Made by a program: the position numbers and the translations under genes. From positions 618,948-682,947 of the forward strand of contig NZ_LT599032.1 in the NCBI RefSeq assembly GCF_900079725.1: 64,000 nucleotides of DNA, read 5' to 3'. The notes under the pieces are model-generated. The model worked only from the letters and a program-made list of their open reading frames with translations. It searched no databases and was not told the DNA's origin. Numbering within the stretch: position 1 is the first letter of the stretch; each line of letters begins with the position of its first letter. This DNA is from an uncultured Dysgonomonas sp. GTDB lineage: Bacteria > Bacteroidota > Bacteroidia > Bacteroidales > Dysgonomonadaceae. This document shows positions 1-64,000 of this stretch, one piece after another.

Positions 1-1314
1 TGCCAAAGTGGTATTATGATCACAGCATCTCACAACCCGAAAGCATATAACGGATATAAAGCATACTGGGAAGACGGTGCACAGGTTATACCTCCGCATG
101 ACAAAAACATCATTGCTGAAGTAAACCGTGTAAATGTTGAGAATATCAAATTTAAAGGAAACAAAAGCCTGATAGAAATATTAGGTAAAGATATGGATGA
201 GGCATACATAAAAGAGCTGAAGACTATATTACTTTCATCGGATGCCATCAAACGTCACAGCGGAATCGGTATCGTATACACTCCATTACACGGGACAGGA
301 TTTACAGTAATCCCGCAAGCTCTGAAAGCGTCCGGGTTTACAAACATTATTAATGTACCGGAACAAGATGTATTGAGCGGTGATTTCCCTACTGTTGTAT
401 CTCCAAATCCTGAAGATCCGGCTGCAATGGCTCTTGCCGTGAAAAAAGCTGAGGAAACAAATGCAGAGCTGGTATTTGCGACAGACCCCGACGCTGACCG
501 CTTCGGAGCAGGTATCCGCAACGATAAAGGAGAATTTATCCTGCTGAACGGAAACCAGACAATGCTGATTCTTATCTATTATATTATTACCCGTAAAAGA
601 GAACTCGGACAACTTACCGGAAAGGAATATACTGTGCGTACAATTGTAACCAGTGCCCTAACTCAGGTAGTGTCGGAGAAAAACGGTGTAGAAATGTTTG
701 AGTGCTATACAGGATTCAAATGGATTGCCGCTATTATGCGCGAACTAGAAGGTAAGCGTCAATATATAGGAGGAGGAGAAGAAAGCTATGGTTTCCTTGC
801 CGAAGACTTTGTGCGCGATAAGGATTCCGTATCGGCAGCTATGCTCTTCGGTGAAATTGCAGCGTGGGCAAAGGACAATGGAAAAACGTTGTACGAAATG
901 CTTCAGGATATCTATGTAGAATACGGATTCTCTAAGGAAAAGGGAATTTCGGTAACTAAGGAAGGACGTAGTGGTGCCGAGGAAATAGAAGCTATGATGA
1001 AAAACTTCAGAGAAAACCCGATCAAACAGATTGCAGGCTCTAAGGTGACGCTCATTAAAGACTTTGTAACCCTAAAAGCTCAGGATTTGGCTATCAATGA
1101 AGAATACACATTGGAAATGCCTACCACATCAAACGTATTGCAATACTTTACCGAAGACGGAACAAAAATATCTATCCGTCCTTCCGGTACAGAACCCAAA
1201 ATTAAGTTCTACATAGAAGTTAAAGCAAAACTGAAATCCAGAGCTGACTACGATGCCGTAGATGCCAGTACAGAGAAGAAGATAGAACAAGTCTGTAAAG
1301 ACCTGGGAATCTAA
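1..1314 (+). CDS. phosphoglucomutase/phosphomannomutase, 5' truncated
   Basis: An alpha-D-phosphohexomutase that interconverts hexose 1- and 6-phosphates, feeding sugar-nucleotide and cell-envelope synthesis in the cytoplasm. The reading frame is open from base 1 (codons for CQSGI precede the first Met), so the window edge cuts the gene and the ATG at 16 is internal. The active-site phosphoserine loop TASHNP lies at the very start, which means about 140 N-terminal residues are missing. The metal-binding loop DPDADR, the sugar-binding loop GGGEESYG and the C-terminal phosphate-binding RPSGTEPK are all present. It ends in a strong intrinsic terminator. PGM and PMM activities cannot be separated by eye; long Bacteroidota members are usually called phosphoglucomutase. 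Confidence 0.93.
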   Translation, partial: CQSGIMITASHNPKAYNGYKAYWEDGAQVIPPHDKNIIAEVNRVNVENIKFKGNKSLIEILGKDMDEAYIKELKTILLSSDAIKRHSGIGIVYTPLHGTGFTVIPQALKASGFTNIINVPEQDVLSGDFPTVVSPNPEDPAAMALAVKKAEETNAELVFATDPDADRFGAGIRNDKGEFILLNGNQTMLILIYYIITRKRELGQLTGKEYTVRTIVTSALTQVVSEKNGVEMFECYTGFKWIAAIMRELEGKRQYIGGGEESYGFLAEDFVRDKDSVSAAMLFGEIAAWAKDNGKTLYEMLQDIYVEYGFSKEKGISVTKEGRSGAEEIEAMMKNFRENPIKQIAGSKVTLIKDFVTLKAQDLAINEEYTLEMPTTSNVLQYFTEDGTKISIRPSGTEPKIKFYIEVKAKLKSRADYDAVDASTEKKIEQVCKDLGI

Positions 1315-1327
1315 AGATACTAAGCAG

Positions 1328-1356
1328 AGCCGGATTGTTACGATCCGGCTTTTTTG
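1328..1356 (+). terminator. intrinsic terminator after the phosphohexomutase
   Basis: AGCCGGAT and ATCCGGCT form an 8-bp stem with a 7-nt loop, followed at once by a run of T. It begins 13 bases after the stop codon. Confidence 0.9.
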
Positions 1357-1711
1357 CCCGATATATTTGCGAAAATAATGTCACACAATTGATTTTAATC
1401 CTTCAAGAATTGAATTCTTAAATAAATGCTCACAGTAAACAACAATTATTGAATCAAAATTGTTATGAAATATCTAAAGGATTCACACTAACAACACATT
1501 AACAATTAAACTGGAATATTTTGGCAAAGGATTATAAAAAGACTCATATCCTCTCTGCTTCACAAAACCTCTTCTGATTATTTCGGTAAAATATGTTTTA
1601 TAACAGGTTTTTTTATAAAAAATGTTAAGAAAGTAAATTTTACTTACTATCCTATAAACTTATTATAAGTACACTTACTATATTTGCACCAAAATTTTTA
1701 AAAATGAATAA
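1357..1711. other. intergenic region before the efflux operon
   Basis: An AT-rich stretch without coding potential. Only its last 80 bases show structure: an inverted repeat, a direct repeat and a -7 element, annotated separately. Confidence 0.6.
1631..1686 (+). promoter_or_regulatory. probable MarR operator and promoter of the efflux operon
   Basis: AAGTAAA-T-TTTACTT (1631-1645) is a perfect 7-bp-arm inverted repeat. ACTTACTAT occurs at 1642-1650 and again at 1673-1681, 31 bases apart, or about three helical turns. The second copy runs into TATATTTG (1679-1686), which matches the Bacteroidota -7 consensus TAnnTTTG. A weaker dyad, TAAGT-AC-ACTTA, covers 1666-1677. MarR proteins commonly autoregulate by binding such dyads over their own promoter, so I infer autoregulation. 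No convincing -33 TTG was found. Confidence 0.6.
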
Positions 1712-2176
1712 ATGGAAGTAAACTGCAAATTAGGGAATCCAAATGAGGAGGTGGGATATCTAATCTGGCGTGTTTCCAAATACTGGCAAAGAGGTAAACA
1801 CAAAGTATTGGATGAATTTGGACTAACATCATCACAGATGGAATTATTAGGAGCTATATATCATATGTCGAGGCAACAAAAAGAAGCCACACAAATCGTT
1901 TTATCGCAAGAAACGGAAATAGATCCTATGACTACTTCCACAATATTAAGAAATCTTGAAAGAAAGGGATTGATAAGCAGACGGGAAAGCGTAACCGATA
2001 CAAGGGCGCGCATTGTAGAACTTACCGAAGAGGGAAAGGAACTTTTCGAGAAAGCAATAGCCAAAGTAAAAAGCGGACAAGAGCTTCTATTCAAAAATAT
2101 AGATGTAGAAGTATTAAAGACACAATTAAGTATCCTTTTACAGGAAATGGACAGATTAAGTAAATCAAACAACTAA
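1712..2176 (+). CDS. MarR-family transcriptional regulator
   Basis: A 154-residue winged-helix regulator of normal MarR length. The DNA-binding core runs from about residue 30 to 105, with the recognition region DPMTTSTILRNLERKGLI and the wing SVTDTRARIVELTEEG. The flanking helices would form the dimer interface. It is the first gene of a four-gene run, 12 bp ahead of the RND adaptor gene, so it most likely controls the efflux operon and itself through the dyads just upstream. The ATG at 1704 is in another frame; the start at 1712 is the only good in-frame one. The inducing ligand cannot be read from sequence. Confidence 0.9.
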   Translation: MEVNCKLGNPNEEVGYLIWRVSKYWQRGKHKVLDEFGLTSSQMELLGAIYHMSRQQKEATQIVLSQETEIDPMTTSTILRNLERKGLISRRESVTDTRARIVELTEEGKELFEKAIAKVKSGQELLFKNIDVEVLKTQLSILLQEMDRLSKSNN

Positions 2177-2188
2177 ATAAATATAGGT

Positions 2189-3301
2189 ATGAATGTGAAA
2201 AAGATTGTTATCGGAGCAATGGCTCTATTGGTTATGGTATCTTGTGGGAACAAGAATGCTAACCCTGCGGGGGGAGGTCAAGCTGCACCTCAGAAATACA
2301 CGACGGCTGTTTTGGCTGAGCAGTCTGCGCAATTGGAAACTGTATATCCTGTGACTATAAAAGGTAAGGAAGATATAGAAATCAGGCCACGTATAGACGG
2401 CTTTATCGATGCTATCTATGTGGACGAAGGCTCTGTAGTAAAAAAAGGGCAAAGTTTATTCAAGATAAATTCACCTTCGGCAGATCAGGCTGTAACTACT
2501 GCGGAAGCTGCTGTTAGCAGTGCTAAAGCCCAGGTTCAGACCGCACAATTGAACGTAGACAGAATCAAACCACTTGCCGATAAGGGTATTGTGAGTGTCA
2601 CACAACTAAATACATATCAGAATGCATTATTATCGTCTCAAGCGACACTGGAGCAAGCTAACGCGCAACTAAAAAATGCGAAAGCAACAAAAAGTTGGGC
2701 TGATGTAACAAGCCCTGTTGATGGAGTTATAGGAGCAATCCCTTACCGTCAAGGCAGCTTGGTAAACAGTACTAATGCACTGACTACAGTGGCTAATACC
2801 AGTAATGTTTTCGCTTACTTTTCGATGAACGAAAAAGCTCTAACTGAATTTTTGAATACATTGGAAGGAAAAACCCAGGCTGAAAAGATTAAAAATGCTC
2901 CGGAAATTACATTAACTCTTGCTGATGGAACGGTATATCCTGAAAAAGGTAAACTGGAAACCATTACAGGTGTGGTAAATATAGCAACAGGTTCGGCTAA
3001 TTTCAGAGCTGAATTTCCTAATACACACGGAGAATTGAGAAGCGGTACCAGCGGTAAAATCTCAATACCAAGAACATTAAGCAATGTATTTATAATTCCT
3101 CAGGAAGCTACATTTGCCCAGCAAGATAAATTACTTGTATATAAAGTACAGGGAGACTCTGTGGTACAAAAAACAATTACAGCATTGTCAACACCTGATG
3201 GAAAACAATTCGCTGTAACAGATGGCTTACAGTCAGGTGACAGAATCGTTCTAAAAGGTGTAGCCACACTTACAAACGGTAAAAAGATTATAGCAGAATA
3301 A
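2189..3301 (+). CDS. RND efflux periplasmic adaptor (AcrA/MexA type)
   Basis: Membrane-fusion subunit of a tripartite drug pump, linking the inner-membrane RND transporter to the outer-membrane channel. It is 370 residues with a lipoprotein signal peptide (lipobox ending VSC, Cys19). A biotinyl-lipoyl-like half (IDAIYVDEGSVVKKGQSLFKI) comes first, then a coiled-coil hairpin of about 70 residues, then the second lipoyl half (DVTSPVDGVIG), a beta-barrel and a membrane-proximal domain near the C-terminus. It lies between marR and the pump gene in one apparent transcript, with gaps of 12 and 36 bp. Substrate is unknown. Confidence 0.93.
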   Translation: MNVKKIVIGAMALLVMVSCGNKNANPAGGGQAAPQKYTTAVLAEQSAQLETVYPVTIKGKEDIEIRPRIDGFIDAIYVDEGSVVKKGQSLFKINSPSADQAVTTAEAAVSSAKAQVQTAQLNVDRIKPLADKGIVSVTQLNTYQNALLSSQATLEQANAQLKNAKATKSWADVTSPVDGVIGAIPYRQGSLVNSTNALTTVANTSNVFAYFSMNEKALTEFLNTLEGKTQAEKIKNAPEITLTLADGTVYPEKGKLETITGVVNIATGSANFRAEFPNTHGELRSGTSGKISIPRTLSNVFIIPQEATFAQQDKLLVYKVQGDSVVQKTITALSTPDGKQFAVTDGLQSGDRIVLKGVATLTNGKKIIAE

Positions 3302-3337
3302 TTGCTTTAACTAGCTTAAAATTAAAAAAGAAACACA

Positions 3338-6300
3338 ATGTTAAAAACATTTATAGAGAGACCCGTATTATCTACCGTAATATCCATTATCATTGTGGTA
3401 TTAGGGATAATCGGCCTGGCAACATTGCCGGTAGAACAATATCCAAATATTGCTCCGCCTACAGTGCAGGTGACAGCTAACTATCCCGGAGCCAATGCCG
3501 ATGTGGTGATGAATAGCGTTGTTATTCCACTGGAAGAGCAGATAAACGGTGTGGAAGGTATGACTTATATGACATCCTCTGCATCTAACAGTGGATCTGC
3601 CAATATAACTGTATTTTTTGAACAAGGGATAAATCCGGATATTGCGGCCGTTAACGTACAGAACCTTGCCGCTCGCGCAAATCCGTTGTTACCATCGGAG
3701 GTCACTCAAACAGGGGTGACGGTGAGAAAACAACAGAGTAGTACAATCATGATGATCGCGCTAACCGCTGATAATCCTGATTTGGACGCCCAGTTTATAC
3801 AGAACTATGCTAACATTAACATCCTGCCTCAGATCAAGCGTGTACATGGTGTGGGAGATGCGAATGTATATGGAGCAAAAGACTACTCTATGCGTATCTG
3901 GTTCAAACCGGATGTAATGGCATCATACAAAATAACTCCAATGGAAGTTATTGCAGCTCTGACAGAACAGAATATAGAGGCTGCCCCGGGTGAGCTTGGG
4001 CAAAATAGTGATCAGGCATTCCAGTACACTTTAAAATTTACAGGCCGCTTAAAAACTACAGATGAATTCGGCTCCATAATCGTACGTTCTCAGAACGGAC
4101 AAATACTTAGATTGAACGATGTTGCAGATGTTGAACTCGGATCGTTGAGTTATTCGGTAATATCCCGAACCGACGGTTTGGAATCTGTTGCGATAGGTAT
4201 TAGCCAGACAGCAGGGTCGAATGCACAAGAGGTAATTGACAACATCAAAAGTGAACTATCAAAAGCTTCTGTTACATTTCCTCCGGGACTTAAAATTACT
4301 TACATGATGGACGCTAATGAATTCCTTAGCGCATCTATCGAAAAAGTAATCCATACGTTGATCGAGGCATTTATACTCGTATTTATTGTTGTGTTCGTAT
4401 TCTTACAGGATATACGATCTACTCTTATACCGGCGGTGGCCGTTCCGGTAGCTATTGTGGGAACATTCTTCTTCTTACAGTTATTCGGGTTCTCTATCAA
4501 CCTGCTTACCTTGTTTGCTCTTGTACTGGCAATCGGTATTGTAGTGGACGATGCCATAGTCGTCGTCGAGGCCGTCCATGCGCAACTCGATGCGGGTGAA
4601 AAAGACCCGAAAATAGCGACTATGACGGCGATGAAAGAGATTGCGCCCGCTATCGTTTCCATTACATTGGTGATGTCTGCGGTGTTTATTCCGGTGAGTT
4701 TTATCGGCGGTACATCGGGTATATTCTATAAACAATTTGGTTTAACACTTGCCATATCCATCATTATATCGGCTGTTAATGCCTTGACCCTGAGTCCGGC
4801 GCTTTGTGCCCTTTTCCTTAAAGGTCATAACGAAGAAGATGACCATAAGAAGAAAAGCTTTGTACAAAGATTCTATTATAGCTTCAACGTAGCCTTTAAT
4901 GCTGCGACAATGAAGTATAAATCGTCTCTCCACTTTTTAGGTAAACGTGGACACCGTTGGATAACCGTTGCAATTATTGCTGTTGCAGTAGTGATCATGG
5001 GAGGACTGATGAAGATGATTCCAACCGGTTTCGTTCCACAGGAAGACAGTGGCGTTGTGATGGGTATTATCACACTCCCTCCGGGCGCATCATTAGAGAG
5101 AACAGATTCTTTAACTAAGGATATAATAAAACTGGCCCGTGAAATACCACATGTTCAGAATGTATTGAACATCACAGGGGTAGACTTCCTTAGTGGAGGG
5201 CTCGGAGGTTCTTATGCTGCTCTTATCATAAAAATGGAACCTTGGGCCGAAAGAAAGAATACTGTAAACGACGTTGTGGCCGAAATGACTCAGAAAACGG
5301 CATCGATAAAAGATGCTACATTCCTTTTCATGGGAGCTCCTACTTTACAAGGTTTCGGACTTGGTAACGGTGTGGAAATGAAAATGCAGGACCGTACTGG
5401 TGGCGACATAAATAAGTTTTATGATATTACCAATCAGTTCCTGGCTAAGATGCGTCAGCGTGAGGAAGTAATGGTGGCGATGACTACATTTAACCCTAAC
5501 TTCCCTCAAAAACAAATCGAAGCCAATATACCAAAAATAAAAGAAGCCGGACTAACCCTGACCGAGGTGATGACTACCTTGCAGGCATATGTAGGTAGTA
5601 TGTATATTTCGAACTTCAATTTATATGGTAAACAGTTCCGCGTGATGGCTCAGGCATCCCCTGAATTCAGATCAAAAGTTGAAGACCTGAACGGGCTATA
5701 TGTACAGACTTCAACGGGCGAAATGGCTCCGATTACCGAGTTTATCACCATCTCCGATGTTACCGGCCCTCAGATGTTGACACGTTTCAATATGTATTCA
5801 TCCATGAGTTTGAACATTATTCCAAACTTTATGACAGGGAAGAGTACCGGAGACGCGCTTAAAGCTGTAGAAGAAGTAGCAGCCGAAACATTGCCGCTCG
5901 GATACGGATACGAATTCTCGGGTATGACCCGCGAAGAGGTGAACAGTGGTAGCCAGACTATCCTGATCTTCGCGCTCTGTCTCATCTTCGTTTATTTGCT
6001 ACTGGCCGCGTTGTACGAAAGTTACATTATCCCGCTGGCAGTTATATTCTCTCTACCTGTTGGTTTGGCCGGAGTATTTATATTCATATTCATAGCCATG
6101 ATGGCAGGTACAGGTATTGTAAACAATATATACGTACAGATATCGCTCGTCATGCTCATAGGGCTCCTGGCTAAAAATGCGATCCTGATTGTAGAATATG
6201 CCATTCAGCGCCGTCAGCAAGGTATGAGTATCGTGGAAGCTGCAGTAAATGGTGCGGTAGCCCGTTTGCGTCCGATCCTGATGACATCTTTTGCATTTAT

Positions 6301-6514
6301 CTTCGGTCTGATGCCACTAGCCTTTGCATCGGGTGCAGGTGCCGTGGGTAACAAGTCTATCGGTATCAGTGCCATTGGAGGTATGCTTATTGGTACTATG
6401 ATTGGGGTACTGGTTATTCCGTCACTCTACATTATCTTCCAGACCATACAGGATAAGATTAGTAAATCGGGAATGATTAACTCAAATGATGAGTTCATAA
6501 ACAGTAAAAAATGA
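3338..6514 (+). CDS. RND multidrug efflux transporter (AcrB/HAE1 type)
   Basis: Inner-membrane proton-driven pump of 1058 residues, normal for the HAE1 group. The N-terminus FIERPVLSTVISIIIVVLG is the first of 12 predicted membrane helices, and two large periplasmic loops lie between helices 1-2 and 7-8. The proton-relay acidic pair is visible as D404-D405 in GIVVDDAIVVVEA, and the partner lysine as K946 in LLAKNAILIVEYA. The stop codon overlaps the next start as ATGA (6511-6514), indicating translational coupling to the outer-membrane factor. Hydrophobic drugs, detergents or bile-like compounds are typical substrates of the family, but the actual substrate is unknown. Confidence 0.96.
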   Translation: MLKTFIERPVLSTVISIIIVVLGIIGLATLPVEQYPNIAPPTVQVTANYPGANADVVMNSVVIPLEEQINGVEGMTYMTSSASNSGSANITVFFEQGINPDIAAVNVQNLAARANPLLPSEVTQTGVTVRKQQSSTIMMIALTADNPDLDAQFIQNYANINILPQIKRVHGVGDANVYGAKDYSMRIWFKPDVMASYKITPMEVIAALTEQNIEAAPGELGQNSDQAFQYTLKFTGRLKTTDEFGSIIVRSQNGQILRLNDVADVELGSLSYSVISRTDGLESVAIGISQTAGSNAQEVIDNIKSELSKASVTFPPGLKITYMMDANEFLSASIEKVIHTLIEAFILVFIVVFVFLQDIRSTLIPAVAVPVAIVGTFFFLQLFGFSINLLTLFALVLAIGIVVDDAIVVVEAVHAQLDAGEKDPKIATMTAMKEIAPAIVSITLVMSAVFIPVSFIGGTSGIFYKQFGLTLAISIIISAVNALTLSPALCALFLKGHNEEDDHKKKSFVQRFYYSFNVAFNAATMKYKSSLHFLGKRGHRWITVAIIAVAVVIMGGLMKMIPTGFVPQEDSGVVMGIITLPPGASLERTDSLTKDIIKLAREIPHVQNVLNITGVDFLSGGLGGSYAALIIKMEPWAERKNTVNDVVAEMTQKTASIKDATFLFMGAPTLQGFGLGNGVEMKMQDRTGGDINKFYDITNQFLAKMRQREEVMVAMTTFNPNFPQKQIEANIPKIKEAGLTLTEVMTTLQAYVGSMYISNFNLYGKQFRVMAQASPEFRSKVEDLNGLYVQTSTGEMAPITEFITISDVTGPQMLTRFNMYSSMSLNIIPNFMTGKSTGDALKAVEEVAAETLPLGYGYEFSGMTREEVNSGSQTILIFALCLIFVYLLLAALYESYIIPLAVIFSLPVGLAGVFIFIFIAMMAGTGIVNNIYVQISLVMLIGLLAKNAILIVEYAIQRRQQGMSIVEAAVNGAVARLRPILMTSFAFIFGLMPLAFASGAGAVGNKSIGISAIGGMLIGTMIGVLVIPSLYIIFQTIQDKISKSGMINSNDEFINSKK

Positions 6515-7935
6515 TGACAATGATGAGAAAACATATAAAAGGTGTAGTTCTGTTGGGAGTAATACTCTCAATAGGCCTCACATCCTGTGGAGTTCTGAAC
6601 AAGAATAAATACAAATCCCCCGAAGTGGATTCAGCAGACATGTTCAGAGGAGAGAATCCAACGGATACTACTACTATAGCAAATATCCCATGGAGGGAAT
6701 ATTTCAGCGACCCCGCTCTTCAGGCATTGATAGATGAAGGTCTTACCAACAACTATGACCTGCGTCTGGCATATAACCGTATCCAACAGGCCGAAGCCGG
6801 ACTATATATTGCCAAATCGGCATATTTCCCTACTGTTGCTTTAGGGGCTCAGGTTACACATACACAGAAAAGTATCAGCAATGGCAAGGAAAGGGTACTC
6901 GGTTATAATGGCGGCGACCAATGGGCGCTGGGTTTTGTAGTACAATGGGAAGCTGATATCTGGGGTAAACTGAATAGCAAAACAAAAGCTCAGTATGCTA
7001 ACCTTGTTAGTACACATGCATACCGTAATCTTATTCAGACATCTCTGGTTGCCAATATAGCTACCACCTATTACTCGCTGCTGGCACTCGACGAGCAGTT
7101 GAAGATTACATTGGAAACGATTGAATTGCTAAAGGAAAGTACTGCAACAATGCAGGCCATGATGCAAGCCGGACTCCTCAATCGGGCCGGTGTAAAGCAA
7201 AGTGAAGCTTTACTCTATAGTACTCAGGTTAGTGTGCCGGATCTGCAAATGCAAATCAATCAGTTGGAAAATTCCCTTAGCCTGTTATTAGGACGTAAAC
7301 CGGGACCTATCACAAGGACAGCTATTGACAACCAGGCAGTACCAGCCGAACTAGAAGTTGGTATTCCGGCTCAGATGTTGGCAAAACGCCCGGATGTATT
7401 GCAAGCCGAGATGGGATTCAGGTATGCGTTCGAGATGAAGAATGTAGCTCAACGGTCTCTGTATCCGTCTTTGACCCTAGGAAGTTCTTCTTCGGTAGGA
7501 TTCGCATCCAATACACTTTCACAGTTCTTCAAACCGACAAACATTCTTGCTAATATCGTAGGTGGACTTACACAACCTATATTTGCAGGGAATCAGTTAA
7601 GAGGACAATATAAGATAGCTAAAGCTCAACAGGAAGAAGCATTACTTACTTTCGAACAAACAGTATTAACTGCAAGTCAGGAAGTATCGAATATTATGTT
7701 TACATACGAAACTTCACTCCGCAAGAATGAAGACCGTGCTAAACAAGTAGATGCTCTTTCCCTTGCGGTGGGTGATACCCAACAGTTACTGAAAGCCGGT
7801 GAAGCTAACTATACAGAAGTGCTACAGGCAGAACAAAGTTTACTGCAAGCACAACTTGGACAGGTAAGCGATAAACTTGAACAACTACAGGCATCTGTAA
7901 ATCTTTACAGAGCACTTGGAGGAGGTATCGAGTAA
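6511..7935 (+). CDS. outer-membrane efflux factor (OprM/NodT-type lipoprotein)
   Basis: The outer-membrane channel of the pump, 474 residues. The signal peptide ends in the lipobox LTSC (Cys26, counted from the ATG at 6511). Two internally repeated OEP halves follow, each with long amphipathic helices such as AYNRIQQAEAGLYIAKSAYFP near residue 90 and the AKRPDVLQAEMGF segment near residue 295. An ATGA overlap links it to the pump gene. ATG codons at 6511, 6514, 6520 and 6523 are all in frame; 6523, giving MRKHIKG, is also possible and would still leave a complete signal peptide. It is the last gene of the operon, followed by a strong terminator. Confidence 0.93.
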   Translation: MMTMMRKHIKGVVLLGVILSIGLTSCGVLNKNKYKSPEVDSADMFRGENPTDTTTIANIPWREYFSDPALQALIDEGLTNNYDLRLAYNRIQQAEAGLYIAKSAYFPTVALGAQVTHTQKSISNGKERVLGYNGGDQWALGFVVQWEADIWGKLNSKTKAQYANLVSTHAYRNLIQTSLVANIATTYYSLLALDEQLKITLETIELLKESTATMQAMMQAGLLNRAGVKQSEALLYSTQVSVPDLQMQINQLENSLSLLLGRKPGPITRTAIDNQAVPAELEVGIPAQMLAKRPDVLQAEMGFRYAFEMKNVAQRSLYPSLTLGSSSSVGFASNTLSQFFKPTNILANIVGGLTQPIFAGNQLRGQYKIAKAQQEEALLTFEQTVLTASQEVSNIMFTYETSLRKNEDRAKQVDALSLAVGDTQQLLKAGEANYTEVLQAEQSLLQAQLGQVSDKLEQLQASVNLYRALGGGIE

Positions 7936-7962
7936 CAACAATCTGATAACATTCTTATTTAT

Positions 7963-8006
7963 GAAAGAGGATACTTCCACAGGGAAATATCCTCTTTCTT
8001 TTATTT
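7963..8006 (+). terminator. intrinsic terminator of the efflux operon
   Basis: GAAAGAGGATA pairs perfectly with TATCCTCTTTC across a 14-nt loop and is followed by a T-rich tract. Confidence 0.88.
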
Positions 8007-8136
8007 CATTTTTGGGGGAATACTTTATCTATGTATATAGCTGATAACTTTTAGGTATTAGCAGATAGCTCTTTGAAAAGTTTTAAGTAATAAGTAAAAA
8101 GTCGACAGGCGAAAAACAAGAAAAAGTCGTTAGTTT

Positions 8137-8378
8137 GTGTCAGGTTTGTCAGATTTTTATACAGTGTCCTTCGTGTAGACCTTTGTGCCCTTTGTGGTAA
8201 GGAGTTTTTAATCATTAAGTACACAAAAAGAAATCACAAAGGGCACAAAGGTGGAAAAATCCGTTACGTTTGTTACTTTTTTGAAATAGTTACAGGTTAC
8301 TGCGCCCTTCGGGCAGTTACAAGTTACGGGTTGATGGCTGTTTACTGTTTACTGAAAAGTGTCAAGTTTGTAAAGTTT
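8137..8378. repeat. cluster of dispersed intergenic repeats
   Basis: The only content of the 550-bp gap after the efflux operon besides the terminator. It holds a GTGTCAGGTTTGTCAG unit (8137-8152), a hairpin whose arms CCTTTGTGCCCTTTGTG (8180-8196) and its exact complement (8235-8251) are separated by 38 bases, a short GC-rich dyad around GCGCCCTTCGGGC, CTGTTTACTG units and a second GTGTCAAGTTTGT unit (8359-8371). The same modules recur near 42700, 48780 and 55720, so these are dispersed repeats and not gene remnants. Confidence 0.75.
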
Positions 8379-8485
8379 CAGATTCTCTGAAATATTTGAT
8401 GCGGTTAGTATGACAGAAATAAATAGTTGCCGCTAAGTTGAAAAAAATAGCTATATTAGAAGTGAAATAATAAGGAAATAAAGGA

Positions 8486-9337
8486 ATGGAAATAAAATCT
8501 CTTAGTGAAACTGACTTCGGTGTCATATTCCATGCTTTTAATCAGGCTTTTGCCGATTACGAAATTCAACTGGACAGGCAACAACTCCGGACGATGGTAA
8601 AAAGGCGGGGTTTTAATCCCGGTTTATCTTTTGCTGCATTTGAAGGAAATGAAATCGTAGCTTTTACGCTTAATGGAACAGGAAATTTCAACGGAATTGC
8701 AACAGCCTACGATACAGGTACGGGCACATTGAAAGGATACAGGGGAAAGGGTTTGGCTACAAAAATCTTCGAATACTCGATTCCTTTCCTAAGGGAACAG
8801 AATATCAAACAATATTTACTCGAAGTTTTACAACATAATACAAAAGCTGTATCTGTTTATAAAAATATAGGGTTTGAAGTAAGCCGGGAGTTTAATTATT
8901 TCAGACAGGAAAACGAAAAGATCAAGAATGATATTAAAACTTCCGATATACCCTGTTCGATAAAACAAATCAATATCCGGGATTTTGACTTCCTGCCGGA
9001 TTTCCGGGATTTTTATCCATCATGGCAAAATAGCTTCGAATCCATCAACAGAGCGAGTAACGATTTCGTGAGTCTGGGTGCATTCATCGAAAATAAATTG
9101 GCCGGATATTGCGTATTCGAACCTGCTTCGGGAGATATTACCCAAATAGCGGTTGATAAGCAATGCAGACGCGAAGGAATAGCCTCGCTGCTACTGAAAG
9201 AAGTAGTCTGCTTAAACAAAAATGATGCTGTAAAAGTTATAAATACAGATATATCATGTAGCTCGATTACAGCGTTTCTGAAATCAAAGAATATAGAGAT
9301 TACGGGGATGCAGTATGAAATGATAAAAGAGATGTAA
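8486..9337 (+). CDS. GNAT N-acetyltransferase with two GNAT domains
   Basis: A 283-residue cytoplasmic protein with tandem acetyltransferase-like folds. The first (about residues 1-135) has the acetyl-CoA loop GYRGKGLATK and the following segment VLQHNTKAVSVYKNIGF. The second (about 150-280) has ITQIAVDKQCRREGIASLLL. Both halves keep an acetyl-CoA pyrophosphate-binding motif (R-x-x-G-x-G/A), so either could be active. No operon partner is evident: it follows a repeat cluster and precedes a lipoprotein gene by 69 bp. The substrate is not predictable. Confidence 0.85.
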   Translation: MEIKSLSETDFGVIFHAFNQAFADYEIQLDRQQLRTMVKRRGFNPGLSFAAFEGNEIVAFTLNGTGNFNGIATAYDTGTGTLKGYRGKGLATKIFEYSIPFLREQNIKQYLLEVLQHNTKAVSVYKNIGFEVSREFNYFRQENEKIKNDIKTSDIPCSIKQINIRDFDFLPDFRDFYPSWQNSFESINRASNDFVSLGAFIENKLAGYCVFEPASGDITQIAVDKQCRREGIASLLLKEVVCLNKNDAVKVINTDISCSSITAFLKSKNIEITGMQYEMIKEM

Positions 9338-9406
9338 CCCCCTAATCTTGAACGACACAAGCAACTAGAGATATATAGTTATTAAGGATTCCAAATATCT
9401 TGGATT

Positions 9407-9946
9407 ATGAAAATATATATTGCAATATTTTACTGTCTCCTCTTTTTTTCATGCCATAGTTCAAACGATACAGAAATTGCTCAGGATAAAGTAGAAGATT
9501 ATCTGACAAGGATACAAAAAACAGGGAACTATGAGCCAATTCTTTACGGAGAATTGGATTCATCATTTACATCGGTAAAAGAAACGGAACTGTATAAAGA
9601 ATACGATCAAAGACGGGGAGCTTTCGAGGCTCTTGAAATATTAAAGAGACAACACCCTGATATATTTTCGGACGAAGAGTCAAAATCCAATATAGAAAAA
9701 GGAAAATATTATCAGGTAATTTGTGACTCTTTGGAGTCAGTATTTGTTGCAGAATTTAACGGATGGAAAATACAGCATATTTATAAATTAAAAAATGACA
9801 AGAATGAATTAGTTGTAAATAACTATATTTTTTTCTTAGATAAAGATTTACAAACAGTTATTAAAAAAGAACAAGTATACCGGAATTTACCTTTTAAGAC
9901 TTATAATCAGAATACTGACTATTATGGAATAAAAAACAAACAATGA
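9407..9946 (+). CDS. small predicted lipoprotein of unknown function
   Basis: 179 residues. A short hydrophobic leader ends in the lipobox LFFSC (Cys16), so it should be an anchored lipoprotein. The rest is charged and mixed helix/strand, rich in Lys, Glu and Tyr, with no motif I recognise. Its stop overlaps the next start as ATGA (9943-9946), which suggests co-translation with the cytoplasmic-looking 84-residue protein that follows. No function is proposed. Confidence 0.7.
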   Translation: MKIYIAIFYCLLFFSCHSSNDTEIAQDKVEDYLTRIQKTGNYEPILYGELDSSFTSVKETELYKEYDQRRGAFEALEILKRQHPDIFSDEESKSNIEKGKYYQVICDSLESVFVAEFNGWKIQHIYKLKNDKNELVVNNYIFFLDKDLQTVIKKEQVYRNLPFKTYNQNTDYYGIKNKQ

Positions 9947-10197
9947 TAAATAAACAGAAAATAAAAATATATCTGCGATATCCGGATATTGACTTTTTAG
10001 CCCGTGCAGGCAAAAAAGGACATAAGGCGCTATTAAGTGATGAAGATTGGTTTCTTATAGACAATTTAGTTCAAGATATTCACTTAATGAAAAATAATTT
10101 AGTTTCCGATAAAATGAGAGCCGAAATAGAACGCAGGGTCAAAGAATATACTGAAGGTGATAGCGAATTGGCACTAAAGCTTTCTTTAGTAAAATAA
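9943..10197 (+). CDS. 84-residue hypothetical protein coupled to the lipoprotein
   Basis: A small basic protein without a signal peptide or membrane segment, probably mostly helical in its second half (DKMRAEIERRVKEYTEG). It shares a four-base ATGA overlap with the lipoprotein gene upstream, so the two were probably selected as a pair. The gene converges on sulP with 25 bp between stops and no clear terminator. I do not recognise a family. Confidence 0.6.
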   Translation: MINKQKIKIYLRYPDIDFLARAGKKGHKALLSDEDWFLIDNLVQDIHLMKNNLVSDKMRAEIERRVKEYTEGDSELALKLSLVK

Positions 10198-10222
10198 CAA
10201 AATCGATATTATTGCAATCTAT

Positions 10223-11932
10223 CTATTCCTGATTTCCTGCCTCACTGAGAATCTCATTCGCCCGGGCTATTGCAATATTGATATTATCGCATATATTCAT
10301 CTCACCTATCATAGTAGGTATATCTGAAGTTTCTATCATGGCGTGCACCTTGAACCTTACCCCCGACAAAATAACCTGTATGCCGTCTTTCATTGACTTC
10401 TGACAGAGGCTTTCCAGATTATGCAGTCCAGTGGAATCTATAAACGGAACTTTACGCATCCGTATAATGCGTATCTTCGATTTATCTCCAATTACACGCA
10501 TGCTTTCCTCAAACTTGTTGGCAATGCCGAAAAAGAAAGGACCATCGATCTCATAAACCTCTACCCCCTCAGGCAGGGTAAGGATTTCTTCATCCTGGGT
10601 AAATTCGCTTTCATCTGTCAAATCCAGTTCGTTCTTTATGACAGAGACATGTGTTACCTCGTTGATTCGTTTCATAAAGAGTACCACAGCCAGTAATAAA
10701 CCCACCTCGATAGCAATGGTAAGGTCGAATATTACCGTCAGGAAAAATGTTATAAGCAATACTGCGACATCCGATTTCTGATTTCTCAGCAGAGCTTTGA
10801 ATGTACGCCACTCGCTCATATTATATGACACAATAACCAGTACTCCGGCAAGGCATGCCATCGGTATATATTGAGCCAAAGGCATCAACAGAAGCAGAAT
10901 AAGCAATAAGACAACGGCATGGATTATACCTGCCACCGGTGTCCGTCCCCCGTTATTGATATTCGTCATAGTGCGCGCAATGGCACCGGTAGCCGGAATA
11001 CCGCCAAACAGAGGGGTAATGATATTTGCGACCCCTTGTGCAATAAGTTCGGTATTGGAATTATGTTTTTCTCCTCCTATTACACCGTCGGCCACTGTAG
11101 CCGACAATAACGACTCAATAGCTCCGAGAAGGGCGATGGTGATCGCGACAGGAAGTAAGTCGGTAATGGCTGCCATATTGATATCAGGCATTACAGCATC
11201 AGGCAGTTCCGCATTTATTCTGAAGCGGTCGCCAATAGTATCTATAGCGTTTATTCCAAAATATGTTTTCATGAAATAAACGATGGCTGTAATCAAGATA
11301 ATGGCGACAAGCGAACCCGGCACTTTTTTTACTATACGTGGCGTAAGCACAATTATCAGTATACTGCCTATACTTACAGCTGTGTTCCACCAGTTGATAG
11401 TATCGAAATGCTTAATGTATATAATCCATTTTCCGATAAAATCTCCGGGAACTTTCTCCCCGCCGAAGCTGAGTCCGAAAATGTCGGCAATCTGTGTAGT
11501 AAAGATAGTGACGGCAATACCACTGGTAAAACCGACTATGATAGGATACGGGATAAACTTGATGATCTTCCCTAATTTAAAAATACCTAACAATACCAGA
11601 ATAACCCCTGCAATAATAGTAGCAATGAGTAACCCTTTTATACCATGCGTTTGCACTACCCCATAGACAATAACGATAAAAGCGCCCGTAGGTCCCCCTA
11701 TCTGTACACGGCTACCTCCCAGAAAGGATATGATAAACCCGGCGATAATAGCCGTGATTATACCTTGTTCAGGAGTTACACCCGACGCAATACCAAAAGC
11801 CAGAGCCAGAGGCAGGGCAACAATACCAACAATAAGACCTGACATGAGGTCGTTTATGAATTTTCCTTTATCGTACGTCTTCAGTGAAATAAATAACTGG
11901 GGCGTGAAATCTTTGAGAAGATCTTTTTTCAT
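10223..11932 (-). CDS. SulP-family anion transporter with STAS domain
   Basis: A 569-residue inner-membrane transporter of the SLC26/SulP family, which carries sulfate, bicarbonate or other anions. The membrane core (about residues 20-420) has the family's early LMSGLIVGIVALPLALAFGIASG segment and the GGSRVQIGGPTGAF loop. The cytoplasmic STAS domain (about 440-555) contains IPFIDSTGLHNLESL, the conserved DSTG turn. Substrate cannot be fixed by sequence; a sulfate or bicarbonate carrier are the usual alternatives. It is divergent from rubrerythrin across a 249-bp region. TATGTTTG (complement of 11977-11984) could be its -7 element. Confidence 0.9.
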   Translation of the reverse strand: MKKDLLKDFTPQLFISLKTYDKGKFINDLMSGLIVGIVALPLALAFGIASGVTPEQGIITAIIAGFIISFLGGSRVQIGGPTGAFIVIVYGVVQTHGIKGLLIATIIAGVILVLLGIFKLGKIIKFIPYPIIVGFTSGIAVTIFTTQIADIFGLSFGGEKVPGDFIGKWIIYIKHFDTINWWNTAVSIGSILIIVLTPRIVKKVPGSLVAIILITAIVYFMKTYFGINAIDTIGDRFRINAELPDAVMPDINMAAITDLLPVAITIALLGAIESLLSATVADGVIGGEKHNSNTELIAQGVANIITPLFGGIPATGAIARTMTNINNGGRTPVAGIIHAVVLLLILLLLMPLAQYIPMACLAGVLVIVSYNMSEWRTFKALLRNQKSDVAVLLITFFLTVIFDLTIAIEVGLLLAVVLFMKRINEVTHVSVIKNELDLTDESEFTQDEEILTLPEGVEVYEIDGPFFFGIANKFEESMRVIGDKSKIRIIRMRKVPFIDSTGLHNLESLCQKSMKDGIQVILSGVRFKVHAMIETSDIPTMIGEMNICDNINIAIARANEILSEAGNQE

Positions 11933-12141
11933 ATCAAAACAAAAAACACTATTAACTCACATTAATAATCAGTTCGCAAACATACAAAATACTAATAAAT
12001 AACCGGTTATTAGAATATAGAAACGACTAGTTTAGAATGCATCTAATTTACTTATTCAAAACAGGTTATTGATTACGTATTTTTAAGGTGACAAAGTTAC
12101 AAAATGATTTGGTTTCATTTCTTTTGATTGATAATAATTAT

Positions 12142-12149
12142 TAATTTTG
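12142..12149 (+). promoter_or_regulatory. possible -7 element upstream of rubrerythrin
   Basis: TAATTTTG matches TAnnTTTG and ends 32 bases before the ATG at 12182. No -33 TTG at the usual spacing is seen. Its position argues against the longer upstream start of the open frame. Confidence 0.45.
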
Positions 12150-12181
12150 TAAAAACTATCAATTTAAACTATCAAAAAGTT

Positions 12182-12760
12182 ATGGAAAAAAGTATCAAAG
12201 GTACTGAGACCGAAAAGTGCCTGTTAAAATCATTCGCGGGAGAATCTCAAGCTAGAATGCGTTACACAATGTTTGCCAGCCAGGCGAAAAAAGAAGGTTT
12301 TGAACAAATCGCAGCTATCTTCCTAGAAACTGCTGATCAGGAAAAGGAACATGCAAAACGTATGTTCAAATTTCTTGAAGGAGGCATGGTAGAAATCACA
12401 GCGATGTACCCTGCCGGTAAGATAGGGACAACTGCCGAAAACCTTATAGAAGCCGCAGCCGGAGAACATGAAGAGTGGGCTATTGACTATCCTGCTTTTG
12501 CTGAAATAGCAGAAAAGGAAGGCTTCAAAGAAATAGCCGTAATGTACCGCATGATAGGTAAAGTAGAAAACATGCATGAAGACCGCTATAAAGCTCTTCT
12601 TGCCCGCGTGGAAAGCAATGGTGTATTTACCCGCGAAGAAGCTATCGACTGGCAATGCCGCAATTGTGGATTCGTTATCAAGAGTAAAATGGCTCCAAAA
12701 ACTTGTCCGGCCTGCCTGCATCCACAAGCTCACTTCGAACCATTGAAATGGAATTTCTAA
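12182..12760 (+). CDS. rbr: rubrerythrin
   Basis: A non-haem diiron peroxidase that reduces hydrogen peroxide in anaerobes and microaerophiles. It is 192 residues from the ATG at 12182, whose MEKSIKGTETEKCLL is the canonical rubrerythrin N-terminus. The frame is open 18 codons further up, but that extension would sit over the probable promoter. The four-helix domain (about residues 1-145) carries the Glu and ExxH ligands (FAGESQARMRY, ETADQEKEHAKRM, EEWAIDYPAFAEIAEKEGF). The C-terminal rubredoxin-like module has CRNCGF and CPACLHP as its four iron ligands. A clean terminator follows. Confidence 0.95.
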   Translation: MEKSIKGTETEKCLLKSFAGESQARMRYTMFASQAKKEGFEQIAAIFLETADQEKEHAKRMFKFLEGGMVEITAMYPAGKIGTTAENLIEAAAGEHEEWAIDYPAFAEIAEKEGFKEIAVMYRMIGKVENMHEDRYKALLARVESNGVFTREEAIDWQCRNCGFVIKSKMAPKTCPACLHPQAHFEPLKWNF

Positions 12761-12780
12761 GTAAAAATCAGCGATAAACG

Positions 12781-12809
12781 AAAAGCCTCAGAATATATCT
12801 GAGGCTTTT
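12781..12809 (+). terminator. intrinsic terminator of rubrerythrin
   Basis: AAAAGCCTCAGA and TCTGAGGCTTTT form a 12-bp stem with a 5-nt loop. It is symmetric enough to act also for the convergent glycosyltransferase gene. Confidence 0.9.
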
Positions 12810-12833
12810 CTCTTTATCGGGGAAGTTATATCT

Positions 12834-13955
12834 TCAGCTTTGCAGAAACTTGATGTAATTATAAATCGCATTGAACGGATTCTTGCTTCTCTTGAGCGGA
12901 ACAGTCCTGTATAAATCAAGGAATGCGCCCATATGTCGTTCTAAGGTATACGAATTTGCATATTCTACCTGCTGTTCAATGAATGAAGTATCCTCATAGA
13001 ATCTATTAAGATTTTTCTCTACGACTTCTTTCATATGCTTAGCATCGAAATTATCCCAGAAAAAAGCGTATTTATTACCGACTTCGGGCAAACTTGTATA
13101 TCTGGACGAGAAAACCGGCTTACCAAACAACATGGCCTCAATAAGCGGTAATCCGAACCCCTCAAATTTGGACGGGAAGAGGAATGCTTCACAATTTCTG
13201 TACATCCAGACCTTCTCTGCAGCACTGATTGGACCTGTAAGAAAAACATTACAGATCTGCTCTTGGGCTATACGCGTTTCAATATATTTTGCATATTCGA
13301 ATGTATTATCACCACTTATATATAGATTATACGCAGGCATGAGCTTCATCATATCTAGCAACACATGAAAGTTTTTCTTCTCTAAGACCTGTCCTATTGT
13401 AAAAAAGAATTTCCGGCTCGAATCTATACTTTCCGGCCTCACGGCTTCATCATCAGCAATACTTCGTTTCCCCACATAGTTCAATAGAACAGTTTTTCCT
13501 TTCAGATCGATATGTTGTTCGAGTTCGCTGATCGTAAAATAGGATATGGCTGTAATAATATCGGCAATATCCAGTATCGCCTGTTGCCTTTTCAGCTTCC
13601 TTTTTGCCTTAGCTGTACCCCTTTCGTACAGGAAGTTCAAGTCATGTACGCTGATTATCCTTACTGTATTGCTGTGCAATGAGATAGTTTTTACCTGCTG
13701 GGTTATACTGTGCCATATGTCATAATGTGGCAGTAGAAAAGGATATACCTTGTAATTACGCTTATATTCAAGGTATTTTATATTATTTCCAAACTTATTG
13801 ATATATTCTTTGGGTACAAGAAGTGTTATATCCAAATCCTGTATTTTTTCTGGATTATCCTTAAAATAGTTACCGTAATTCAAAGCCAGTTGTCCGAAAC
13901 CGTTGTTGAGGTATGCCAGATATCTTAAATCGATTAAAATACTTCTTTTTTCCAT
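12834..13955 (-). CDS. family 4 glycosyltransferase
   Basis: A 373-residue GT-B fold retaining glycosyltransferase. The donor-binding half (about residues 190-340) has the typical FTIGQVLEKKNFHVLLDMM strand-helix and the E-x7-E type motif FPSKFEGFGLPLIEAMLFGKPV. The N-terminal acceptor half (residues 1-180) begins SILIDLRYLAYLNNGFGQ. There is no signal peptide or membrane segment, so it is cytoplasmic or peripheral. The sugar and acceptor are unknown. It is a single gene, not part of a visible polysaccharide cluster. TACATTTG (complement of 13975-13982) may be its -7 element. Confidence 0.88.
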   Translation of the reverse strand: MEKRSILIDLRYLAYLNNGFGQLALNYGNYFKDNPEKIQDLDITLLVPKEYINKFGNNIKYLEYKRNYKVYPFLLPHYDIWHSITQQVKTISLHSNTVRIISVHDLNFLYERGTAKAKRKLKRQQAILDIADIITAISYFTISELEQHIDLKGKTVLLNYVGKRSIADDEAVRPESIDSSRKFFFTIGQVLEKKNFHVLLDMMKLMPAYNLYISGDNTFEYAKYIETRIAQEQICNVFLTGPISAAEKVWMYRNCEAFLFPSKFEGFGLPLIEAMLFGKPVFSSRYTSLPEVGNKYAFFWDNFDAKHMKEVVEKNLNRFYEDTSFIEQQVEYANSYTLERHMGAFLDLYRTVPLKRSKNPFNAIYNYIKFLQS

Positions 13956-14042
13956 AGTTATTATTTACAAAGGTCAAATGTAGTAAAAAGCGATTAGCTA
14001 TTAGCCTTTATAAATAGGATAATAATAAACAATCCCCGCTTC

Positions 14043-14074
14043 GTAGCCTCCTTTATGGGGAGGATGGTAAGGAA
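14043..14074 (+). repeat. short dispersed repeat (GTAGCC...TGGGGAG)
   Basis: GTAGCC-TCCTT-ATGGGGAGGATG resembles, in the opposite orientation, the segment at 20576-20608. It is one of several short intergenic repeats in the window. Confidence 0.5.
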
Positions 14075-14188
14075 CAAATCTTTAATATGATATTAACAAC
14101 AAAATCACAACCTATTCTCTGAATTTTGCTAGATACTTGGAGTAATGGCTCCCCAATCGTTAAATAAAGGTAGATACCAATACTTAGA

Positions 14189-14219
14189 TTGTTTATCCTC
14201 TTTATATTGGCTATCTTTG
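14189..14219 (+). promoter_or_regulatory. promoter of the FemAB-like gene
   Basis: TTG (14189-14191), a 20-base spacer and TATCTTTG (14212-14219) fit the Bacteroidota sigma-factor consensus. The ATG follows 17 bases later. Confidence 0.7.
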
Positions 14220-14236
14220 CGGCTATTTTGTAAATT

Positions 14237-15358
14237 ATGACTATCGATATATTAGAAAAAGCTACACGGGATATTAATAACACGCCCATTGTACAACAAA
14301 CTGCCTTTTGGTCGGAAGTGAAAACTCATCAGGGATTAGAAACTAAAGCCTTCGATTTTAAGGTGAAGAACCGTGATATATATACCAATGTGGGAGGTCA
14401 TTCGTATACCTATGCAGATTTACTGGTATTACAGAAACCCCTCGATTCGCAATATAGTATAGCATATGTACCATACGGGCCGGAAATAGAACCCTCTGAA
14501 GAATATCAGGGCCGTTTTTTGGAAGAATTATCGGAAATTATGCGTTCATATTTGCCGAAAAGCTGTATTGCAATACGTTACGATCTCAATTGGCAGTCCC
14601 ACTGGTGTGATGAGAGTTATTTTGATGAATCAGGCCTGTGGACAGGGCCTCCGGATAAGAAATTCCAGGAATTCAATTTAAATTACAATACAATAGAGTG
14701 GAACCTACGCAAGAGCAATTCGGACATTCTGCCATCTACAACGGTTTTTCTGGATTTATCCCTTTCGGAAGAAGATATGCTGATGCAAATGAAGCCTAAG
14801 ACGCGTTATAATATACGGTTAGCCGAAAAGAAAGGTGTACGTGTATTTCAAGCCGGCATGGATAAAATATCCGTCTGGTACAAATTGTATAAAGAAACAG
14901 CACTGCGCAACGGACTTTTTATAAATGATATCGAATACTTCGTTTCAGTACTTACGGCGCGTGCGGATGATACGTCTTCTCCTGCCCATGTAGAGTTGCT
15001 GATAGCAGAGCACGAAGGAGAGCCTCTTGCCGCAATATTCCTGGTAATGTCGGGACACCGGGGGACATATCTGTATGGCGCCTCGTCGTCACATAAGCGG
15101 AATTATATGCCTGCTTATGCCTTGCAATGGGAAGCAGTAAAGATAGCTAAAGCAAACGGTTGCACGGAATATGACATGTTTGGGGTATCTCCCGGACCGG
15201 ACAGATCACATCCGATGTATGGTCTTTACCAGTTTAAAACCGGATTTGGCGGAGAGCTGTTTCATCATTTGGGTTGTTGGGATTATTTGTTGGACGAGGA
15301 AAACTATAAATACTTACAGATAAGTGAGATGAATGCACAAGGGTACTATTTATCATAA
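14237..15358 (+). CDS. FemAB/FemX-like aminoacyl (GNAT-fold) transferase
   Basis: A 373-residue protein built of two GNAT-like halves. The first carries PIVQQTAFWSEVKTHQG and PYGPEIEPSEE. The second has MKPKTRYNIRLAEKKGVRVF, the peptidoglycan-bridge-family signature KTRYNIRLAEKKGV, and later GTYLYGASSSHKRNYMPAYALQWEAVKIAKANG. The family includes Fem transferases that add amino acids from aminoacyl-tRNA to lipid II, but Gram-negative members often have other or unknown N-acyl acceptors, so only the fold is firm. There is no signal peptide. The gene stands alone, with a good promoter. Confidence 0.82.
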   Translation: MTIDILEKATRDINNTPIVQQTAFWSEVKTHQGLETKAFDFKVKNRDIYTNVGGHSYTYADLLVLQKPLDSQYSIAYVPYGPEIEPSEEYQGRFLEELSEIMRSYLPKSCIAIRYDLNWQSHWCDESYFDESGLWTGPPDKKFQEFNLNYNTIEWNLRKSNSDILPSTTVFLDLSLSEEDMLMQMKPKTRYNIRLAEKKGVRVFQAGMDKISVWYKLYKETALRNGLFINDIEYFVSVLTARADDTSSPAHVELLIAEHEGEPLAAIFLVMSGHRGTYLYGASSSHKRNYMPAYALQWEAVKIAKANGCTEYDMFGVSPGPDRSHPMYGLYQFKTGFGGELFHHLGCWDYLLDEENYKYLQISEMNAQGYYLS

Positions 15359-15403
15359 TAATTAATCTTACAGGATATACTCTTTATATTAATTACTCAA
15401 TAG

Positions 15404-15652
15404 TTATTCAATGTTTTTCCTCTTAATCCACTTAATTCCAAATAAAATCAAAATACTAACTAGCACTATAATGAACATTTGCCCTATAAAATGTCCGAGG
15501 GTTAATCCTGTTTCATAATCATTTAATTCTCCTGAGAACATTTTTATCGGACCAATAATATTCCCAATAACTTCCGGCAGCCTAATTATCTCTGTAATAC
15601 TAATAATAAATGCGAAGATCAGGAAAATAATACCAAATATTTTTTTTATCAT
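15404..15652 (-). CDS. small two-helix membrane protein
   Basis: 82 residues with two strong hydrophobic segments (about residues 3-24 and 53-72) and a basic tail KWIKRKNIE. No family recognised. It lies 48 bp after the beta-propeller gene on the same strand and may share its transcript. A short loop between the helices is acidic and polar. Confidence 0.6.
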   Translation of the reverse strand: MIKKIFGIIFLIFAFIISITEIIRLPEVIGNIIGPIKMFSGELNDYETGLTLGHFIGQMFIIVLVSILILFGIKWIKRKNIE

Positions 15653-15700
15653 TTCAATACAATTTTTCAGGTATATACCTTTCGTTTATCAACTATTGAT

Positions 15701-17149
15701 TCACCGATTCATCCATATCACACCATTATATGTTGCAATCCATTTATTACCTTCACGGTCAAAGGCTATAGTGCTGACATAATTATCAGGAATAAATGAA
15801 TTAGAGCTATCATATATCTCCCAATCATTTTTTTCAAGACGTACTAAATATTTACCCGTGCAAATCCAGACTATTTCATCATTCTCCCCTTCAAACTTTA
15901 TATCAGAGACTGTAGGATTCGGTAATTCTGAGTTCTTCATCGTGTAAACAATCCATTTATTATCAGGGGTAATTTTGACTACACCACCTATATTATCATG
16001 TTTATCTGTACTTACACCTATCCATATATTTCCCTGTTTGTCACCGGTTACCATTCTCCCTCCGTCTGCAGGCATCTTTGAATTCTTACTCGTATATGTT
16101 TTCCAGTTTTTACCATCAAAGAATGATATTCCTTTATCTGTTGCAACCCATATATTACCGGATTTATCCCGGTATACACCACGTGTTGTATTACTTACCA
16201 ATCCGGAATTACTTACAGTATATTCGCTCCATTTTCCATCAGTAAACTCGTAAAATCCATTGAATCCTGTTATCCAGACCGTATTATCCTGTACTTTTAT
16301 TTTACCAGATCTTTTAATGGGTGAATTTGTACTGTCAATAATACTCCAATTCTGCCCATCATATACTTTAATTTTAGACATTGTTTCCGTCCAGATTCTA
16401 TCGTCTTTATCAACTGCCAAATCCCACGTGACTGTATGTCCGCTTTGATTACTTTCCAGACCGCTATTATCAGCGTCGAACACTGTCCATTTTTCTCCAT
16501 CAATTTTCACGATCCCTCTGTCTGTACCAATCCACACATTTCCTTTACTATCAGTTTCGGCACTCCAGCAAAGATTGTCAGGAAGCATTGAATTATCGAA
16601 GGTATATAATTTCCATGTTGAATTGGTTTTCTCAACCTTCATAACTTTAGGATTATTTGAGGTGTTCTTGTTTTTTGTATTTTGAGGTAGATCATATAAT
16701 GGATTTCGTTTATCCGTTATTTCATGTATTCCCAGATTATTATCCATACCTAAACGTCGTACTTCAGCTTTACCATTTTTGAAAGTTATGTGAACTATCG
16801 CACATACAGAACTCATATTCCCCGTCCACTTGGTTGTTTCAATGACTTTACTTAGATTAAACTCCTTAGTTGGAATATTAGTTTTATTGTCTGCACTTAT
16901 CAGACAAGCCTTTCCGTTCTTGTCAACATATATTTGCATCATCAGTATACCTTCAATCTTGGATAGAGAATGCCTTTTCAACAGAGACGTTAACAAGTCC
17001 TCATTCGAAATACGCGCTGAAGTTATCTTACTTTCTAATCCAAAAGCTTCGATTTTGCAATTATCAAATTTCTCCGGAAAGATGTTTTGAGCATGCATTA
17101 CTCCTATAACCAGAGTAAGGAATAGAAATATGGATATGATCTTTTTCAT
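15701..17149 (-). CDS. secreted two-component-regulator-type beta-propeller protein
   Basis: 482 residues with a cleavable signal peptide (MKKIISIFLFLTLVIGVMHAQ). Residues about 45-130 resemble a TonB C-terminal or energy-transducer-like module (GILMMQIYVDKNGKACLI). From about 180 to the end there are seven or eight repeats of the Reg_prop type, each with a pattern like DSKGNVWIGTDRGI-KIDGEKWTVFDADNSGL. Such repeats normally form the sensor propeller of hybrid two-component systems; here there is no kinase or membrane helix after them, so this is a free periplasmic or exported propeller. Ligand and role are unknown. Confidence 0.8.
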   Translation of the reverse strand: MKKIISIFLFLTLVIGVMHAQNIFPEKFDNCKIEAFGLESKITSARISNEDLLTSLLKRHSLSKIEGILMMQIYVDKNGKACLISADNKTNIPTKEFNLSKVIETTKWTGNMSSVCAIVHITFKNGKAEVRRLGMDNNLGIHEITDKRNPLYDLPQNTKNKNTSNNPKVMKVEKTNSTWKLYTFDNSMLPDNLCWSAETDSKGNVWIGTDRGIVKIDGEKWTVFDADNSGLESNQSGHTVTWDLAVDKDDRIWTETMSKIKVYDGQNWSIIDSTNSPIKRSGKIKVQDNTVWITGFNGFYEFTDGKWSEYTVSNSGLVSNTTRGVYRDKSGNIWVATDKGISFFDGKNWKTYTSKNSKMPADGGRMVTGDKQGNIWIGVSTDKHDNIGGVVKITPDNKWIVYTMKNSELPNPTVSDIKFEGENDEIVWICTGKYLVRLEKNDWEIYDSSNSFIPDNYVSTIAFDREGNKWIATYNGVIWMNR

Positions 17150-17274
17150 TATAGTATTTTTTAACTTAAGGCTTGTGGTGTCTACTAAAATAAGTATAGA
17201 ATATTGTAATGGGCTTGTCGTTTATAGGCCAAATATAGAAATCCCCACATTATATGCAGGGATTTAATCTTCTG

Positions 17275-17348
17275 TGGAGAATATCGGACTCGAACCGATC
17301 ACCTCAACACTGCCAGCGTTGCGCTCTAGCCAGATGAGCTAATTCCCC
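17275..17348 (-). tRNA. tRNA-Ala (anticodon GGC)
   Basis: Read on the minus strand the acceptor arm is GGGGAAT/ATTCTCC, including one G-U pair. The D-arm is followed by an anticodon stem CAACG/TGTTG with loop CTGGCAG, giving anticodon GGC. The T-arm has the TTCGAGT loop. The 3' CCA is not encoded. It lies 57 bp beyond oxyR on the same strand. AAATCCC/GGGATTT (17239-17265) may be a weak terminator. Confidence 0.95.
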
Positions 17349-17404
17349 GAATCGGATACAAAGATAATATTTTTTGTTATCCAATTATACTTTTACAGAA
17401 AATC

Positions 17405-18346
17405 TTAGATATCCACCACAAACTTTTTCAGTTCAAGGTTCAATAACGGCTGAGGTACAGACTGTTTTATCTCGGAGACAATGATGTCGAGTACCCGTTC
17501 GCGTAAGAATTCCTTACGGGTAACAAGACTCACCTCGCGCACAGGCGATACCCCTTTCAAAGGGCGTACGTTGCGTCTCTGCTTTTCATTCAGTTCCTCT
17601 ATCGCCATTTCAGGGATTATGGTCAGCCCGCTGTTATTGTCTACGATATTGATCAGGGTGCTGATGCTTCCTGCTTCGTATGAGAAGAGCGAATGAGAAC
17701 TCTTGCGCTTACGCATATTGCATATACGCAATATTTGCCCACGGAAACAATGTACTTCTTCGAGTAACCACAGGCGGTTGATATTCAAATCTTCCTCCTC
17801 CAGTTCTTTCTTGGCATACAGCGATGTTTCACGAGGCGAAACATAAGCATAGAACCGTTCATAATAAATCGGATGCTCCGTGATCTTTTCGTTTTTAAGC
17901 GGAGTGGCCAGTATTGCACCATCCAAAGCCCCATTGAGAAGCTTTTCTATAATCTGTCCTGTAGTGGTCTCTTCTATTACCAATACAATATCGTAGCCAT
18001 TCTGATCATGCACCTGCATCAGCTTAGGCAGCAGGTAAGGAGCAATGGTAGGGATAATACCCAGTTTGAATACACCTTGCACTACACCTTTTTCTTCCTG
18101 GATGATCTCTTTTATTTGTTTCACCTGTGAAACGATTACCCGGGCCTGATTAATAATTTGCGTGCCTATTACTGTAGGCTGAACTGGCAGTTGGCTGCGG
18201 TCGAATATCTTTACACCCAACTCATCTTCCAACTTCTGAATCATCATACTCAGCGTAGGCTGGGTAACAAATGAAGACTCTGCTGCTTTAGCAAAGTGGC
18301 GGTGATTATCCACTGCTATAATATATTCCAGTTGCTGTATATTCAT
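17405..18346 (-). CDS. oxyR: OxyR-type LysR-family peroxide regulator
   Basis: A 313-residue LysR regulator. The N-terminal helix-turn-helix (about residues 1-60) reads MNIQQLEYIIAVDNHRHFAK, and the effector domain fills the rest. Two cysteines, C200 and C209 in VHCFRGQILRIC, have exactly the nine-residue spacing of the redox disulfide pair C199/C208 of E. coli OxyR, which is the main reason for this call. It would activate peroxide defence genes after oxidation. It is the last protein gene of a minus-strand run with the DUF4494 gene and yggS (gaps 9 and 17 bp). Rubrerythrin, a plausible target, lies 5 kb away. Confidence 0.9.
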   Translation of the reverse strand: MNIQQLEYIIAVDNHRHFAKAAESSFVTQPTLSMMIQKLEDELGVKIFDRSQLPVQPTVIGTQIINQARVIVSQVKQIKEIIQEEKGVVQGVFKLGIIPTIAPYLLPKLMQVHDQNGYDIVLVIEETTTGQIIEKLLNGALDGAILATPLKNEKITEHPIYYERFYAYVSPRETSLYAKKELEEEDLNINRLWLLEEVHCFRGQILRICNMRKRKSSHSLFSYEAGSISTLINIVDNNSGLTIIPEMAIEELNEKQRRNVRPLKGVSPVREVSLVTRKEFLRERVLDIIVSEIKQSVPQPLLNLELKKFVVDI

Positions 18347-18363
18347 TTTCTTTATATTTTGTG

Positions 18364-19032
18364 TTAATATTCGCGTTCTCCAAAAATAGATGAGCCTACC
18401 CTTATCATTGTAGACCCTTCTTCGACTGCTATTGTATAGTCTCCCGACATACCCATTGATATTTCAGAGAAGCAATCATCCTCTGCAAAATAGTCTTTTT
18501 TTATTTCATCGAAGAATAATTTTAAACTTTTAAATTCTTCTCTGATTTGCGATTCCTCTTCGACATTCGATGCCATGCCCATTACTCCTCCAATATAAGC
18601 AAATTTATAATCTTTCCATTGGTTTCCCGATAAGAAACTTCGGCATTCTTCAAAAGAAAACCCAAACTTGGCTTCTTCCTGCGCAATATGAATTTCCAGT
18701 AAACAGCAAATCCGTTTTCCGATACGGGCTGCGGACTTCTCTATTTCGGTCAGCAGTCTCCAGCTATCGACACTGTGTATCGTATGCGTATAAGGTATAA
18801 TCGACTTTACTTTGTTCGTTTGCAGATGTCCTATAAAATGCCATTCTATATCCTGTGGCAGCAAGGGATGCTTTTGGCTGATCTCCTGCATCCGGCTTTC
18901 TCCAAAAATATGCTGACCGGCATTATAAGCCACCCTGATAGCATCAACAGGATGGAATTTAGATACTGCTACCAGTTTTACATTTTCCGGTAAACGTTCC
19001 TTTATGGTATGTATATTTTCGGATATGCCCAT
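18364..19032 (-). CDS. YggS-family PLP-binding protein
   Basis: A 222-residue fold-type III PLP protein (PLPBP/YggS/PROSC family) involved in vitamin B6 homeostasis. The PLP lysine lies in VKLVAVSKFHPVDAI near residue 25. GESRMQE, EWHFIGHLQTNKVK and the C-terminal MGMSGDYTIAVEEGSTMIRVGSSIFG are family hallmarks. The length is normal. It sits between the DUF4494 gene and oxyR in one apparent operon. Confidence 0.94.
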   Translation of the reverse strand: MGISENIHTIKERLPENVKLVAVSKFHPVDAIRVAYNAGQHIFGESRMQEISQKHPLLPQDIEWHFIGHLQTNKVKSIIPYTHTIHSVDSWRLLTEIEKSAARIGKRICCLLEIHIAQEEAKFGFSFEECRSFLSGNQWKDYKFAYIGGVMGMASNVEEESQIREEFKSLKLFFDEIKKDYFAEDDCFSEISMGMSGDYTIAVEEGSTMIRVGSSIFGEREY

Positions 19033-19041
19033 TCTGTATAT

Positions 19042-19497
19042 TTATACAAGAACTATTTTTTTCTTCTGGTCTTCCGAATAAGGGAATACATCCATTATCA
19101 TTGTTTCACTCAGGGAGGCTATGGCATAATCGGCCAAAGTACCCTCCATGCCTTTTTCTACAACTTTCAGCGCCTCCTTCAGGTCCGAAGCCTGAGCCAG
19201 CATGTTTACGGCCGTTTTCTTCTCCGTGCCACTCTTTTCGTCCAAAGAGATAAACATCACTTTAGCTTTGAAGAAGCGGTCGCCATTGTCGTTAAAAAAC
19301 AACTCGGACAATTTAGCGCGTTTAATATCCGTGATGGTAAATTCACCTGTTATATAAGGTTTTATTTCTTCTATGATACGTGCTTCTGCTTCTGTAAATG
19401 ATAGAGCATCTACAAGATAAGGTTCTGTAACTTTTTTCTGCATGCCGTTTTCCAGCATTTTTTCGTAGCTTACCTTGCATTCAAACCAATTGTGCAT
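19042..19497 (-). CDS. DUF4494 family protein
   Basis: A 151-residue Bacteroidota-specific protein beginning MHNWFECKVSYEK, which is typical of DUF4494. There is no signal peptide; it is a soluble alpha/beta protein rich in Glu and Lys. It is first in the minus-strand unit with yggS and oxyR. TAAATTTG (complement of 19541-19548) may be the -7 element. The biochemical function of the family is not known. Confidence 0.85.
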   Translation of the reverse strand: MHNWFECKVSYEKMLENGMQKKVTEPYLVDALSFTEAEARIIEEIKPYITGEFTITDIKRAKLSELFFNDNGDRFFKAKVMFISLDEKSGTEKKTAVNMLAQASDLKEALKVVEKGMEGTLADYAIASLSETMIMDVFPYSEDQKKKIVLV

Positions 19498-19832
19498 ATA
19501 CTAATGTATTGTTATTATTAAAATCTATAATTTGTCGTTGCAAATTTAACAAATTTAATTTATAAAATCTATCATACAATAAAAGTTCTCTATTTAATTG
19601 ATTTAAATATTGTTATAATTCGTATTCTTTGTACATACATACATATATAATCTATGTTGGCTGTATGTTTTATTTACTATATATTATAATTTGTTTTTAG
19701 CCGTTAGCTCTAGTTATAGCGTAAGTTACTCAATACTTATTTCTTTGGAACTTACTGCCTGTTAAAACCTGACAAACTTGACAACTTTTGCACTATTTCT
19801 ATATTTCGACTCATAACCTTTTATCTTTCAAC
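19498..19832. other. intergenic region with one dispersed repeat unit
   Basis: AT-rich, without coding potential. At 19761-19784 it contains GTTAAAACCTGACAAACTTG followed by ACAA, the reverse complement of the unit at 55821-55844. Otherwise nothing is recognised. Confidence 0.55.
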
Positions 19833-20561
19833 TCAATCCGTTCTCGATGTATATCCCGGCGGCAGAATTGGATAAGGATTCAGCCTAGGCTTTTCTACCA
19901 GAGCGGCAGATGGTTGCGTGACAGGAGGCTGTTCTGCCGCTTTATCCTGTTTGTCCACCTGCTCACTTTTCTCTTTTAGTTCTTCACTTTTTGTTTTCCG
20001 TTCTTCATTTTTCACTTTATCTTCCTCTTCCAGTTTCCTGTCCACAGCCGCCACTATCTCCGGATCGAGCGCACCGCCCGAACGGAAGCCGTTCTCCTCT
20101 AATATCATCAGTTGCCGTCTGGTTTCCTCGTCCTGTACCTCTATGATCAAGGGACGTTTTTCCTTGCTTTCCAATCGTTGCTGCTCTTTCCTCCTTTCCT
20201 CACGGTCGAGTACGTACTTTATCGCGCGGATGCTTGGCGGGCAGAATTTCTTCTCCACTACGCGGCATTTCTCCACATCCTCCACCGGATTGTTCTTGTC
20301 AGGGACGTATGTGATTTTTTCTTTTTTCTGTACATACCCTTCAAGTAATTGTTTCAGCCCGATACGGGCATTTACTATCAGCACTTCTTCCCTGCGGATA
20401 AAGGCTTCTTCCACTTCTTCCTTAAATTCCGGTTTATTCTTTTTCCAGTCGTAAAAAGTCTGGCGACTGATCCGTAATATTTTACATATTTCAGATACTC
20501 CGTAAAGATCTTGTTCAATCATTTCTACAATGCGTTCGGCGGTTTTGTTGTTATATTTCAT
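19833..20561 (-). CDS. terminase-small-subunit-like helix-turn-helix protein (orphan)
   Basis: 242 residues. The N-terminus (about 1-50) is a helix-turn-helix, MIEQDLYGVSEICKILRISRQTFYDWKKNKPEFKE, of the kind found in phage terminase small subunits and transposase-type HTH proteins. Middle helices (50-130) resemble the small-terminase core. The C-terminal third is a low-complexity Lys/Glu tail followed by a Pro-rich end. The tail is encoded by near-repetitive DNA (around 19975-20030) and may have arisen by repeat expansion. No portal, large terminase or other phage genes are near, so it is either a domesticated gene or a stand-alone regulator. Confidence 0.6.
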   Translation of the reverse strand: MKYNNKTAERIVEMIEQDLYGVSEICKILRISRQTFYDWKKNKPEFKEEVEEAFIRREEVLIVNARIGLKQLLEGYVQKKEKITYVPDKNNPVEDVEKCRVVEKKFCPPSIRAIKYVLDREERRKEQQRLESKEKRPLIIEVQDEETRRQLMILEENGFRSGGALDPEIVAAVDRKLEEEDKVKNEERKTKSEELKEKSEQVDKQDKAAEQPPVTQPSAALVEKPRLNPYPILPPGYTSRTD

Positions 20562-20575
20562 AATGTTAAAGGTTT

Positions 20576-20608
20576 GCCCCTCTCATTCTCCCCACAAGGG
20601 TAGGCTAC
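20576..20608 (-). repeat. short dispersed repeat (GTAGCC...TGGGGAG), second copy
   Basis: On the minus strand it reads GTAGCCTACCCTTGTGGGGA followed by GAATG, resembling 14043-14074. Confidence 0.5.
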
Positions 20609-20757
20609 AAAAAGGGTATTGTTTGTTAATATACTATTTATAATAGCTAATAGCGATCAGCTTTTTAGTATAGATAAATGATTTGGATTTTGATAATATG
20701 AATTCGTAGTAATGTTATTAAAATATTGTTATATAAAAAACGTTGGATTTGTTCTAA

Positions 20758-21078
20758 CGCGCCATCCGGCTCGTTTTCTTAACTTTTTCTTGATAAAAAG
20801 TTACAAAAATCAAGGCTGCATCCCCCGGTGACCCAAAACCGCAGCTCCGGTGGGGCAAAATAATACGGAATCATCTATAGCCGGATTATCAGCCGGGTAT
20901 AGCAGCTACCGTATTTTGCCCTACACCTCCGCTTTGCGGATTGGGTGCCCCGCCTGAGGGACGAGGCCGGGATCGCGATGCGGCGACAAGACAGAGGCTC
21001 TTCATGCTTTAGCCCCACGTGCGTCAGCCGACTCGTAACTCGTAACTGCCCGCAGGGCGTAGTAACTTGTAACTAAAA
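20758..21078. repeat. GC-rich dispersed intergenic element, copy A
   Basis: A GC-rich island in an AT-rich gap. It shares GACCCAAAACC and GGATTGGGTGCCCC with the copy at 37628-37842. Its CTTTAGCCCCACGTGCGTCA is the inverted form of a segment of the copy at 27587-28015. Its core is a large imperfect hairpin with arms near 20851-20871 (GTGGGGCAAAATAATACGG) and 20907-20927 (CCGTATTTTGCCCTACAC). It ends in GTAACTGCCCGCAGGGCGTA, another module found near 8300. No protein is encoded. The rest of the 20562-21204 gap shows nothing else. Confidence 0.65.
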
Positions 21079-21141
21079 AACGAATAATTTTATACTACAA
21101 TAATCGCTTTAATGGCAAATTAGCACCAATTTAGCAGATAC

Positions 21142-21178
21142 AAAAAAGCAGAGTCACAAATTTTCATTTGCGACTCTG
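21142..21178 (-). terminator. intrinsic terminator of the tricorn-like protease gene
   Basis: On the minus strand CAGAGTCGCAAAT pairs with ATTTGTGACTCTG, with one mismatch, and is followed by CTTTTTTG. Confidence 0.85.
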
Positions 21179-21204
21179 TAATTACAATGTATAGTAATTA
21201 TTCC

Positions 21205-24200
21205 TTATTTTCCTTGTAACAGGACTTCCACTGCTTTTTCCAATTGGCTGTCCTTCCCTTGTAATGTAGAAGCAGGATCATTATATATTTCAATATCCGG
21301 CTGTAATTCCTGATTTTCCAGATACTGCCCGCGCATATCTTTCACTGCTACCTGCGGAATACCGAAAACAATACCCGGATCGATCTGTGATTCCCACCAT
21401 ACTGCGGTCATCGTTCCGGGAACAGGCGTTCCTATTAGCTTACCTACTTTCAGTTCTTTATACAGCCACGGGAATCCATGCGCATTCGAATAATTATCTT
21501 CACACATCAATACGGCTGACGGTTTAGTCCATTTATTATACGGGTCACTGCCTATATATTGCCCGCGAGGCTCGAAACGCTGATATTCTTTTCCACTGAG
21601 GAGAGTAACCAGATCGTCGTGCAACCAGCCACCCCCGTTATGCCGTGTATCTATCACTACAGCATCTTTGTTGCGGCAACGGCCTAGTAATTCGGAATAT
21701 ACTTCCCTGAAACTGTCGCTATTCATGCCACGCACATGTACATAACCGATTCTTCCGTTCGATAGTTTATCTACCATCTGACGACGCTGCTCTACCCAAC
21801 GCTTATAAAGCAGGTTATTTTGTTCACCGTAAGAAACGGGTTTTACCCATTCTTCTATCTCACTACCCGATTCGGATGTTTTAAATGTAAGCAGCACCTT
21901 TTTTCCGGCTTTTCCTACCAGCAAAGGATAATAATCCTGTCCCTTCACTATCGGCTTGCCGTCTATCTTCAATATAATGGTCCCCGCTCCTATTTTCGTA
22001 TTCGCATTGGTTAATGGTCCCTGACTAATGATTTCCTTAATCTTGATACCATCTCCCGGATAAGTTTCATCGAAAAACGCTCCCAGAGAAGCCGTAGGCA
22101 TCGGAGAACCCTGACCGAAACTTCGTGCCCCTGTATGAGACCCGTTTAGTTCACCCAGCATTTCCGACAACATTTCGGCAAAATCATTATTGTTATTGAT
22201 ATGAGGAAGAAAACGTTCATAAGCAACTTTATAGCCATCCCAATCCACACCATGAAGGTCTGTCACATAAAACTTGTCTTTAACCTGCTTCCAGGCATGG
22301 TTGAAGATATAGCTGCGTTCCTCTTCTGGCTGGTATTCAAACTGCGCGTTGATTTTGATAGGAGTCACGGTTCCGTTTTCCATATCTATTTTCTTGAGCT
22401 GACCGCCTCCCAGCAACAGGATATTCTTCCCAATGCTATCTGTATTCAATTCGCCCGCTCCTGCTTCTTTTACCAATATCTTAGACGACTTATCTTTCAA
22501 GTCATACACCCACAAATCATAACCTTTCTCGAAACTGGTCAGGTAATAAAGTTTATCACCCTTTTTATTGAGCATGGCATCTGCCAGAGACGAAGAATTC
22601 GGCGTCAGGCGGATAACCCAGTCCCGTCTGTTATCCAGATTGAATTTCAGAGGTTTCACTTCTTTATCTTTCTTGTCATCCTTCTTATCATCCTTCTTTC
22701 CCTTGCTGTCTTTCTTATCCTTATCTTTTCCCTCTTCTTTTTTCTTATCTTTCTTTTCCAGCTCTTCTTGCAAAGCAAGTTCTTCTTTGCTCATCCTGAA
22801 CTTGTCGTATGCTTCCCCGTCGAAGAACATGATGTATGCATCCATGTATGCGCCCCAACTGCCATGACTGCGGTATCCGGCCCTGTCAGAGAACCAAATC
22901 ATAGCTTTCCCGTCTTGTACAAAGCGTGGGTTAGCATCGCTATAGCCGCTCTCTGTCAGATTGGTGAGTTCCCCGCTACCGTCCGCTTTTACCAAAGCCG
23001 CATCCGTACTGTTCCAGCCTCCTATACCTATATACTGGGTCAAAAGCCATTTACTATCCGGTGCCCACCTGAACCACTGGTCCCCATCAGCGTACGAATA
23101 ATTGAACTTACCATCCAGTACTGTGCGTATTTCTTTACTGGCCAGATTTAACACCCGCAAAGTCGTGCGATCTTCGAGATATGCTATCTCCTTTCCGTCT
23201 GGCGAATATAATGGCTGAAAAGAGGCCAAAGTGGAATTTGTCAGTTGTTCTTCTTTAAAATCCTTAGCATAAACGAAAGATTCGTCTTCTTTGTGTGTGA
23301 GTGTAGACTGATATACATTCCACAATCCGTTCCGCTCGGCAGCATACAATACCGAACGTCCGTCCGGACTGAAAGACACATTGCGTTCCTGTTCCGGCGT
23401 ATTGGTTATCCGTCTTGTAGTACCGTATTCCACAGAAGCAACAAACACATCGCCGCGTATCACAAAGGCAACTTCTTTTCCACTCGGTGAAACAGCCATT
23501 TCTTTTGCTCCCGTAGAAAAATTGATATATTTCAATTTATTTTCCTGATTGTCGGTAGCAATCTGAATGTTCACCTTTTGAGGCTGCTGCCCCTCATTCA
23601 TCGTATATATTTCACCATCATACGAAAAACAAAGCTTTCCCTGCTTACTCGATGAAAGAAAGCGTACCGGATGTTTTTCCATACTCGTAAGTTTTACAGG
23701 TGTAGATACGTTCAAACCGCTTTTATAAATATTAAACGATCCGCTTTGCTCACTCAGGTAATAAAAGTTTTGTCCGTCCGCAGCCCAGACCGGGTTACGG
23801 TCTTCTCCCCTGAAAGTCGTCAGTTTCTTATATGTTCTTTCACCACTCAAATCACACAACCACAAATCGCGTGTTATAGACGATTGGTGGTGCTTACGCC
23901 ACGGGTCTTCATATCCTTTCCTGTCGTGGTAAAGGATCTTTGTCCCGCTGGGGTCGATGGATAAATCTTCCATTGTCAGCGATGAGAATAAAGACGGACG
24001 CCCTCCCGATGTATTAATCTCATAAATCTGAGCAAATAGCCCTGATGGGAACTCTCCGTCTTTTACATCCTGTATGATACTGGCCGAATAAAGCAATCGT
24101 TCATTATCGCGGAAAGCAACCGGATATTCACCCGCGGAGTGTGTAGTCAGACGCCGGGGTGCACCTCCTTCGGCCGACACGAGATATACATCAATGCTGC

Positions 24201-24456
24201 CCTCCCTGTCGGAAGCAAAAGCAATACTTTTGCTATCGGGCGACCATACAGGGCGGGTATCGTATCCCGGATGAGTCGTGATCTGCAAGGCACGACCTCC
24301 GGAAGCGGATACTTTATAGATATCTCCCTTATAACAAAACGCAATCTGATTACCATCCGGAGATATTGCGCAATACCGTAGCCACAAAGGGGGCTCCTGC
24401 GCTTTCAATCCGACTATGAAAAAGAGGAAAAAAGCAGTAAATAAAAGTTTTCTCAT
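21205..24456 (-). CDS. tricorn-like S41 family serine protease
   Basis: 1083 residues with a signal peptide ending VGLKAQ, so probably periplasmic. Residues about 25-560 are PD40/WD-type propeller repeats (AISPDGNQIAFCYKGDIYKV, WSPDSKSIAFASD). A Lys/Asp-rich linker (about 565-605) follows, then a C1-like domain, a PDZ domain (about 790-880) and the S41 catalytic domain. The tricorn tetrad is preserved: S773-H774 in LNGSHTG, nucleophile S990 in NYSNAHGFPW and E1047 in YLENQELQPD, with spacings close to those of archaeal tricorn. It would degrade peptides after larger proteases. It is transcribed alone, with a palindrome over its probable promoter. Confidence 0.93.
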   Translation of the reverse strand: MRKLLFTAFFLFFIVGLKAQEPPLWLRYCAISPDGNQIAFCYKGDIYKVSASGGRALQITTHPGYDTRPVWSPDSKSIAFASDREGSIDVYLVSAEGGAPRRLTTHSAGEYPVAFRDNERLLYSASIIQDVKDGEFPSGLFAQIYEINTSGGRPSLFSSLTMEDLSIDPSGTKILYHDRKGYEDPWRKHHQSSITRDLWLCDLSGERTYKKLTTFRGEDRNPVWAADGQNFYYLSEQSGSFNIYKSGLNVSTPVKLTSMEKHPVRFLSSSKQGKLCFSYDGEIYTMNEGQQPQKVNIQIATDNQENKLKYINFSTGAKEMAVSPSGKEVAFVIRGDVFVASVEYGTTRRITNTPEQERNVSFSPDGRSVLYAAERNGLWNVYQSTLTHKEDESFVYAKDFKEEQLTNSTLASFQPLYSPDGKEIAYLEDRTTLRVLNLASKEIRTVLDGKFNYSYADGDQWFRWAPDSKWLLTQYIGIGGWNSTDAALVKADGSGELTNLTESGYSDANPRFVQDGKAMIWFSDRAGYRSHGSWGAYMDAYIMFFDGEAYDKFRMSKEELALQEELEKKDKKKEEGKDKDKKDSKGKKDDKKDDKKDKEVKPLKFNLDNRRDWVIRLTPNSSSLADAMLNKKGDKLYYLTSFEKGYDLWVYDLKDKSSKILVKEAGAGELNTDSIGKNILLLGGGQLKKIDMENGTVTPIKINAQFEYQPEEERSYIFNHAWKQVKDKFYVTDLHGVDWDGYKVAYERFLPHINNNNDFAEMLSEMLGELNGSHTGARSFGQGSPMPTASLGAFFDETYPGDGIKIKEIISQGPLTNANTKIGAGTIILKIDGKPIVKGQDYYPLLVGKAGKKVLLTFKTSESGSEIEEWVKPVSYGEQNNLLYKRWVEQRRQMVDKLSNGRIGYVHVRGMNSDSFREVYSELLGRCRNKDAVVIDTRHNGGGWLHDDLVTLLSGKEYQRFEPRGQYIGSDPYNKWTKPSAVLMCEDNYSNAHGFPWLYKELKVGKLIGTPVPGTMTAVWWESQIDPGIVFGIPQVAVKDMRGQYLENQELQPDIEIYNDPASTLQGKDSQLEKAVEVLLQGK

Positions 24457-24584
24457 AATATTTTAATTAAATAAGTAATAATAAGCATTTGACTCTGTAG
24501 TAATCCATTATCTCCAATAAATATCATAGCATTGAAATAAAATAATAAGAACGCTAAACCTGAATATCCTATATTTTAACGTAT

Positions 24585-24610
24585 CAAATATAGCTAGATA
24601 CTAGCTATAT
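24585..24610 (-). promoter_or_regulatory. -7 element overlapped by a long palindrome upstream of the protease
   Basis: ATATAGCTAG (24588-24597), three bases ATA, then CTAGCTATAT (24601-24610) form a perfect 10-bp-arm dyad. The minus-strand -7 element TATATTTG (complement of 24585-24592) lies under its left arm. A repressor or activator site is inferred. It lies about 130 bp before the protease start. The rest of the 24457-24841 gap has no gene. Confidence 0.5.
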
Positions 24611-24784
24611 GACGAAAGAAAAACGAAAATGTTACAAAAAATTATTCAGGAAGGGAAATACAGGATAAATGGAATCTGTTATTTTGCAGGAATAAAGCTT
24701 CCATCCTATTTTATCAAATTATTTCAGATTCAATATGGTATGATTCCCAAGGCGTTTGAATAACAAAGCAGGCCTAGAATCTTT

Positions 24785-24823
24785 ATAAAAAATGAAGGCT
24801 GTCAGAATTTCTGACAGCCTTCT
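24785..24823 (-). terminator. intrinsic terminator of the LTxxQ protein gene
   Basis: On the minus strand GAAGGCTGTCAGA pairs with TCTGACAGCCTTC through a very short AT loop, followed by ATTTTTTAT. Confidence 0.9.
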
Positions 24824-24841
24824 TTAAAATATATAAATGTG

Positions 24842-25672
24842 TTATACAGGTTTGCTATTTTGAGTTTTACGCGCTTCTTTGATTATCTCTTGTTTTTCTT
24901 TTCGGAAATTCTGACGTAAATCAGCAATTTTTTGTTTTTGTGCATCAGGAGCAATACGGCTCAATTCCACAGCTTTCTTCTCCTTCTCAAAGTTTTCACG
25001 CAATGATTTCAATTTAGTTTTGCTTGCTTCATCAAGCTTGGCCATTCCTCTCCTTCCATCGAAAGCGAAACGACGGTCTTTATTAAAATCTTTTCTGAAT
25101 TCCTTCAGTTTGTTTTGTTGTTCGGGAGTATATACTTTATTCAATTCCTCACGATGTTGCTTAGCCAGATCTCTCGATTTTGTCTTAAAGTCTTCATTCA
25201 ATGCCTTGATCTTTTGTTTCTGATCGTCTGTCAGATTTAAATCCTTCATACGGTCGCCTCTTCTGTCTGCCCTCAAGTCTTGGCTACGGCCATCTTTTTT
25301 GCCACGCATGCCCAACTCCTTGCCTCCTTTTTTCATGTCTCTGGTTCCCCTCTGAGCCATGAGTTCTTTCATTTTAGTTTGTTGGTCGGGAGTCAGTATA
25401 TTATTTACCGCTGTTTGATGCTGCGTTCTCAATTCCTTTGCTTTTGCCTGCCGATCCTCTTTCGACAAATCAGACTTAGCCCTTAGTTCGGCCATTTTAG
25501 ACTTAAAGTCCTTATTGGTAGACTCTACTTTTTCTTTCTGTTCAGCAGTCAGATTCAATTCTTTCTGAAAATCTGCACTACGCTTTCCATCCCTTTTTCC
25601 TCCCTGTGCACTAACTGATGCTGTAAGAGAAATAGATGCTATTATAGCCAATGATAAAAATAATCTTTTCAT
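24842..25672 (-). CDS. Spy/CpxP-like periplasmic LTxxQ-repeat protein
   Basis: 276 residues with a Sec signal peptide ending SVSAQ. The mature protein is very rich in Lys, Arg, Glu and Gln and is almost all helix. It contains four LTxxQ-type motifs: LTAEQKEKV, LTPDQQTKM, LTDDQKQKI and YTPEQQNKL. These are the hallmark of Spy/CpxP envelope-stress chaperones, which carry only two per about 160 residues, so this looks like an internal duplication of the Spy unit. It probably acts in the periplasm as a chaperone or metal-responsive protein. It is divergently transcribed from the phosphatase gene. Confidence 0.8.
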   Translation of the reverse strand: MKRLFLSLAIIASISLTASVSAQGGKRDGKRSADFQKELNLTAEQKEKVESTNKDFKSKMAELRAKSDLSKEDRQAKAKELRTQHQTAVNNILTPDQQTKMKELMAQRGTRDMKKGGKELGMRGKKDGRSQDLRADRRGDRMKDLNLTDDQKQKIKALNEDFKTKSRDLAKQHREELNKVYTPEQQNKLKEFRKDFNKDRRFAFDGRRGMAKLDEASKTKLKSLRENFEKEKKAVELSRIAPDAQKQKIADLRQNFRKEKQEIIKEARKTQNSKPV

Positions 25673-25858
25673 AATCTTTATTTTAAATGTTTTATAGTGG
25701 TTAGATGCGATTTCGAGACCGGGGTTTAATCCATATTTATTATTTAACTTTTCATTACATTCTGTAACCTATATATAATCCATATAGAATCAATACCATA
25801 CAAAATGTTAAATAAAGGAATTTTCAATCATATAAAGACCGAAAACAAATTCTTTGTC

Positions 25859-25889
25859 TTGCTTACTATAACAAAGCGGAGTACCTTTG
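25859..25889 (+). promoter_or_regulatory. promoter of the lipoprotein phosphatase gene
   Basis: TTG (25859-25861, written T-T-G across the block boundary), a 20-base spacer and TACCTTTG (25882-25889). It covers the upstream in-frame ATG at 25887 and so supports the start at 25914. Confidence 0.65.
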
Positions 25890-25913
25890 TTATCTGATAA
25901 ATTACACACACAA

Positions 25914-26966
25914 ATGAAAAAACTTATTATACCTATGATTTTAGCTTCACTCATTGCCACATCATGCGACAAGAAAGCGACGCAGAACCAAGCCGGATAT
26001 ACCGGGGAAGACATTTCAAATGATGTATCCATCATCAGAGACAAAACCACCAAATCTGCAACTATTCAGATATATACACAAGGTAAATGGACGCTTTATG
26101 CGGGCAGGTCTGTCGATGGCATAGACTTTTCCCAGCCTGTAGCACAAGGCATAGACAGCGGCACATTCCCGCTAAATATTACAGATTCGATACGTTCTTA
26201 TTTTGAAATAATTACAGAAAAAGGAAGCGCCATCGTATCCGACAGGCATTTACCGATGACGGGAGGCTATAACTTCCGAGATTTAGGCGGATACAAAACC
26301 ACTGATGGCAAATATGTAAAATGGGGTAAAATATTCCGTTCCGATGATTTACACAAGCTGACCGACTCCGATCTGGATTATCTCGCTGCCATACCGTTAA
26401 TCTCCATTGTGGATTTCCGTTCGGGCGAAGAAATGGAACAGGCCCCCGATAAGAATCCTTCTTCGGTAAAGAGTAATTATCCTTATTCCATCAGTCCGGG
26501 AGACCTGATGGCAGCAGTAAAGCAAGATATAAGCAAAATTACTGCTGAACAAGCCGACCGGATGATGAAAGACATGAATATTCTTTTAGTTACCAATTCG
26601 GCTTGTATACATCAGTACAAAGAATTCTTCAAATTATTGCAGAACGGCGATAATATTCCGCTAATGTTCCATTGTTCGGCAGGAAAAGACCGTACCGGAA
26701 TGGGTGCAGCATTGGTTCTATCGGCACTAGGGGTTGATGAACAAACTATATTGAAGGATTATTTATTATCAAATACATATTTGGCTAATAAATATGCGGG
26801 GTTAAAATCACAATATCCGGCCATATCTTCACTTTTCGAGGTAAAACCTGAATTTCTTCAGGCAGGACTGGATCAGATAAAAAAAGACCATGGTTCGGTA
26901 GAAAACTATCTGACAAAGGTTTTAGGTGTTGACATACAGAAAGTGAGGGAAATGTATTTATACTGA
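25914..26966 (+). CDS. lipoprotein tyrosine/serine phosphatase (Y_phosphatase3 type)
   Basis: 350 residues from the ATG at 25914. The longer frame from 25887 would start inside the promoter and would put nine residues before the signal peptide. The leader MKKLIIPMILASLIATSC ends in a lipobox Cys18. A beta-sandwich-like region (about 35-110) precedes the phosphatase domain, which shows FRDLGGYKT and the CX5R P-loop HCSAGKDRTGMG, with nucleophile C254 and R260. Substrates may be phosphoproteins or other phosphomonoesters outside the inner membrane. It converges on the small ATPase gene, 11 bp apart. Confidence 0.88.
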   Translation: MKKLIIPMILASLIATSCDKKATQNQAGYTGEDISNDVSIIRDKTTKSATIQIYTQGKWTLYAGRSVDGIDFSQPVAQGIDSGTFPLNITDSIRSYFEIITEKGSAIVSDRHLPMTGGYNFRDLGGYKTTDGKYVKWGKIFRSDDLHKLTDSDLDYLAAIPLISIVDFRSGEEMEQAPDKNPSSVKSNYPYSISPGDLMAAVKQDISKITAEQADRMMKDMNILLVTNSACIHQYKEFFKLLQNGDNIPLMFHCSAGKDRTGMGAALVLSALGVDEQTILKDYLLSNTYLANKYAGLKSQYPAISSLFEVKPEFLQAGLDQIKKDHGSVENYLTKVLGVDIQKVREMYLY

Positions 26967-26977
26967 TGCAATAACTT

Positions 26978-27520
26978 CTACTTCAATTCCCGTATTACAA
27001 AATCAGCTCTTTCCGATACAGGCAGCAGAGGTACTTCAACTGGTATATAACCTAAATCCTTATATACTTCCATCATTACTTTGTATGTATCAATAGCTGT
27101 CCGGAAATCCTGTTTTCGTTCGCTGTCTGTTTCATATATTTCTCTCCATGGTGGCAGAATAAAAACAAGAGGATTGTAACGATATTGCTCAACTGCATTT
27201 TTCAATACATCGCCAATATTAAACCCCATCAATACCTCGTATCCGTATGTATCAGGGATACCCCTGTCAAAAAAGTAAATATCCTCCCTATCTTTCAAGT
27301 TGATAAAATCCAGGACAGAACGGAAAAGCATCAGATCGGAATATGCTCTGGTATCACCCCATGGCAAAGCACGACCTCCGGCCTCGACCTGTTCTCTGAT
27401 TATATTCCGGGCAGTTTCCGGAACACAGTTACAACCATTTTTCCGAAGTTCGTTCAATAAGGTAGTCTTACCGGAACCAGGACCTCCGGTAATTATATAA
27501 AAGTTATTTTTTACTATCAT
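26978..27520 (-). CDS. P-loop ATPase/kinase-like protein (AAA_28 type)
   Basis: 180 residues. The Walker A motif is ITGGPGSGKTTLL near the N-terminus, followed by VPETARNIIREQVE, which is typical of the AAA_28 nucleoside-kinase-like group. FFDRGIPDTYGYEV (DRGIPD) is the Walker B/lid region. A cytoplasmic nucleotide-binding enzyme; the phosphorylated substrate is unknown. Confidence 0.82.
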   Translation of the reverse strand: MIVKNNFYIITGGPGSGKTTLLNELRKNGCNCVPETARNIIREQVEAGGRALPWGDTRAYSDLMLFRSVLDFINLKDREDIYFFDRGIPDTYGYEVLMGFNIGDVLKNAVEQYRYNPLVFILPPWREIYETDSERKQDFRTAIDTYKVMMEVYKDLGYIPVEVPLLPVSERADFVIRELK

Positions 27521-27586
27521 ATTTTACACTATTTAAGTTTACTTAGTAATGAATAATGCGAATCAGTAGTTGACATTTAATGTTCA

Positions 27587-28015
27587 TTTTGGCATTGCCC
27601 AAAACGAAGCAAAAGGCTAGCGCTTCGTCCCTCGGCGACCTGTCAACAGTTTGCCGGCTGAAAGTGACACACGGGCTATCGCCCCGTTTGATTCCTCGTC
27701 GACTTCACCGAACAGGTGCCCGCCTGGGGAACTAATGCGCGTCCGCTGACTCACAAGTGGGGCTAAAGCCTCTTAACTAAATTGGCGTACAGTTTATCAG
27801 GCGTCAGCCCGGCGCTGTATGCTTCATGGACGGGCACCCGTCAGAAGAGAAAGGCTAAAAAACGAAAACGTGTTTGAGCTTTTCTGAGTTTTCGGATATC
27901 AGAAGTTTTCCAGCGAGTTTTTTCGTTTAGCCGTCTCTGCTGTTAACGGGTCGGCCTTTGAAGCGGGCGCTAAAGCGTTTTTGGTTCCTTTTGCGGCTTT
28001 GGGCAAAAGAAACAC
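27587..28015. repeat. GC-rich dispersed intergenic element, copy B (longest)
   Basis: It starts TTTTGGCATTGCCCAAAA and ends GCGGCTTTGGGCAAAAG, so both edges carry a related TTGGGCAAAA end. It shares with the copy at 37628-37842, in the same order, GCTAGCGCT, CTCGGCGACC, TTTGCCGGCTGAA, CGGGCTA-GCCCCGTTTGATTC, and CTAATGCGCGTCCGCT. A further 240 bases, with a GAAAAC/GTTTTC-rich region, are unique to this copy. No intact protein is encoded. The rest of the 880-bp gap (28016-28402) is AT-rich and holds the lepA leader. Confidence 0.7.
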
Positions 28016-28329
28016 AAGCAATCTTTGATTGCGCGTAGAAAAAATGTAGAAAATAATTGAACATTAAAATACGTCATTCATATTTATTACTTAATACAGA
28101 AACAAATTAAGTCTTCGTTATCAGGATTAAGCATACAGGATCGTATATGGGCAGGTAATTGAATTTGCTTTATAAAAGTGGGGATAAAAACAGGTGGACA
28201 TCTTATAAGTAAGTCATACAAAGAAACATATTTATTTAATAAAATCAAAACCGATGAAACAATTTTTAAAAATTACCAGTTTACGCTAAGCTTGCAATGT
28301 CTGATAATTAAAAGTTGATATTTCTTTTG

Positions 28330-28337
28330 TATATTTG
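28330..28337 (+). promoter_or_regulatory. -7 element upstream of lepA
   Basis: TATATTTG followed by CAC, as at many Bacteroidota start sites. The leader to the ATG at 28403 would be about 60 nt. No -33 TTG at standard spacing was found. Confidence 0.5.
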
Positions 28338-28402
28338 CACTCTAATTTGGGGTAGTGTTTCTATCCCGGTTTGAAGAAGATTAAAAGAATCAAATTATAT
28401 AG

Positions 28403-30190
28403 ATGAATAAAATACGGAATTTTTGCATTATAGCACATATCGACCATGGTAAGAGTACGCTTGCAGACAGGCTTTTAGAATACACACGCACTGTCGAAGG
28501 TAAAGATATGCAGGCGCAGGTACTCGATAATATGGATTTGGAGCGAGAGCGTGGTATCACCATCAAAAGCCATGCCATCCAGATGGAATACACATATAAA
28601 GGCGAAAAATATATCCTCAACCTGATAGATACTCCCGGACACGTCGACTTTTCGTACGAAGTCTCACGTTCCATAGCGGCTTGCGAAGGTGCTTTGCTTA
28701 TTGTAGATGCCGCACAGGGTATACAGGCTCAGACCATTTCTAACCTCTACATGGCTATAGAAAATGACTTGGAGATTATACCGATTCTGAATAAAATAGA
28801 CCTGCCCAGCGCAATGCCGGACGAGGTGGAAGACCAGATTATAGAATTACTTGGAGTAAAACGTGAAGAGATAATCCGTGCCAGTGGAAAAACAGGAGAA
28901 GGAGTATATGATATAATCGATGCTATCATCGAACGTATTCCTGCACCAAAAGGAGATCCGGAAGCCCCGTTACAGGCCTTGATCTTCGACTCGGTATTCA
29001 ACTCCTTCCGTGGTATCATCGCATACTTTAAAGTGGTAAACGGCACAATCCGTAAAGGAGACCTGGTTAAATTCTTCGCCACCGGCAAGGAATACGACGC
29101 TGATGAAGTCGGAGTCCTAAAACTCGAAATGTCGCCCCGCAATGAAGTGACATGCGGAGACGTTGGCTATATCATATCCGGTATTAAAACATCGAAAGAG
29201 GTAAAAGTAGGTGACACCATTACCCATGTAAAGAACCCGTGTAAAGAGGCTATCGACGGATTCGAAGAAGTGAAGCCGATGGTATTTGCCGGAGTATATC
29301 CCATCGAGAGTGAGGATTTTGAAGATTTGCGCGCCTCACTCGAAAAACTTCAGTTGAATGATGCCTCCCTTACTTTCCAGCCTGAATCATCGGTTGCCCT
29401 TGGCTTTGGCTTCCGTTGCGGATTCCTCGGGCTACTGCATATGGAAATCATACAGGAGCGTCTCGACAGGGAATTCAATATGGATGTGATAACCACCGTG
29501 CCGAATGTATCCTACATTGTGCACGATAAAAAAGGAAATACGAAGGAAGTGCATAATCCGGCCGGATTGCCCGACCAGACATTGATCGACTATATAGAAG
29601 AGCCGTATATACGCGCGTCCGTGATTACAAACACGACCTATATAGGCCCTATCATGACATTGTGTCTCGGTAAGCGTGGTATCTTACTGAAGCAGGATTA
29701 CATATCGGGCGACCGTGTGGAAATCACTTACGATATACCTCTGGGCGAAATTGTAATCGACTTCTATGATAAACTAAAAAGCATATCGAAAGGTTATGCC
29801 TCGTTCGATTATCATATGCACGACTACCGCGAGGCGAAACTTGCCAAGTTGGATATCCTGCTTAACGGCGAATCGGTGGATGCCTTATCTACGCTTACCC
29901 ATGTGGATAATGCCGTAACGTTCGGACGCCGCATGTGCGAAAAGCTGAAAGAACTGATTCCCCGCCAGCAATTCGACATTGCCATACAGGCGGCTATCGG
30001 CGCTAAGATTATAGCCCGTGAGACAATAAAGGCCGTCCGTAAGGATGTAACTGCCAAATGTTATGGCGGTGATATTTCCCGCAAGCGCAAATTGCTGGAG
30101 AAACAGAAAGAAGGTAAAAAACGCATGAAGCAGGTGGGTAATGTGGAAGTGCCTCAGAAGGCATTCCTTGCAGTATTAAAACTGGATTAA
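28403..30190 (+). CDS. lepA: elongation factor 4 (LepA)
   Basis: A 595-residue translational GTPase that acts on the ribosome during initiation or back-translocation. G1 is [16 protein letters not shown], the switch regions include [14 protein letters not shown]3 is DTPGHVDF and G4 is NKIDLP. EF-G-like domains II, III and V follow, then the LepA-specific C-terminal domain ending in the basic stretch [29 protein letters not shown]. Full length. It heads a plus-strand run of five genes with very small gaps. Confidence 0.98.
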
Positions 30191-30203
30191 AAGATTGGAT
30201 ATT

Positions 30204-30668
30204 ATGAATAAGTATATTTATATTCTTTTTCTTTTTTGTATGATATTTACAAATTGCAAAAAAGAAGTAAAAGCTAATGATGAATTCAGAAATGAAATCC
30301 TTTCAAATATAGAAATACCGGCAGATACTGCACACGTATTTTATACTCTTTTAAACAAACTTGACTCAAAGGGTATTACATATGGAGCATTTTACAAAAA
30401 AAGGCTTTACGAAATAGAAGATTCTTGTTACAATGCAAATAAAATTCTGCTGGATTCATTATCTAATATAAACTCTGATTTATATAGCAATTACATAGAT
30501 AGCATCAGAAACAAGGCTGCAAAAGAATATCAAAATTATTTGTCCATATCCGATGATGAGTTGGATGCTGCCATATTTGTCACAACTGTCAATACATCTA
30601 TAAAACATTATTTAAATCAGAGCTATAATTTAAATTTATATATTCCTGAAGACATTTCAGAAGAATAA
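30204..30668 (+). CDS. small predicted lipoprotein of unknown function
   Basis: 154 residues from the ATG at 30204; the TTG nine bases upstream is less likely. The leader ends in the lipobox IFTNC (Cys18). The rest is acidic and helical with many Asn, Tyr and Asp residues and no known motif. It sits 13 bp after lepA and 10 bp before the flavin reductase gene, so it is co-transcribed, but no functional link is evident. Confidence 0.7.
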   Translation: MNKYIYILFLFCMIFTNCKKEVKANDEFRNEILSNIEIPADTAHVFYTLLNKLDSKGITYGAFYKKRLYEIEDSCYNANKILLDSLSNINSDLYSNYIDSIRNKAAKEYQNYLSISDDELDAAIFVTTVNTSIKHYLNQSYNLNLYIPEDISEE

Positions 30669-30678
30669 AGATTCGTAT

Positions 30679-31185
30679 ATGAACCAATTCAAAGAAATAA
30701 ACATAAAAGACTTCTCCCCCAACCCATTTGAAATAAAAGACAAATGGATGCTGATCTCCGCTGCCAAACCCGATGGTACGGTAAATACAATGACCGCAAG
30801 CTGGGGCAGTTTCGGCATCATGTGGAACAAAGAAGTGGTTTTTATCGTTATACGTCCTCAACGTTTTACAAGGGAATTCGTAGAAAGTTCAGAATCATTG
30901 TCGCTAACATTCTTCGACGACAGCTATAAAAAGGCTCTTGCTTATCTGGGAAAAGCTTCGGGAAGAGATGAGGACAAGATAACAAAAGCAGGATTATCCG
31001 TTGCGATGGACAATGATGTACCTTACTTCGAACAAGCAGAAAGGGTAATCTTTGCAAAGAAACTTTTCGTACAGCGTATCGAAGAAGCGGCTTTCCTTGA
31101 TGAAAAGATAATAGACAGATGGTATCCTGAAAAAGATTTCCATTATTTATATATTGCCGAAATAACTAAAGTTTTGGAAAAATGA
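30679..31185 (+). CDS. flavin reductase-like FMN-binding protein
   Basis: 168 residues with the flavin_reductase split-barrel fold: WMLISAAKPDGTVNTMTASWGSFGIMWNKEV, VFIVIRPQRFTREFVE and the loop YLGKASGRDEDK. Such proteins reduce or bind FMN and may supply reduced flavin or act as small oxidoreductases. Its stop overlaps the next gene as ATGA (31182-31185). Confidence 0.88.
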   Translation: MNQFKEINIKDFSPNPFEIKDKWMLISAAKPDGTVNTMTASWGSFGIMWNKEVVFIVIRPQRFTREFVESSESLSLTFFDDSYKKALAYLGKASGRDEDKITKAGLSVAMDNDVPYFEQAERVIFAKKLFVQRIEEAAFLDEKIIDRWYPEKDFHYLYIAEITKVLEK

Positions 31186-31646
31186 AACAAGAGGAAGTAG
31201 TCTTGGACAAATTCTCTGTTGTTGGCATCTCCGTAAGGACTACCAATCAGGATTATAAGTCGCAGAGTGACATAGCCAAATTGTGGGAAATATTCCTGAG
31301 AAACGGCTATTTGGAGTCGATGCCGAAGGTATCGGATGATATTTACTGTATCTACACCGATTACGAGAGTGACTATACAGGTGAATATACCACCGTACTG
31401 GGCTATAAGGTTGCGGATGCAGAAAGTATCCCTACCAACCTGAGCCTGACTATCAAAGAGATTCCTTCCAGCAAATATTATAAATATATATCCGAAGGTG
31501 AATTGCCATATGCCGTTGGTAAAACTTGGGCGCACATCTGGCAATCGGATATAGACAGACGATACCAGGCTGATTTTGATGTATATGGTAAGGAAGCAAA
31601 AGATCCTGCCAATGCGAAAATCACCACATTTTTATCCATTAAATAA
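31182..31646 (+). CDS. GyrI-like/AraC effector-binding domain protein
   Basis: A 154-residue stand-alone effector-binding (GyrI/SOUL-like) domain. It has VVGISVRTTNQDY at the N-terminus, TTVLGYKVADAESIP in the middle and the typical IWQSDIDRRYQADFDVYG near the end. Without a DNA-binding domain it may bind small hydrophobic compounds. The ATGA overlap suggests it works with the flavin reductase. Confidence 0.85.
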   Translation: MKQEEVVLDKFSVVGISVRTTNQDYKSQSDIAKLWEIFLRNGYLESMPKVSDDIYCIYTDYESDYTGEYTTVLGYKVADAESIPTNLSLTIKEIPSSKYYKYISEGELPYAVGKTWAHIWQSDIDRRYQADFDVYGKEAKDPANAKITTFLSIK

Positions 31647-31667
31647 TTTATCACTTTACAAGAAAGA

Positions 31668-33560
31668 ATGAGAAAATGGCGCATCGAAGACTCATCCGAG
31701 CTGTATAACATCCCGGGATGGGGAATTAATTACTTTTCTGTCAACGAGAAAGGTAACGTTGTCGTAACTCCTCGTAAAGACGGAGTGGCTGTTGATTTAA
31801 AAGAACTGATGGACGAGCTGCAACTTCGCGATGTATCGGCTCCCGTATTGATTCGCTTTCCGGATATTCTGGACAACAGAATTGAAAAGATATCGACGTG
31901 TTTCAAGCTGGCCGCCGAAGAATACGAGTACAAAGCGCAGAACCATATCATATATCCTATCAAGGTAAATCAAATGCGCCCTGTGGTCGAAGAACTTATC
32001 AGCCATGGTAAAAAATTCAACATTGGACTAGAAGCCGGTTCTAAGCCCGAACTTCATGCTGTTATTGCCATCAATACCGACTCTGACTCGCTGATTATAT
32101 GCAACGGATATAAAGACGAAAGTTATATCGAACTGGCCCTGCTGGCGCAGAAGATGGGTAAGCGCATTTTTATTGTAGTGGAAAAGCTTAATGAGCTACC
32201 ACTGATAACAAAAGTTGCCAAAAGACTGAAAATAAAACCGAATATAGGTATCCGTATCAAATTGGCCAGTTCCGGCAGTGGCAAATGGGAAGAATCGGGA
32301 GGTGACGGCAGCAAATTCGGATTGAATTCGAGTGAACTACTCGAAGCTCTAGCCTATCTAGAGAAAGCAAATATGCAGGATTCGCTTCGCCTTATCCATT
32401 TTCATATAGGTAGCCAGATCACAAAAATACGCCGTATCAAAACGGCACTGCGTGAAGCCGCACAATTCTATGTTCAATTGCATACGATGGGCTTCAAAGT
32501 AGAATTTGTGGATATCGGTGGCGGACTAGGTGTAGACTATGACGGCACACGTTCATCATACAACGAAAGCAGCGTTAACTATTCCATACAGGAGTATGTG
32601 AATGACTCTATCGCCACAATGGTAGATGCTGCAAATAAGAATGATATCCCCCACCCTAATATCATTACCGAATCGGGGCGTTCGCTTACGGCCCATCATT
32701 CTATATTAGTGTTCGAAGTGCTGGAAACAGCTACTTTACCAGAATGGGACGAAGACGAAGAATTGTCGGACGATGACCACGAACTGGTTCGCGAACTCTA
32801 TCAGATATGGGACGACCTCAGCCAGTCGCGTATGTTGGAGGCATGGCACGATGCCCAGCAAATCCGCGAAGAGGCACTGGACTTATTCAGTCTGGGATTA
32901 CTTACACTGAAAACAAGGGCGCAGGTAGAACGTCTATATTTCTCCATTGCCCGCGAAATATTCCATATTGCAGGCCGTTCAAAGCATGCTCCGGAAGAGC
33001 TGAAGCAATTATCGAAGCTGTTACCGGATAAGTATTTCTGTAACTTCTCATTGTTCCAGTCGCTACCCGATTCGTGGGCGATAGACCAGGTATTCCCTAT
33101 TATACCGATCCATCGTCTGGATGAAAAACCCGACCGCACTGCCACATTACAGGATGTAACCTGTGACTCGGATGGCAAGATCGATAATTTCATCTCTAAC
33201 GGCAACCAGTCTTCTTATCTGCCTGTACATGCGAAAAAGAAGAATGAGCCGTATTATCTGGGCGTGTTCCTTGTAGGTGCATATCAGGAAATACTGGGAG
33301 ACCTACATAATCTGTTCGGCGATACCAACGCCGTACATATATCGGTAGACGAGGGAGGATATAAGATAGAGCAAATGATAGACGGTGAAACGGTGGCAGA
33401 AGTACTTGATTATGCCCAGTACAATGCCAAGAAACTTGTACGCACAGTGGAAACATGGGTTACCAGCTGTGTGAAGCAAGGTTCGATAACAGTAGAGGAA
33501 GGGAAGGAATTCCTCTCCAACTATCGCTCTGGCCTCTATGGATACACATATTTAGAATAA
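31668..33560 (+). CDS. speA: biosynthetic arginine decarboxylase
   Basis: 630 residues, the usual length. A fold-III PLP enzyme converting arginine to agmatine, the first step of the agmatine route to polyamines. The PLP lysine is in YPIKVNQM near residue 100. Phosphate-binding GGGLGVDYDG, a HFHIGSQ segment and the C-terminal SVDEGGYKIEQM are visible, as is the mid-length insertion (about residues 360-470) typical of SpeA. The start ATG at 31668 is 21 bp after the GyrI-like gene. It ends in a strong terminator. Confidence 0.97.
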   Translation: MRKWRIEDSSELYNIPGWGINYFSVNEKGNVVVTPRKDGVAVDLKELMDELQLRDVSAPVLIRFPDILDNRIEKISTCFKLAAEEYEYKAQNHIIYPIKVNQMRPVVEELISHGKKFNIGLEAGSKPELHAVIAINTDSDSLIICNGYKDESYIELALLAQKMGKRIFIVVEKLNELPLITKVAKRLKIKPNIGIRIKLASSGSGKWEESGGDGSKFGLNSSELLEALAYLEKANMQDSLRLIHFHIGSQITKIRRIKTALREAAQFYVQLHTMGFKVEFVDIGGGLGVDYDGTRSSYNESSVNYSIQEYVNDSIATMVDAANKNDIPHPNIITESGRSLTAHHSILVFEVLETATLPEWDEDEELSDDDHELVRELYQIWDDLSQSRMLEAWHDAQQIREEALDLFSLGLLTLKTRAQVERLYFSIAREIFHIAGRSKHAPEELKQLSKLLPDKYFCNFSLFQSLPDSWAIDQVFPIIPIHRLDEKPDRTATLQDVTCDSDGKIDNFISNGNQSSYLPVHAKKKNEPYYLGVFLVGAYQEILGDLHNLFGDTNAVHISVDEGGYKIEQMIDGETVAEVLDYAQYNAKKLVRTVETWVTSCVKQGSITVEEGKEFLSNYRSGLYGYTYLE

Positions 33561-33575
33561 ACAATTTTATTATAT

Positions 33576-33612
33576 TCCCTCTCCATCGGTATGTGGAGAG
33601 GGATTGTTTTTT
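33576..33612 (+). terminator. intrinsic terminator of speA
   Basis: TCCCTCTCC pairs with GGAGAGGGA across a 10-nt loop, followed by TTGTTTTTT. Confidence 0.88.
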
Positions 33613-33623
33613 AAACCGAAACT

Positions 33624-34376
33624 ATGAAAAGATATTTATCCATTCTTTTTCTACTCATTACGGTATTTTTTAATAGCTGTGCCATATACGAAAATATATA
33701 TTTTCAGGAAGACGGAAGTGTAAAATATGATATGTCTATCGACGCCAGCGAGATATTGTCCATGACATCGGATATGAACATGAGTATGGCAGACAAAATA
33801 CCGACAGACAGTGTCATTTATCTGTCCGACATCCTCAAAGATACACTGAATATCACTGATGATATGAAAAAAGACATGATAAATATAGCTCCGTTAGCTA
33901 TCAGAATGCAGAATGATGTGGCAAACAAGAAGCTTGGGATCTCCTTGTCGGGTAGCTTCAAGGATGCAGAGGCTTTCAATAAGGCTTTTGTTTCTATGAA
34001 GAAACTGGAAGACAAAATAAAATCGAAAGATGAAGAAGCACAATCACTGAGTCAAAACCTTTCTATTGATAAACTATACAATCTAACGTCACTTACATGG
34101 GATGGTTCGGTTATGACTAGAACCGTAGAAACAAATAAGGATATAGAGCCTGAAAATGGGGTGGATAATCTGTTGAAAGGCAATAATCCGTTCGGCATGT
34201 TTTTGGAAAAAGGAAAGATGGTGGTAAAATATCATTTCCCTAAAAAAATAGAAAAGATAAGCAATCCTAATGCAGTATTCTCTCAGGACGGAAAAACTGC
34301 TATAATCGAATATAGCGGCTCTGTTTTCACTAAGCCTACGACTGAGTTTTCAGTAGAAATAACGACAGAGAAATAA
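33624..34376 (+). CDS. lipoprotein with repeated Met/Ser-rich helices, function unknown
   Basis: 250 residues. The signal peptide ends in FFNSC (Cys19), followed directly by AIYENIYFQEDGSVKYDMSID, resembling the start of LppM-like beta-barrel lipoproteins. The rest alternates beta (FQEDGSVKYDM, EFSVEITTE) with a helical middle. No catalytic motif. It starts just downstream of the speA terminator, before the DUF3667 gene. Function unknown. Confidence 0.65.
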   Translation: MKRYLSILFLLITVFFNSCAIYENIYFQEDGSVKYDMSIDASEILSMTSDMNMSMADKIPTDSVIYLSDILKDTLNITDDMKKDMINIAPLAIRMQNDVANKKLGISLSGSFKDAEAFNKAFVSMKKLEDKIKSKDEEAQSLSQNLSIDKLYNLTSLTWDGSVMTRTVETNKDIEPENGVDNLLKGNNPFGMFLEKGKMVVKYHFPKKIEKISNPNAVFSQDGKTAIIEYSGSVFTKPTTEFSVEITTEK

Positions 34377-34436
34377 AATACGATTACAACCTTTTGTTGC
34401 CGACATTCCTTTACTTAGTTATTTTTTGGATAGAAT

Positions 34437-35396
34437 ATGAGTAAACATAAAATCAGACATAAGAAGACCTGCTTAAACTGTAGTGCCTTTGTAGAAACTC
34501 ATTATTGCCCTAAATGCGGACAGGAAAACAGTGAGAGCCGTCAATCTTTTCACCATCTGTTTACACATTTTGTATTCGACTTCATTCATTACGACAGTTC
34601 CTTTTGGAGAACTGTTAAGTATCTGTTCCTCTCCCCGGGAAAACTTTCGATAGAATATATGAACGGCAAACGGAAATCTTATGTCAATCCGTTTACGCTT
34701 TATATATTCATCAGCTTCATCACGTTTTTTATCCCTTCTGTTTTACCGGACGCTTCTAAAAGCAATAAAAACATAGAGGTAGAAGCCGAAGTCACTGAAG
34801 CAATGAAACTAAGAGATAGTCTGATAGTTACTGATCCGCAAGGTAAACTTACAGCAGAGAAAATAGATTCTAAATACAAGACTCTGCCCAAAGAAAAGCA
34901 AATACTGTCTCCTGATGGTATAATGTATAAAACAGGACTTGCCATAGTAGAGAACTCCAAGGATAAACAAAAAAACAAAGAGGCTATTGAATTTTTAATC
35001 CACAATATGCCAAAGGTTTTATTTCTCTATATGCCTATATTTGCCTTCTGGCTGTGGTTGTTCCATAATAAAAGAAAACGCTTCTATTTCGATAGTGGCA
35101 TCTTCACCCTCCACTTCTTTTCCGTAGTGTTGCTATCTATTACTATTTGCAATGTTTTCTCCTGCCTTTGTGACTGGATAGGCATAGGTTGGCCTGCAGG
35201 CCTGTTATGGACATTTATGGTCTTTTATATTACGTTCTATTTTTTCAGGGGATGTCGCCGCTTCTATGATGACAACCGGTTTATATCCAATTTGAAATCG
35301 GGAGTCCTGGTTATGATAAACAGTTTCATGATTATATTGATAACTACCCTGTATGCTATTCTGGGAATCTATATGGTTTATATTTATCACCATTAA
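34437..35396 (+). CDS. DUF3667 membrane protein with zinc ribbon
   Basis: 319 residues. The N-terminus is a zinc ribbon (CLNCSAF...YCPKCGQEN). It is followed by the DUF3667 signature SSFWRTVKYLFLSPGKLSIEYMNGKRKSYVNPFTLY, a membrane helix, a periplasmic or cytosolic loop of about 90 residues and three or four more hydrophobic segments to the C-terminus. Function unknown. Its stop overlaps the stop of the winged-helix gene on the other strand by four bases (TTAA, 35393-35396). Confidence 0.85.
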   Translation: MSKHKIRHKKTCLNCSAFVETHYCPKCGQENSESRQSFHHLFTHFVFDFIHYDSSFWRTVKYLFLSPGKLSIEYMNGKRKSYVNPFTLYIFISFITFFIPSVLPDASKSNKNIEVEAEVTEAMKLRDSLIVTDPQGKLTAEKIDSKYKTLPKEKQILSPDGIMYKTGLAIVENSKDKQKNKEAIEFLIHNMPKVLFLYMPIFAFWLWLFHNKRKRFYFDSGIFTLHFFSVVLLSITICNVFSCLCDWIGIGWPAGLLWTFMVFYITFYFFRGCRRFYDDNRFISNLKSGVLVMINSFMIILITTLYAILGIYMVYIYHH

Positions 35397-36448
35397 GAGC
35401 CTGTTAAATAAGTACCAAAGTCCTCTGAAGCCTTCCTTATCAGCTTCTCCAACGCTTTATCTGGTTGAGAAAAAAATTCGGATGAAACATTCCTCTTATT
35501 CAAGAATTTTTTCCAGAGGCCAATAATCTCTCCATTATGGGAAATAGCAGGCTTGAATATTCCGTTGCTTGTTATCACCTTTTTGTGGTGAACAAGAGAC
35601 AGAATCTCTTTCCGGTCTTTATAGCTCACCAATAATTCATCGAATGCAGGAAGGAAATGCACGATATCGTCTCTGTGCTTATAGCCTGATGAAGATTGAT
35701 GGAATATATATGTTTGCTCGCCTGCCGTTTCGAAGATAAAATCCGGTTTTATCAATGCTACTGCGCTTCTTGCCTCGGTGGCTGTCAGTCCCGACCACCA
35801 GATAAAATCCTGTATTGTAGCCGGACCATGGCTCTGAAAATACTTATATGCCAAACGGTACAATGTTTCGTCCATGTTATAGTTCGATGTCTTTGGCACA
35901 CGCTGTTCCAACAGAGCATAGGTCAGTTTCTTATCTTTTATCGCACCATTACATACCAAGCCATCTAATTCGGCGTGATACATAATATGGCTCAAACGGC
36001 GGCTATCACATTCTACATCCGCCTTCTTCAATATTACACCAAGCTCCTGGCGGGTCAGATTACTTTCTTTTTCTAATGCTTTACGGATAATAGCCTTTGT
36101 CTTACTCAGCAAATCATCGGAAAGCTCCAATTCCCTATCACTTGAACGAATAGCCAGCTTTACCCGAGGTGCACTCAACTGAAGCATCCAATGTATATCG
36201 TCTCGTGACACAAAATGCCATGTAGGGCGTAAAATATGAGTACGGATAAGCTCACCTTCGTCCACCGCTTTTTCCACCTGCTTATCGGTTATTCCCGGCA
36301 ACCGTACACCAATAGCCCATTTTGCCATATTAAAATCCTGAGCCTGCATGGCGCCCATCCATGATACTATCTCGCGTGGTGTTTTATATCTGGTCTTAAC
36401 AAGTTGCTGGTTAGCAAGTCGCATAGTTGTGATGTCCGCTATATTCAT
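35393..36448 (-). CDS. winged-helix DNA-binding protein of the AlkZ/YcaQ (HTH_42) family
   Basis: 351 residues. The family contains DNA glycosylases that unhook interstrand crosslinks (AlkZ, YcaQ). LANQQLVKTRYKTPREIVSW starts the first winged helix. The Q-x-Q catalytic loop is seen as QAQDF at residues 35-39, the pattern I associate with AlkZ rather than the Q-x-D of YcaQ. Other conserved pieces are the RPTWHFVSRDDI strand and a C-terminal LPAFDELLVSYKDR. A base-excision or crosslink-repair enzyme is inferred. It lies 22 bp after cobU on the same strand, but its product has no obvious link to cobalamin. Confidence 0.8.
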   Translation of the reverse strand: MNIADITTMRLANQQLVKTRYKTPREIVSWMGAMQAQDFNMAKWAIGVRLPGITDKQVEKAVDEGELIRTHILRPTWHFVSRDDIHWMLQLSAPRVKLAIRSSDRELELSDDLLSKTKAIIRKALEKESNLTRQELGVILKKADVECDSRRLSHIMYHAELDGLVCNGAIKDKKLTYALLEQRVPKTSNYNMDETLYRLAYKYFQSHGPATIQDFIWWSGLTATEARSAVALIKPDFIFETAGEQTYIFHQSSSGYKHRDDIVHFLPAFDELLVSYKDRKEILSLVHHKKVITSNGIFKPAISHNGEIIGLWKKFLNKRNVSSEFFSQPDKALEKLIRKASEDFGTYLTGS

Positions 36449-36470
36449 TGTTTGTCTATTATCTTTTTAT

Positions 36471-36983
36471 TCACTTCGCCATCAATGGAATACCTGAAAC
36501 CATCAGATAAACCTTGTCGGCTCTTTCTGCAATATACTGATTGAGCCATCCCTGCAAATCAGCAAATTTGCGCTGCACCTCATTTTGCGACATCTCCCCC
36601 ATGCCTATCTCATTAGTAACAATGATGAAACGCGCATCCTGTCCTATCAGTTTATCGAATTCCGTTTTTAATGCCTGTAAGGAAGATTGAACATCTGCTT
36701 GCATATCGAAGAAAAAGTTTGTTGCCCACAGGGTCACACAATCTAACAGCACAACCCGTCCTGTGAGATCATGCAGGCTCAGTTCTTTTTCCTCTTCTAT
36801 ATTAGTCCATTCACAGCCCCGTTCGGCCTTATGCCGGTCGATACGCTTGCGGTGTTCATCATCCCATACACGGGACGTAGCGAGATAGACAGGGTTTGTA
36901 GAAAGGGACAATACCAGTTTCTGGGCATAACTGCTTTTTCCCGAACGTTGCCCTCCTGTAATAAGAATTATCTGTTTAGCCAT
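36471..36983 (-). CDS. cobU: adenosylcobinamide kinase/guanylyltransferase
   Basis: 170 residues. A bifunctional enzyme that phosphorylates adenosylcobinamide and transfers GMP to it, producing AdoCbi-GDP for nucleotide-loop assembly. The P-loop is LITGGQRSGKSSYAQ, the guanylylated histidine lies in KRIDRHKAERG and the late GEMSQNEVQRKFADLQGWLNQYIAERADKVYLMVSGIP is typical. It overlaps the adenosyltransferase gene by eight bases. cobS and cobT are not in the window. Confidence 0.95.
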   Translation of the reverse strand: MAKQIILITGGQRSGKSSYAQKLVLSLSTNPVYLATSRVWDDEHRKRIDRHKAERGCEWTNIEEEKELSLHDLTGRVVLLDCVTLWATNFFFDMQADVQSSLQALKTEFDKLIGQDARFIIVTNEIGMGEMSQNEVQRKFADLQGWLNQYIAERADKVYLMVSGIPLMAK

Positions 36984-37548
36984 TCTTCTTTCTTTTGTAC
37001 AAAAAGTCCTTCCAGCGTTCTTCTATATTTCCGGCCTTATACATATCGTATCTAGCCATAGTAAAGAAAAGGTCGGACAGGCGGTTAATAAATCGCATTA
37101 CCGATGCCGGAACTTCATCCTGCTTGTTCAGTGTCCATAAGCGGCGTTCCGCCCGGCGGGCAACAGCCCTTGCCAGTTGCAGGTGTGCCGAAACAATAGT
37201 GCCGCCCGGCAGTATAAAAGTTTCACTGGGCCCCATCTCATCGGTCATTCTGTCCATCCATTCCTCGCAAAGTTTATCCAAATCTTCATCCAGCGTATTT
37301 GTGTTGGTATCCCTGATCGCAGAAGGGGTTGCCACTTGTGACATGACGGACATCATTTCGGTTTGAATTTTGAATAAAAGGGGCTGCCATTCATGGTCTG
37401 CCGGAAGATTGGCTCTTACAACTCCTATTACCGAGTTGAGTTCATCGATTGTGCCGTTGGCTTCGATGCGTACATCATCTTTATCAACACGCTGTCCTCC
37501 AAAAATTCCGGTTTTTCCTTTATCGCCACCACGGGTATATATTTTCAT
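36976..37548 (-). CDS. cob(I)alamin adenosyltransferase, PduO type
   Basis: 190 residues. It attaches the adenosyl group of ATP to cob(I)alamin or cobinamide. The N-terminal ATP loop is YTRGGDKGKTGIFGGQRV and the helical core has IEANGTIDELNSVIG and RAVARRAERRLW, whose arginines line the corrin site. It precedes cobU with an eight-base overlap. It is separated from the upstream cbiB by a 354-bp gap filled with a GC-rich repeat, so it may have its own promoter. Confidence 0.95.
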   Translation of the reverse strand: MKIYTRGGDKGKTGIFGGQRVDKDDVRIEANGTIDELNSVIGVVRANLPADHEWQPLLFKIQTEMMSVMSQVATPSAIRDTNTNTLDEDLDKLCEEWMDRMTDEMGPSETFILPGGTIVSAHLQLARAVARRAERRLWTLNKQDEVPASVMRFINRLSDLFFTMARYDMYKAGNIEERWKDFLYKRKKNG

Positions 37549-37627
37549 AGGTATATTGTTTTATTTATATTTTGTTTCTTATTAAATAACTGTTATTCGT
37601 AATAACTCGAATTCTTTAGTTAATTAC

Positions 37628-37842
37628 TGCCGCGCCCTCCCGGGCTTGTCCTTACTTTTGGCATTGCCCAAAAGTAAACAAAAAGCTAGCGCTAAGTTCC
37701 TCGGCGACCCAAAACCATTTTGCCGGCTGAATCAAACAAACGGGCTAATGCCCCGTTTGATTCTACGCCGTCTACAACGGATTGGGTGCCCCTCCTATGT
37801 CACTAATGCGCGTCCGCTAACGCCTTAGTAAGGCAAAGCCCT
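37628..37842. repeat. GC-rich dispersed intergenic element, copy C
   Basis: It sits between cbiB and the PduO-type gene. It opens with a perfect 10-bp dyad, TTACTTTTGG (37652-37661)/CCAAAAGTAA (37668-37677), and has a second hairpin GAATCAAAC...GTTTGATTC (37729-37763) with an inner GGGC/GCCC. It is collinear with copy B (27587-27775). It contains a 60-codon open frame that is best read as repeat, not gene. Confidence 0.7.
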
Positions 37843-37902
37843 AAAAAAGATTATGCTTTTCATCGTCAATTGTCCACTGTCAATTTTCAACTTGCAACTA
37901 AA

Positions 37903-38853
37903 TTATTTAAAATTTATATAATAAATAGTTTCAATCGCTACAATCAAAACCACCATTAATATTTCTGTCCAAGTATTTACCTGTATTGCCTTTTTCATAT
38001 CGGCGGTGGTCAGTTCTTTTTCTTTATAACCTATATAGGGCTTATCTACCAGTTCACCAAAATAGACGTTTGGTCCACCGAAACGACAATTAAGTATTCC
38101 TGCCAGAGCAGCTTCGGGATAACCCGAGTTAGGACTGGCATGCTGCCCTCCGAACTTTTCGATAAAGGGAACCAACGATAGTCTACCACTAACTATAATC
38201 ATCAGTAAAGAGGTAAGACGGGCGGGAATATAATTGGCAGCATCATCAATGCGCGCAGCCCAGCAACCGAATTGTTTATATCGCTCGTTCTTATAGCCGA
38301 TCATCGAATCCAGCGTATTTATCATCTTATAGGCAAACATACCCGGAACGCCGAGTATCATATACCAGAATAGCGGAGCAATAACGCCATCGCTCAGGTT
38401 TTCGGCCAATGTTTCCAATGCAGCCGTACGGATCTGCTGTGGCGACAGGTTGGATGTATCACGTCCTACAATACGTGCAACCTGCATCCTACCCTCTTCT
38501 TCTGATGAATCTACTGCTATAAACACTTTCTTGACTTCATCTATCAGCGTTTTTCCGGCAAGGCAATAAAATACAATGATTGTAGAAAATGCGATGGAAA
38601 GCCAAGGGTATGCTTCATTCAAACCATCTGTTATAAAATAGATAAGAAAATAACACGCAAAGATAAGGACAATGGAAAATAATGCGCCTTTCAGCATCTT
38701 ACTCTTCCCTTTATTCAATATTTTTTCGCCCCATGCTATTATCTTACCTTTTGCCACCACTGTATGCGGCAACCAAGCAGGGTCACCGATGAGCTTATCG
38801 ATAATCCAGCCCAGAACTAAGGGTAATAGAATATATAGTAAATTCAAATCCAT
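37903..38853 (-). CDS. cbiB: adenosylcobinamide-phosphate synthase
   Basis: 316 residues. An integral membrane protein that joins adenosylcobyric acid to aminopropanol phosphate. The N-terminal GWIIDKLIGDPAWLPHTVV is the CbiB/CobD signature, and TLAENLSDGVIAPLFWYMILG and MINTLDSMIGYKNERY are further conserved blocks. Several membrane helices are evident (about residues 5-20, 60-100, 155-175, 205-225, 295-315). It lies 25 bp after the aminotransferase gene on the same strand. Confidence 0.95.
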   Translation of the reverse strand: MDLNLLYILLPLVLGWIIDKLIGDPAWLPHTVVAKGKIIAWGEKILNKGKSKMLKGALFSIVLIFACYFLIYFITDGLNEAYPWLSIAFSTIIVFYCLAGKTLIDEVKKVFIAVDSSEEEGRMQVARIVGRDTSNLSPQQIRTAALETLAENLSDGVIAPLFWYMILGVPGMFAYKMINTLDSMIGYKNERYKQFGCWAARIDDAANYIPARLTSLLMIIVSGRLSLVPFIEKFGGQHASPNSGYPEAALAGILNCRFGGPNVYFGELVDKPYIGYKEKELTTADMKKAIQVNTWTEILMVVLIVAIETIYYINFK

Positions 38854-38878
38854 TTAGCTCCAATTTCAAGGCTTATTT

Positions 38879-39886
38879 TCAACACTGAAATTCTGATACC
38901 CCCTTCACTAGCATCGTGTTCTCTTCAAATGACTGTGTGGCAATACGAAAGTAAGACTCATCCAGTCCATAAAAATTGGCAGCATCGCGAATAAGGATAC
39001 CATATCCGTCTATAAGGTACTTTTTCAGTTCAGACGCTTTCCCATCTTCAAATTTACACAAAAAGAAATGTGTATCAGTAGATTGAACGACAATTTTTTT
39101 TATTTTTCTCAGAGACTCTTGCAGTTGTATAGTATCTCGTAAATATTCTTTGATATTTATTGTTTCCATACCGTTATTCAACAAGAATTTCCCGGCTTCA
39201 ATTGCTAATCCGTTTACAGACCACGGCATACGGTATTTTGCTACCTGAGCCAAAGTATCCGCATGTGCCGTAATATATCCTAGCCGCAACCCGGGTATGG
39301 CAAAATGCTTTGTCATGGAATGCAATAATATCACATTCTTATATTGCGCCGCCTCTTCAATAGTGAATAAATCACTGAGTGTGAAGTGCTCATACGACTG
39401 GTCGATAATAATATATTGAGACGGATGATTTTCAATATATGCTTTCAGTATATTTTTATCAGTTACTGTACCAGTCGGATTGTTTGGATTACAAAGCCAT
39501 ACCACACGGGTATCCTGAGGTACCTCGCTGAGAGATGCAGACCAGCATATCGTATGATTGTTGATAGTTGCGGCATCGCCATATTCACTGAAAGTAGGGT
39601 ATATTATAGCCGATTGGGCATTGTTAAACGCCTGTGCGATCAGATAAATGGCTTCCGTGGCTCCATTGGTCACACATATATTATCCGTATTAACCTTGTA
39701 CTTCTCAGCCAACAAATGAACCAGAGAAGATGCATCGGGTTCGGGATAAGAATGTATAGCACTGATATGAGCGCACAGATGCTCCTGCAAGGTGGATAAA
39801 TCCTGTCCGCTGCGTATATTGGAACTGAAATTGCTTACAATCTTCTTTCCGTGAGTATATATATCGTCACCGTGTCCGAGTATCAT
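38879..39886 (-). CDS. CobC/CobD-like class I/II aminotransferase (threonine-phosphate decarboxylase)
   Basis: 335 residues, a fold-I PLP enzyme. It starts MILGHGDDIYTHGKKIVSNFSSNI, the N-terminal pattern of the cobalamin threonine-phosphate decarboxylase/aminotransferase group. NPNNPTG and the PLP lysine in LHSMTKHFAIPGLRLGYI are present. In salmonella-type organisms such an enzyme makes aminopropanol phosphate, the substrate of CbiB next door; that role is inferred from context. A plain histidinol-phosphate aminotransferase is the alternative, but its position between cbiP and cbiB is strong evidence. Confidence 0.88.
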   Translation of the reverse strand: MILGHGDDIYTHGKKIVSNFSSNIRSGQDLSTLQEHLCAHISAIHSYPEPDASSLVHLLAEKYKVNTDNICVTNGATEAIYLIAQAFNNAQSAIIYPTFSEYGDAATINNHTICWSASLSEVPQDTRVVWLCNPNNPTGTVTDKNILKAYIENHPSQYIIIDQSYEHFTLSDLFTIEEAAQYKNVILLHSMTKHFAIPGLRLGYITAHADTLAQVAKYRMPWSVNGLAIEAGKFLLNNGMETINIKEYLRDTIQLQESLRKIKKIVVQSTDTHFFLCKFEDGKASELKKYLIDGYGILIRDAANFYGLDESYFRIATQSFEENTMLVKGVSEFQC

Positions 39887-39985
39887 ATAGTTACAATTTA
39901 TTAATGTGCCAATATTGTAAATGACAAATTAAAAAAAACATCTTTTTGCCGCTTTGCTCCATTGGCATATTAGCACATTACCTCA

Positions 39986-41464
39986 CTAGCTAATTATCTT
40001 ATACACCAGCTCCATATCCACATAACTGCGCACATGATCGGCCAGCTTATTATATTGCTCTTCTTTAAAAGCCTTGAAGTCGAACGCCGTATCCGACAGC
40101 TTATCAGCATAGGGAGCCAGCAAATAATCTATAACAGCCCCATTATCAAGAATACCATGTATATATGTACCAAAACATTTCTCATTCAGGAAGTAGCCGT
40201 CAGTACGGCCGTCCTCCAATATATTTAATGGTGAAAGGCTGGTATCTTCCATGGGAATAGTTGCCCCCATATGTATCTCATATCCTTCGCAAACGGTGTC
40301 GGAACCGAGAAAAGAAAACTGCACCTGACGGGTCACTTTTTCTCCTTCCATCTGTGTAGTTACAGGCAGCAAGCCCAATCCGGGCAGACGCTCAATATTG
40401 CTTTCCACATGATTGGGGTCACATACCTCCTGCCCCATTATCTGATAACCACCGCAGATGCCTACTACTGTAGCTCCGTTCTTATGGGCTTTCACAATAC
40501 TTTGCGCTACACCGTTGCGACGCAGTTCGTACAGGTCGGATAGAGTACTCTTGCTTCCGGGAACAAGCACAATATCCGCCTTTTCTATTTCATCCGTATT
40601 ATTGGTATAATACAGATGCACGCGGGGATCACGTTCCAGCACATTGAAATCGGTAAAGTTAGATAAATGACGAAGCAGGATAACAGCCACATTCACCTTG
40701 CCATGTGTTGCCTGCAAATTCTTGGTTTGCAGCATCACTGAATCTTCCTCTTCAATATATATATCCTTATAATAAGGTACCACCCCGATAACAGGGATGC
40801 CGCACAGGTCTTCAATCATTTTCACTCCCGATTCGAAAAGCCTGATATCACCCCGGAATTTATTGATAAGGATGCCTTTTACATGTTTACGTTCTTCCTC
40901 GGTAAGTAACATTACAGAACCATACACCGAAGCGAATACTCCGCCCCTGTCTATGTCCGCTACCAATATTACATTAGCCCCGGCATGTATCGCCATCGGC
41001 ATATTCACAAGGTCTACAGCCCGCAGATTGATTTCGGAGATACTGCCCGCCCCTTCCATTACAATAGGGTTGTACCGCCGGGCCAGACGGTCGAATGCAT
41101 CATTTACTTCCTTCCGTAATTCTTCGCGCCCTTCCACCCTGAAATACTCATAAGCATGCTGGTTTCCCACCGGTTTGCCATTCAACACAACCTGACAAAC
41201 CTTATCCGTTGTAGGCTTCAGTAGCAAAGGGTTCATATCGGTATGGCATGGAACACCCGCAGCCTCGGCCTGAACGGCTTGTGCACGCCCTATCTCAAGC
41301 CCTTCGGGGGTAGCATATGAATTGAGAGCCATATTCTGCGCCTTGAATGGAGCCGGCTGATAACCGTCTTGCAGAAATATGCGGCAAAAGGCCGATGTAA
41401 TAATACTTTTACCTACATCGCTGCCTGTTCCCGCAAACATAATGGGATTGAGCCGTTTCGTCAT
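39986..41464 (-). CDS. cobQ: adenosylcobyric acid synthase (cobyric acid amidase)
   Basis: 492 residues. It amidates adenosylcobyrinic acid a,c-diamide at positions b, d, e and g. The N-terminal P-loop ATPase is FAGTGSDVGKSIITSAFC, with the typical KAQNMALNSY. The C-terminal glutamine amidotransferase domain has the nucleophile loop GICGGYQIMG and the histidine of YIHGILDN. It is the first gene of the minus-strand cobalamin cluster, directly behind a cobalamin riboswitch. It is also called CbiP. Confidence 0.96.
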   Translation of the reverse strand: MTKRLNPIMFAGTGSDVGKSIITSAFCRIFLQDGYQPAPFKAQNMALNSYATPEGLEIGRAQAVQAEAAGVPCHTDMNPLLLKPTTDKVCQVVLNGKPVGNQHAYEYFRVEGREELRKEVNDAFDRLARRYNPIVMEGAGSISEINLRAVDLVNMPMAIHAGANVILVADIDRGGVFASVYGSVMLLTEEERKHVKGILINKFRGDIRLFESGVKMIEDLCGIPVIGVVPYYKDIYIEEEDSVMLQTKNLQATHGKVNVAVILLRHLSNFTDFNVLERDPRVHLYYTNNTDEIEKADIVLVPGSKSTLSDLYELRRNGVAQSIVKAHKNGATVVGICGGYQIMGQEVCDPNHVESNIERLPGLGLLPVTTQMEGEKVTRQVQFSFLGSDTVCEGYEIHMGATIPMEDTSLSPLNILEDGRTDGYFLNEKCFGTYIHGILDNGAVIDYLLAPYADKLSDTAFDFKAFKEEQYNKLADHVRSYVDMELVYKIIS

Positions 41465-41505
41465 TATTTTAGATCCTCTGATATTTTAGTTCTTATGTAT
41501 TTTAA

Positions 41506-41529
41506 TATATCCCTGACCCCGGGGATATA
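41506..41529 (-). promoter_or_regulatory. hairpin in the riboswitch expression platform
   Basis: Between the aptamer and cobQ the minus strand has TATATCCC...GGGATATA around an eight-base loop containing CGGGGTCA. It could act in anti-termination or ribosome-site sequestration. There is no clear poly-T after it, so translational control is more likely. Confidence 0.5.
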
Positions 41530-41539
41530 AAAACTGAAT

Positions 41540-41810
41540 ATTTTGTCCGGCAGGTTTCCTGACTTGCTCCATCTTTGAACGGCCTTCCCATTTTCAGTAA
41601 ACAGTTAGCAGTTATCAGTAAACAGTCAAAAAAAACTGTTAACTGATTACTGTATCACTGATTACTGTGAAACAGTGGTATTTGGTATTGCTCAAAGACT
41701 TTTTTCAGAAACATTGTTAACTGAATAGAGACCACAGTAGCGGGCACTGTTCCGGATTCTGACCGGATTCCCTTTTCATGTAAAAGACGAGTGTCTGTTT
41801 ACATCACCAA
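41540..41810 (-). promoter_or_regulatory. cobalamin riboswitch
   Basis: On the minus strand the core elements appear in order: GGGAATCC near 41770, AATCCGG-CAGTGCCCGC-ACTGT (41728-41755), ACCACTG near 41675, TGGGAAGGCCG (41580-41591) and the B12 box AGTCAGGAAACCTGCC (41549-41564). This fits the family's conserved pattern. Between ACCACTG and GGGAAGG lies an unusually long variable hairpin of about 80 bases made of CAGTAAACAGT-type repeats. It precedes cobQ and should repress it in the presence of adenosylcobalamin. Confidence 0.92.
41592..41675. repeat. CAGTAAACAGT repeat hairpin inside the riboswitch
   Basis: CAGTAAACAG and ATCAGTAAACAG units on one side, and ACTGATTACTG, GTATCACTGATTACTG units on the other, with A8 at the turn, give a long imperfect hairpin. 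Related units occur near 8335-8355 and 48777-48805 outside any riboswitch. Confidence 0.7.
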
Positions 41811-41818
41811 AACAGTTA

Positions 41819-41848
41819 CAAAGATAGCTTTTTATTGAGGTTATACAA
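41819..41848 (-). promoter_or_regulatory. promoter of the riboswitch-cobQ transcript
   Basis: On the minus strand TTG (complement of 41846-41848), a 19-base spacer and TATCTTTG (complement of 41819-41826). It lies immediately 5' of the aptamer and overlaps the divergent promoter of the B3/B4 gene. Confidence 0.75.
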
Positions 41849-41867
41849 TACGAAAATTGTAACTTTG
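41835..41867 (+). promoter_or_regulatory. promoter of the B3/B4 gene
   Basis: TTG (41835-41837), a 22-base spacer and TAACTTTG (41860-41867); the ATG at 41898 follows after 30 bases. The spacer is slightly long for the consensus. Confidence 0.5.
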
Positions 41868-41897
41868 AAATTCTGTTAATCGAGATATATTATTAAA

Positions 41898-42560
41898 ATG
41901 GTAGAAATAAAGGTATCGGAGGAAATAAGGAAATCCTGCCCCGCTTTTGCCGGAGCAGCCATTTGTGCCAAAGTAAATAATACCCCTCACAATAAAGAAT
42001 TATGGAAACTGATAGATAACTGTGTCGCTGAATACAAGGCAAATCACCAGATAGAAGATATAAAGAAGAACCCGGCTATTGCCGCTACCCGTGCGGCATA
42101 TAAAAAGTTCGGAAAAGACCCGAACCGCTACCGTCCATCGTCTGAAGCCCTTTGCCGCCGCATCGTCAGAGAATTACCCTTGTATCAGATAGATACACTG
42201 GTAGACCTCATTAATCTGGTTTCTATCCGTACAGGTTATTCTATCGGAGGATTCGATGCAGATAAGATAAAAGGCAACACGCTGACATTGGGTGTCGGGA
42301 TGACCGATGAACCCTATGAAGGGATTGGGCGGGGTATGCTGAATATTGAAGGAATCCCGGTATATCGCGATGCTATCGGTGGTGTGGGAACACCGACAAG
42401 TGACAATGAGCGGACAAAGATAGAACTAAGCACAATAAGTTTTCTGGCTATTATAAACGGATATAGCGGAAAAGAGGGTTTGAATGAAGCCGTAAAATAT
42501 ATGCAATCCTTACTTAAAGATTTTGCAGATTCGGATGGTGGGGAAATTATTTTCTTCTAG
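41898..42560 (+). CDS. B3/B4 tRNA-binding-domain protein
   Basis: 220 residues, a stand-alone domain like the B3/B4 editing region of the phenylalanyl-tRNA synthetase beta chain. Typical pieces are NPAIAATRAAYKKFGKDPNRYRPSSEALCRRI, LPLYQIDTLVDLINLVSIRTGYSIGGFDADKI and VYRDAIGGVGTPTSDNERT. A role in trans-editing of mischarged tRNA or another hydrolytic reaction is suspected for the family but not proven. It is a single gene, divergent from the cobalamin cluster. Confidence 0.85.
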   Translation: MVEIKVSEEIRKSCPAFAGAAICAKVNNTPHNKELWKLIDNCVAEYKANHQIEDIKKNPAIAATRAAYKKFGKDPNRYRPSSEALCRRIVRELPLYQIDTLVDLINLVSIRTGYSIGGFDADKIKGNTLTLGVGMTDEPYEGIGRGMLNIEGIPVYRDAIGGVGTPTSDNERTKIELSTISFLAIINGYSGKEGLNEAVKYMQSLLKDFADSDGGEIIFF

Positions 42561-42723
42561 TCATTTTTTTGTTCAGACTTTCAGAAAACTTTATCTATAT
42601 AAATAGGTTATAATAAAATAAGTATGATCGCATGCGAGAAAAAGTAACAGATAAAAACAGAGGTAAAAGGTGTTACTTTTGTTACCCTTTATAAAAAGTG
42701 ACAGGTATAAAAGTGTGTAAAAA

Positions 42724-42845
42724 GTGTCAAGTTTGTCAAGTTTTTTATATAGTGTCCTTTGTGCTAAGGAGGTTTAACCTCTAAGAACACAAAGAAAATC
42801 ACAAAGGGCACAAGAACTGAAGATTCGTTCCTTTCGTTACTTTTT
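42724..42845. repeat. dispersed intergenic repeats between the B3/B4 gene and nnr
   Basis: GTGTCAAGTTTGTCAAG (42724-42740) is followed by a hairpin with CCTTTGTG on the left and CACAAAGGGCACA on the right, then CGTTACTTTTTAACG. The order matches 8359-8290 and its neighbourhood, so the two gaps share a composite repeat. The preceding 42561-42723 holds only AT-rich sequence with further GTTAC units. Confidence 0.7.
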
Positions 42846-42881
42846 AACGAAACGAAGTTAATTAAAATAAACCTTTGATAT

Positions 42882-44336
42882 ATGAAAATACTAACAGGCG
42901 CACAAATAAAAGAAGCTGACCGCTATACTATCGAGAATGAACCTATCAGTCCGATAGAATTAATGGAAAGAGCATCCAATACCATCGCACAATGGATATG
43001 CAACAATGTAGAGAAAGATTATCCCCTGCTCTTCCTTATCGGAAAAGGTAACAATGGTGGTGACGGACTGGCTGTAGCCCGTATCCTGTACCATGCAGGA
43101 TACAACTGTTCTGTGTCTATGGCATTTGATAAAGAACAACTCACCGAGGAGTGCAGATATAATCTGGAGCGCCTACCCTCCGGTGTCGCCAGCAGTGGTT
43201 TAGAGAATATAAGCAGGAATACTGTCATTATCGACTCCCTGCTGGGTACGGGAGTAAAAGGAGAGATAAAAGAGCCCTTATTATCCATTATAGACAAAGT
43301 TAATTCTCTACAAAGCAAGGTTATATCTATTGATTTACCATCCGGTATGATAAGTGAATACGGAAACAAAAACCAAAAGATTATTAAAGCTGGCATAACC
43401 CTGACCCTTGAATTTCCCAAACTGGCGATGTTATTGCCCGAAGCCGGGGAATACTGCGGAGAAATCAATATATTACCGATTGGACTCAGTTCACAATACA
43501 TATCCAATGAAGAAACTTCCTATCATTATATAACACCCGGTTTCATCGGGAAAATAAAATTGACAAGGGATAAATTCGCTCACAAAGGAACTTACGGACA
43601 TGCTTTGCTCATATGCGGGTCGAAAGGAATGGCCGGAGCCGCAATACTGGCGACAGGCGCCGCTTTGCGCTCTGGGTGCGGACTAGTAACCACACACATA
43701 CCTGCCGAAGAACGGTATGCCGTAAATATGGTGTATCCATCTGCCATACTAAGTCTGGATGATGAATCTTATTTTTCCGATCTGCCCGCGAATGCTTCCA
43801 AATATTCATCCATAGGTGTCGGTTGCGGATTGGGGTTAGCCCCGCAAACAGCCGATGCCCTCAAGCAATTATTGGTTTCGGTTTATAAACCGGTTGTGAT
43901 AGATGCCGACGCTCTTAATATCATATCGGAGCATTACAAGATGAGACACCATATTCCCGCCGGTTCTATCCTTACACCGCATATCGGAGAACTGAAAAGG
44001 CTGATCGGGGAATGGACCAGTGATGAGGAAAAAATAGAACAGGTGAAAAGGCTTGCCGCCAATCTAAAATCCGTCATTATCGTAAAAGGGGCGCATAGTA
44101 TGGTATGTTTACCGAATGGTAACTGCTATTTCAACTCTACAGGTAACAGCGGCATGGCAAAAGGCGGTAGCGGCGATGTACTCACCGGTTATATTACAGG
44201 CCTGCTGGCACGCGGGTATAGTAGTGAGCACGCTGCTATCTTAGGCGTATATATGCATGGTCTGGCTGGAGATAAAGCGGCTAAAAAATATGGAACGGAG
44301 GGAATGAATAGCAGGGATTTGATAAAATATTTATGA
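42882..44336 (+). CDS. nnr: bifunctional NAD(P)H-hydrate epimerase/dehydratase
   Basis: 484 residues. It repairs hydrated NADH and NADPH. The N-terminal YjeF_N epimerase (about 1-210) has LFLIGKGNNGGDGLAVARIL and DSLLGTG. The C-terminal ADP-dependent dehydratase of the ribokinase fold (about 225-484) has KGTYGHALLICGSKGMAGAA, TPHIGELKRLIG and the nucleotide loop NSGMAKGGSGDVLTGYI. Full-length fusion as in most bacteria. Its stop lies three bases from the stop of the convergent M23 gene, so there is no terminator between them. Confidence 0.96.
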   Translation: MKILTGAQIKEADRYTIENEPISPIELMERASNTIAQWICNNVEKDYPLLFLIGKGNNGGDGLAVARILYHAGYNCSVSMAFDKEQLTEECRYNLERLPSGVASSGLENISRNTVIIDSLLGTGVKGEIKEPLLSIIDKVNSLQSKVISIDLPSGMISEYGNKNQKIIKAGITLTLEFPKLAMLLPEAGEYCGEINILPIGLSSQYISNEETSYHYITPGFIGKIKLTRDKFAHKGTYGHALLICGSKGMAGAAILATGAALRSGCGLVTTHIPAEERYAVNMVYPSAILSLDDESYFSDLPANASKYSSIGVGCGLGLAPQTADALKQLLVSVYKPVVIDADALNIISEHYKMRHHIPAGSILTPHIGELKRLIGEWTSDEEKIEQVKRLAANLKSVIIVKGAHSMVCLPNGNCYFNSTGNSGMAKGGSGDVLTGYITGLLARGYSSEHAAILGVYMHGLAGDKAAKKYGTEGMNSRDLIKYL

Positions 44337-44339
44337 ATT

Positions 44340-46025
44340 TCAATATTTGAACTCATATTCATAACTACTCTCATTTCCACAGGCATCCGCAGCAGTAAAT
44401 ACCAGCTTATGGATTTGTCCCCGAGTCAAACGTTTCGGATCGAATTTGTAGGTATAAACAGGAGATTTCACATCATTCTCAAACAGGGCGAACGCTCCGT
44501 CGATAGTTCCACGATAAGAAGCTATACCGCTTTTATTATCCGATAGTCTTATCTTTATTTCTCCTTTAGCCACCCATTTGGCAGGGAGTACAGGAGTGAT
44601 GGTGGGGGCTTGAGTGTCGATACTTACAGCATAGGTATTACCCAATTCCCTGATACGGGCGGTAATAGCGCCGTTGTTGTACTTACCACCTATCCACGAT
44701 TCACGGCTGCCGGTGATGCGTACGATACCATACTGGGATTTGTTGGTCATACTGTCTTTGGTCATCTTGATGGTTATGTCGCAGGATTTATCAAGAGGGA
44801 CATAACTATCGTTAACCTCATAGATGGCAGACATATAATTCTTCGACAAGGTTCTCTTCAGATTGAAGCAGAGGTCTTTATATAGTGATCCGCCGGCAAT
44901 GAAAATAGAGAACATATTGCCTTCATAATAATTATCCTTGTCCCATGCCATTAGTTGAGTACAGTCTTTCCGCCGGGGGATATCCTGCTTTTTGCCGTAT
45001 ACATCGAAAGAATGGGTGGTCTCGTTGCCATAGAGGTCTTCGAGTTCGTATTTCAGCTTATATACCTTTTCCTCGTTTATGTCGATATAACCGTTATTGA
45101 CGGTCTTATATATAGAGAGCTTATTACCCGGCTCAACAAATGACTTCTGATAGAAACTCTTTTTACGATACCAATAGTCGAAATCGATCATACTGTTTAT
45201 CATCCTCGTATTCCCGAAGTCTACAGATGATATATCCGAGAAGAATATCTCCTTACCGTCGCAGAACAGGCGTACAATCTTTACTCCGTATATATTGCTT
45301 GTTCCTGTCATCCGGTCGTTTGCATAAACACCTACGCCAATCTTACCCCACACCTTTATTGAATCGGGGACGGTTTTCACTCCTTTTTTCTTTGGCGCTG
45401 CTCCAATAATACGACGAAAGGGTTCATAATTATTATTGACCGCACCTCTGCCCTCTATAGGATACACAGCAATACCTTTTATCGCAGGTGAAACATTATC
45501 TGTGATCTGACCCTTATAATATTCAAGCGCATCGAGAGCCAACTGGCTCTCAGTATCTCTTATTTCGAAATGAACATGAGGCCCGCCGGAAGAACCGGTG
45601 TTACCACTATAGGCTATCAGATCTCCTTTTTTAACGGGAAATACCGATTGATCCAATGATAAATCTACTCTGTAAGACTCCTGCTCGTATTGCTTTTCCT
45701 TCACATATTCGGCAATCTTAGGCGCAAATCTTTCTATATGGCCATACACACTTGTCTGTCCATTGGTATGAGCGACATAAATAGCCAATCCGTAGCCCGA
45801 AGGAGATACAGAAATACGCGAAACATATCCGTCTGCAATAGAATATACAGGCTTATTAATCACACCCTGAGTTTTCAGATCAATGCCCGAATGAAAGTGA
45901 TTAGGACGCAACTCCCCGAAATTTGCACTAAGAATAAGCGGAATATCGAGGGGTGAACGGTATGTATTCTGGGCATTTAAGTTAAAAGTATATATAATGA
46001 GTAAAACCGAAAGAATCTTTTTCAT
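44340..46025 (-). CDS. M23-family metallopeptidase (periplasmic)
   Basis: 561 residues with a signal peptide ending FNLNAQ. The M23 catalytic domain is N-terminal (about 25-160). Zinc ligands appear as H45 and D49 in HFHSGIDLKTQG and in the later GPHVHFEIRD, the HxH motif. The remaining 400 residues are beta-rich, with Ig-like segments and a C-terminal YTYKFDPKRLTRGQIHKLVFTAADACGNES. It probably cuts peptidoglycan cross-links or acts in cell division or envelope remodelling. Transcribed alone, behind a good promoter. Confidence 0.92.
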   Translation of the reverse strand: MKKILSVLLIIYTFNLNAQNTYRSPLDIPLILSANFGELRPNHFHSGIDLKTQGVINKPVYSIADGYVSRISVSPSGYGLAIYVAHTNGQTSVYGHIERFAPKIAEYVKEKQYEQESYRVDLSLDQSVFPVKKGDLIAYSGNTGSSGGPHVHFEIRDTESQLALDALEYYKGQITDNVSPAIKGIAVYPIEGRGAVNNNYEPFRRIIGAAPKKKGVKTVPDSIKVWGKIGVGVYANDRMTGTSNIYGVKIVRLFCDGKEIFFSDISSVDFGNTRMINSMIDFDYWYRKKSFYQKSFVEPGNKLSIYKTVNNGYIDINEEKVYKLKYELEDLYGNETTHSFDVYGKKQDIPRRKDCTQLMAWDKDNYYEGNMFSIFIAGGSLYKDLCFNLKRTLSKNYMSAIYEVNDSYVPLDKSCDITIKMTKDSMTNKSQYGIVRITGSRESWIGGKYNNGAITARIRELGNTYAVSIDTQAPTITPVLPAKWVAKGEIKIRLSDNKSGIASYRGTIDGAFALFENDVKSPVYTYKFDPKRLTRGQIHKLVFTAADACGNESSYEYEFKY

Positions 46026-46085
46026 TTGTAAATTGTATTAATAATAAATTAGAGCCGTATTTAAACGGCTGCTAAAAGTGAGATA

Positions 46086-46115
46086 CAAAAATAGCCTTTT
46101 TTTGTATAAAGCCAA
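46086..46115 (-). promoter_or_regulatory. promoter of the M23 peptidase gene
   Basis: On the minus strand TTG (complement of 46113-46115), a 19-base spacer and TATTTTTG (complement of 46086-46093). An ATACAAAAA/TTTTTGTAT dyad lies over it. The rest of the 46026-46417 gap holds only the tRNA promoter. Confidence 0.7.
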
Positions 46116-46330
46116 TTATCATTTATCTATATATGGAAAGGAAAGAGCTCAAATTTATTTCTCGTTTTTTTACTCTTTTAGACCCTTTCATCGTTCTTTG
46201 ACAATTTTATTTTAAATAAATTTCGTTTTTGCACAAATGAATTTGTATTTTCGCGACAAATAAATGACATTGAAAATCAATATCATAATAAAATAACTAA
46301 AATTAATTTCAAAAAAATAGCATCAAACAT

Positions 46331-46360
46331 TTGCAAGTAATCAAAAATGAATTACCTTTG
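46331..46360 (+). promoter_or_regulatory. promoter of tRNA-Glu and rpsT
   Basis: TTG (46331-46333), a 19-base spacer and TACCTTTG (46353-46360) followed by CAT. The tRNA starts about 58 bases later and rpsT follows within one transcript. Confidence 0.8.
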
Positions 46361-46417
46361 CATCCGCAATCGAAGGAGAAAGCAGCTGTAAAAAACAGAA
46401 CAAAAACTCCGCAAGAT

Positions 46418-46489
46418 GGCCCATTCGTCTATCGGTTAGGACGCAAGATTTTCATTCTTGAAAGAGGGGTTCGACTCCCCTATGGGCTA
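46418..46489 (+). tRNA. tRNA-Glu (anticodon TTC)
   Basis: Acceptor GGCCCAT/ATGGGCT with discriminator A, anticodon stem CAAGA/TCTTG with loop TTTTCAT giving anticodon TTC, and a T-arm with GTTCGACT. The CCA end is not encoded. Located 40 bp before rpsT. Confidence 0.97.
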
Positions 46490-46529
46490 CAAAATAAAAT
46501 AAAAATTAAAAAAATAAGGATTAGTCAAC

Positions 46530-46784
46530 ATGGCAAATCATAAATCAGCAGAAAAGAGAATCAGACAAGCAGAAGTAAGACGCTTGAGAAACAGATATTC
46601 AGCAAGAACAACCCGTAATGCAGTTAGAAAGTTCCGTACGCTGACTGATAAGGATGAAGCACAAAAATTGTACCCTTCGGTATGTTCTATGCTTGACAGA
46701 CTGGCTAAGAAGAACGTTATCCACAAAAACAAAGCGGGTAATCTGAAATCTAAATTGGCTGCTCACGTTAAATCATTAGCATAA
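46530..46784 (+). CDS. rpsT: 30S ribosomal protein S20
   Basis: 84 residues, normal length, highly basic. [25 protein letters not shown] and [20 protein letters not shown] are the family's start and end. It binds 16S rRNA during 30S assembly. It follows tRNA-Glu and ends in a GC-rich terminator. Confidence 0.97.
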
Positions 46785-46818
46785 GATACTAATATAAGAA
46801 CTGTCAATATAAAACAGA

Positions 46819-46848
46819 GGCTAAGCTCCACGGAGTTTGGCCTTTTTT
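46819..46848 (+). terminator. intrinsic terminator of rpsT
   Basis: GGCTAAGCTCC pairs with GGAGTTTGGCC, including G-U pairs, followed by TTTTTT. Confidence 0.85.
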
Positions 46849-46885
46849 AAATTCACACCCGGCAGAATAAACAGACAATATTTCA

Positions 46886-46915
46886 TTGTATTCCAAAAAC
46901 TTATTCTTATCTTTG
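46886..46915 (+). promoter_or_regulatory. promoter of rpsP
   Basis: TTG (46886-46888), a 19-base spacer and TATCTTTG (46908-46915) followed by CACC. The ATG follows about 50 bases later. Confidence 0.8.
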
Positions 46916-46967
46916 CACCCGCTAATAACAATTATGTATTAATTAATAATTAACAAAAGAAAGAAAA

Positions 46968-47564
46968 ATGGCTACAAAGATCCGTTTACAAAGACGAGGA
47001 CGTAAAGGTTATCCTTTTTATCACATCGTCATTGCAGATAGCAGAGCTCCACGTGATGGAAAATTTATTGAAAAGGTTGGTTCATATAACCCGAACACAA
47101 ATCCTGCTACAATAACTATAAATTTCGACAGGGCTTTGTACTGGTTACAAGTTGGTGCTCAACCTACCGACACTACTCGTAACATCCTTTCTGAAGAAGG
47201 AGTATTGTTAAAGAAACACCTCCTTGGTGGTGTTGCTAAAGGTGCATTCTCAGAAGCTGATGCAGAACAAAAATTCGAAGCATGGAAAGCAGATAAAGAA
47301 AAAGGCACTCAGGCTATCATCAACAAAAACGAAACAAAAGCTAAAGCCGATGCTAAAGCCCGTTTAGATGCTGAAAAAGCTGCAAACAAAGCTAAAGCAG
47401 AAGCTGTAGCACAAAAGAAAGCTGAAGAAAATGCTGCTCAGGCACAAGCTGAAGCAGAAGCTGCCCCGGCTGAAGAAGTTGCTGAAACTGAAGCTCCGGT
47501 TGCAGAAGCAGAAGCACCAGCTACTGAAACAGAAGCTCCGGCTGAAGAAAAAAGTGCTGAATAA
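46968..47564 (+). CDS. rpsP: 30S ribosomal protein S16 with long Ala/Glu-rich tail
   Basis: 198 residues, more than twice the 80-90 of the E. coli protein. The first 80 residues are standard S16 ([58 protein letters not shown]). After about residue 110 it becomes a charged helix rich in Ala, Lys and Glu, then an acidic Ala/Pro/Glu tail with repeats like [15 protein letters not shown]. Bacteroidota S16 proteins usually carry a similar extension, so it is lineage-typical and not an error. Its function is not known. It has its own promoter and terminator. Confidence 0.95.
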
Positions 47565-47599
47565 TAATATTGAAAGATAATATCACAGCATAAAAAAAG

Positions 47600-47619
47600 A
47601 GCTCCGAGAATTCGGAGCT
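47600..47619. terminator. bidirectional terminator between rpsP and hemW
   Basis: AGCTCCGA and TCGGAGCT with a 4-nt loop, flanked by A-rich sequence on the left and T-rich on the right. It can serve both convergent genes. Confidence 0.85.
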
Positions 47620-47643
47620 TTTCTATTTTATATGAGTGGCCGG

Positions 47644-48774
47644 TCATTCGACCCACATCAGATCGCTCATAATACCATCAGAGATAAAGATACCTTCGCG
47701 GGTCAGCTTCAACACATTGCTTTCATTAACAACAAAACCCTGATTGATATAACGCTGTACATTCTTCATACAGTAATTCTTCATTGAAGTATCAAAGCGG
47801 CTCTCTAATTCGGTTAGATTCACACCCCACATGGTACGCATACCTGTAAGGATGAAATCATTATAACTGGTATGCTTATCTAAATATTCCACTTCAATGA
47901 CAGGGCTCCCCTGTCCTATTCCTTCTACATATTTTGATATAGAGGCAACATTCCACGCTCGGTTTTGTCCATCGAAAGAATGTGCGGCAGGCCCTAAGCC
48001 CAGATATCTATCTCCAAGCCAATAAGAGCTGTTATGTTTAGAATATAACCCGATCCGTGCAAAGTTGGATATCTCATAATGCTCGAAACCGGCAGCAGCT
48101 AACCGATCGATCATCGTTGAAAACATTTGCACACTCAAGTCTTCGTCTACAGCCTTTACATCGCCTAGTTTAAACAAACGGTACAGCCGTGTACCCTGTT
48201 CATAAATAAGGTGATAAGACGAGATATGCTGCACATCAAGATTTATAGCTTGTTCCAGGTTTCGTTGCCAGATATCCATTGTCTGATTTGGCAGGCCGTA
48301 CATCAGATCGATACTGATATTGTTATAGCCTGACGACTTACATAAGCTGACCGCATCTATTGCTCTTTCGGCAGAATGCCTACGTTTGAGGAATTTCAGC
48401 TCATTGTCATCGAAACTCTGGATACCAATGCTCAGGCGGTTGAAGGGTAATCCCCGGAGCATTTCCAAATATTTTGTATCCAGATCGTCCGGATTGGCCT
48501 CCATTGTTATTTCAGCATTTGGAGCAACTGTAAAATTAGCCCTGATGGTGTCAAATATTTTTTGGAAGTCACCGTATGACAATTGGGAAGGTGTTCCTCC
48601 TCCGAAATAGATTGTCTTTACTACCTCATTTGAGATATAATCTTTACGCAATTCTATTTCCCTGCATACGGCCAATACATAGTTATACTTGGGAGACATA
48701 TCGGTGCGGGTGTAAAAATCGCAATAAATGCACCTTGTCTTGCAAAAAGGAACGTGTATATAAATGCCTGCCAT
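47644..48774 (-). CDS. hemW: radical SAM heme chaperone HemW
   Basis: 376 residues. The CxxxCxxC iron-sulfur motif is seen as CKTRCIYCDFYT at the start. YFGGGTPSQLS, the GG motif, and the SIGIQSFDDNELKFLKRRHSAERA region are typical of the HemN/HemW group. The short N-terminus (motif at residue 11) favours HemW, a haem-trafficking protein, over oxygen-independent coproporphyrinogen dehydrogenase. It lies 55 bp after the acyl-CoA ligase gene, and CAGTAAACAG repeats fill that gap. Confidence 0.9.
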   Translation of the reverse strand: MAGIYIHVPFCKTRCIYCDFYTRTDMSPKYNYVLAVCREIELRKDYISNEVVKTIYFGGGTPSQLSYGDFQKIFDTIRANFTVAPNAEITMEANPDDLDTKYLEMLRGLPFNRLSIGIQSFDDNELKFLKRRHSAERAIDAVSLCKSSGYNNISIDLMYGLPNQTMDIWQRNLEQAINLDVQHISSYHLIYEQGTRLYRLFKLGDVKAVDEDLSVQMFSTMIDRLAAAGFEHYEISNFARIGLYSKHNSSYWLGDRYLGLGPAAHSFDGQNRAWNVASISKYVEGIGQGSPVIEVEYLDKHTSYNDFILTGMRTMWGVNLTELESRFDTSMKNYCMKNVQRYINQGFVVNESNVLKLTREGIFISDGIMSDLMWVE

Positions 48775-48776
48775 AA

Positions 48777-48806
48777 TCAGTAAACAGTTAACAGTAAACA
48801 GCTAGC
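48777..48806. repeat. CAGTAAACAG dispersed repeat units
   Basis: ATCAGTAAACAGTTAACAGT followed by AAACAG, two tandem units, in the gap between the ligase gene and hemW. Related to the units in the cobalamin riboswitch and near 8340. Confidence 0.6.
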
Positions 48807-48829
48807 AGCCATCGATAAGAAAGCAGAAT

Positions 48830-50641
48830 TCATTCTTTATACATCTTATCAATGATATCTTTATATTTCTCTGCTACAAACTTACGTTTAACTTTCAATG
48901 TATTGGTGAGTTCACCGCCTTCCATTGTGAATGGCTCTGGCAGCAGCCAGTACCTTTTAATCTTTTCGTAAGGAGCAAAGTTTGCCTGTAGCAATTCGAT
49001 ACGGCCATCCAGCATACGCAGAATATCTACATTCGAGAGCAATTCTTCCAATTTATCATATTGAATATTGTGAGCCTCTGCATATTCTTCCAATGCTTTA
49101 TAGTCCGGCACGATCAGGGCGCTCACAAACTTGCGTTCATCCGCTATAACAGCTATCATGTCGATAAACTTATCTTCAGACACTTTTGTTTCTATCGCCT
49201 GAGGAGCAATATATTTTCCGTTAGCCGTTTTGAAAAGGTCTTTTATACGCTCGGTCAGGAACAGGACATCGCCCTCCAGTCGTCCGGCATCACCTGTGCG
49301 GAAATAGCCATCTTCGGTAAATACTTTAGCCGTTTCTTCCGGTTTTTTATAGTATTCGCGCATAACTGTTTTTCCTTTCACCAGTATCTCGTTGTTTGCA
49401 GGATCTATCCTTACATCCACCTCCGGCATAATAGTGCCGATAGAACCTATTCTAAATCCTTTTTCCGGATAGAAACTAACGGTCGCGCTGGTCTCTGTTA
49501 ATCCGTAACCTATTATTATAGGTATATTTACCGATTGCAGAAACTCATTTATAGAGTCTGACAGCGGTGCTCCGGCACATGGAAATATATTACCGTTCTG
49601 GATGCCAACCACCATCTTCAACACGCGGAATACAGTATTATTATATAAGAAGAACTTGATCCTCAAGCCAAAAGGCGCACGTATCCCATTATTTTTATAA
49701 TCGAGGTTATATCTCTTGCCTGTTCTGATCGCATGAGTATACAACCACTTCATAACTCCCTTCGAATCTGAAATCTTCTCATGTACCCCGGCGTATACCT
49801 TTTCCCAAAAGCGGGGAACACTGCACATAATACTTGGCTTAACCTGCTGTATAGATTTCTGTATTTCTTTTGCATCCTGATTGATGGCAATAGTCATACC
49901 CTTATGAAGGGCATAACATGTCCATGCCCGCTCGAAGATATGTGCCAGCGGCAAAAAATTCATGGAAACATCTTTGTTGGATGTCATTGTCAACCGCATA
50001 TCGTGAATACGGAATACCTGCAAGAAACAAGAGTGAGGTATTACAACGCCTTTAGGTTCTCCTGTTGTACCCGAAGTATATATTATGCAGGCAATATCGT
50101 CTTCTTGTCTCGATTTCATCCGTACACGTACAATAACTTCCGTATTGGAATTCTCTCCTGAAGCGATAAAATCATCGAAATAAATAGATGTCTTATCTTC
50201 AGGATGAAACTTTACTTTGTTATCAAATACAATTATCCTTTTCAGGACTGAAGATCCGCTCTGCTGTACCTTAAAAGCATTATTATACTGAAACTGCTCT
50301 CCGGCAAACAATAATTCAACATTCGCATCATTGACTATATATTCTACCTGCGTAGGTGAAGATGTCGCATATATAGGCACCGATACGCATCTGTTGGCAT
50401 ACGAAGCAAAATCGGCAAAAAGATACTGAGGCATATTTTGGGAATAAACCGCTATTTTATCACCTTCATTTACACCTATTTCAGCCATAGCCCATGCCGT
50501 CTTCATTACATTATCAGAAAACTTCTTCCATGAAATACTCTTCCACTTTTTCTCGTAAGGGTTCCTATACTTCAGGGCTGTTCTTTTCCCATATCTGATG
50601 GCTTGGCGATGCACCAAAATAGATAAATGATAATAGTTCAT
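48830..50641 (-). CDS. AMP-forming long-chain acyl-CoA synthetase-like ligase
   Basis: 603 residues of the ANL superfamily. The adenylate-forming P-loop is ACIIYTSGTTGEPKGVV, followed by NFLPLAHIFERAWTCYAL. The later GYGLTETSATVSFYP, a FRTGDAGRLEGD motif and the catalytic-lysine segment KTANGKYIAPQAIE are all present. Activates a long-chain fatty acid with ATP and CoA for phospholipid or turnover use. The gene is complete. TACCTTTG (complement of 50670-50677) may be its -7 element. Confidence 0.93.
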   Translation of the reverse strand: MNYYHLSILVHRQAIRYGKRTALKYRNPYEKKWKSISWKKFSDNVMKTAWAMAEIGVNEGDKIAVYSQNMPQYLFADFASYANRCVSVPIYATSSPTQVEYIVNDANVELLFAGEQFQYNNAFKVQQSGSSVLKRIIVFDNKVKFHPEDKTSIYFDDFIASGENSNTEVIVRVRMKSRQEDDIACIIYTSGTTGEPKGVVIPHSCFLQVFRIHDMRLTMTSNKDVSMNFLPLAHIFERAWTCYALHKGMTIAINQDAKEIQKSIQQVKPSIMCSVPRFWEKVYAGVHEKISDSKGVMKWLYTHAIRTGKRYNLDYKNNGIRAPFGLRIKFFLYNNTVFRVLKMVVGIQNGNIFPCAGAPLSDSINEFLQSVNIPIIIGYGLTETSATVSFYPEKGFRIGSIGTIMPEVDVRIDPANNEILVKGKTVMREYYKKPEETAKVFTEDGYFRTGDAGRLEGDVLFLTERIKDLFKTANGKYIAPQAIETKVSEDKFIDMIAVIADERKFVSALIVPDYKALEEYAEAHNIQYDKLEELLSNVDILRMLDGRIELLQANFAPYEKIKRYWLLPEPFTMEGGELTNTLKVKRKFVAEKYKDIIDKMYKE

Positions 50642-50841
50642 GGAAATTCTTTTTGATTCGTAATTGCTACAAAGGTAGTCTTAAATATGGAAAATATATT
50701 ATGTAATTGCAATTTTTATAGTTGCACAAACACCCATTGTCGGGCCAATTAAACAAAGATGTATAAACGGTTTGCCCTCTTGTTTTCGGCAATATGGCAA
50801 AAAGTTATAACCCATAGCTTATAACTCATAACTTATTTTAC

Positions 50842-50849
50842 TACTTTTG
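50842..50849 (+). promoter_or_regulatory. -7 element of the flippase gene
   Basis: TACTTTTG matches TAnnTTTG and ends 17 bases before the ATG at 50867. No -33 element is evident. Confidence 0.5.
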
Positions 50850-50866
50850 TAGCCAAATAATTTTCT

Positions 50867-52390
50867 ATGGCAGGTAGTGGAATGAAGAGTTTGGCGAAAG
50901 ATACTGCAATCTACGGATTGAGTAGTATTCTCGGCCGTGTTCTCAACTGGTTTCTGATGCCACTACACATCAGCATTTTCACCAATACTATCGAATATGG
51001 GAAAGTCAGCCGGATATACGGGCTTACGGCCTTATTTCTGGTATTGCTGACTTATGGTCTGGAAACGGGTTTCTTCCGCTTTATGAATAAAAAGGAAGAA
51101 AACGCGGATAAGGTATATTCTACCTCATTGATAACCATAGGCTGTACCTCACTGCTCTTTATATTGTTTTCTATCTGCTTCATCACACCTATTTCCGAAT
51201 GGCTCAGGTATACAGATCACAGGGAGCATATAATGATTATGGCAATCGTGGTTGCTTTGGATGCCTTCATGACCATCCCTTTCGCATATCTGAGACAACA
51301 AAAAAGGCCGAAACGGTTTGCTGCACTGAAACTCGCCTTTATTTTCTTCAATATATTTTTCAATCTGTTCTTCTTAGTATTTTGCCCGTGGATAAAAGAG
51401 GCTTACCCCGATTTTATACTCAATAAGTTTTATCATCAGGATATAGGTATAGGGTATATATTTCTGGCTAATCTTATATCAACGCTGGCTGTACTAATCC
51501 TGTTGATACCGACAACGATGAAAGGATTGAAGATAGACTTCGACAAAAGCCTGCTGGGCCGCCTGCTAAAATATTCCTTTCCACTGTTGATGCTGGGACT
51601 GGCAGGAGTTATCAGTCAGACTGTGGCGCAATTGGTGTATCCTTATCTTCCTTTTGACAGTGTCGAAGAAGCCGACCGCCAGTTAGGAATATACAGCGCC
51701 TGTGTCAAATTCTCGGTCATAATATCTATGTTTATACAGGCTTTCCGTTACGCATATGAACCCTTCTTCTTCGGGAAAAACAAGGATGGGAAGGATAATA
51801 CCAAGTCATACGCGGACGCAATGAAGTATTTCATCATATTTGTACTGTTGATATTTCTGGTAGTGATGTTCTACATAGATATTATCCAGTATATTATGCA
51901 TAGAATAGGCCGTAATTATGCCATAGGGCTGGACGTTCTGCCATACGCCATGATGGGTGAAATATTCTTCGGTATCTATTTCAATCTTTCGGTATGGTAT
52001 AAGCTAACGGATAAGACCAAATACGGTGCATATTTCTCCATACTGGGATGCATCATACAGGTAGTAATGAATATTGTGCTAGTTCCTGTTTACGGCTATA
52101 TAGCCAGTGCGTGGGCAACATTCGCCTGCAACCTGGTAATTGCTGCTATATCATATTTCATAGGACAAAAGTATTTCCCTATAAAATATGACCTGAAGAA
52201 TATATTCCTTTATTTCGTTCTGGCAACCGTATTTTATATAGCTGCCATGTATCCGCAGATAGACAATGAGCTGTTACGTATGGGATACCGTACATTATTC
52301 CTCATCGCTTTTGCAGCGGTTGTGATCAAAAAGGATTTGCCTTTGAGTGAAATACCTGTTATCAACAGATATTTCAAGAAAAACAAATAA
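50867..52390 (+). CDS. oligosaccharide flippase (Wzx/MATE-like)
   Basis: 507 residues with about 14 hydrophobic segments, of the polysaccharide-synthesis flippase group in the MOP superfamily. AGSGMKSLAKDTAIYGLSSILGRVLNWFLMPLHI opens the first helix. It probably moves a lipid-linked glycan or lipid across the inner membrane. It is not in a polysaccharide cluster here, so its substrate is unknown. The next gene starts 40 bases later on the same strand. Confidence 0.88.
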   Translation: MAGSGMKSLAKDTAIYGLSSILGRVLNWFLMPLHISIFTNTIEYGKVSRIYGLTALFLVLLTYGLETGFFRFMNKKEENADKVYSTSLITIGCTSLLFILFSICFITPISEWLRYTDHREHIMIMAIVVALDAFMTIPFAYLRQQKRPKRFAALKLAFIFFNIFFNLFFLVFCPWIKEAYPDFILNKFYHQDIGIGYIFLANLISTLAVLILLIPTTMKGLKIDFDKSLLGRLLKYSFPLLMLGLAGVISQTVAQLVYPYLPFDSVEEADRQLGIYSACVKFSVIISMFIQAFRYAYEPFFFGKNKDGKDNTKSYADAMKYFIIFVLLIFLVVMFYIDIIQYIMHRIGRNYAIGLDVLPYAMMGEIFFGIYFNLSVWYKLTDKTKYGAYFSILGCIIQVVMNIVLVPVYGYIASAWATFACNLVIAAISYFIGQKYFPIKYDLKNIFLYFVLATVFYIAAMYPQIDNELLRMGYRTLFLIAFAAVVIKKDLPLSEIPVINRYFKKNK

Positions 52391-52430
52391 ACTGAAAAAC
52401 AATCAATTAATCAATAATAATTATAAACTA

Positions 52431-54551
52431 ATGAGAAAGATATTTCTATTTTCTATCCTCTTCCTCTCGGCCCTGCTGGTAAAGGCTGACGAAGGCATGT
52501 GGCTACTGAAAGAGCTGAACAAACAAAGTCTGGCTCGTATGAAAGAACTGGGTTTTTCGTTTCCGGCCGATAGTATTTACAGTGAGACAAACCCATCGCT
52601 GAAAGATGCGGTGGTAATCTTCGGTGGCGGATGTACCGGAGTTGCCGTTTCTGATCTGGGATTGATTTTCACAAATCATCACTGTGGCTACGGAAACATT
52701 CAGAAACTTAGTTCGGTAGAGCACGATTACCTGAAAGACGGATTTGTCAGTCAGGCATTTGCTGATGAATTACCTGCAGAAGGATTAATGGTTGCTTTCC
52801 TGCAAAAGACAGAAGACATTACAGATTTCGTGACCTCTACTCTGTTGCCTGATGACAGCGAAGATGTGCGCGATCAGAAGATAGATTCATTATCGGAAGT
52901 ATATCTGCAAAAATACAAAGGAAATGAATTTATACGTGCGCAGGTAGTACCGTTCTATTCCAACAACAAATATTATGCGGTTATATACGATGTCTTCCGC
53001 GATGTAAGACTTGTTTTTACTCCGCCTTCATCCGTAGGTAAATTCGGAGGTGAAACAGACAACTGGATGTGGCCGCGCCACACAGGCGACTTCTCTGTAT
53101 TCCGCGTATACGCGAACAAAGACAATCAGGCTGCACGCTATAGCGCCGACAATGTTCCTTACAAACCTAAATATTCTGTTCCTGTGTCTATCCAGGGATT
53201 CAAGGACAAGGATTATGCCATGACCATCGGCTATCCGGGAAGCACTGAACGCTACATGTCATCGTGGGGTATTAACCAAATGGTAGAATCGGAACACAAA
53301 CCACGTATCGAAGTACGCGGAGCAAAACAGGATATCTGGAGAAAAGCGATGAACGCAAGTGACGCTGTACGCATCAAATATGCAAATAAATATGCAGGTA
53401 GCTCCAACTATTGGAAAAATGCAATGGGAATGAATGAAGCTATCGCAAAGCTGGATGTAATAAAAGATAAAGAAGATCTTGAAACGAGATTTGCACAATG
53501 GGTATCTTCATCGAACAATCAGGCTAAATACGGCGACGTATTACCAATGCTGAAAGAAGGGTATACTTCTACAATGGATGCCGCTAAAATACAGACATAC
53601 CTGTTCGAAACATTCTATAATGGTATAGAGATAACCCGCTTTGCCAATACAGCACTGTTTGTAAGCAAAATGGATGAAGGGGATAAAGGAGACGAACTGA
53701 GAAGCCGCATGACTAATGTGTACAAAGACTACGAACCGTCTCTCGACCGTGAAGTAATGCCTGTATTGCTGAAACTATATGCGGAACGTGTGCCTGCCGC
53801 TTACCAACCAGCCATATATGAGACTATCAACAAGAAGTTTAAAGGCGATTACGATAAATACGCCGACTGGTTCTATAAAAATACGAAGCTGACTAGTCTG
53901 GACGGAATAGTAAGCCTCATTACCAGCGGTAAGACTAAAGATATAGAAAAAGATCCGGCTATAGAACTGGCTAAAGCTCTTGAGCCATGCCTGAAATTGC
54001 TTCAGAAAGACTCTGCCCCATATCATGCGCAAATAGATAAAGGTGGACGTCTGTTTATGGCGGGATTGATGGAAATGGAACCGAATAAAGTATTCTCTCC
54101 GGACGCGAACTTCACCCAACGTCTGAGCTATGGTTCTATTGGCGGATACAAACCTGCCGATGCTGTAACATACGACTATTATACTACATCGAAAGGAGTT
54201 CTGGAAAAAGAAAATCCGAACGACCCCGAGTTTGCCGTACAGGAATATATCCTTAACGATCTGAAAGCCGGTGACTTCGGCCAGTATGCTGACGCAGATG
54301 GTAAAATGCATGTAAACTTCTTGTCTAATAATGACATAACCGGAGGTAACTCAGGGAGTCCTGTTTTCGACGGAAAAGCTCAACTTATCGGTCTGGCTTT
54401 CGACGGAAACTGGGAAGCGCTGAGCGGAGACATTGTTTTCGAGCCGGAAGTACAACGTACTATCAGCGTGGATATTCGCTATGTACTTTACACAATAGAT
54501 AAAGTAATGAAATGTCCCCGTTTGATTCAGGAACTGAAAATTATAAAATAA
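52431..54551 (+). CDS. S46-family dipeptidyl peptidase (DPP7-like)
   Basis: 706 residues from the ATG at 52431, which gives a normal signal peptide MRKIFLFSILFLSALLVKA; the frame opens 84 bases earlier inside the flippase gene, but that would bury the signal. The catalytic His is in FTNHHCGYGN and the Ser in GGNSGSPVF, with chymotrypsin-type architecture. Eighteen residues after the serine is Gly (FDGNWE), where Asp/Glu-specific DPP11 is recalled to have Arg, so a hydrophobic-P1 DPP7 specificity is inferred. It releases dipeptides in the periplasm. Confidence 0.92.
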   Translation: MRKIFLFSILFLSALLVKADEGMWLLKELNKQSLARMKELGFSFPADSIYSETNPSLKDAVVIFGGGCTGVAVSDLGLIFTNHHCGYGNIQKLSSVEHDYLKDGFVSQAFADELPAEGLMVAFLQKTEDITDFVTSTLLPDDSEDVRDQKIDSLSEVYLQKYKGNEFIRAQVVPFYSNNKYYAVIYDVFRDVRLVFTPPSSVGKFGGETDNWMWPRHTGDFSVFRVYANKDNQAARYSADNVPYKPKYSVPVSIQGFKDKDYAMTIGYPGSTERYMSSWGINQMVESEHKPRIEVRGAKQDIWRKAMNASDAVRIKYANKYAGSSNYWKNAMGMNEAIAKLDVIKDKEDLETRFAQWVSSSNNQAKYGDVLPMLKEGYTSTMDAAKIQTYLFETFYNGIEITRFANTALFVSKMDEGDKGDELRSRMTNVYKDYEPSLDREVMPVLLKLYAERVPAAYQPAIYETINKKFKGDYDKYADWFYKNTKLTSLDGIVSLITSGKTKDIEKDPAIELAKALEPCLKLLQKDSAPYHAQIDKGGRLFMAGLMEMEPNKVFSPDANFTQRLSYGSIGGYKPADAVTYDYYTTSKGVLEKENPNDPEFAVQEYILNDLKAGDFGQYADADGKMHVNFLSNNDITGGNSGSPVFDGKAQLIGLAFDGNWEALSGDIVFEPEVQRTISVDIRYVLYTIDKVMKCPRLIQELKIIK

Positions 54552-54568
54552 GGGATAAGCTAAAATAA

Positions 54569-54599
54569 AATGGCTGCCGATTATTTTCGGCAGCCATTT
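54569..54599. terminator. bidirectional terminator between the S46 peptidase and SUFU genes
   Basis: AATGGCTGCCGA and TCGGCAGCCATT form a 12-bp stem with a 7-nt loop. T-rich on the right and A-rich on the left, so it can work for both convergent genes. Confidence 0.9.
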
Positions 54600-54657
54600 T
54601 TATTTTATACAAACCGGCATTTTGACTGTTTTATGCCATTTCTGAAAACACACTTTA

Positions 54658-55317
54658 CTATCGCCGGTCTAAATCTGTTATCATTAAGGGATTATTCACC
54701 CTCATTTCCTCCAGTACTTTCTTTACTTCTTCATTAGCCAAGTCGTTCGACTTTATCCTGTCCATCTCCTTAGAGGTAAGTCCGACCATCTGCAAGAAGG
54801 CCACTTCTCCATGCGGAGTCTGTATTTTTCCCATTTCGGGATCAAGCGTAAAGGCAACGCCTACGATATCGATCTCCTTTTTCCCACCTACCCGTATAGG
54901 TCCGTTGGCCGGGATTACATGATTTTCTTCAAACCATCGGCCGCTTTTTATCACATAGCGTGCCAGGTTATTCATCAGGTTGACAACCCATGTAGGATCT
55001 TCTCCGTCTTCTTCGAAAGGCTTGAGACGAAAAGTAAATTCAAAACCCCATTTACTAAACTCACCACCCGCAGCCTCTTCATTATAATAAAGTTCCGACA
55101 TGCCATAACTCACCAGATGACGGTGAAATTCCTGGCTACGGGAATCGAAAATGCTGACTCCGTCCAAAGGGTCTTGCCCTCCAACCATATAATGCAATTG
55201 TGGAGCATAATGACGGGGTTCAACATCTCCATATAGCTTTTCTATTGCCTTGTCTATTTCCCACCAGCCCACGGCATCATCTTCATCGAAGAGATTTTTA
55301 TATTCTTTCTGTGTCAT
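54658..55317 (-). CDS. SUFU (suppressor of fused) domain protein
   Basis: 219 residues. The N-terminal YKNLFDEDDAVGWWEIDKAIEKLYG, then the HYMVGGQDPLDGVSIF, GMSELYYNEEA, GFEFTFRLKPFEEDGEDPTWVVNLMNNLARYV and GVAFTLDPEMGKIQTPHGEVAFLQMVGLT segments are typical of bacterial SUFU proteins. No signal peptide. The bacterial family is often proposed as an immunity protein to toxins, but no toxin gene is adjacent here, so no role is assigned. Confidence 0.85.
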   Translation of the reverse strand: MTQKEYKNLFDEDDAVGWWEIDKAIEKLYGDVEPRHYAPQLHYMVGGQDPLDGVSIFDSRSQEFHRHLVSYGMSELYYNEEAAGGEFSKWGFEFTFRLKPFEEDGEDPTWVVNLMNNLARYVIKSGRWFEENHVIPANGPIRVGGKKEIDIVGVAFTLDPEMGKIQTPHGEVAFLQMVGLTSKEMDRIKSNDLANEEVKKVLEEMRVNNPLMITDLDRR

Positions 55318-55493
55318 ATGTGTTTAATTGAAGGTTTAAAGATATAAAAAATTAAAGAAGTAGTAATCCTGATTTTTTAGTGCAAACGCACGAAATTATT
55401 TAATTTAGTCAGTACGATTGTTCCGAAATTTTATCTATATACCGAAGAAGCTGTTGGCTCTTTGAAAATTCGCCCTAATAAAAACATGCCTGT
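55318..55493. other. gap before the MITE-like element
   Basis: AT-rich, with no gene recognised; the 707-bp gap 55318-56024 is otherwise made of repeats annotated separately. Confidence 0.5.
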
Positions 55494-55694
55494 GAAGTTG
55501 TCTAGACTTTTCAAATCTGATAACATCATGAAACAAATACCCTCTTTGTCATTTTGAACAGAGCGAATTGAATTGAAAATCGACGGAGTCAAAATCGGCG
55601 GAGCGAAGTGTAGCCAAATATCTCTTGAGAAACGAGATGCTTCCTATCGTCAGCATGACAAAAAGATATGAAAATAAAAAGTCTAGACAACTTC
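55494..55694. mobile_element. MITE-like element with 18-bp terminal inverted repeats
   Basis: GAAGTTGTCTAGACTTTT (55494-55511) and its exact reverse complement (55677-55694) bound a 201-bp segment. A second, inner pair is related: CTTTGTCATTTTGA at 55544-55557 and, reversed, TCAGCATGACAAAAAG around 55649-55665. The interior contains a recognisable AGATGCTTCCTATCGTCAGC segment common to short Bacteroidota repeats. AAAAACAT occurs just outside both ends (55480-55487 and 55700-55707), possibly a target duplication. No coding frame; non-autonomous or a folded RNA element. Confidence 0.6.
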
Positions 55695-55713
55695 TACGAA
55701 AAAACATAAAAAA

Positions 55714-55844
55714 GTGTCAAGTTTGTCAAGTTTTATACTTAAAACCTAAATGTGAAAAAATAGAAAGTTAAAAGTAAATGATGGATTAAAAAAAGTTACA
55801 ATGGAAAAATATGGTGAAAGCTGTCAAGTTTGTCAGGTTTTAAC
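55714..55844. repeat. two GTCAAGTTTGTC repeat units
   Basis: GTGTCAAGTTTGTCAAG at 55714-55730 and CTGTCAAGTTTGTCAGG at 55821-55837. Same family as at 8137, 8359, 19761 (reverse) and 42724. Confidence 0.75.
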
Positions 55845-56024
55845 AATATGCTGCAAACATAGGTTAATTCAATACTGTTTAGAGAAAGTATTCGTTAATA
55901 AACAACTCCGGAATGTTACTCATTAAACATCCGGCGATGAGTTTCTTTTATCATGCAACTAAATATGATAAATGAAAACTCTCAAAATATTTCTATCTTT
56001 GAACTTCTATTTTGAGTAATATCT

Positions 56025-56648
56025 ATGAATCAAAAATATCCTTCCATACTGCTGGAGAATGCAGTAAATGAATTTGCCCGCCTACCCGGTATAGGCCGTA
56101 AAACGGCACTACGCCTTATCCTACATCTGCTAAGGCAGGATGATGCGATGGTAGACGGTTTTGCACAATCGCTGGTCGCGCTGAAACATGAAGTAAAATA
56201 CTGCAAAGTATGCCACAATATCAGTGATGCCGAAGTGTGTCCTATTTGCCAGGATAAGTCACGGGATGCCACAACAATCTGTGTAGTGGAAAACATAAAG
56301 GAGGTAATGGCTATCGAAAACACCATGCAGTTCAGAGGACAGTATCACGTACTTGGCGGCATCATTTCCCCTATAGACGGGATAGGCCCTGCCGACCTGG
56401 AGATAGAAAGCCTGGTGGAACGTGTATCGCAGGGAAATATCAATGAGGTCATTCTCGCCCTGAGCACGACAATGGAGGGTGATACCACTAACTTCTATAT
56501 CTATAAGAAACTGGCACCTTATGATGTAAAGGTGTCCATGATAGCCAGGGGAATCTCCATCGGAGATGAAATAGAATACGCCGACGAGGTCACTCTCGGA
56601 CGTTCGATACTGAACCGGACGTTATTCAATGAATCGTACAAGATGTGA
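56025..56648 (+). CDS. recR: recombination protein RecR
   Basis: 207 residues. Acts with RecF and RecO to load RecA in recombinational repair. The N-terminal helix-hairpin-helix is [18 protein letters not shown], the C4 zinc finger is C60-xx-C63...C72-xx-C75, and the Toprim domain starts at [14 protein letters not shown], with [12 protein letters not shown] and [12 protein letters not shown]. Complete. TATCTTTG (55994-56001) ends 23 bases before the ATG and is a likely -7 element. Confidence 0.97.
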
Positions 56649-56690
56649 AAGTGAAGAATTATCCAACAACCCGCAACTGTAATTTATTGT

Positions 56691-56698
56691 TATATTTG
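56691..56698 (+). promoter_or_regulatory. -7 element upstream of the HAD gene
   Basis: TATATTTG followed by CAT, about 50 bases before the ATG at 56749. Confidence 0.5.
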
Positions 56699-56748
56699 CA
56701 TTATTCTTAACAACAATACAATGTTGAAACTTGTAATCAATCAAACAT

Positions 56749-57204
56749 ATGGTAATCGCAGTAGATTTTGACGGAACAATTGTAGAGCACGAATACCCTA
56801 AGATAGGTAAAGCAATACCTTTCGCTATAGAGACATTGCTCCAACTACAGAAAGAAGGGCATATTCTCCTCATGTGGACAGTACGCGACGGCGACTTACT
56901 TCAGGAGGCAATAAACTATTGTGAAAAGAAAGGCCTGAAATTCTATGCAGCCAACAAGAACCATCCCGACGAAGATGTATCGACCGCCTCACGCAAGTTG
57001 AATGCCGAAATGTTTATCGACGACCGCAATCTGGGCGGGTTGCCCGACTGGGGAGTTATCTACCATGCAATAAAAGCAATGGAAAGAGGTGAAACTTCAT
57101 TTGAAAGGATAATGATGTCATCAGGTGAAAACCAACGTATACGACGCAGGAAGAAGAATTTCTTTATCCGTCTGGGGGAAATGTTTGAGAACAACAGATA
57201 CTGA
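56749..57204 (+). CDS. HAD-like hydrolase
   Basis: 151 residues of the HAD superfamily. Motif I is VIAVDFDGTIVEHEYP with nucleophile Asp6, and motif III/IV is around FIDDRNLGGLPDWG. The cap is minimal (about 40 residues), so it probably takes small substrates or proteins. It ends in a basic RRRKKNFFIRLGEMFENN tail. The start gives a complete fold. The reaction is unknown; phosphatase is most likely. Confidence 0.85.
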   Translation: MVIAVDFDGTIVEHEYPKIGKAIPFAIETLLQLQKEGHILLMWTVRDGDLLQEAINYCEKKGLKFYAANKNHPDEDVSTASRKLNAEMFIDDRNLGGLPDWGVIYHAIKAMERGETSFERIMMSSGENQRIRRRKKNFFIRLGEMFENNRY

Positions 57205-57286
57205 AATAATTAAGAATGAATAATTAAAAATTAAGAGTGGTGCAGGCGATTCGTAATGCATCATTTATAACTCATTATTAGAAAAC

Positions 57287-57814
57287 ATGTTGCTGAAGAA
57301 TACACATATATCGTTAAGGGCTGTGGAGCCTGAAGACTTAGACCAACTCTATTGCTGGGAAAATTCTACTGCGCTGTGGGTGCATGGCAATACACTTGCC
57401 CCGTATTCAAAGCTCGTATTGCGGCAGTATATAAATGATGCATTGGAAATGGACATTTTCCAGAGCAGGCAACTACGCCTGATGATAGACCTGACCGACG
57501 ACAAAACCACTATCGGAACAATAGACTTGTATGAAATAGATGCACATAACCGCCGGGCCGGTATCGGAATACTGATAGACGAAACATATCGCAAGAAAGG
57601 CTATGCTTCGCAAGCTCTAAGCCTGATGGCCGATTACGCCTTCAATTTTCTATACCTTCATCAGTTGTATGCATACATATCCGTCAGCAATATAAAGAGT
57701 ATCGGGCTTTTCGCGAAAGCCGGATACAAAGAAGTCGGTATACTTAAAGAGTGGATACAAAGAGGTGATAAGTTTGAAGACGTACAATTATCTCAATTAA
57801 TTAACAACAAGTAG
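57287..57814 (+). CDS. GNAT acetyltransferase (RimJ/SpeG-like)
   Basis: 175 residues of the Acetyltransf_3 type. LRAVEPEDLDQLYCWEN is the usual N-terminus, AHNRRAGIGILIDETYRKKGYASQAL carries the acetyl-CoA loop (YRKKGYASQA) and the C-terminal SVSNIKSIGLFAKAGYKEVGILKE is typical. It could acetylate a ribosomal protein, polyamine or drug. It stands 14 bp before the Sua5/YrdC gene and may be cotranscribed. Confidence 0.87.
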   Translation: MLLKNTHISLRAVEPEDLDQLYCWENSTALWVHGNTLAPYSKLVLRQYINDALEMDIFQSRQLRLMIDLTDDKTTIGTIDLYEIDAHNRRAGIGILIDETYRKKGYASQALSLMADYAFNFLYLHQLYAYISVSNIKSIGLFAKAGYKEVGILKEWIQRGDKFEDVQLSQLINNK

Positions 57815-57828
57815 TTTAAACAATTACA

Positions 57829-58392
57829 ATGAACGAAGATATAAAAAAGGCTTTCGACGTACTGGTAGCAGGAGGCCTTATCCTTTACCCAACCGATACT
57901 ATCTGGGGAATCGGTTGCGATGCAACCAATGAGGAGGCAGTACGGAAAGTATATGAATTGAAGAAGCGTGTAGATAGCAAAGCGCTTATTACACTGGTAG
58001 ACAACCCTGTGAAGCTCGATTTCTATATAGATGGAGTGCCCGAAATAGCATGGGACCTGATAGAAATATCTGATAAGCCTCTTACCATAATATATGATAA
58101 TGCCCGCAATGTGGCACCCAACCTGATAGCGGAAGATGGCAGTCTTGCTATCCGCGTTACAAAGGAAAGCTTTTCACAAGAGCTTTGTAAACGTTTCCGC
58201 AAAGCGCTTGTTTCTACATCCGCCAATGTAAGTGGAGAGCCATCTCCTGCAAATTTCAGTGAGATAAGTGATGAGATCAAAAACGGAGTGGACTATATTG
58301 TCGAATACAGACAAGACGACATTTCCAAATCAAAAGCTTCAAGCATCATTAAACTAGGTAAATCGGGGGAAGTAAAAGTAATAAGGGAATGA
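57829..58392 (+). CDS. threonylcarbamoyl-AMP synthase (Sua5/YrdC/TsaC family)
   Basis: 187 residues, the short YrdC form without the Sua5 domain. ILYPTDTIWGIGCDATNEEAVRKVYELKKR is the family hallmark, followed by KPLTIIYDNARNVAPNLIAEDGSLAIRV and STSANVSGEPSPANFSEI. It makes threonylcarbamoyl-AMP for t6A modification of tRNA. Its stop overlaps the next start as ATGA (58389-58392). Confidence 0.95.
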   Translation: MNEDIKKAFDVLVAGGLILYPTDTIWGIGCDATNEEAVRKVYELKKRVDSKALITLVDNPVKLDFYIDGVPEIAWDLIEISDKPLTIIYDNARNVAPNLIAEDGSLAIRVTKESFSQELCKRFRKALVSTSANVSGEPSPANFSEISDEIKNGVDYIVEYRQDDISKSKASSIIKLGKSGEVKVIRE

Positions 58393-58955
58393 CAGTTATA
58401 CATGAAGATAAGCTATTGGAAAGTATATCCTACGCCAATGGGATAAGTAAAGAAACATTTGACCAATGTACATTCTCGAAATGTGATTTCTCCAATGCCA
58501 GGATTACAGGTTGCAGTTTTACCGATTGTGTCTTTACCGACTGTAATTTCGCCATGACCGATCTATCGCAAACCACATTGAATAACGCAGAGTTTAGAAA
58601 CTGTAAAATACTGGGTGTGAAATTTAACCACTGTCACGATTTTATTTTTCAGGTGGGTTTTGATAAATGTATGCTGGACTACAGTTCGTTCGAGAAACGG
58701 AAGATGATAAAAACACATTTCAAAGATTCATCGCTCAAAGGTGTAGACTTCGCAGGTGCTGATCTCAAGCAATCGAAATTCATCAACTGTGACCTGAACG
58801 AAGCTATATTCTACAATTCTAATATACAAGAGGTAAACTTCACCTCTGCATTCAACTATATAATAGACCTTAGCCAAAACCAGATAAAAAAAGCCCGTTT
58901 CTCGAAAGACGGATTAGCCGGATTGCTGAGCCAGTTTGACATTGTGATTGAATAG
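58389..58955 (+). CDS. pentapeptide-repeat protein
   Basis: 188 residues. From about residue 25 to 165 it has pentapeptide repeats of the A(D/N)LXX type, for example FDQCTFSKCDFSNARITGCSF and DFAGADLKQSKFINCDLNEA. These fold as a right-handed quadrilateral beta-helix. Qnr proteins of this type protect gyrase from quinolones, but this protein may have another role. It overlaps the YrdC gene by four bases, so they are coupled. Confidence 0.88.
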   Translation: MTVIHEDKLLESISYANGISKETFDQCTFSKCDFSNARITGCSFTDCVFTDCNFAMTDLSQTTLNNAEFRNCKILGVKFNHCHDFIFQVGFDKCMLDYSSFEKRKMIKTHFKDSSLKGVDFAGADLKQSKFINCDLNEAIFYNSNIQEVNFTSAFNYIIDLSQNQIKKARFSKDGLAGLLSQFDIVIE

Positions 58956-58970
58956 AAATATAAATCAGTA

Positions 58971-59000
58971 TTGCCTTATCCTATTCTTTTACTATCTTTA
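58971..59000 (+). promoter_or_regulatory. promoter of the FAS1/SusD-like gene
   Basis: TTG (58971-58973), a 19-base spacer and TATCTTTA (58993-59000), one mismatch from the -7 consensus. The ATG is 33 bases on. Confidence 0.55.
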
Positions 59001-59033
59001 TTACCTAACTACTAATATTAACCCTAAAAGACA

Positions 59034-61013
59034 ATGAAAAAAGCCCTTAACCTATGCATTGCCATGCTATTCCTTTCGTTTATAATGATAGCCTGCGAGG
59101 ATAAAGAGAAAGATGAAAACCCACTTCCTTCGGCCGGCCAAAAAGAGATGCTGGAAGTTGTAAAAGGCCTGGAGAAGATATCCGAAGTATCGGGCTTCAC
59201 GAATGCACTGAAGAAATTAACTCCCGAGCTCGACTTTGAAGAAACCCAGCTAACTGTGTTAGCCATAAAAGATCCTACAGTCAAAGCAACCGAATCCGGC
59301 TACTATGGGTATACAGCAGAGGCACTGAAACGTCACATAGTAAAGGGTAATCAAGATTTCGGGCAACTTGGAAGTGATACTCTGATTCTTAAAAGCATAT
59401 CAGACGATGTCTTATATGCAACAAAAGTGAATGGACAAATACAGATCAATGGAATTCCACTGGCCTCAAATGCTCCGGAAAAAGCGGGCAACAGTTATAT
59501 ATATGTTGTTTCAAAAACTGTACCCGAAGTAAAGGATATCCCGGATACAAAATATAAAATGACCTTTACTATCCATGAATGTAATGAAAAGTGGTCTTCT
59601 GAAAACAATAAGGAAAGTTCCGTTTCGGAAAATTCCACTATTACTTTTTACAAAAAGAACGGGGAAATATATGCTGCCATAGATAGCATAAGAACAGACG
59701 ATAAAGGTATAGGTATATATAGGCATAACTATGCAGAAGGACTTTATTATACTGTAAGAAAAGATCTGAAAGGGCCTATATTTAACGGGTATCTGGTAAG
59801 AGGAATATTTACATCCCAAAGTCAAATAGATTCATATGCCCAGTACAGAACAAACACATCTCTTGATCTAGTAAAGCCAGGAACACTAAAGCTATCTGAT
59901 ATCAATGGTGACGGAATCATCAATAAAGAAGATATGCTCTCTACTAAATACTTTTTTGCAGAAAACAATGAAACTGACGATATTTTCATCGTTTCAAACA
60001 ATTTAATACTGCCTGAGGGTTTTATTACGATAGAGAATCTGCCTTTGATAAAAGAAAGCCTCGATGAGACATTTACGTCGTTTGTCTCTTTCAATTATAC
60101 CACCAATAAACGACTATCCGCTCCCGAAGAAAATAATTTACGGTATCCGGATTTATATAATCTAAGATCGTCAGAATTTATGTATGACAGAGGATATAGA
60201 TATATCAATAACTTTCTCAAAGTAGCTACAATCATCGAAGAGCCGGGTTACCCCGAACATATCAAAAAAGAATGGAACAAGATGGCAGCCAGGCTTTGGG
60301 CTCAATATGCTTATGTATATACAGTAATGACCAGCTATTATGGAGACTTGGTAATCGTTACCAGACCTCTCACTGTAGACGAAGTTCTGAATGTAACACG
60401 AAATCCGAAAGCTGAAGTATTGCATTATATAGAAAGCCTTATAGATAAGGTATCTCGTCCCGAAGCCGATGTGGTAAGAGCTCTTGTTGCACGGTTGTAT
60501 ACGAATGAACATGAATACGCGAAGGCTCGTCAATTGGCACTCGATGTCGTTAACAGAGGAAATTATTATTTACCGGATAACAGTAACAGCTCCGATCATG
60601 AAACCAATGCAGAAGTTATGCTGGGAGGCTATGTAATCACAGATATTCCTGATCAAAAAGGGAAATATACCCATCCGGTGAGATTTACCGAAGTAATGCT
60701 CACTTTAGCCGAGTGCGAGTTGGAGTTAGGTAAAATTGCTGATGCAACCTTAAGTATCAATGAGATATTAGCAGCAAAAGGAAAACCTTTATACTATGAC
60801 GGTATAACAGCCCAAACACTGAGAGACGCCATTCGTAAACTGTGGAAGGATGAAATGAATAAAGAAGGTTTTGATTATATGCTCCTCAACCGATGGGATA
60901 TACTGATAACCACGCTTGGCCAATTCGGAGCACTGGACTATAACAAATTACTCCCTATACCTCAAAGAGAAATTGATAACAATCCGAATATTAAACAAAA
61001 TCCGGGATATTGA
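59034..61013 (+). CDS. FAS1-domain/SusD-RagB-like chimeric lipoprotein
   Basis: 659 residues. Lipoprotein signal ending IMIAC (Cys21). Residues about 35-165 look like a fasciclin (FAS1) domain: LEKISEVSGFTNALKKLTPELDF, TVLAIKDPTVKA, LKRHIVKGNQDFGQL, VNGQIQINGIPLAS, GNSYIYVVSKTVPEV. A middle section carries an EF-hand/dockerin-like calcium loop DINGDGIINKED at residues 289-300. From about 400 to the end it is SusD-like: YAYVYTVMTSYYGDLVIVTRPL, VVRALVARLYTNEHEYAKARQLALDVVNRGNYYL, and the canonical final LLPIPQREIDNNPNIKQNPGY. No SusC/TonB transporter is beside it. Confidence 0.82.
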   Translation: MKKALNLCIAMLFLSFIMIACEDKEKDENPLPSAGQKEMLEVVKGLEKISEVSGFTNALKKLTPELDFEETQLTVLAIKDPTVKATESGYYGYTAEALKRHIVKGNQDFGQLGSDTLILKSISDDVLYATKVNGQIQINGIPLASNAPEKAGNSYIYVVSKTVPEVKDIPDTKYKMTFTIHECNEKWSSENNKESSVSENSTITFYKKNGEIYAAIDSIRTDDKGIGIYRHNYAEGLYYTVRKDLKGPIFNGYLVRGIFTSQSQIDSYAQYRTNTSLDLVKPGTLKLSDINGDGIINKEDMLSTKYFFAENNETDDIFIVSNNLILPEGFITIENLPLIKESLDETFTSFVSFNYTTNKRLSAPEENNLRYPDLYNLRSSEFMYDRGYRYINNFLKVATIIEEPGYPEHIKKEWNKMAARLWAQYAYVYTVMTSYYGDLVIVTRPLTVDEVLNVTRNPKAEVLHYIESLIDKVSRPEADVVRALVARLYTNEHEYAKARQLALDVVNRGNYYLPDNSNSSDHETNAEVMLGGYVITDIPDQKGKYTHPVRFTEVMLTLAECELELGKIADATLSINEILAAKGKPLYYDGITAQTLRDAIRKLWKDEMNKEGFDYMLLNRWDILITTLGQFGALDYNKLLPIPQREIDNNPNIKQNPGY

Positions 61014-61040
61014 TCAGAATACAAGGAACAGATAGAAGAA

Positions 61041-61067
61041 AAAGGTGGCTTTATGAGCCGCCTTTTA
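61041..61067 (+). terminator. intrinsic terminator of the FAS1/SusD-like gene
   Basis: AAAGGTGGCT pairs with AGCCGCCTTT, including a T-G pair, around TTATG, followed by TTATAT. Confidence 0.8.
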
Positions 61068-61119
61068 TATGATTGCCAGATAATGAGTCGGCTGGTCGAG
61101 AATAAAAGATTATAAAAGG

Positions 61120-61149
61120 TTGTTCTACCTTATCTTTTTTATATTTTTG
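61120..61149 (+). promoter_or_regulatory. promoter of the glycerophosphotransferase gene
   Basis: TTG (61120-61122), a 19-base spacer and TATTTTTG (61142-61149). It implies a start site near 61156 and so excludes starts further upstream. Confidence 0.75.
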
Positions 61150-61180
61150 TGCTCGGAATGATAAATTGATGCCTGTATTC

Positions 61181-62239
61181 ATGAAGAAGTATTTGTTTTT
61201 TGTTTCCCTATCGTATTCATACACCATCCTTCGTCCTTTACAAAACGAAATATGGAGAAGAGGCGACGACGTAGCATGGTATATCGAAGATTCTGCTCCC
61301 GTATGCCTATATGACAACGAGAAACAATTGAAAACAATCAAAGAAGTCATGGAATACAACCCCATTGCAGTATTTGTTCCGGGGGTACGTGTTTATGACT
61401 TTTTCCCGGGGCTGAAAGTAGAAGTATTTCACGGATTATACTACAAACGGGGTGATTATGGCGACCACTACAAAATCCGGGGATTCTTCGACATTTACTG
61501 TACCACCAGCCCAATGTTTACACCGCGTTTTAAAGAGTTGGAACAAAAATACGGATTCTTTAAAGTATATGAGACCGGCTGGAGTAAGTTTGACGGATGG
61601 CTTCCCTCTCCCGAAGGCGAAACTTCAAGTACGAAACCAACTATTGTATTTGCACCCACTTTTACTAAAAATATGGAATCGGCCTCAGTCCTTCATGATA
61701 AGATAGAAGAACTACTGAAAAAGAAAGACTGGATATGGTTGTTTTCTTTTCATCCTAAGATGGTTAAAGAAACTGTTGACCGTTACAAAATTCTGGCTCA
61801 ACAATATGGCAATGCTGTTTTTTGTGAAACGGAGGATAAAGCGGACCTATTCCGGCAATCAGATGTAATGTTAAGCGATACCTCATCTGTTATTTATGAA
61901 TATCTCTGGTTTAACAAACCGGCTGTAACATACAAAAACACGTTTCCGGCTAACCATCTTATAAACATAGATACCCCTGATCTGCTCGAAGAGGCATTGG
62001 AGAAAGCCCTGAAACGACCAGCTGATCTGATGGAAAATATCAGGCTGTTTATGGAAGAAGTACATCCTTTTCGTGATGGTAAATCATCGGCTCGTATTCT
62101 CGATTCTGTCGACGACTTCATTGCACACTATAAAGGTAAGATAAAAAAGAAGCCTTTAAACCTGTATCGCAAATACAAGCTTCGCAAAAAAGCCGGATAC
62201 TATCCCTTTGGCCCGCGCTACAAAAAGCTATCTGAATAA
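61181..62239 (+). CDS. CDP-glycerol glycerophosphotransferase-family protein
   Basis: 352 residues from the ATG at 61181 (MKKYLFFVSLSYSY). The ATG at 61169 is in frame and would add four residues; the TTG before it is unlikely. It is a teichoic-acid-type TagB/TagF glycosyl/phosphotransferase fold: VEVFHGLYYKRGDYGDHYKIRGFFDIYCTTSP, TIVFAPTFTKNMESASVLHDKI, LFSFHPKMV, LFRQSDVMLSDTSSVIYEYLWFNKPAVTY. Here teichoic acid itself is unlikely; a glycerol- or ribitol-phosphate-like decoration of LPS or capsule is inferred. Single gene. Confidence 0.87.
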   Translation: MKKYLFFVSLSYSYTILRPLQNEIWRRGDDVAWYIEDSAPVCLYDNEKQLKTIKEVMEYNPIAVFVPGVRVYDFFPGLKVEVFHGLYYKRGDYGDHYKIRGFFDIYCTTSPMFTPRFKELEQKYGFFKVYETGWSKFDGWLPSPEGETSSTKPTIVFAPTFTKNMESASVLHDKIEELLKKKDWIWLFSFHPKMVKETVDRYKILAQQYGNAVFCETEDKADLFRQSDVMLSDTSSVIYEYLWFNKPAVTYKNTFPANHLINIDTPDLLEEALEKALKRPADLMENIRLFMEEVHPFRDGKSSARILDSVDDFIAHYKGKIKKKPLNLYRKYKLRKKAGYYPFGPRYKKLSE

Positions 62240-62934
62240 CCTGTTTATACGTCTGGCTATTTATATCGGGACGGAATATTCTTTACAGGGATTCATTCTA
62301 TACCCTAACAATCCCTTTATACTTTTTCCGATCAATCGGCCAGCATACCTTTTCTGACAATATTTAACACATAAAAAGTCCATTTTTCGACCAACCAACT
62401 ATACCGTAACACAAATAAATCACAAAATAGACACCTTCACTCAAAAAGCATGTCAACTATCGACACTACCTTTAAGAAAACACACATACATCGCTTACGG
62501 AAAGAGTTAATACACTTAAATATCCCCTTTTTATAAGTTTTGATAAATTACTTTTACTGCCGAAGATTTAATAAAGACAAAAGACTCAAATTCAAAACAA
62601 TTTGACTTTAGCAGCAATGAAATGAAGCAAACAAAAGCTATCATATATAATTTGCGTCTGTCTGTTTTTTTAGGAAACAGTAACAGTTAGCAAGTTAATT
62701 GTAATATGAGAGTAGTAATAAGTAAAAGTATCTACACAACTGAGAAATTTGTCTCCATCTTATCTTCTTAATTATTTAGTTCACTATTAAAAAATTATGC
62801 ATTGAATACTTAATCATAAAATTTACAATATAGGCTTACCAAACTTAGCACATTTATTATACTATTTTTGAATAGACATTAAGGCAAAAAGACATAAGAC
62901 AAATTGATAATAAAGAACGTTAATAAATTTTGAC
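62240..62934. other. gene-free region before the last gene
   Basis: About 700 bases of AT-rich sequence without an open frame or terminator that I can defend. TATTTTTG (62863-62870) may be a -7 element for the following gene, with a 65-nt leader. Confidence 0.55.
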
Positions 62935-64000
62935 ATGAAACTACAAACACACAGATTTTTGTACCTGTTGCTGTTGGCTATAATTATTTCAGTACAGGTC
63001 GACGCACAAGTAACTGTTGGCTCAAATCTTACTCCTTTAGATGGAGCTTTACTTGATTTGAAGCAAAACGATAATATCAACTCCAATTCTACAAAAGGCC
63101 TTTTGAATGCCCGCGTATATCTGATAGGACTAGATAAGATGGATCCGTGTATCAAAACTGAAGACCTTCAGGCTGGAGACAAAGAGTCACACATTGGTTT
63201 ATTAGTTTACAACATTACAGATTCATTGGAGGTCGGCTTATGCCCGGGATTACATGTATGGGATGGCATTCAATGGATAAGATTACCGGAACCATGCTAT
63301 AATCCACTTGATCCGGAATTGATAAATTCTCCGAATTGTTACATTGTCCCGCCTAACGGAGGAGTGTCTGAAGAAATACCAGTAGGTAAGCCATATCTGG
63401 TATGGGAACAGCGTTCCGATTTAGGGACTTTCGATGACAAAGCAAAAGTTTTTGTTGATCTGATTTGGCAAGATAAAAAAGACCTCATAGAAAAAGTTGA
63501 ACTATCGACTGGAGATAAAGGCGGTTTTTCTAAATTTAAAGTTACCACTAAGGCAGGAAGCACCGAAGGCAATGCTCTGGTGGGTATACATATAGGCCCC
63601 AACGGAGATGCCACAGATCCCATATATTGGTCATGGCATATATGGGTAACAGGTTTTGATCCTGAAGCTACATCCTATACACATGATAACGGAGAGGCTA
63701 CTTATATTTTTATGGATCGTAATCTGGGGGCTGTAAAAATGGATGCAGGAGCTGCACCTTCCGAACCTTATTTCGAGGATGCCATGGGATTATTATATCA
63801 GTGGGGAAGAAAAGACCCTTTCACAGCTTCCACATCATTTTATAATGATCCTGATATACGTGAGTTATATGACATTAACAATAATGTACTGACTGAACAA
63901 AATGAATTTGACTTTTCGGGAGCTTCGGGAAATGGAATAAAACATGTAGAAGTTGCAGCAAACACAACTTCCAACCTGAAAAAATCAATACAGAATCCTA
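62935..64000 (+). CDS. secreted surface protein, 3' truncated by the window
   Basis: The frame is open from the ATG at 62935 to the end (355 codons). MKLQTHRFLYLLLLAIIISVQ followed by VDAQ is a signal peptide. It continues VTVGSNLTPLDGALLDLKQ, a segment common at the start of many exported Bacteroidota proteins. Residues about 220-330 have WSWHIWVTGFDP, YIFMDRNLGAV and GLLYQWGRKDPF, a FISUMP/fimbrillin-associated pattern of secreted Bacteroidota proteins. It could be a fimbrial tip, adhesin or other surface lectin-like protein. The rest is outside the window. Confidence 0.8.
   Translation, partial: MKLQTHRFLYLLLLAIIISVQVDAQVTVGSNLTPLDGALLDLKQNDNINSNSTKGLLNARVYLIGLDKMDPCIKTEDLQAGDKESHIGLLVYNITDSLEVGLCPGLHVWDGIQWIRLPEPCYNPLDPELINSPNCYIVPPNGGVSEEIPVGKPYLVWEQRSDLGTFDDKAKVFVDLIWQDKKDLIEKVELSTGDKGGFSKFKVTTKAGSTEGNALVGIHIGPNGDATDPIYWSWHIWVTGFDPEATSYTHDNGEATYIFMDRNLGAVKMDAGAAPSEPYFEDAMGLLYQWGRKDPFTASTSFYNDPDIRELYDINNNVLTEQNEFDFSGASGNGIKHVEVAANTTSNLKKSIQNP

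Follow-up and report, generated by a model that had tools for sequence, protein, structure and literature searches.

The window, by which we mean the whole 64,000-nucleotide stretch analysed here (uncultured Dysgonomonas sp., contig NZ_LT599032.1, positions 618,948 to 682,947), carries the cobyric acid synthase gene cobQ downstream of a cobalamin riboswitch with a heptamer-enlarged apical hairpin. The features are listed below, with positions counted from the first base of the window.

8337 to 8354, minus strand: dispersed array of the hairpin-type unit
18697 to 18707, plus strand: dispersed hairpin-type unit
39986 to 41464, minus strand: cobQ (cobyric acid synthase; PF07685, PF01656), the predicted regulated gene
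41507 to 41529, minus strand: hairpin separating the aptamer from the start codon (predicted fold)
41532 to 41826, minus strand: cobalamin riboswitch aptamer, RF00174 (cmscan 70.2 bits, gathering score 31.5, E 2.8e-15)
41583 to 41678, minus strand: apical hairpin CCACTG...GGGAAGG, 96 nt, enlarged by heptamers
41595 to 41626, minus strand: 3' arm in the RNA, five ACTG units with a 7 nt period
41635 to 41667, minus strand: 5' arm in the RNA, CAGT units with a period of about 7 nt
41706 to 41723, minus strand: second variable site of the same aptamer, with one CAGTTAACA unit
48778 to 48802, plus strand: dispersed array of the hairpin-type unit

The cmscan match covered model positions 1–189 of 189, which bears out the intact aptamer core described in an earlier note on this DNA, the range of 41540–41848 given there being adjusted to 41532–41826. 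Between CCACUG and GGGAAGG the match contained 74 nt where the consensus has 4, confirming that this helix is enlarged by repeat units, and the observation as a whole, a full RF00174 riboswitch with a heptamer-built hairpin upstream of cobQ, stands. The second-site CAGTTAACA unit was missing from that account. We assigned the 96 nt hairpin to the P6 accessory region. The locus is like the known riboswitch in its full-length aptamer and unlike the known P6 region in that a heptamer found genome-wide makes up its variable hairpin, which paralogues share. The aptamer lies 67 nt from cobQ, a B12-related gene, on the same strand, and the hairpin between them in the predicted fold is possibly the regulatory P13.

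The CobQ protein of the window shares 91% identity with its D. mossii counterpart and 90% with that of Dysgonomonas sp. UBA5412. In D. mossii (L066) the 460 bases upstream of cobQ contained no riboswitch recognisable by eye, unlike the window. The genome from which the window was taken (G000; one contig, 5.22 Mb) contains nine RF00174 matches; the other downstream genes include two with TonB-dependent receptor plug domains, one tetrapyrrole methylase (TP_methylase), and genes for an anaerobic ribonucleotide reductase, a ThrE-like exporter and a PFL-like enzyme. L034 and L032 are riboswitches upstream of the PFL-like gene and the anaerobic ribonucleotide reductase gene.

Inside the hairpin, CAGTAAACAGTTAGCAGTTATCAGTAAACAGT (41595–41626) and an opposing ACTG array (41635–41667) form an inverted pair. 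The segment 41585–41685 was predicted to fold at -34.4 kcal/mol compared with -16.6 ± 3.1 kcal/mol for dinucleotide shuffles (z -5.8), with the arms stacked on a native CUGUUU/AAAUGG stem. When the aptamer was folded with and without 41592–41675, as the earlier note had proposed, folding gave no confirmation of an undisturbed core because just 45 outside pairs (of 60 and 63) were common to the two folds, the cut having taken the native stem too and unconstrained folds of long aptamers being unreliable.

Units of the hairpin type are dispersed both in the window and in the genome. With up to one mismatch, CAGTAAACAGT matched the window 11 times, where 0.93 matches were expected and the richest shuffle gave 4; five of the 11 lie inside the hairpin and six at three other places, overlapping matches within one array not being independent. 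Matches at 8337–8354 and 48778–48802 place the hairpin units in the same class as the dispersed ones, as had been proposed. The strict pattern CAGTWAWCAGTWAWCAGT gave 35 matches in the genome and none with the reversed control, and a loose three-unit pattern gave 174 overlapping matches (72 forward, 102 reverse) with a control of 0. Chance similarity of the units was ruled out on these counts. In the order, four-unit arrays were present in 54 of 295 genomes, with the control pattern also matching in a number of genomes.

Among the printed loci, copies away from riboswitches were mostly one-directional or one-armed, and several adjoined GGTAACA-type repeats. L228, L229 and L230 are composite intergenic repeats of heptamer arrays, GGTAACA-type repeats and a AGAACTCCTTTATACTTATTACTC-type stretch. 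Of 25 non-riboswitch array loci that were fetched, the 20 scanned had no Rfam match at gathering scores, the remaining five overlapping others, and three non-riboswitch loci with two arms, described below, had no Rfam match up to E 1. On these loci, other structured RNAs were rejected as hosts of the arrays.

Across 25 genomes of the genus there were 161 RF00174 matches, and 77 distinct sequences were read, namely all listed matches of at least 215 nt, two extra, and the best-scoring ones with loci; weak matches, including the 217-nt below-cut-off G015:C307, lie outside this set. Hairpin ends were set by a regular expression, under which 3 of 78 rows had no hairpin and 75 hairpins remained, L169 probably being cut too long. 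At least two CAGT motifs in the 5' half together with at least two ACTG motifs in the 3' half were found in 25 of the 35 hairpins of at least 60 nt and in none of the 40 shorter ones. With part of the riboswitches read, array hairpins were present in riboswitches of at least 10 of the 25 genomes. Polarity was nearly uniform when pooled over the 35 long hairpins (CAGT 90:1, ACTG 104:3; 194 of 198 motifs conforming). At the second site, which lies between the GCTCT and GTCTTTGAAC strands, CAGT pairs spaced by 7 nt occurred in 19 of the 75 sequences, always in one direction.

Other repeats were also seen in these riboswitches. AGCT-type repeats fill the hairpin instead of CAGT/ACTG in L153 (G006:C2:27465-27766), L154, L033 and L164. 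In L149 (G015:C343:2455-2499) a palindrome, CTGTTTAAATT...AATTTAAAYAG, lies in what by eye is an apparent P4 loop, and the riboswitch still scores 99.1 bits; this palindrome family occurs at 18 places in 6 of the 25 genus genomes.

In the order as a whole, ACTGNTNACTG near GGGAAGG had matches in 8 of 393 genomes, marking cobalamin riboswitches in G000 and G013 (genus), G156 (same family) and G166 (another family), while the matches in the four other genomes and at L197 of G000 were not riboswitches. In 12 order genomes picked for their dispersed arrays, eight had RF00174 (18 matches, two partial), and a heptamer hairpin was clear in two of the 18, both in G166. That dispersed arrays predict riboswitch arrays was thus not supported.

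Consensus folds of two groups of hairpins consisted of CAGU:ACUG blocks with small internal loops between them. From the 35 long hairpins, 15 and 11 were hand-picked for the two groups. L038 and L175 were omitted as near duplicates, and L142, L153_27465, L154, L159, L165, L169 and L177, mostly without the array type, were left out by eye. In the two hand-picked alignments 228 of 240 and 212 of 220 cells were paired, compared with 0.11–0.53 when the partner was slid, a comparison that favours the derived structure because the structure came from the same sequences. Two-sided changes were found at 0 of 16 pairs in group B and 6 of 20 in group C (five array blocks and one native stem), and since they were few and each was carried by one or two of the 11 sequences, selection on pairing is weakly evidenced. 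Some long hairpins lacked a fold that beat shuffles (L034, z -0.4; L169, -0.3; L165, -0.7).

The arrays are concentrated in riboswitches. Over the initial 1.85 Mb of the genome, the region where the both-strand match list is complete, 7 of 46 arrays fell within three of five riboswitches against 0.03–0.33 expected, the lower figure taking the whole sequence as usable and the upper 10% of it, fractions of 10–15% being assumed. Counted per riboswitch, three of five with arrays gave P values between 2.9e-6 and 0.0025, according to the usable fraction assumed; these treat paralogous riboswitches as independent, which paralogues are not. The enrichment counts arrays of at least three units, so two-unit arms are invisible to it. 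Opposite-strand arrays no more than 100 bp apart occurred three times in this region, twice in riboswitches.

When a 73-nt hairpin query was searched against G000 and a second genome, G006, all nine whole-query matches lay in riboswitches and the other listed matches were partial, with 40 of 67 and 40 of 115 candidates scored, respectively. A search of the genus with the 96-nt hairpin, in which 36 of 114 and 36 of 184 first-look candidates were scored, gave among the matches listed three followed two-arm matches outside riboswitches, at 73–77% identity, which fold at -16.2, -3.9 and -4.9 kcal/mol; a shorter two-arm match, G015:C274, was also listed. Judged by these alignments and within the candidates scored, close two-arm copies were found only in riboswitches.

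Flank similarity paired eight of the nine G000 riboswitches with eight in G006, where six loci were compared; L036 had no partner among those six. The cores of the eight syntenic pairs were 0.83 to 0.99 identical. Hairpin identity was 1.00 in two pairs (that at cobQ and one without arrays) and 0.81 and 0.83 in two others, while in the four remaining pairs, with cores at 0.91, 0.83, 0.97 and 0.86, the hairpins had diverged to 0.30, 0.35, 0.48 and 0.19 (lengths 34/86, 43/86, 88/99 and 26/94 nt). The earlier note had held that the same hairpin with unrelated sequence of equal length in related species would speak against insertion, and one of these pairs, away from cobQ, partly answers to that description (L034 and L153_27465, 88/99 nt, identity 0.48). 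From these comparisons the hairpin turns over separately from the aptamer.

The converse was seen within genomes, where three pairs of riboswitches had hairpins 0.99, 0.93 and 0.89 identical on 5' parts of 0.64, 0.47 and 0.71 and 3' parts of 0.74, 0.55 and 0.73. The first pair is that of the cobQ and TP_methylase leaders of G000, whose likeness runs on beyond the hairpin into neighbouring accessory strands, L038 matching the G006 cobQ leader over 176 bases at 96%. The second consists of two divergent G006 riboswitches that share a sharply bounded tract, a 73-base query from one matching the other at 99% with one mismatch; the G006 assembly is a draft in roughly 50 contigs, and shared tracts there could be assembly error. 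A cobQ-like hairpin (0.89) in L170 of G006 is missing from its G000 orthologue, L035. At the level of sequence, it is therefore demonstrated that nearly identical hairpins stand on dissimilar aptamers whose flanks are syntenic. Duplication of whole riboswitches was rejected because the flanks are orthologous and the hairpins do not follow that orthology.

Comparison of the cobQ leader in relatives, as had been suggested, yielded three orthologues (L151, L157 and L177; CobQ identity 94, 93 and 91% over 347–378 residues) with array-less hairpins of 57, 46 and 62 nt compared with 96 nt in the window. These retain single CAGT or GCTG motifs, and L032 by eye resembles a collapsed array hairpin, so the arrays may equally well have been lost or gained. 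Inspection by eye of three orthologue alignments, in which the ACTG repeats hamper judging, showed no target-site duplication.

On this evidence we consider it probable that the loop tolerates length and that heptamer hairpins in it expand, collapse and are copied among paralogous riboswitches while the core stays intact. The apical loop of the accessory region in Dysgonomonas would be the tolerant site, in which CAGT/ACTG heptamers, of the type also arrayed between genes, would have built hairpins with a CAGT 5' arm and an ACTG 3' arm. Their lengths and sequences suggest that the hairpins gain and lose units and sometimes collapse, and they would also be copied among the paralogous riboswitches of one genome, the copying reaction being presumably gene conversion or template switching. 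Tolerance would most likely stem from the hairpin being a self-contained rod. Switching may be mildly affected, by analogy with a published swap of the P6 accessory region, which, as far as the accessible text goes, made one model riboswitch less corrinoid-selective and was overall described by its authors as less conclusive (PMC9600662). More tentatively, the hairpin may be mobile but confined to riboswitches, a heptamer palindrome copied between paralogous accessory stems that would remodel the regulon faster than the aptamers change, possibly altering corrinoid selectivity.

It is rather doubtful that the hairpins reflect functional tuning, with the length of the P6 accessory region or protein binding to it selected for corrinoid selectivity or switching speed and copying serving to harmonise the regulon. 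The pairing polarity kept in 194 of 198 motifs, the 0.99-identical hairpins ahead of cobQ and the tetrapyrrole methylase gene in one genome, and the reduced selectivity of the one swapped model riboswitch in the accessible part of that report (PMC9600662) are all consistent with tuning, yet among orthologues upstream of the same gene the hairpin may be present or absent and varies in length and sequence, and there are few two-sided changes. In our view tolerance is likelier than tuning, because the hairpins of orthologues differ so freely.

Separate entry of a mobile palindromic element (MITE- or REP-like) into each riboswitch from a dispersed pool, close to what the earlier note had put forward, appears unlikely. 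The same units are dispersed in the genome, and a copy of the different palindrome family at 18 places lies in a G015 riboswitch, but whole-length matches were confined to riboswitches within the part of the candidates scored, the three two-arm matches elsewhere are 73–77% identical and fold weakly, and the three orthologue alignments revealed no target-site duplication by eye. Of the proposal that a dispersed repeat was inserted here, the complete core, the shared unit class and the array-less cobQ orthologues agree with it; the single landing of one mobile repeat in one RNA does not survive, given that at least 10 of the 25 genus genomes have riboswitches with array hairpins, that near-identical hairpins are common to several riboswitches, and that dispersed copies are mostly one-armed. 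Local replication slippage with palindrome correction alone and no exchange among riboswitches is very improbable: it would fit the variation of site (a) by whole 7-nt units among some riboswitches, but it cannot yield 73 bases with one mismatch in two riboswitches whose identity is 47% over the 5' part and 55% over the 3' part, and the shared tracts contradict it unless they arose by misassembly.

We compared the hairpin with known repeats. In the accessible part of MacGregor 2015 (PMC4679880), direct repeats of the heptamer TAACTGA are described as mainly intergenic, near start codons in the main species and mixed with related heptamers in some, as present in five Bacteroidetes including Paludibacter, and as differing by 7-nt indels between two Cyanothece strains. 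The unit class and mainly intergenic position are alike (ACTGATA is a rotation of TAACTGA), and tandem 7-nt units in the window's own genome lie far above the reversed control; those repeats are direct, as far as that text goes, whereas the window has an inverted pair of varied units within an aptamer (PMC4679880). We liken the hairpin to this class and do not file it there, because its units are varied and lie in two opposed arms and an exact TAACTGA doublet is absent from it. The word "riboswitch" is absent from the accessible part of that text (PMC4679880). Short tandem repeats (STRR) are described, in the part of the source available, within cyanobacterial RNase P RNA genes (Vioque 1997). 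As far as that source goes, the likeness is of short tandem repeats in a structured RNA gene, in another RNA and another phylum. The STRR units are reportedly heptamers. Among open-licence titles and abstract openings on riboswitches with heptamers, repetitive elements or gene conversion, and on cobalamin riboswitch insertions, there was no such case.

The Dysgonomonas loci thus offer a natural riboswitch series in which the core is much alike and the downstream gene the same while the accessory hairpins differ, which allows what the variable P6 accessory region does to be tested directly. They also place a heptamer class, arranged as an inverted repeat, within an RNA that regulates genes, where it seems to be spreading from one copy of the RNA to another, and by such spread short repeats could reshape regulons.
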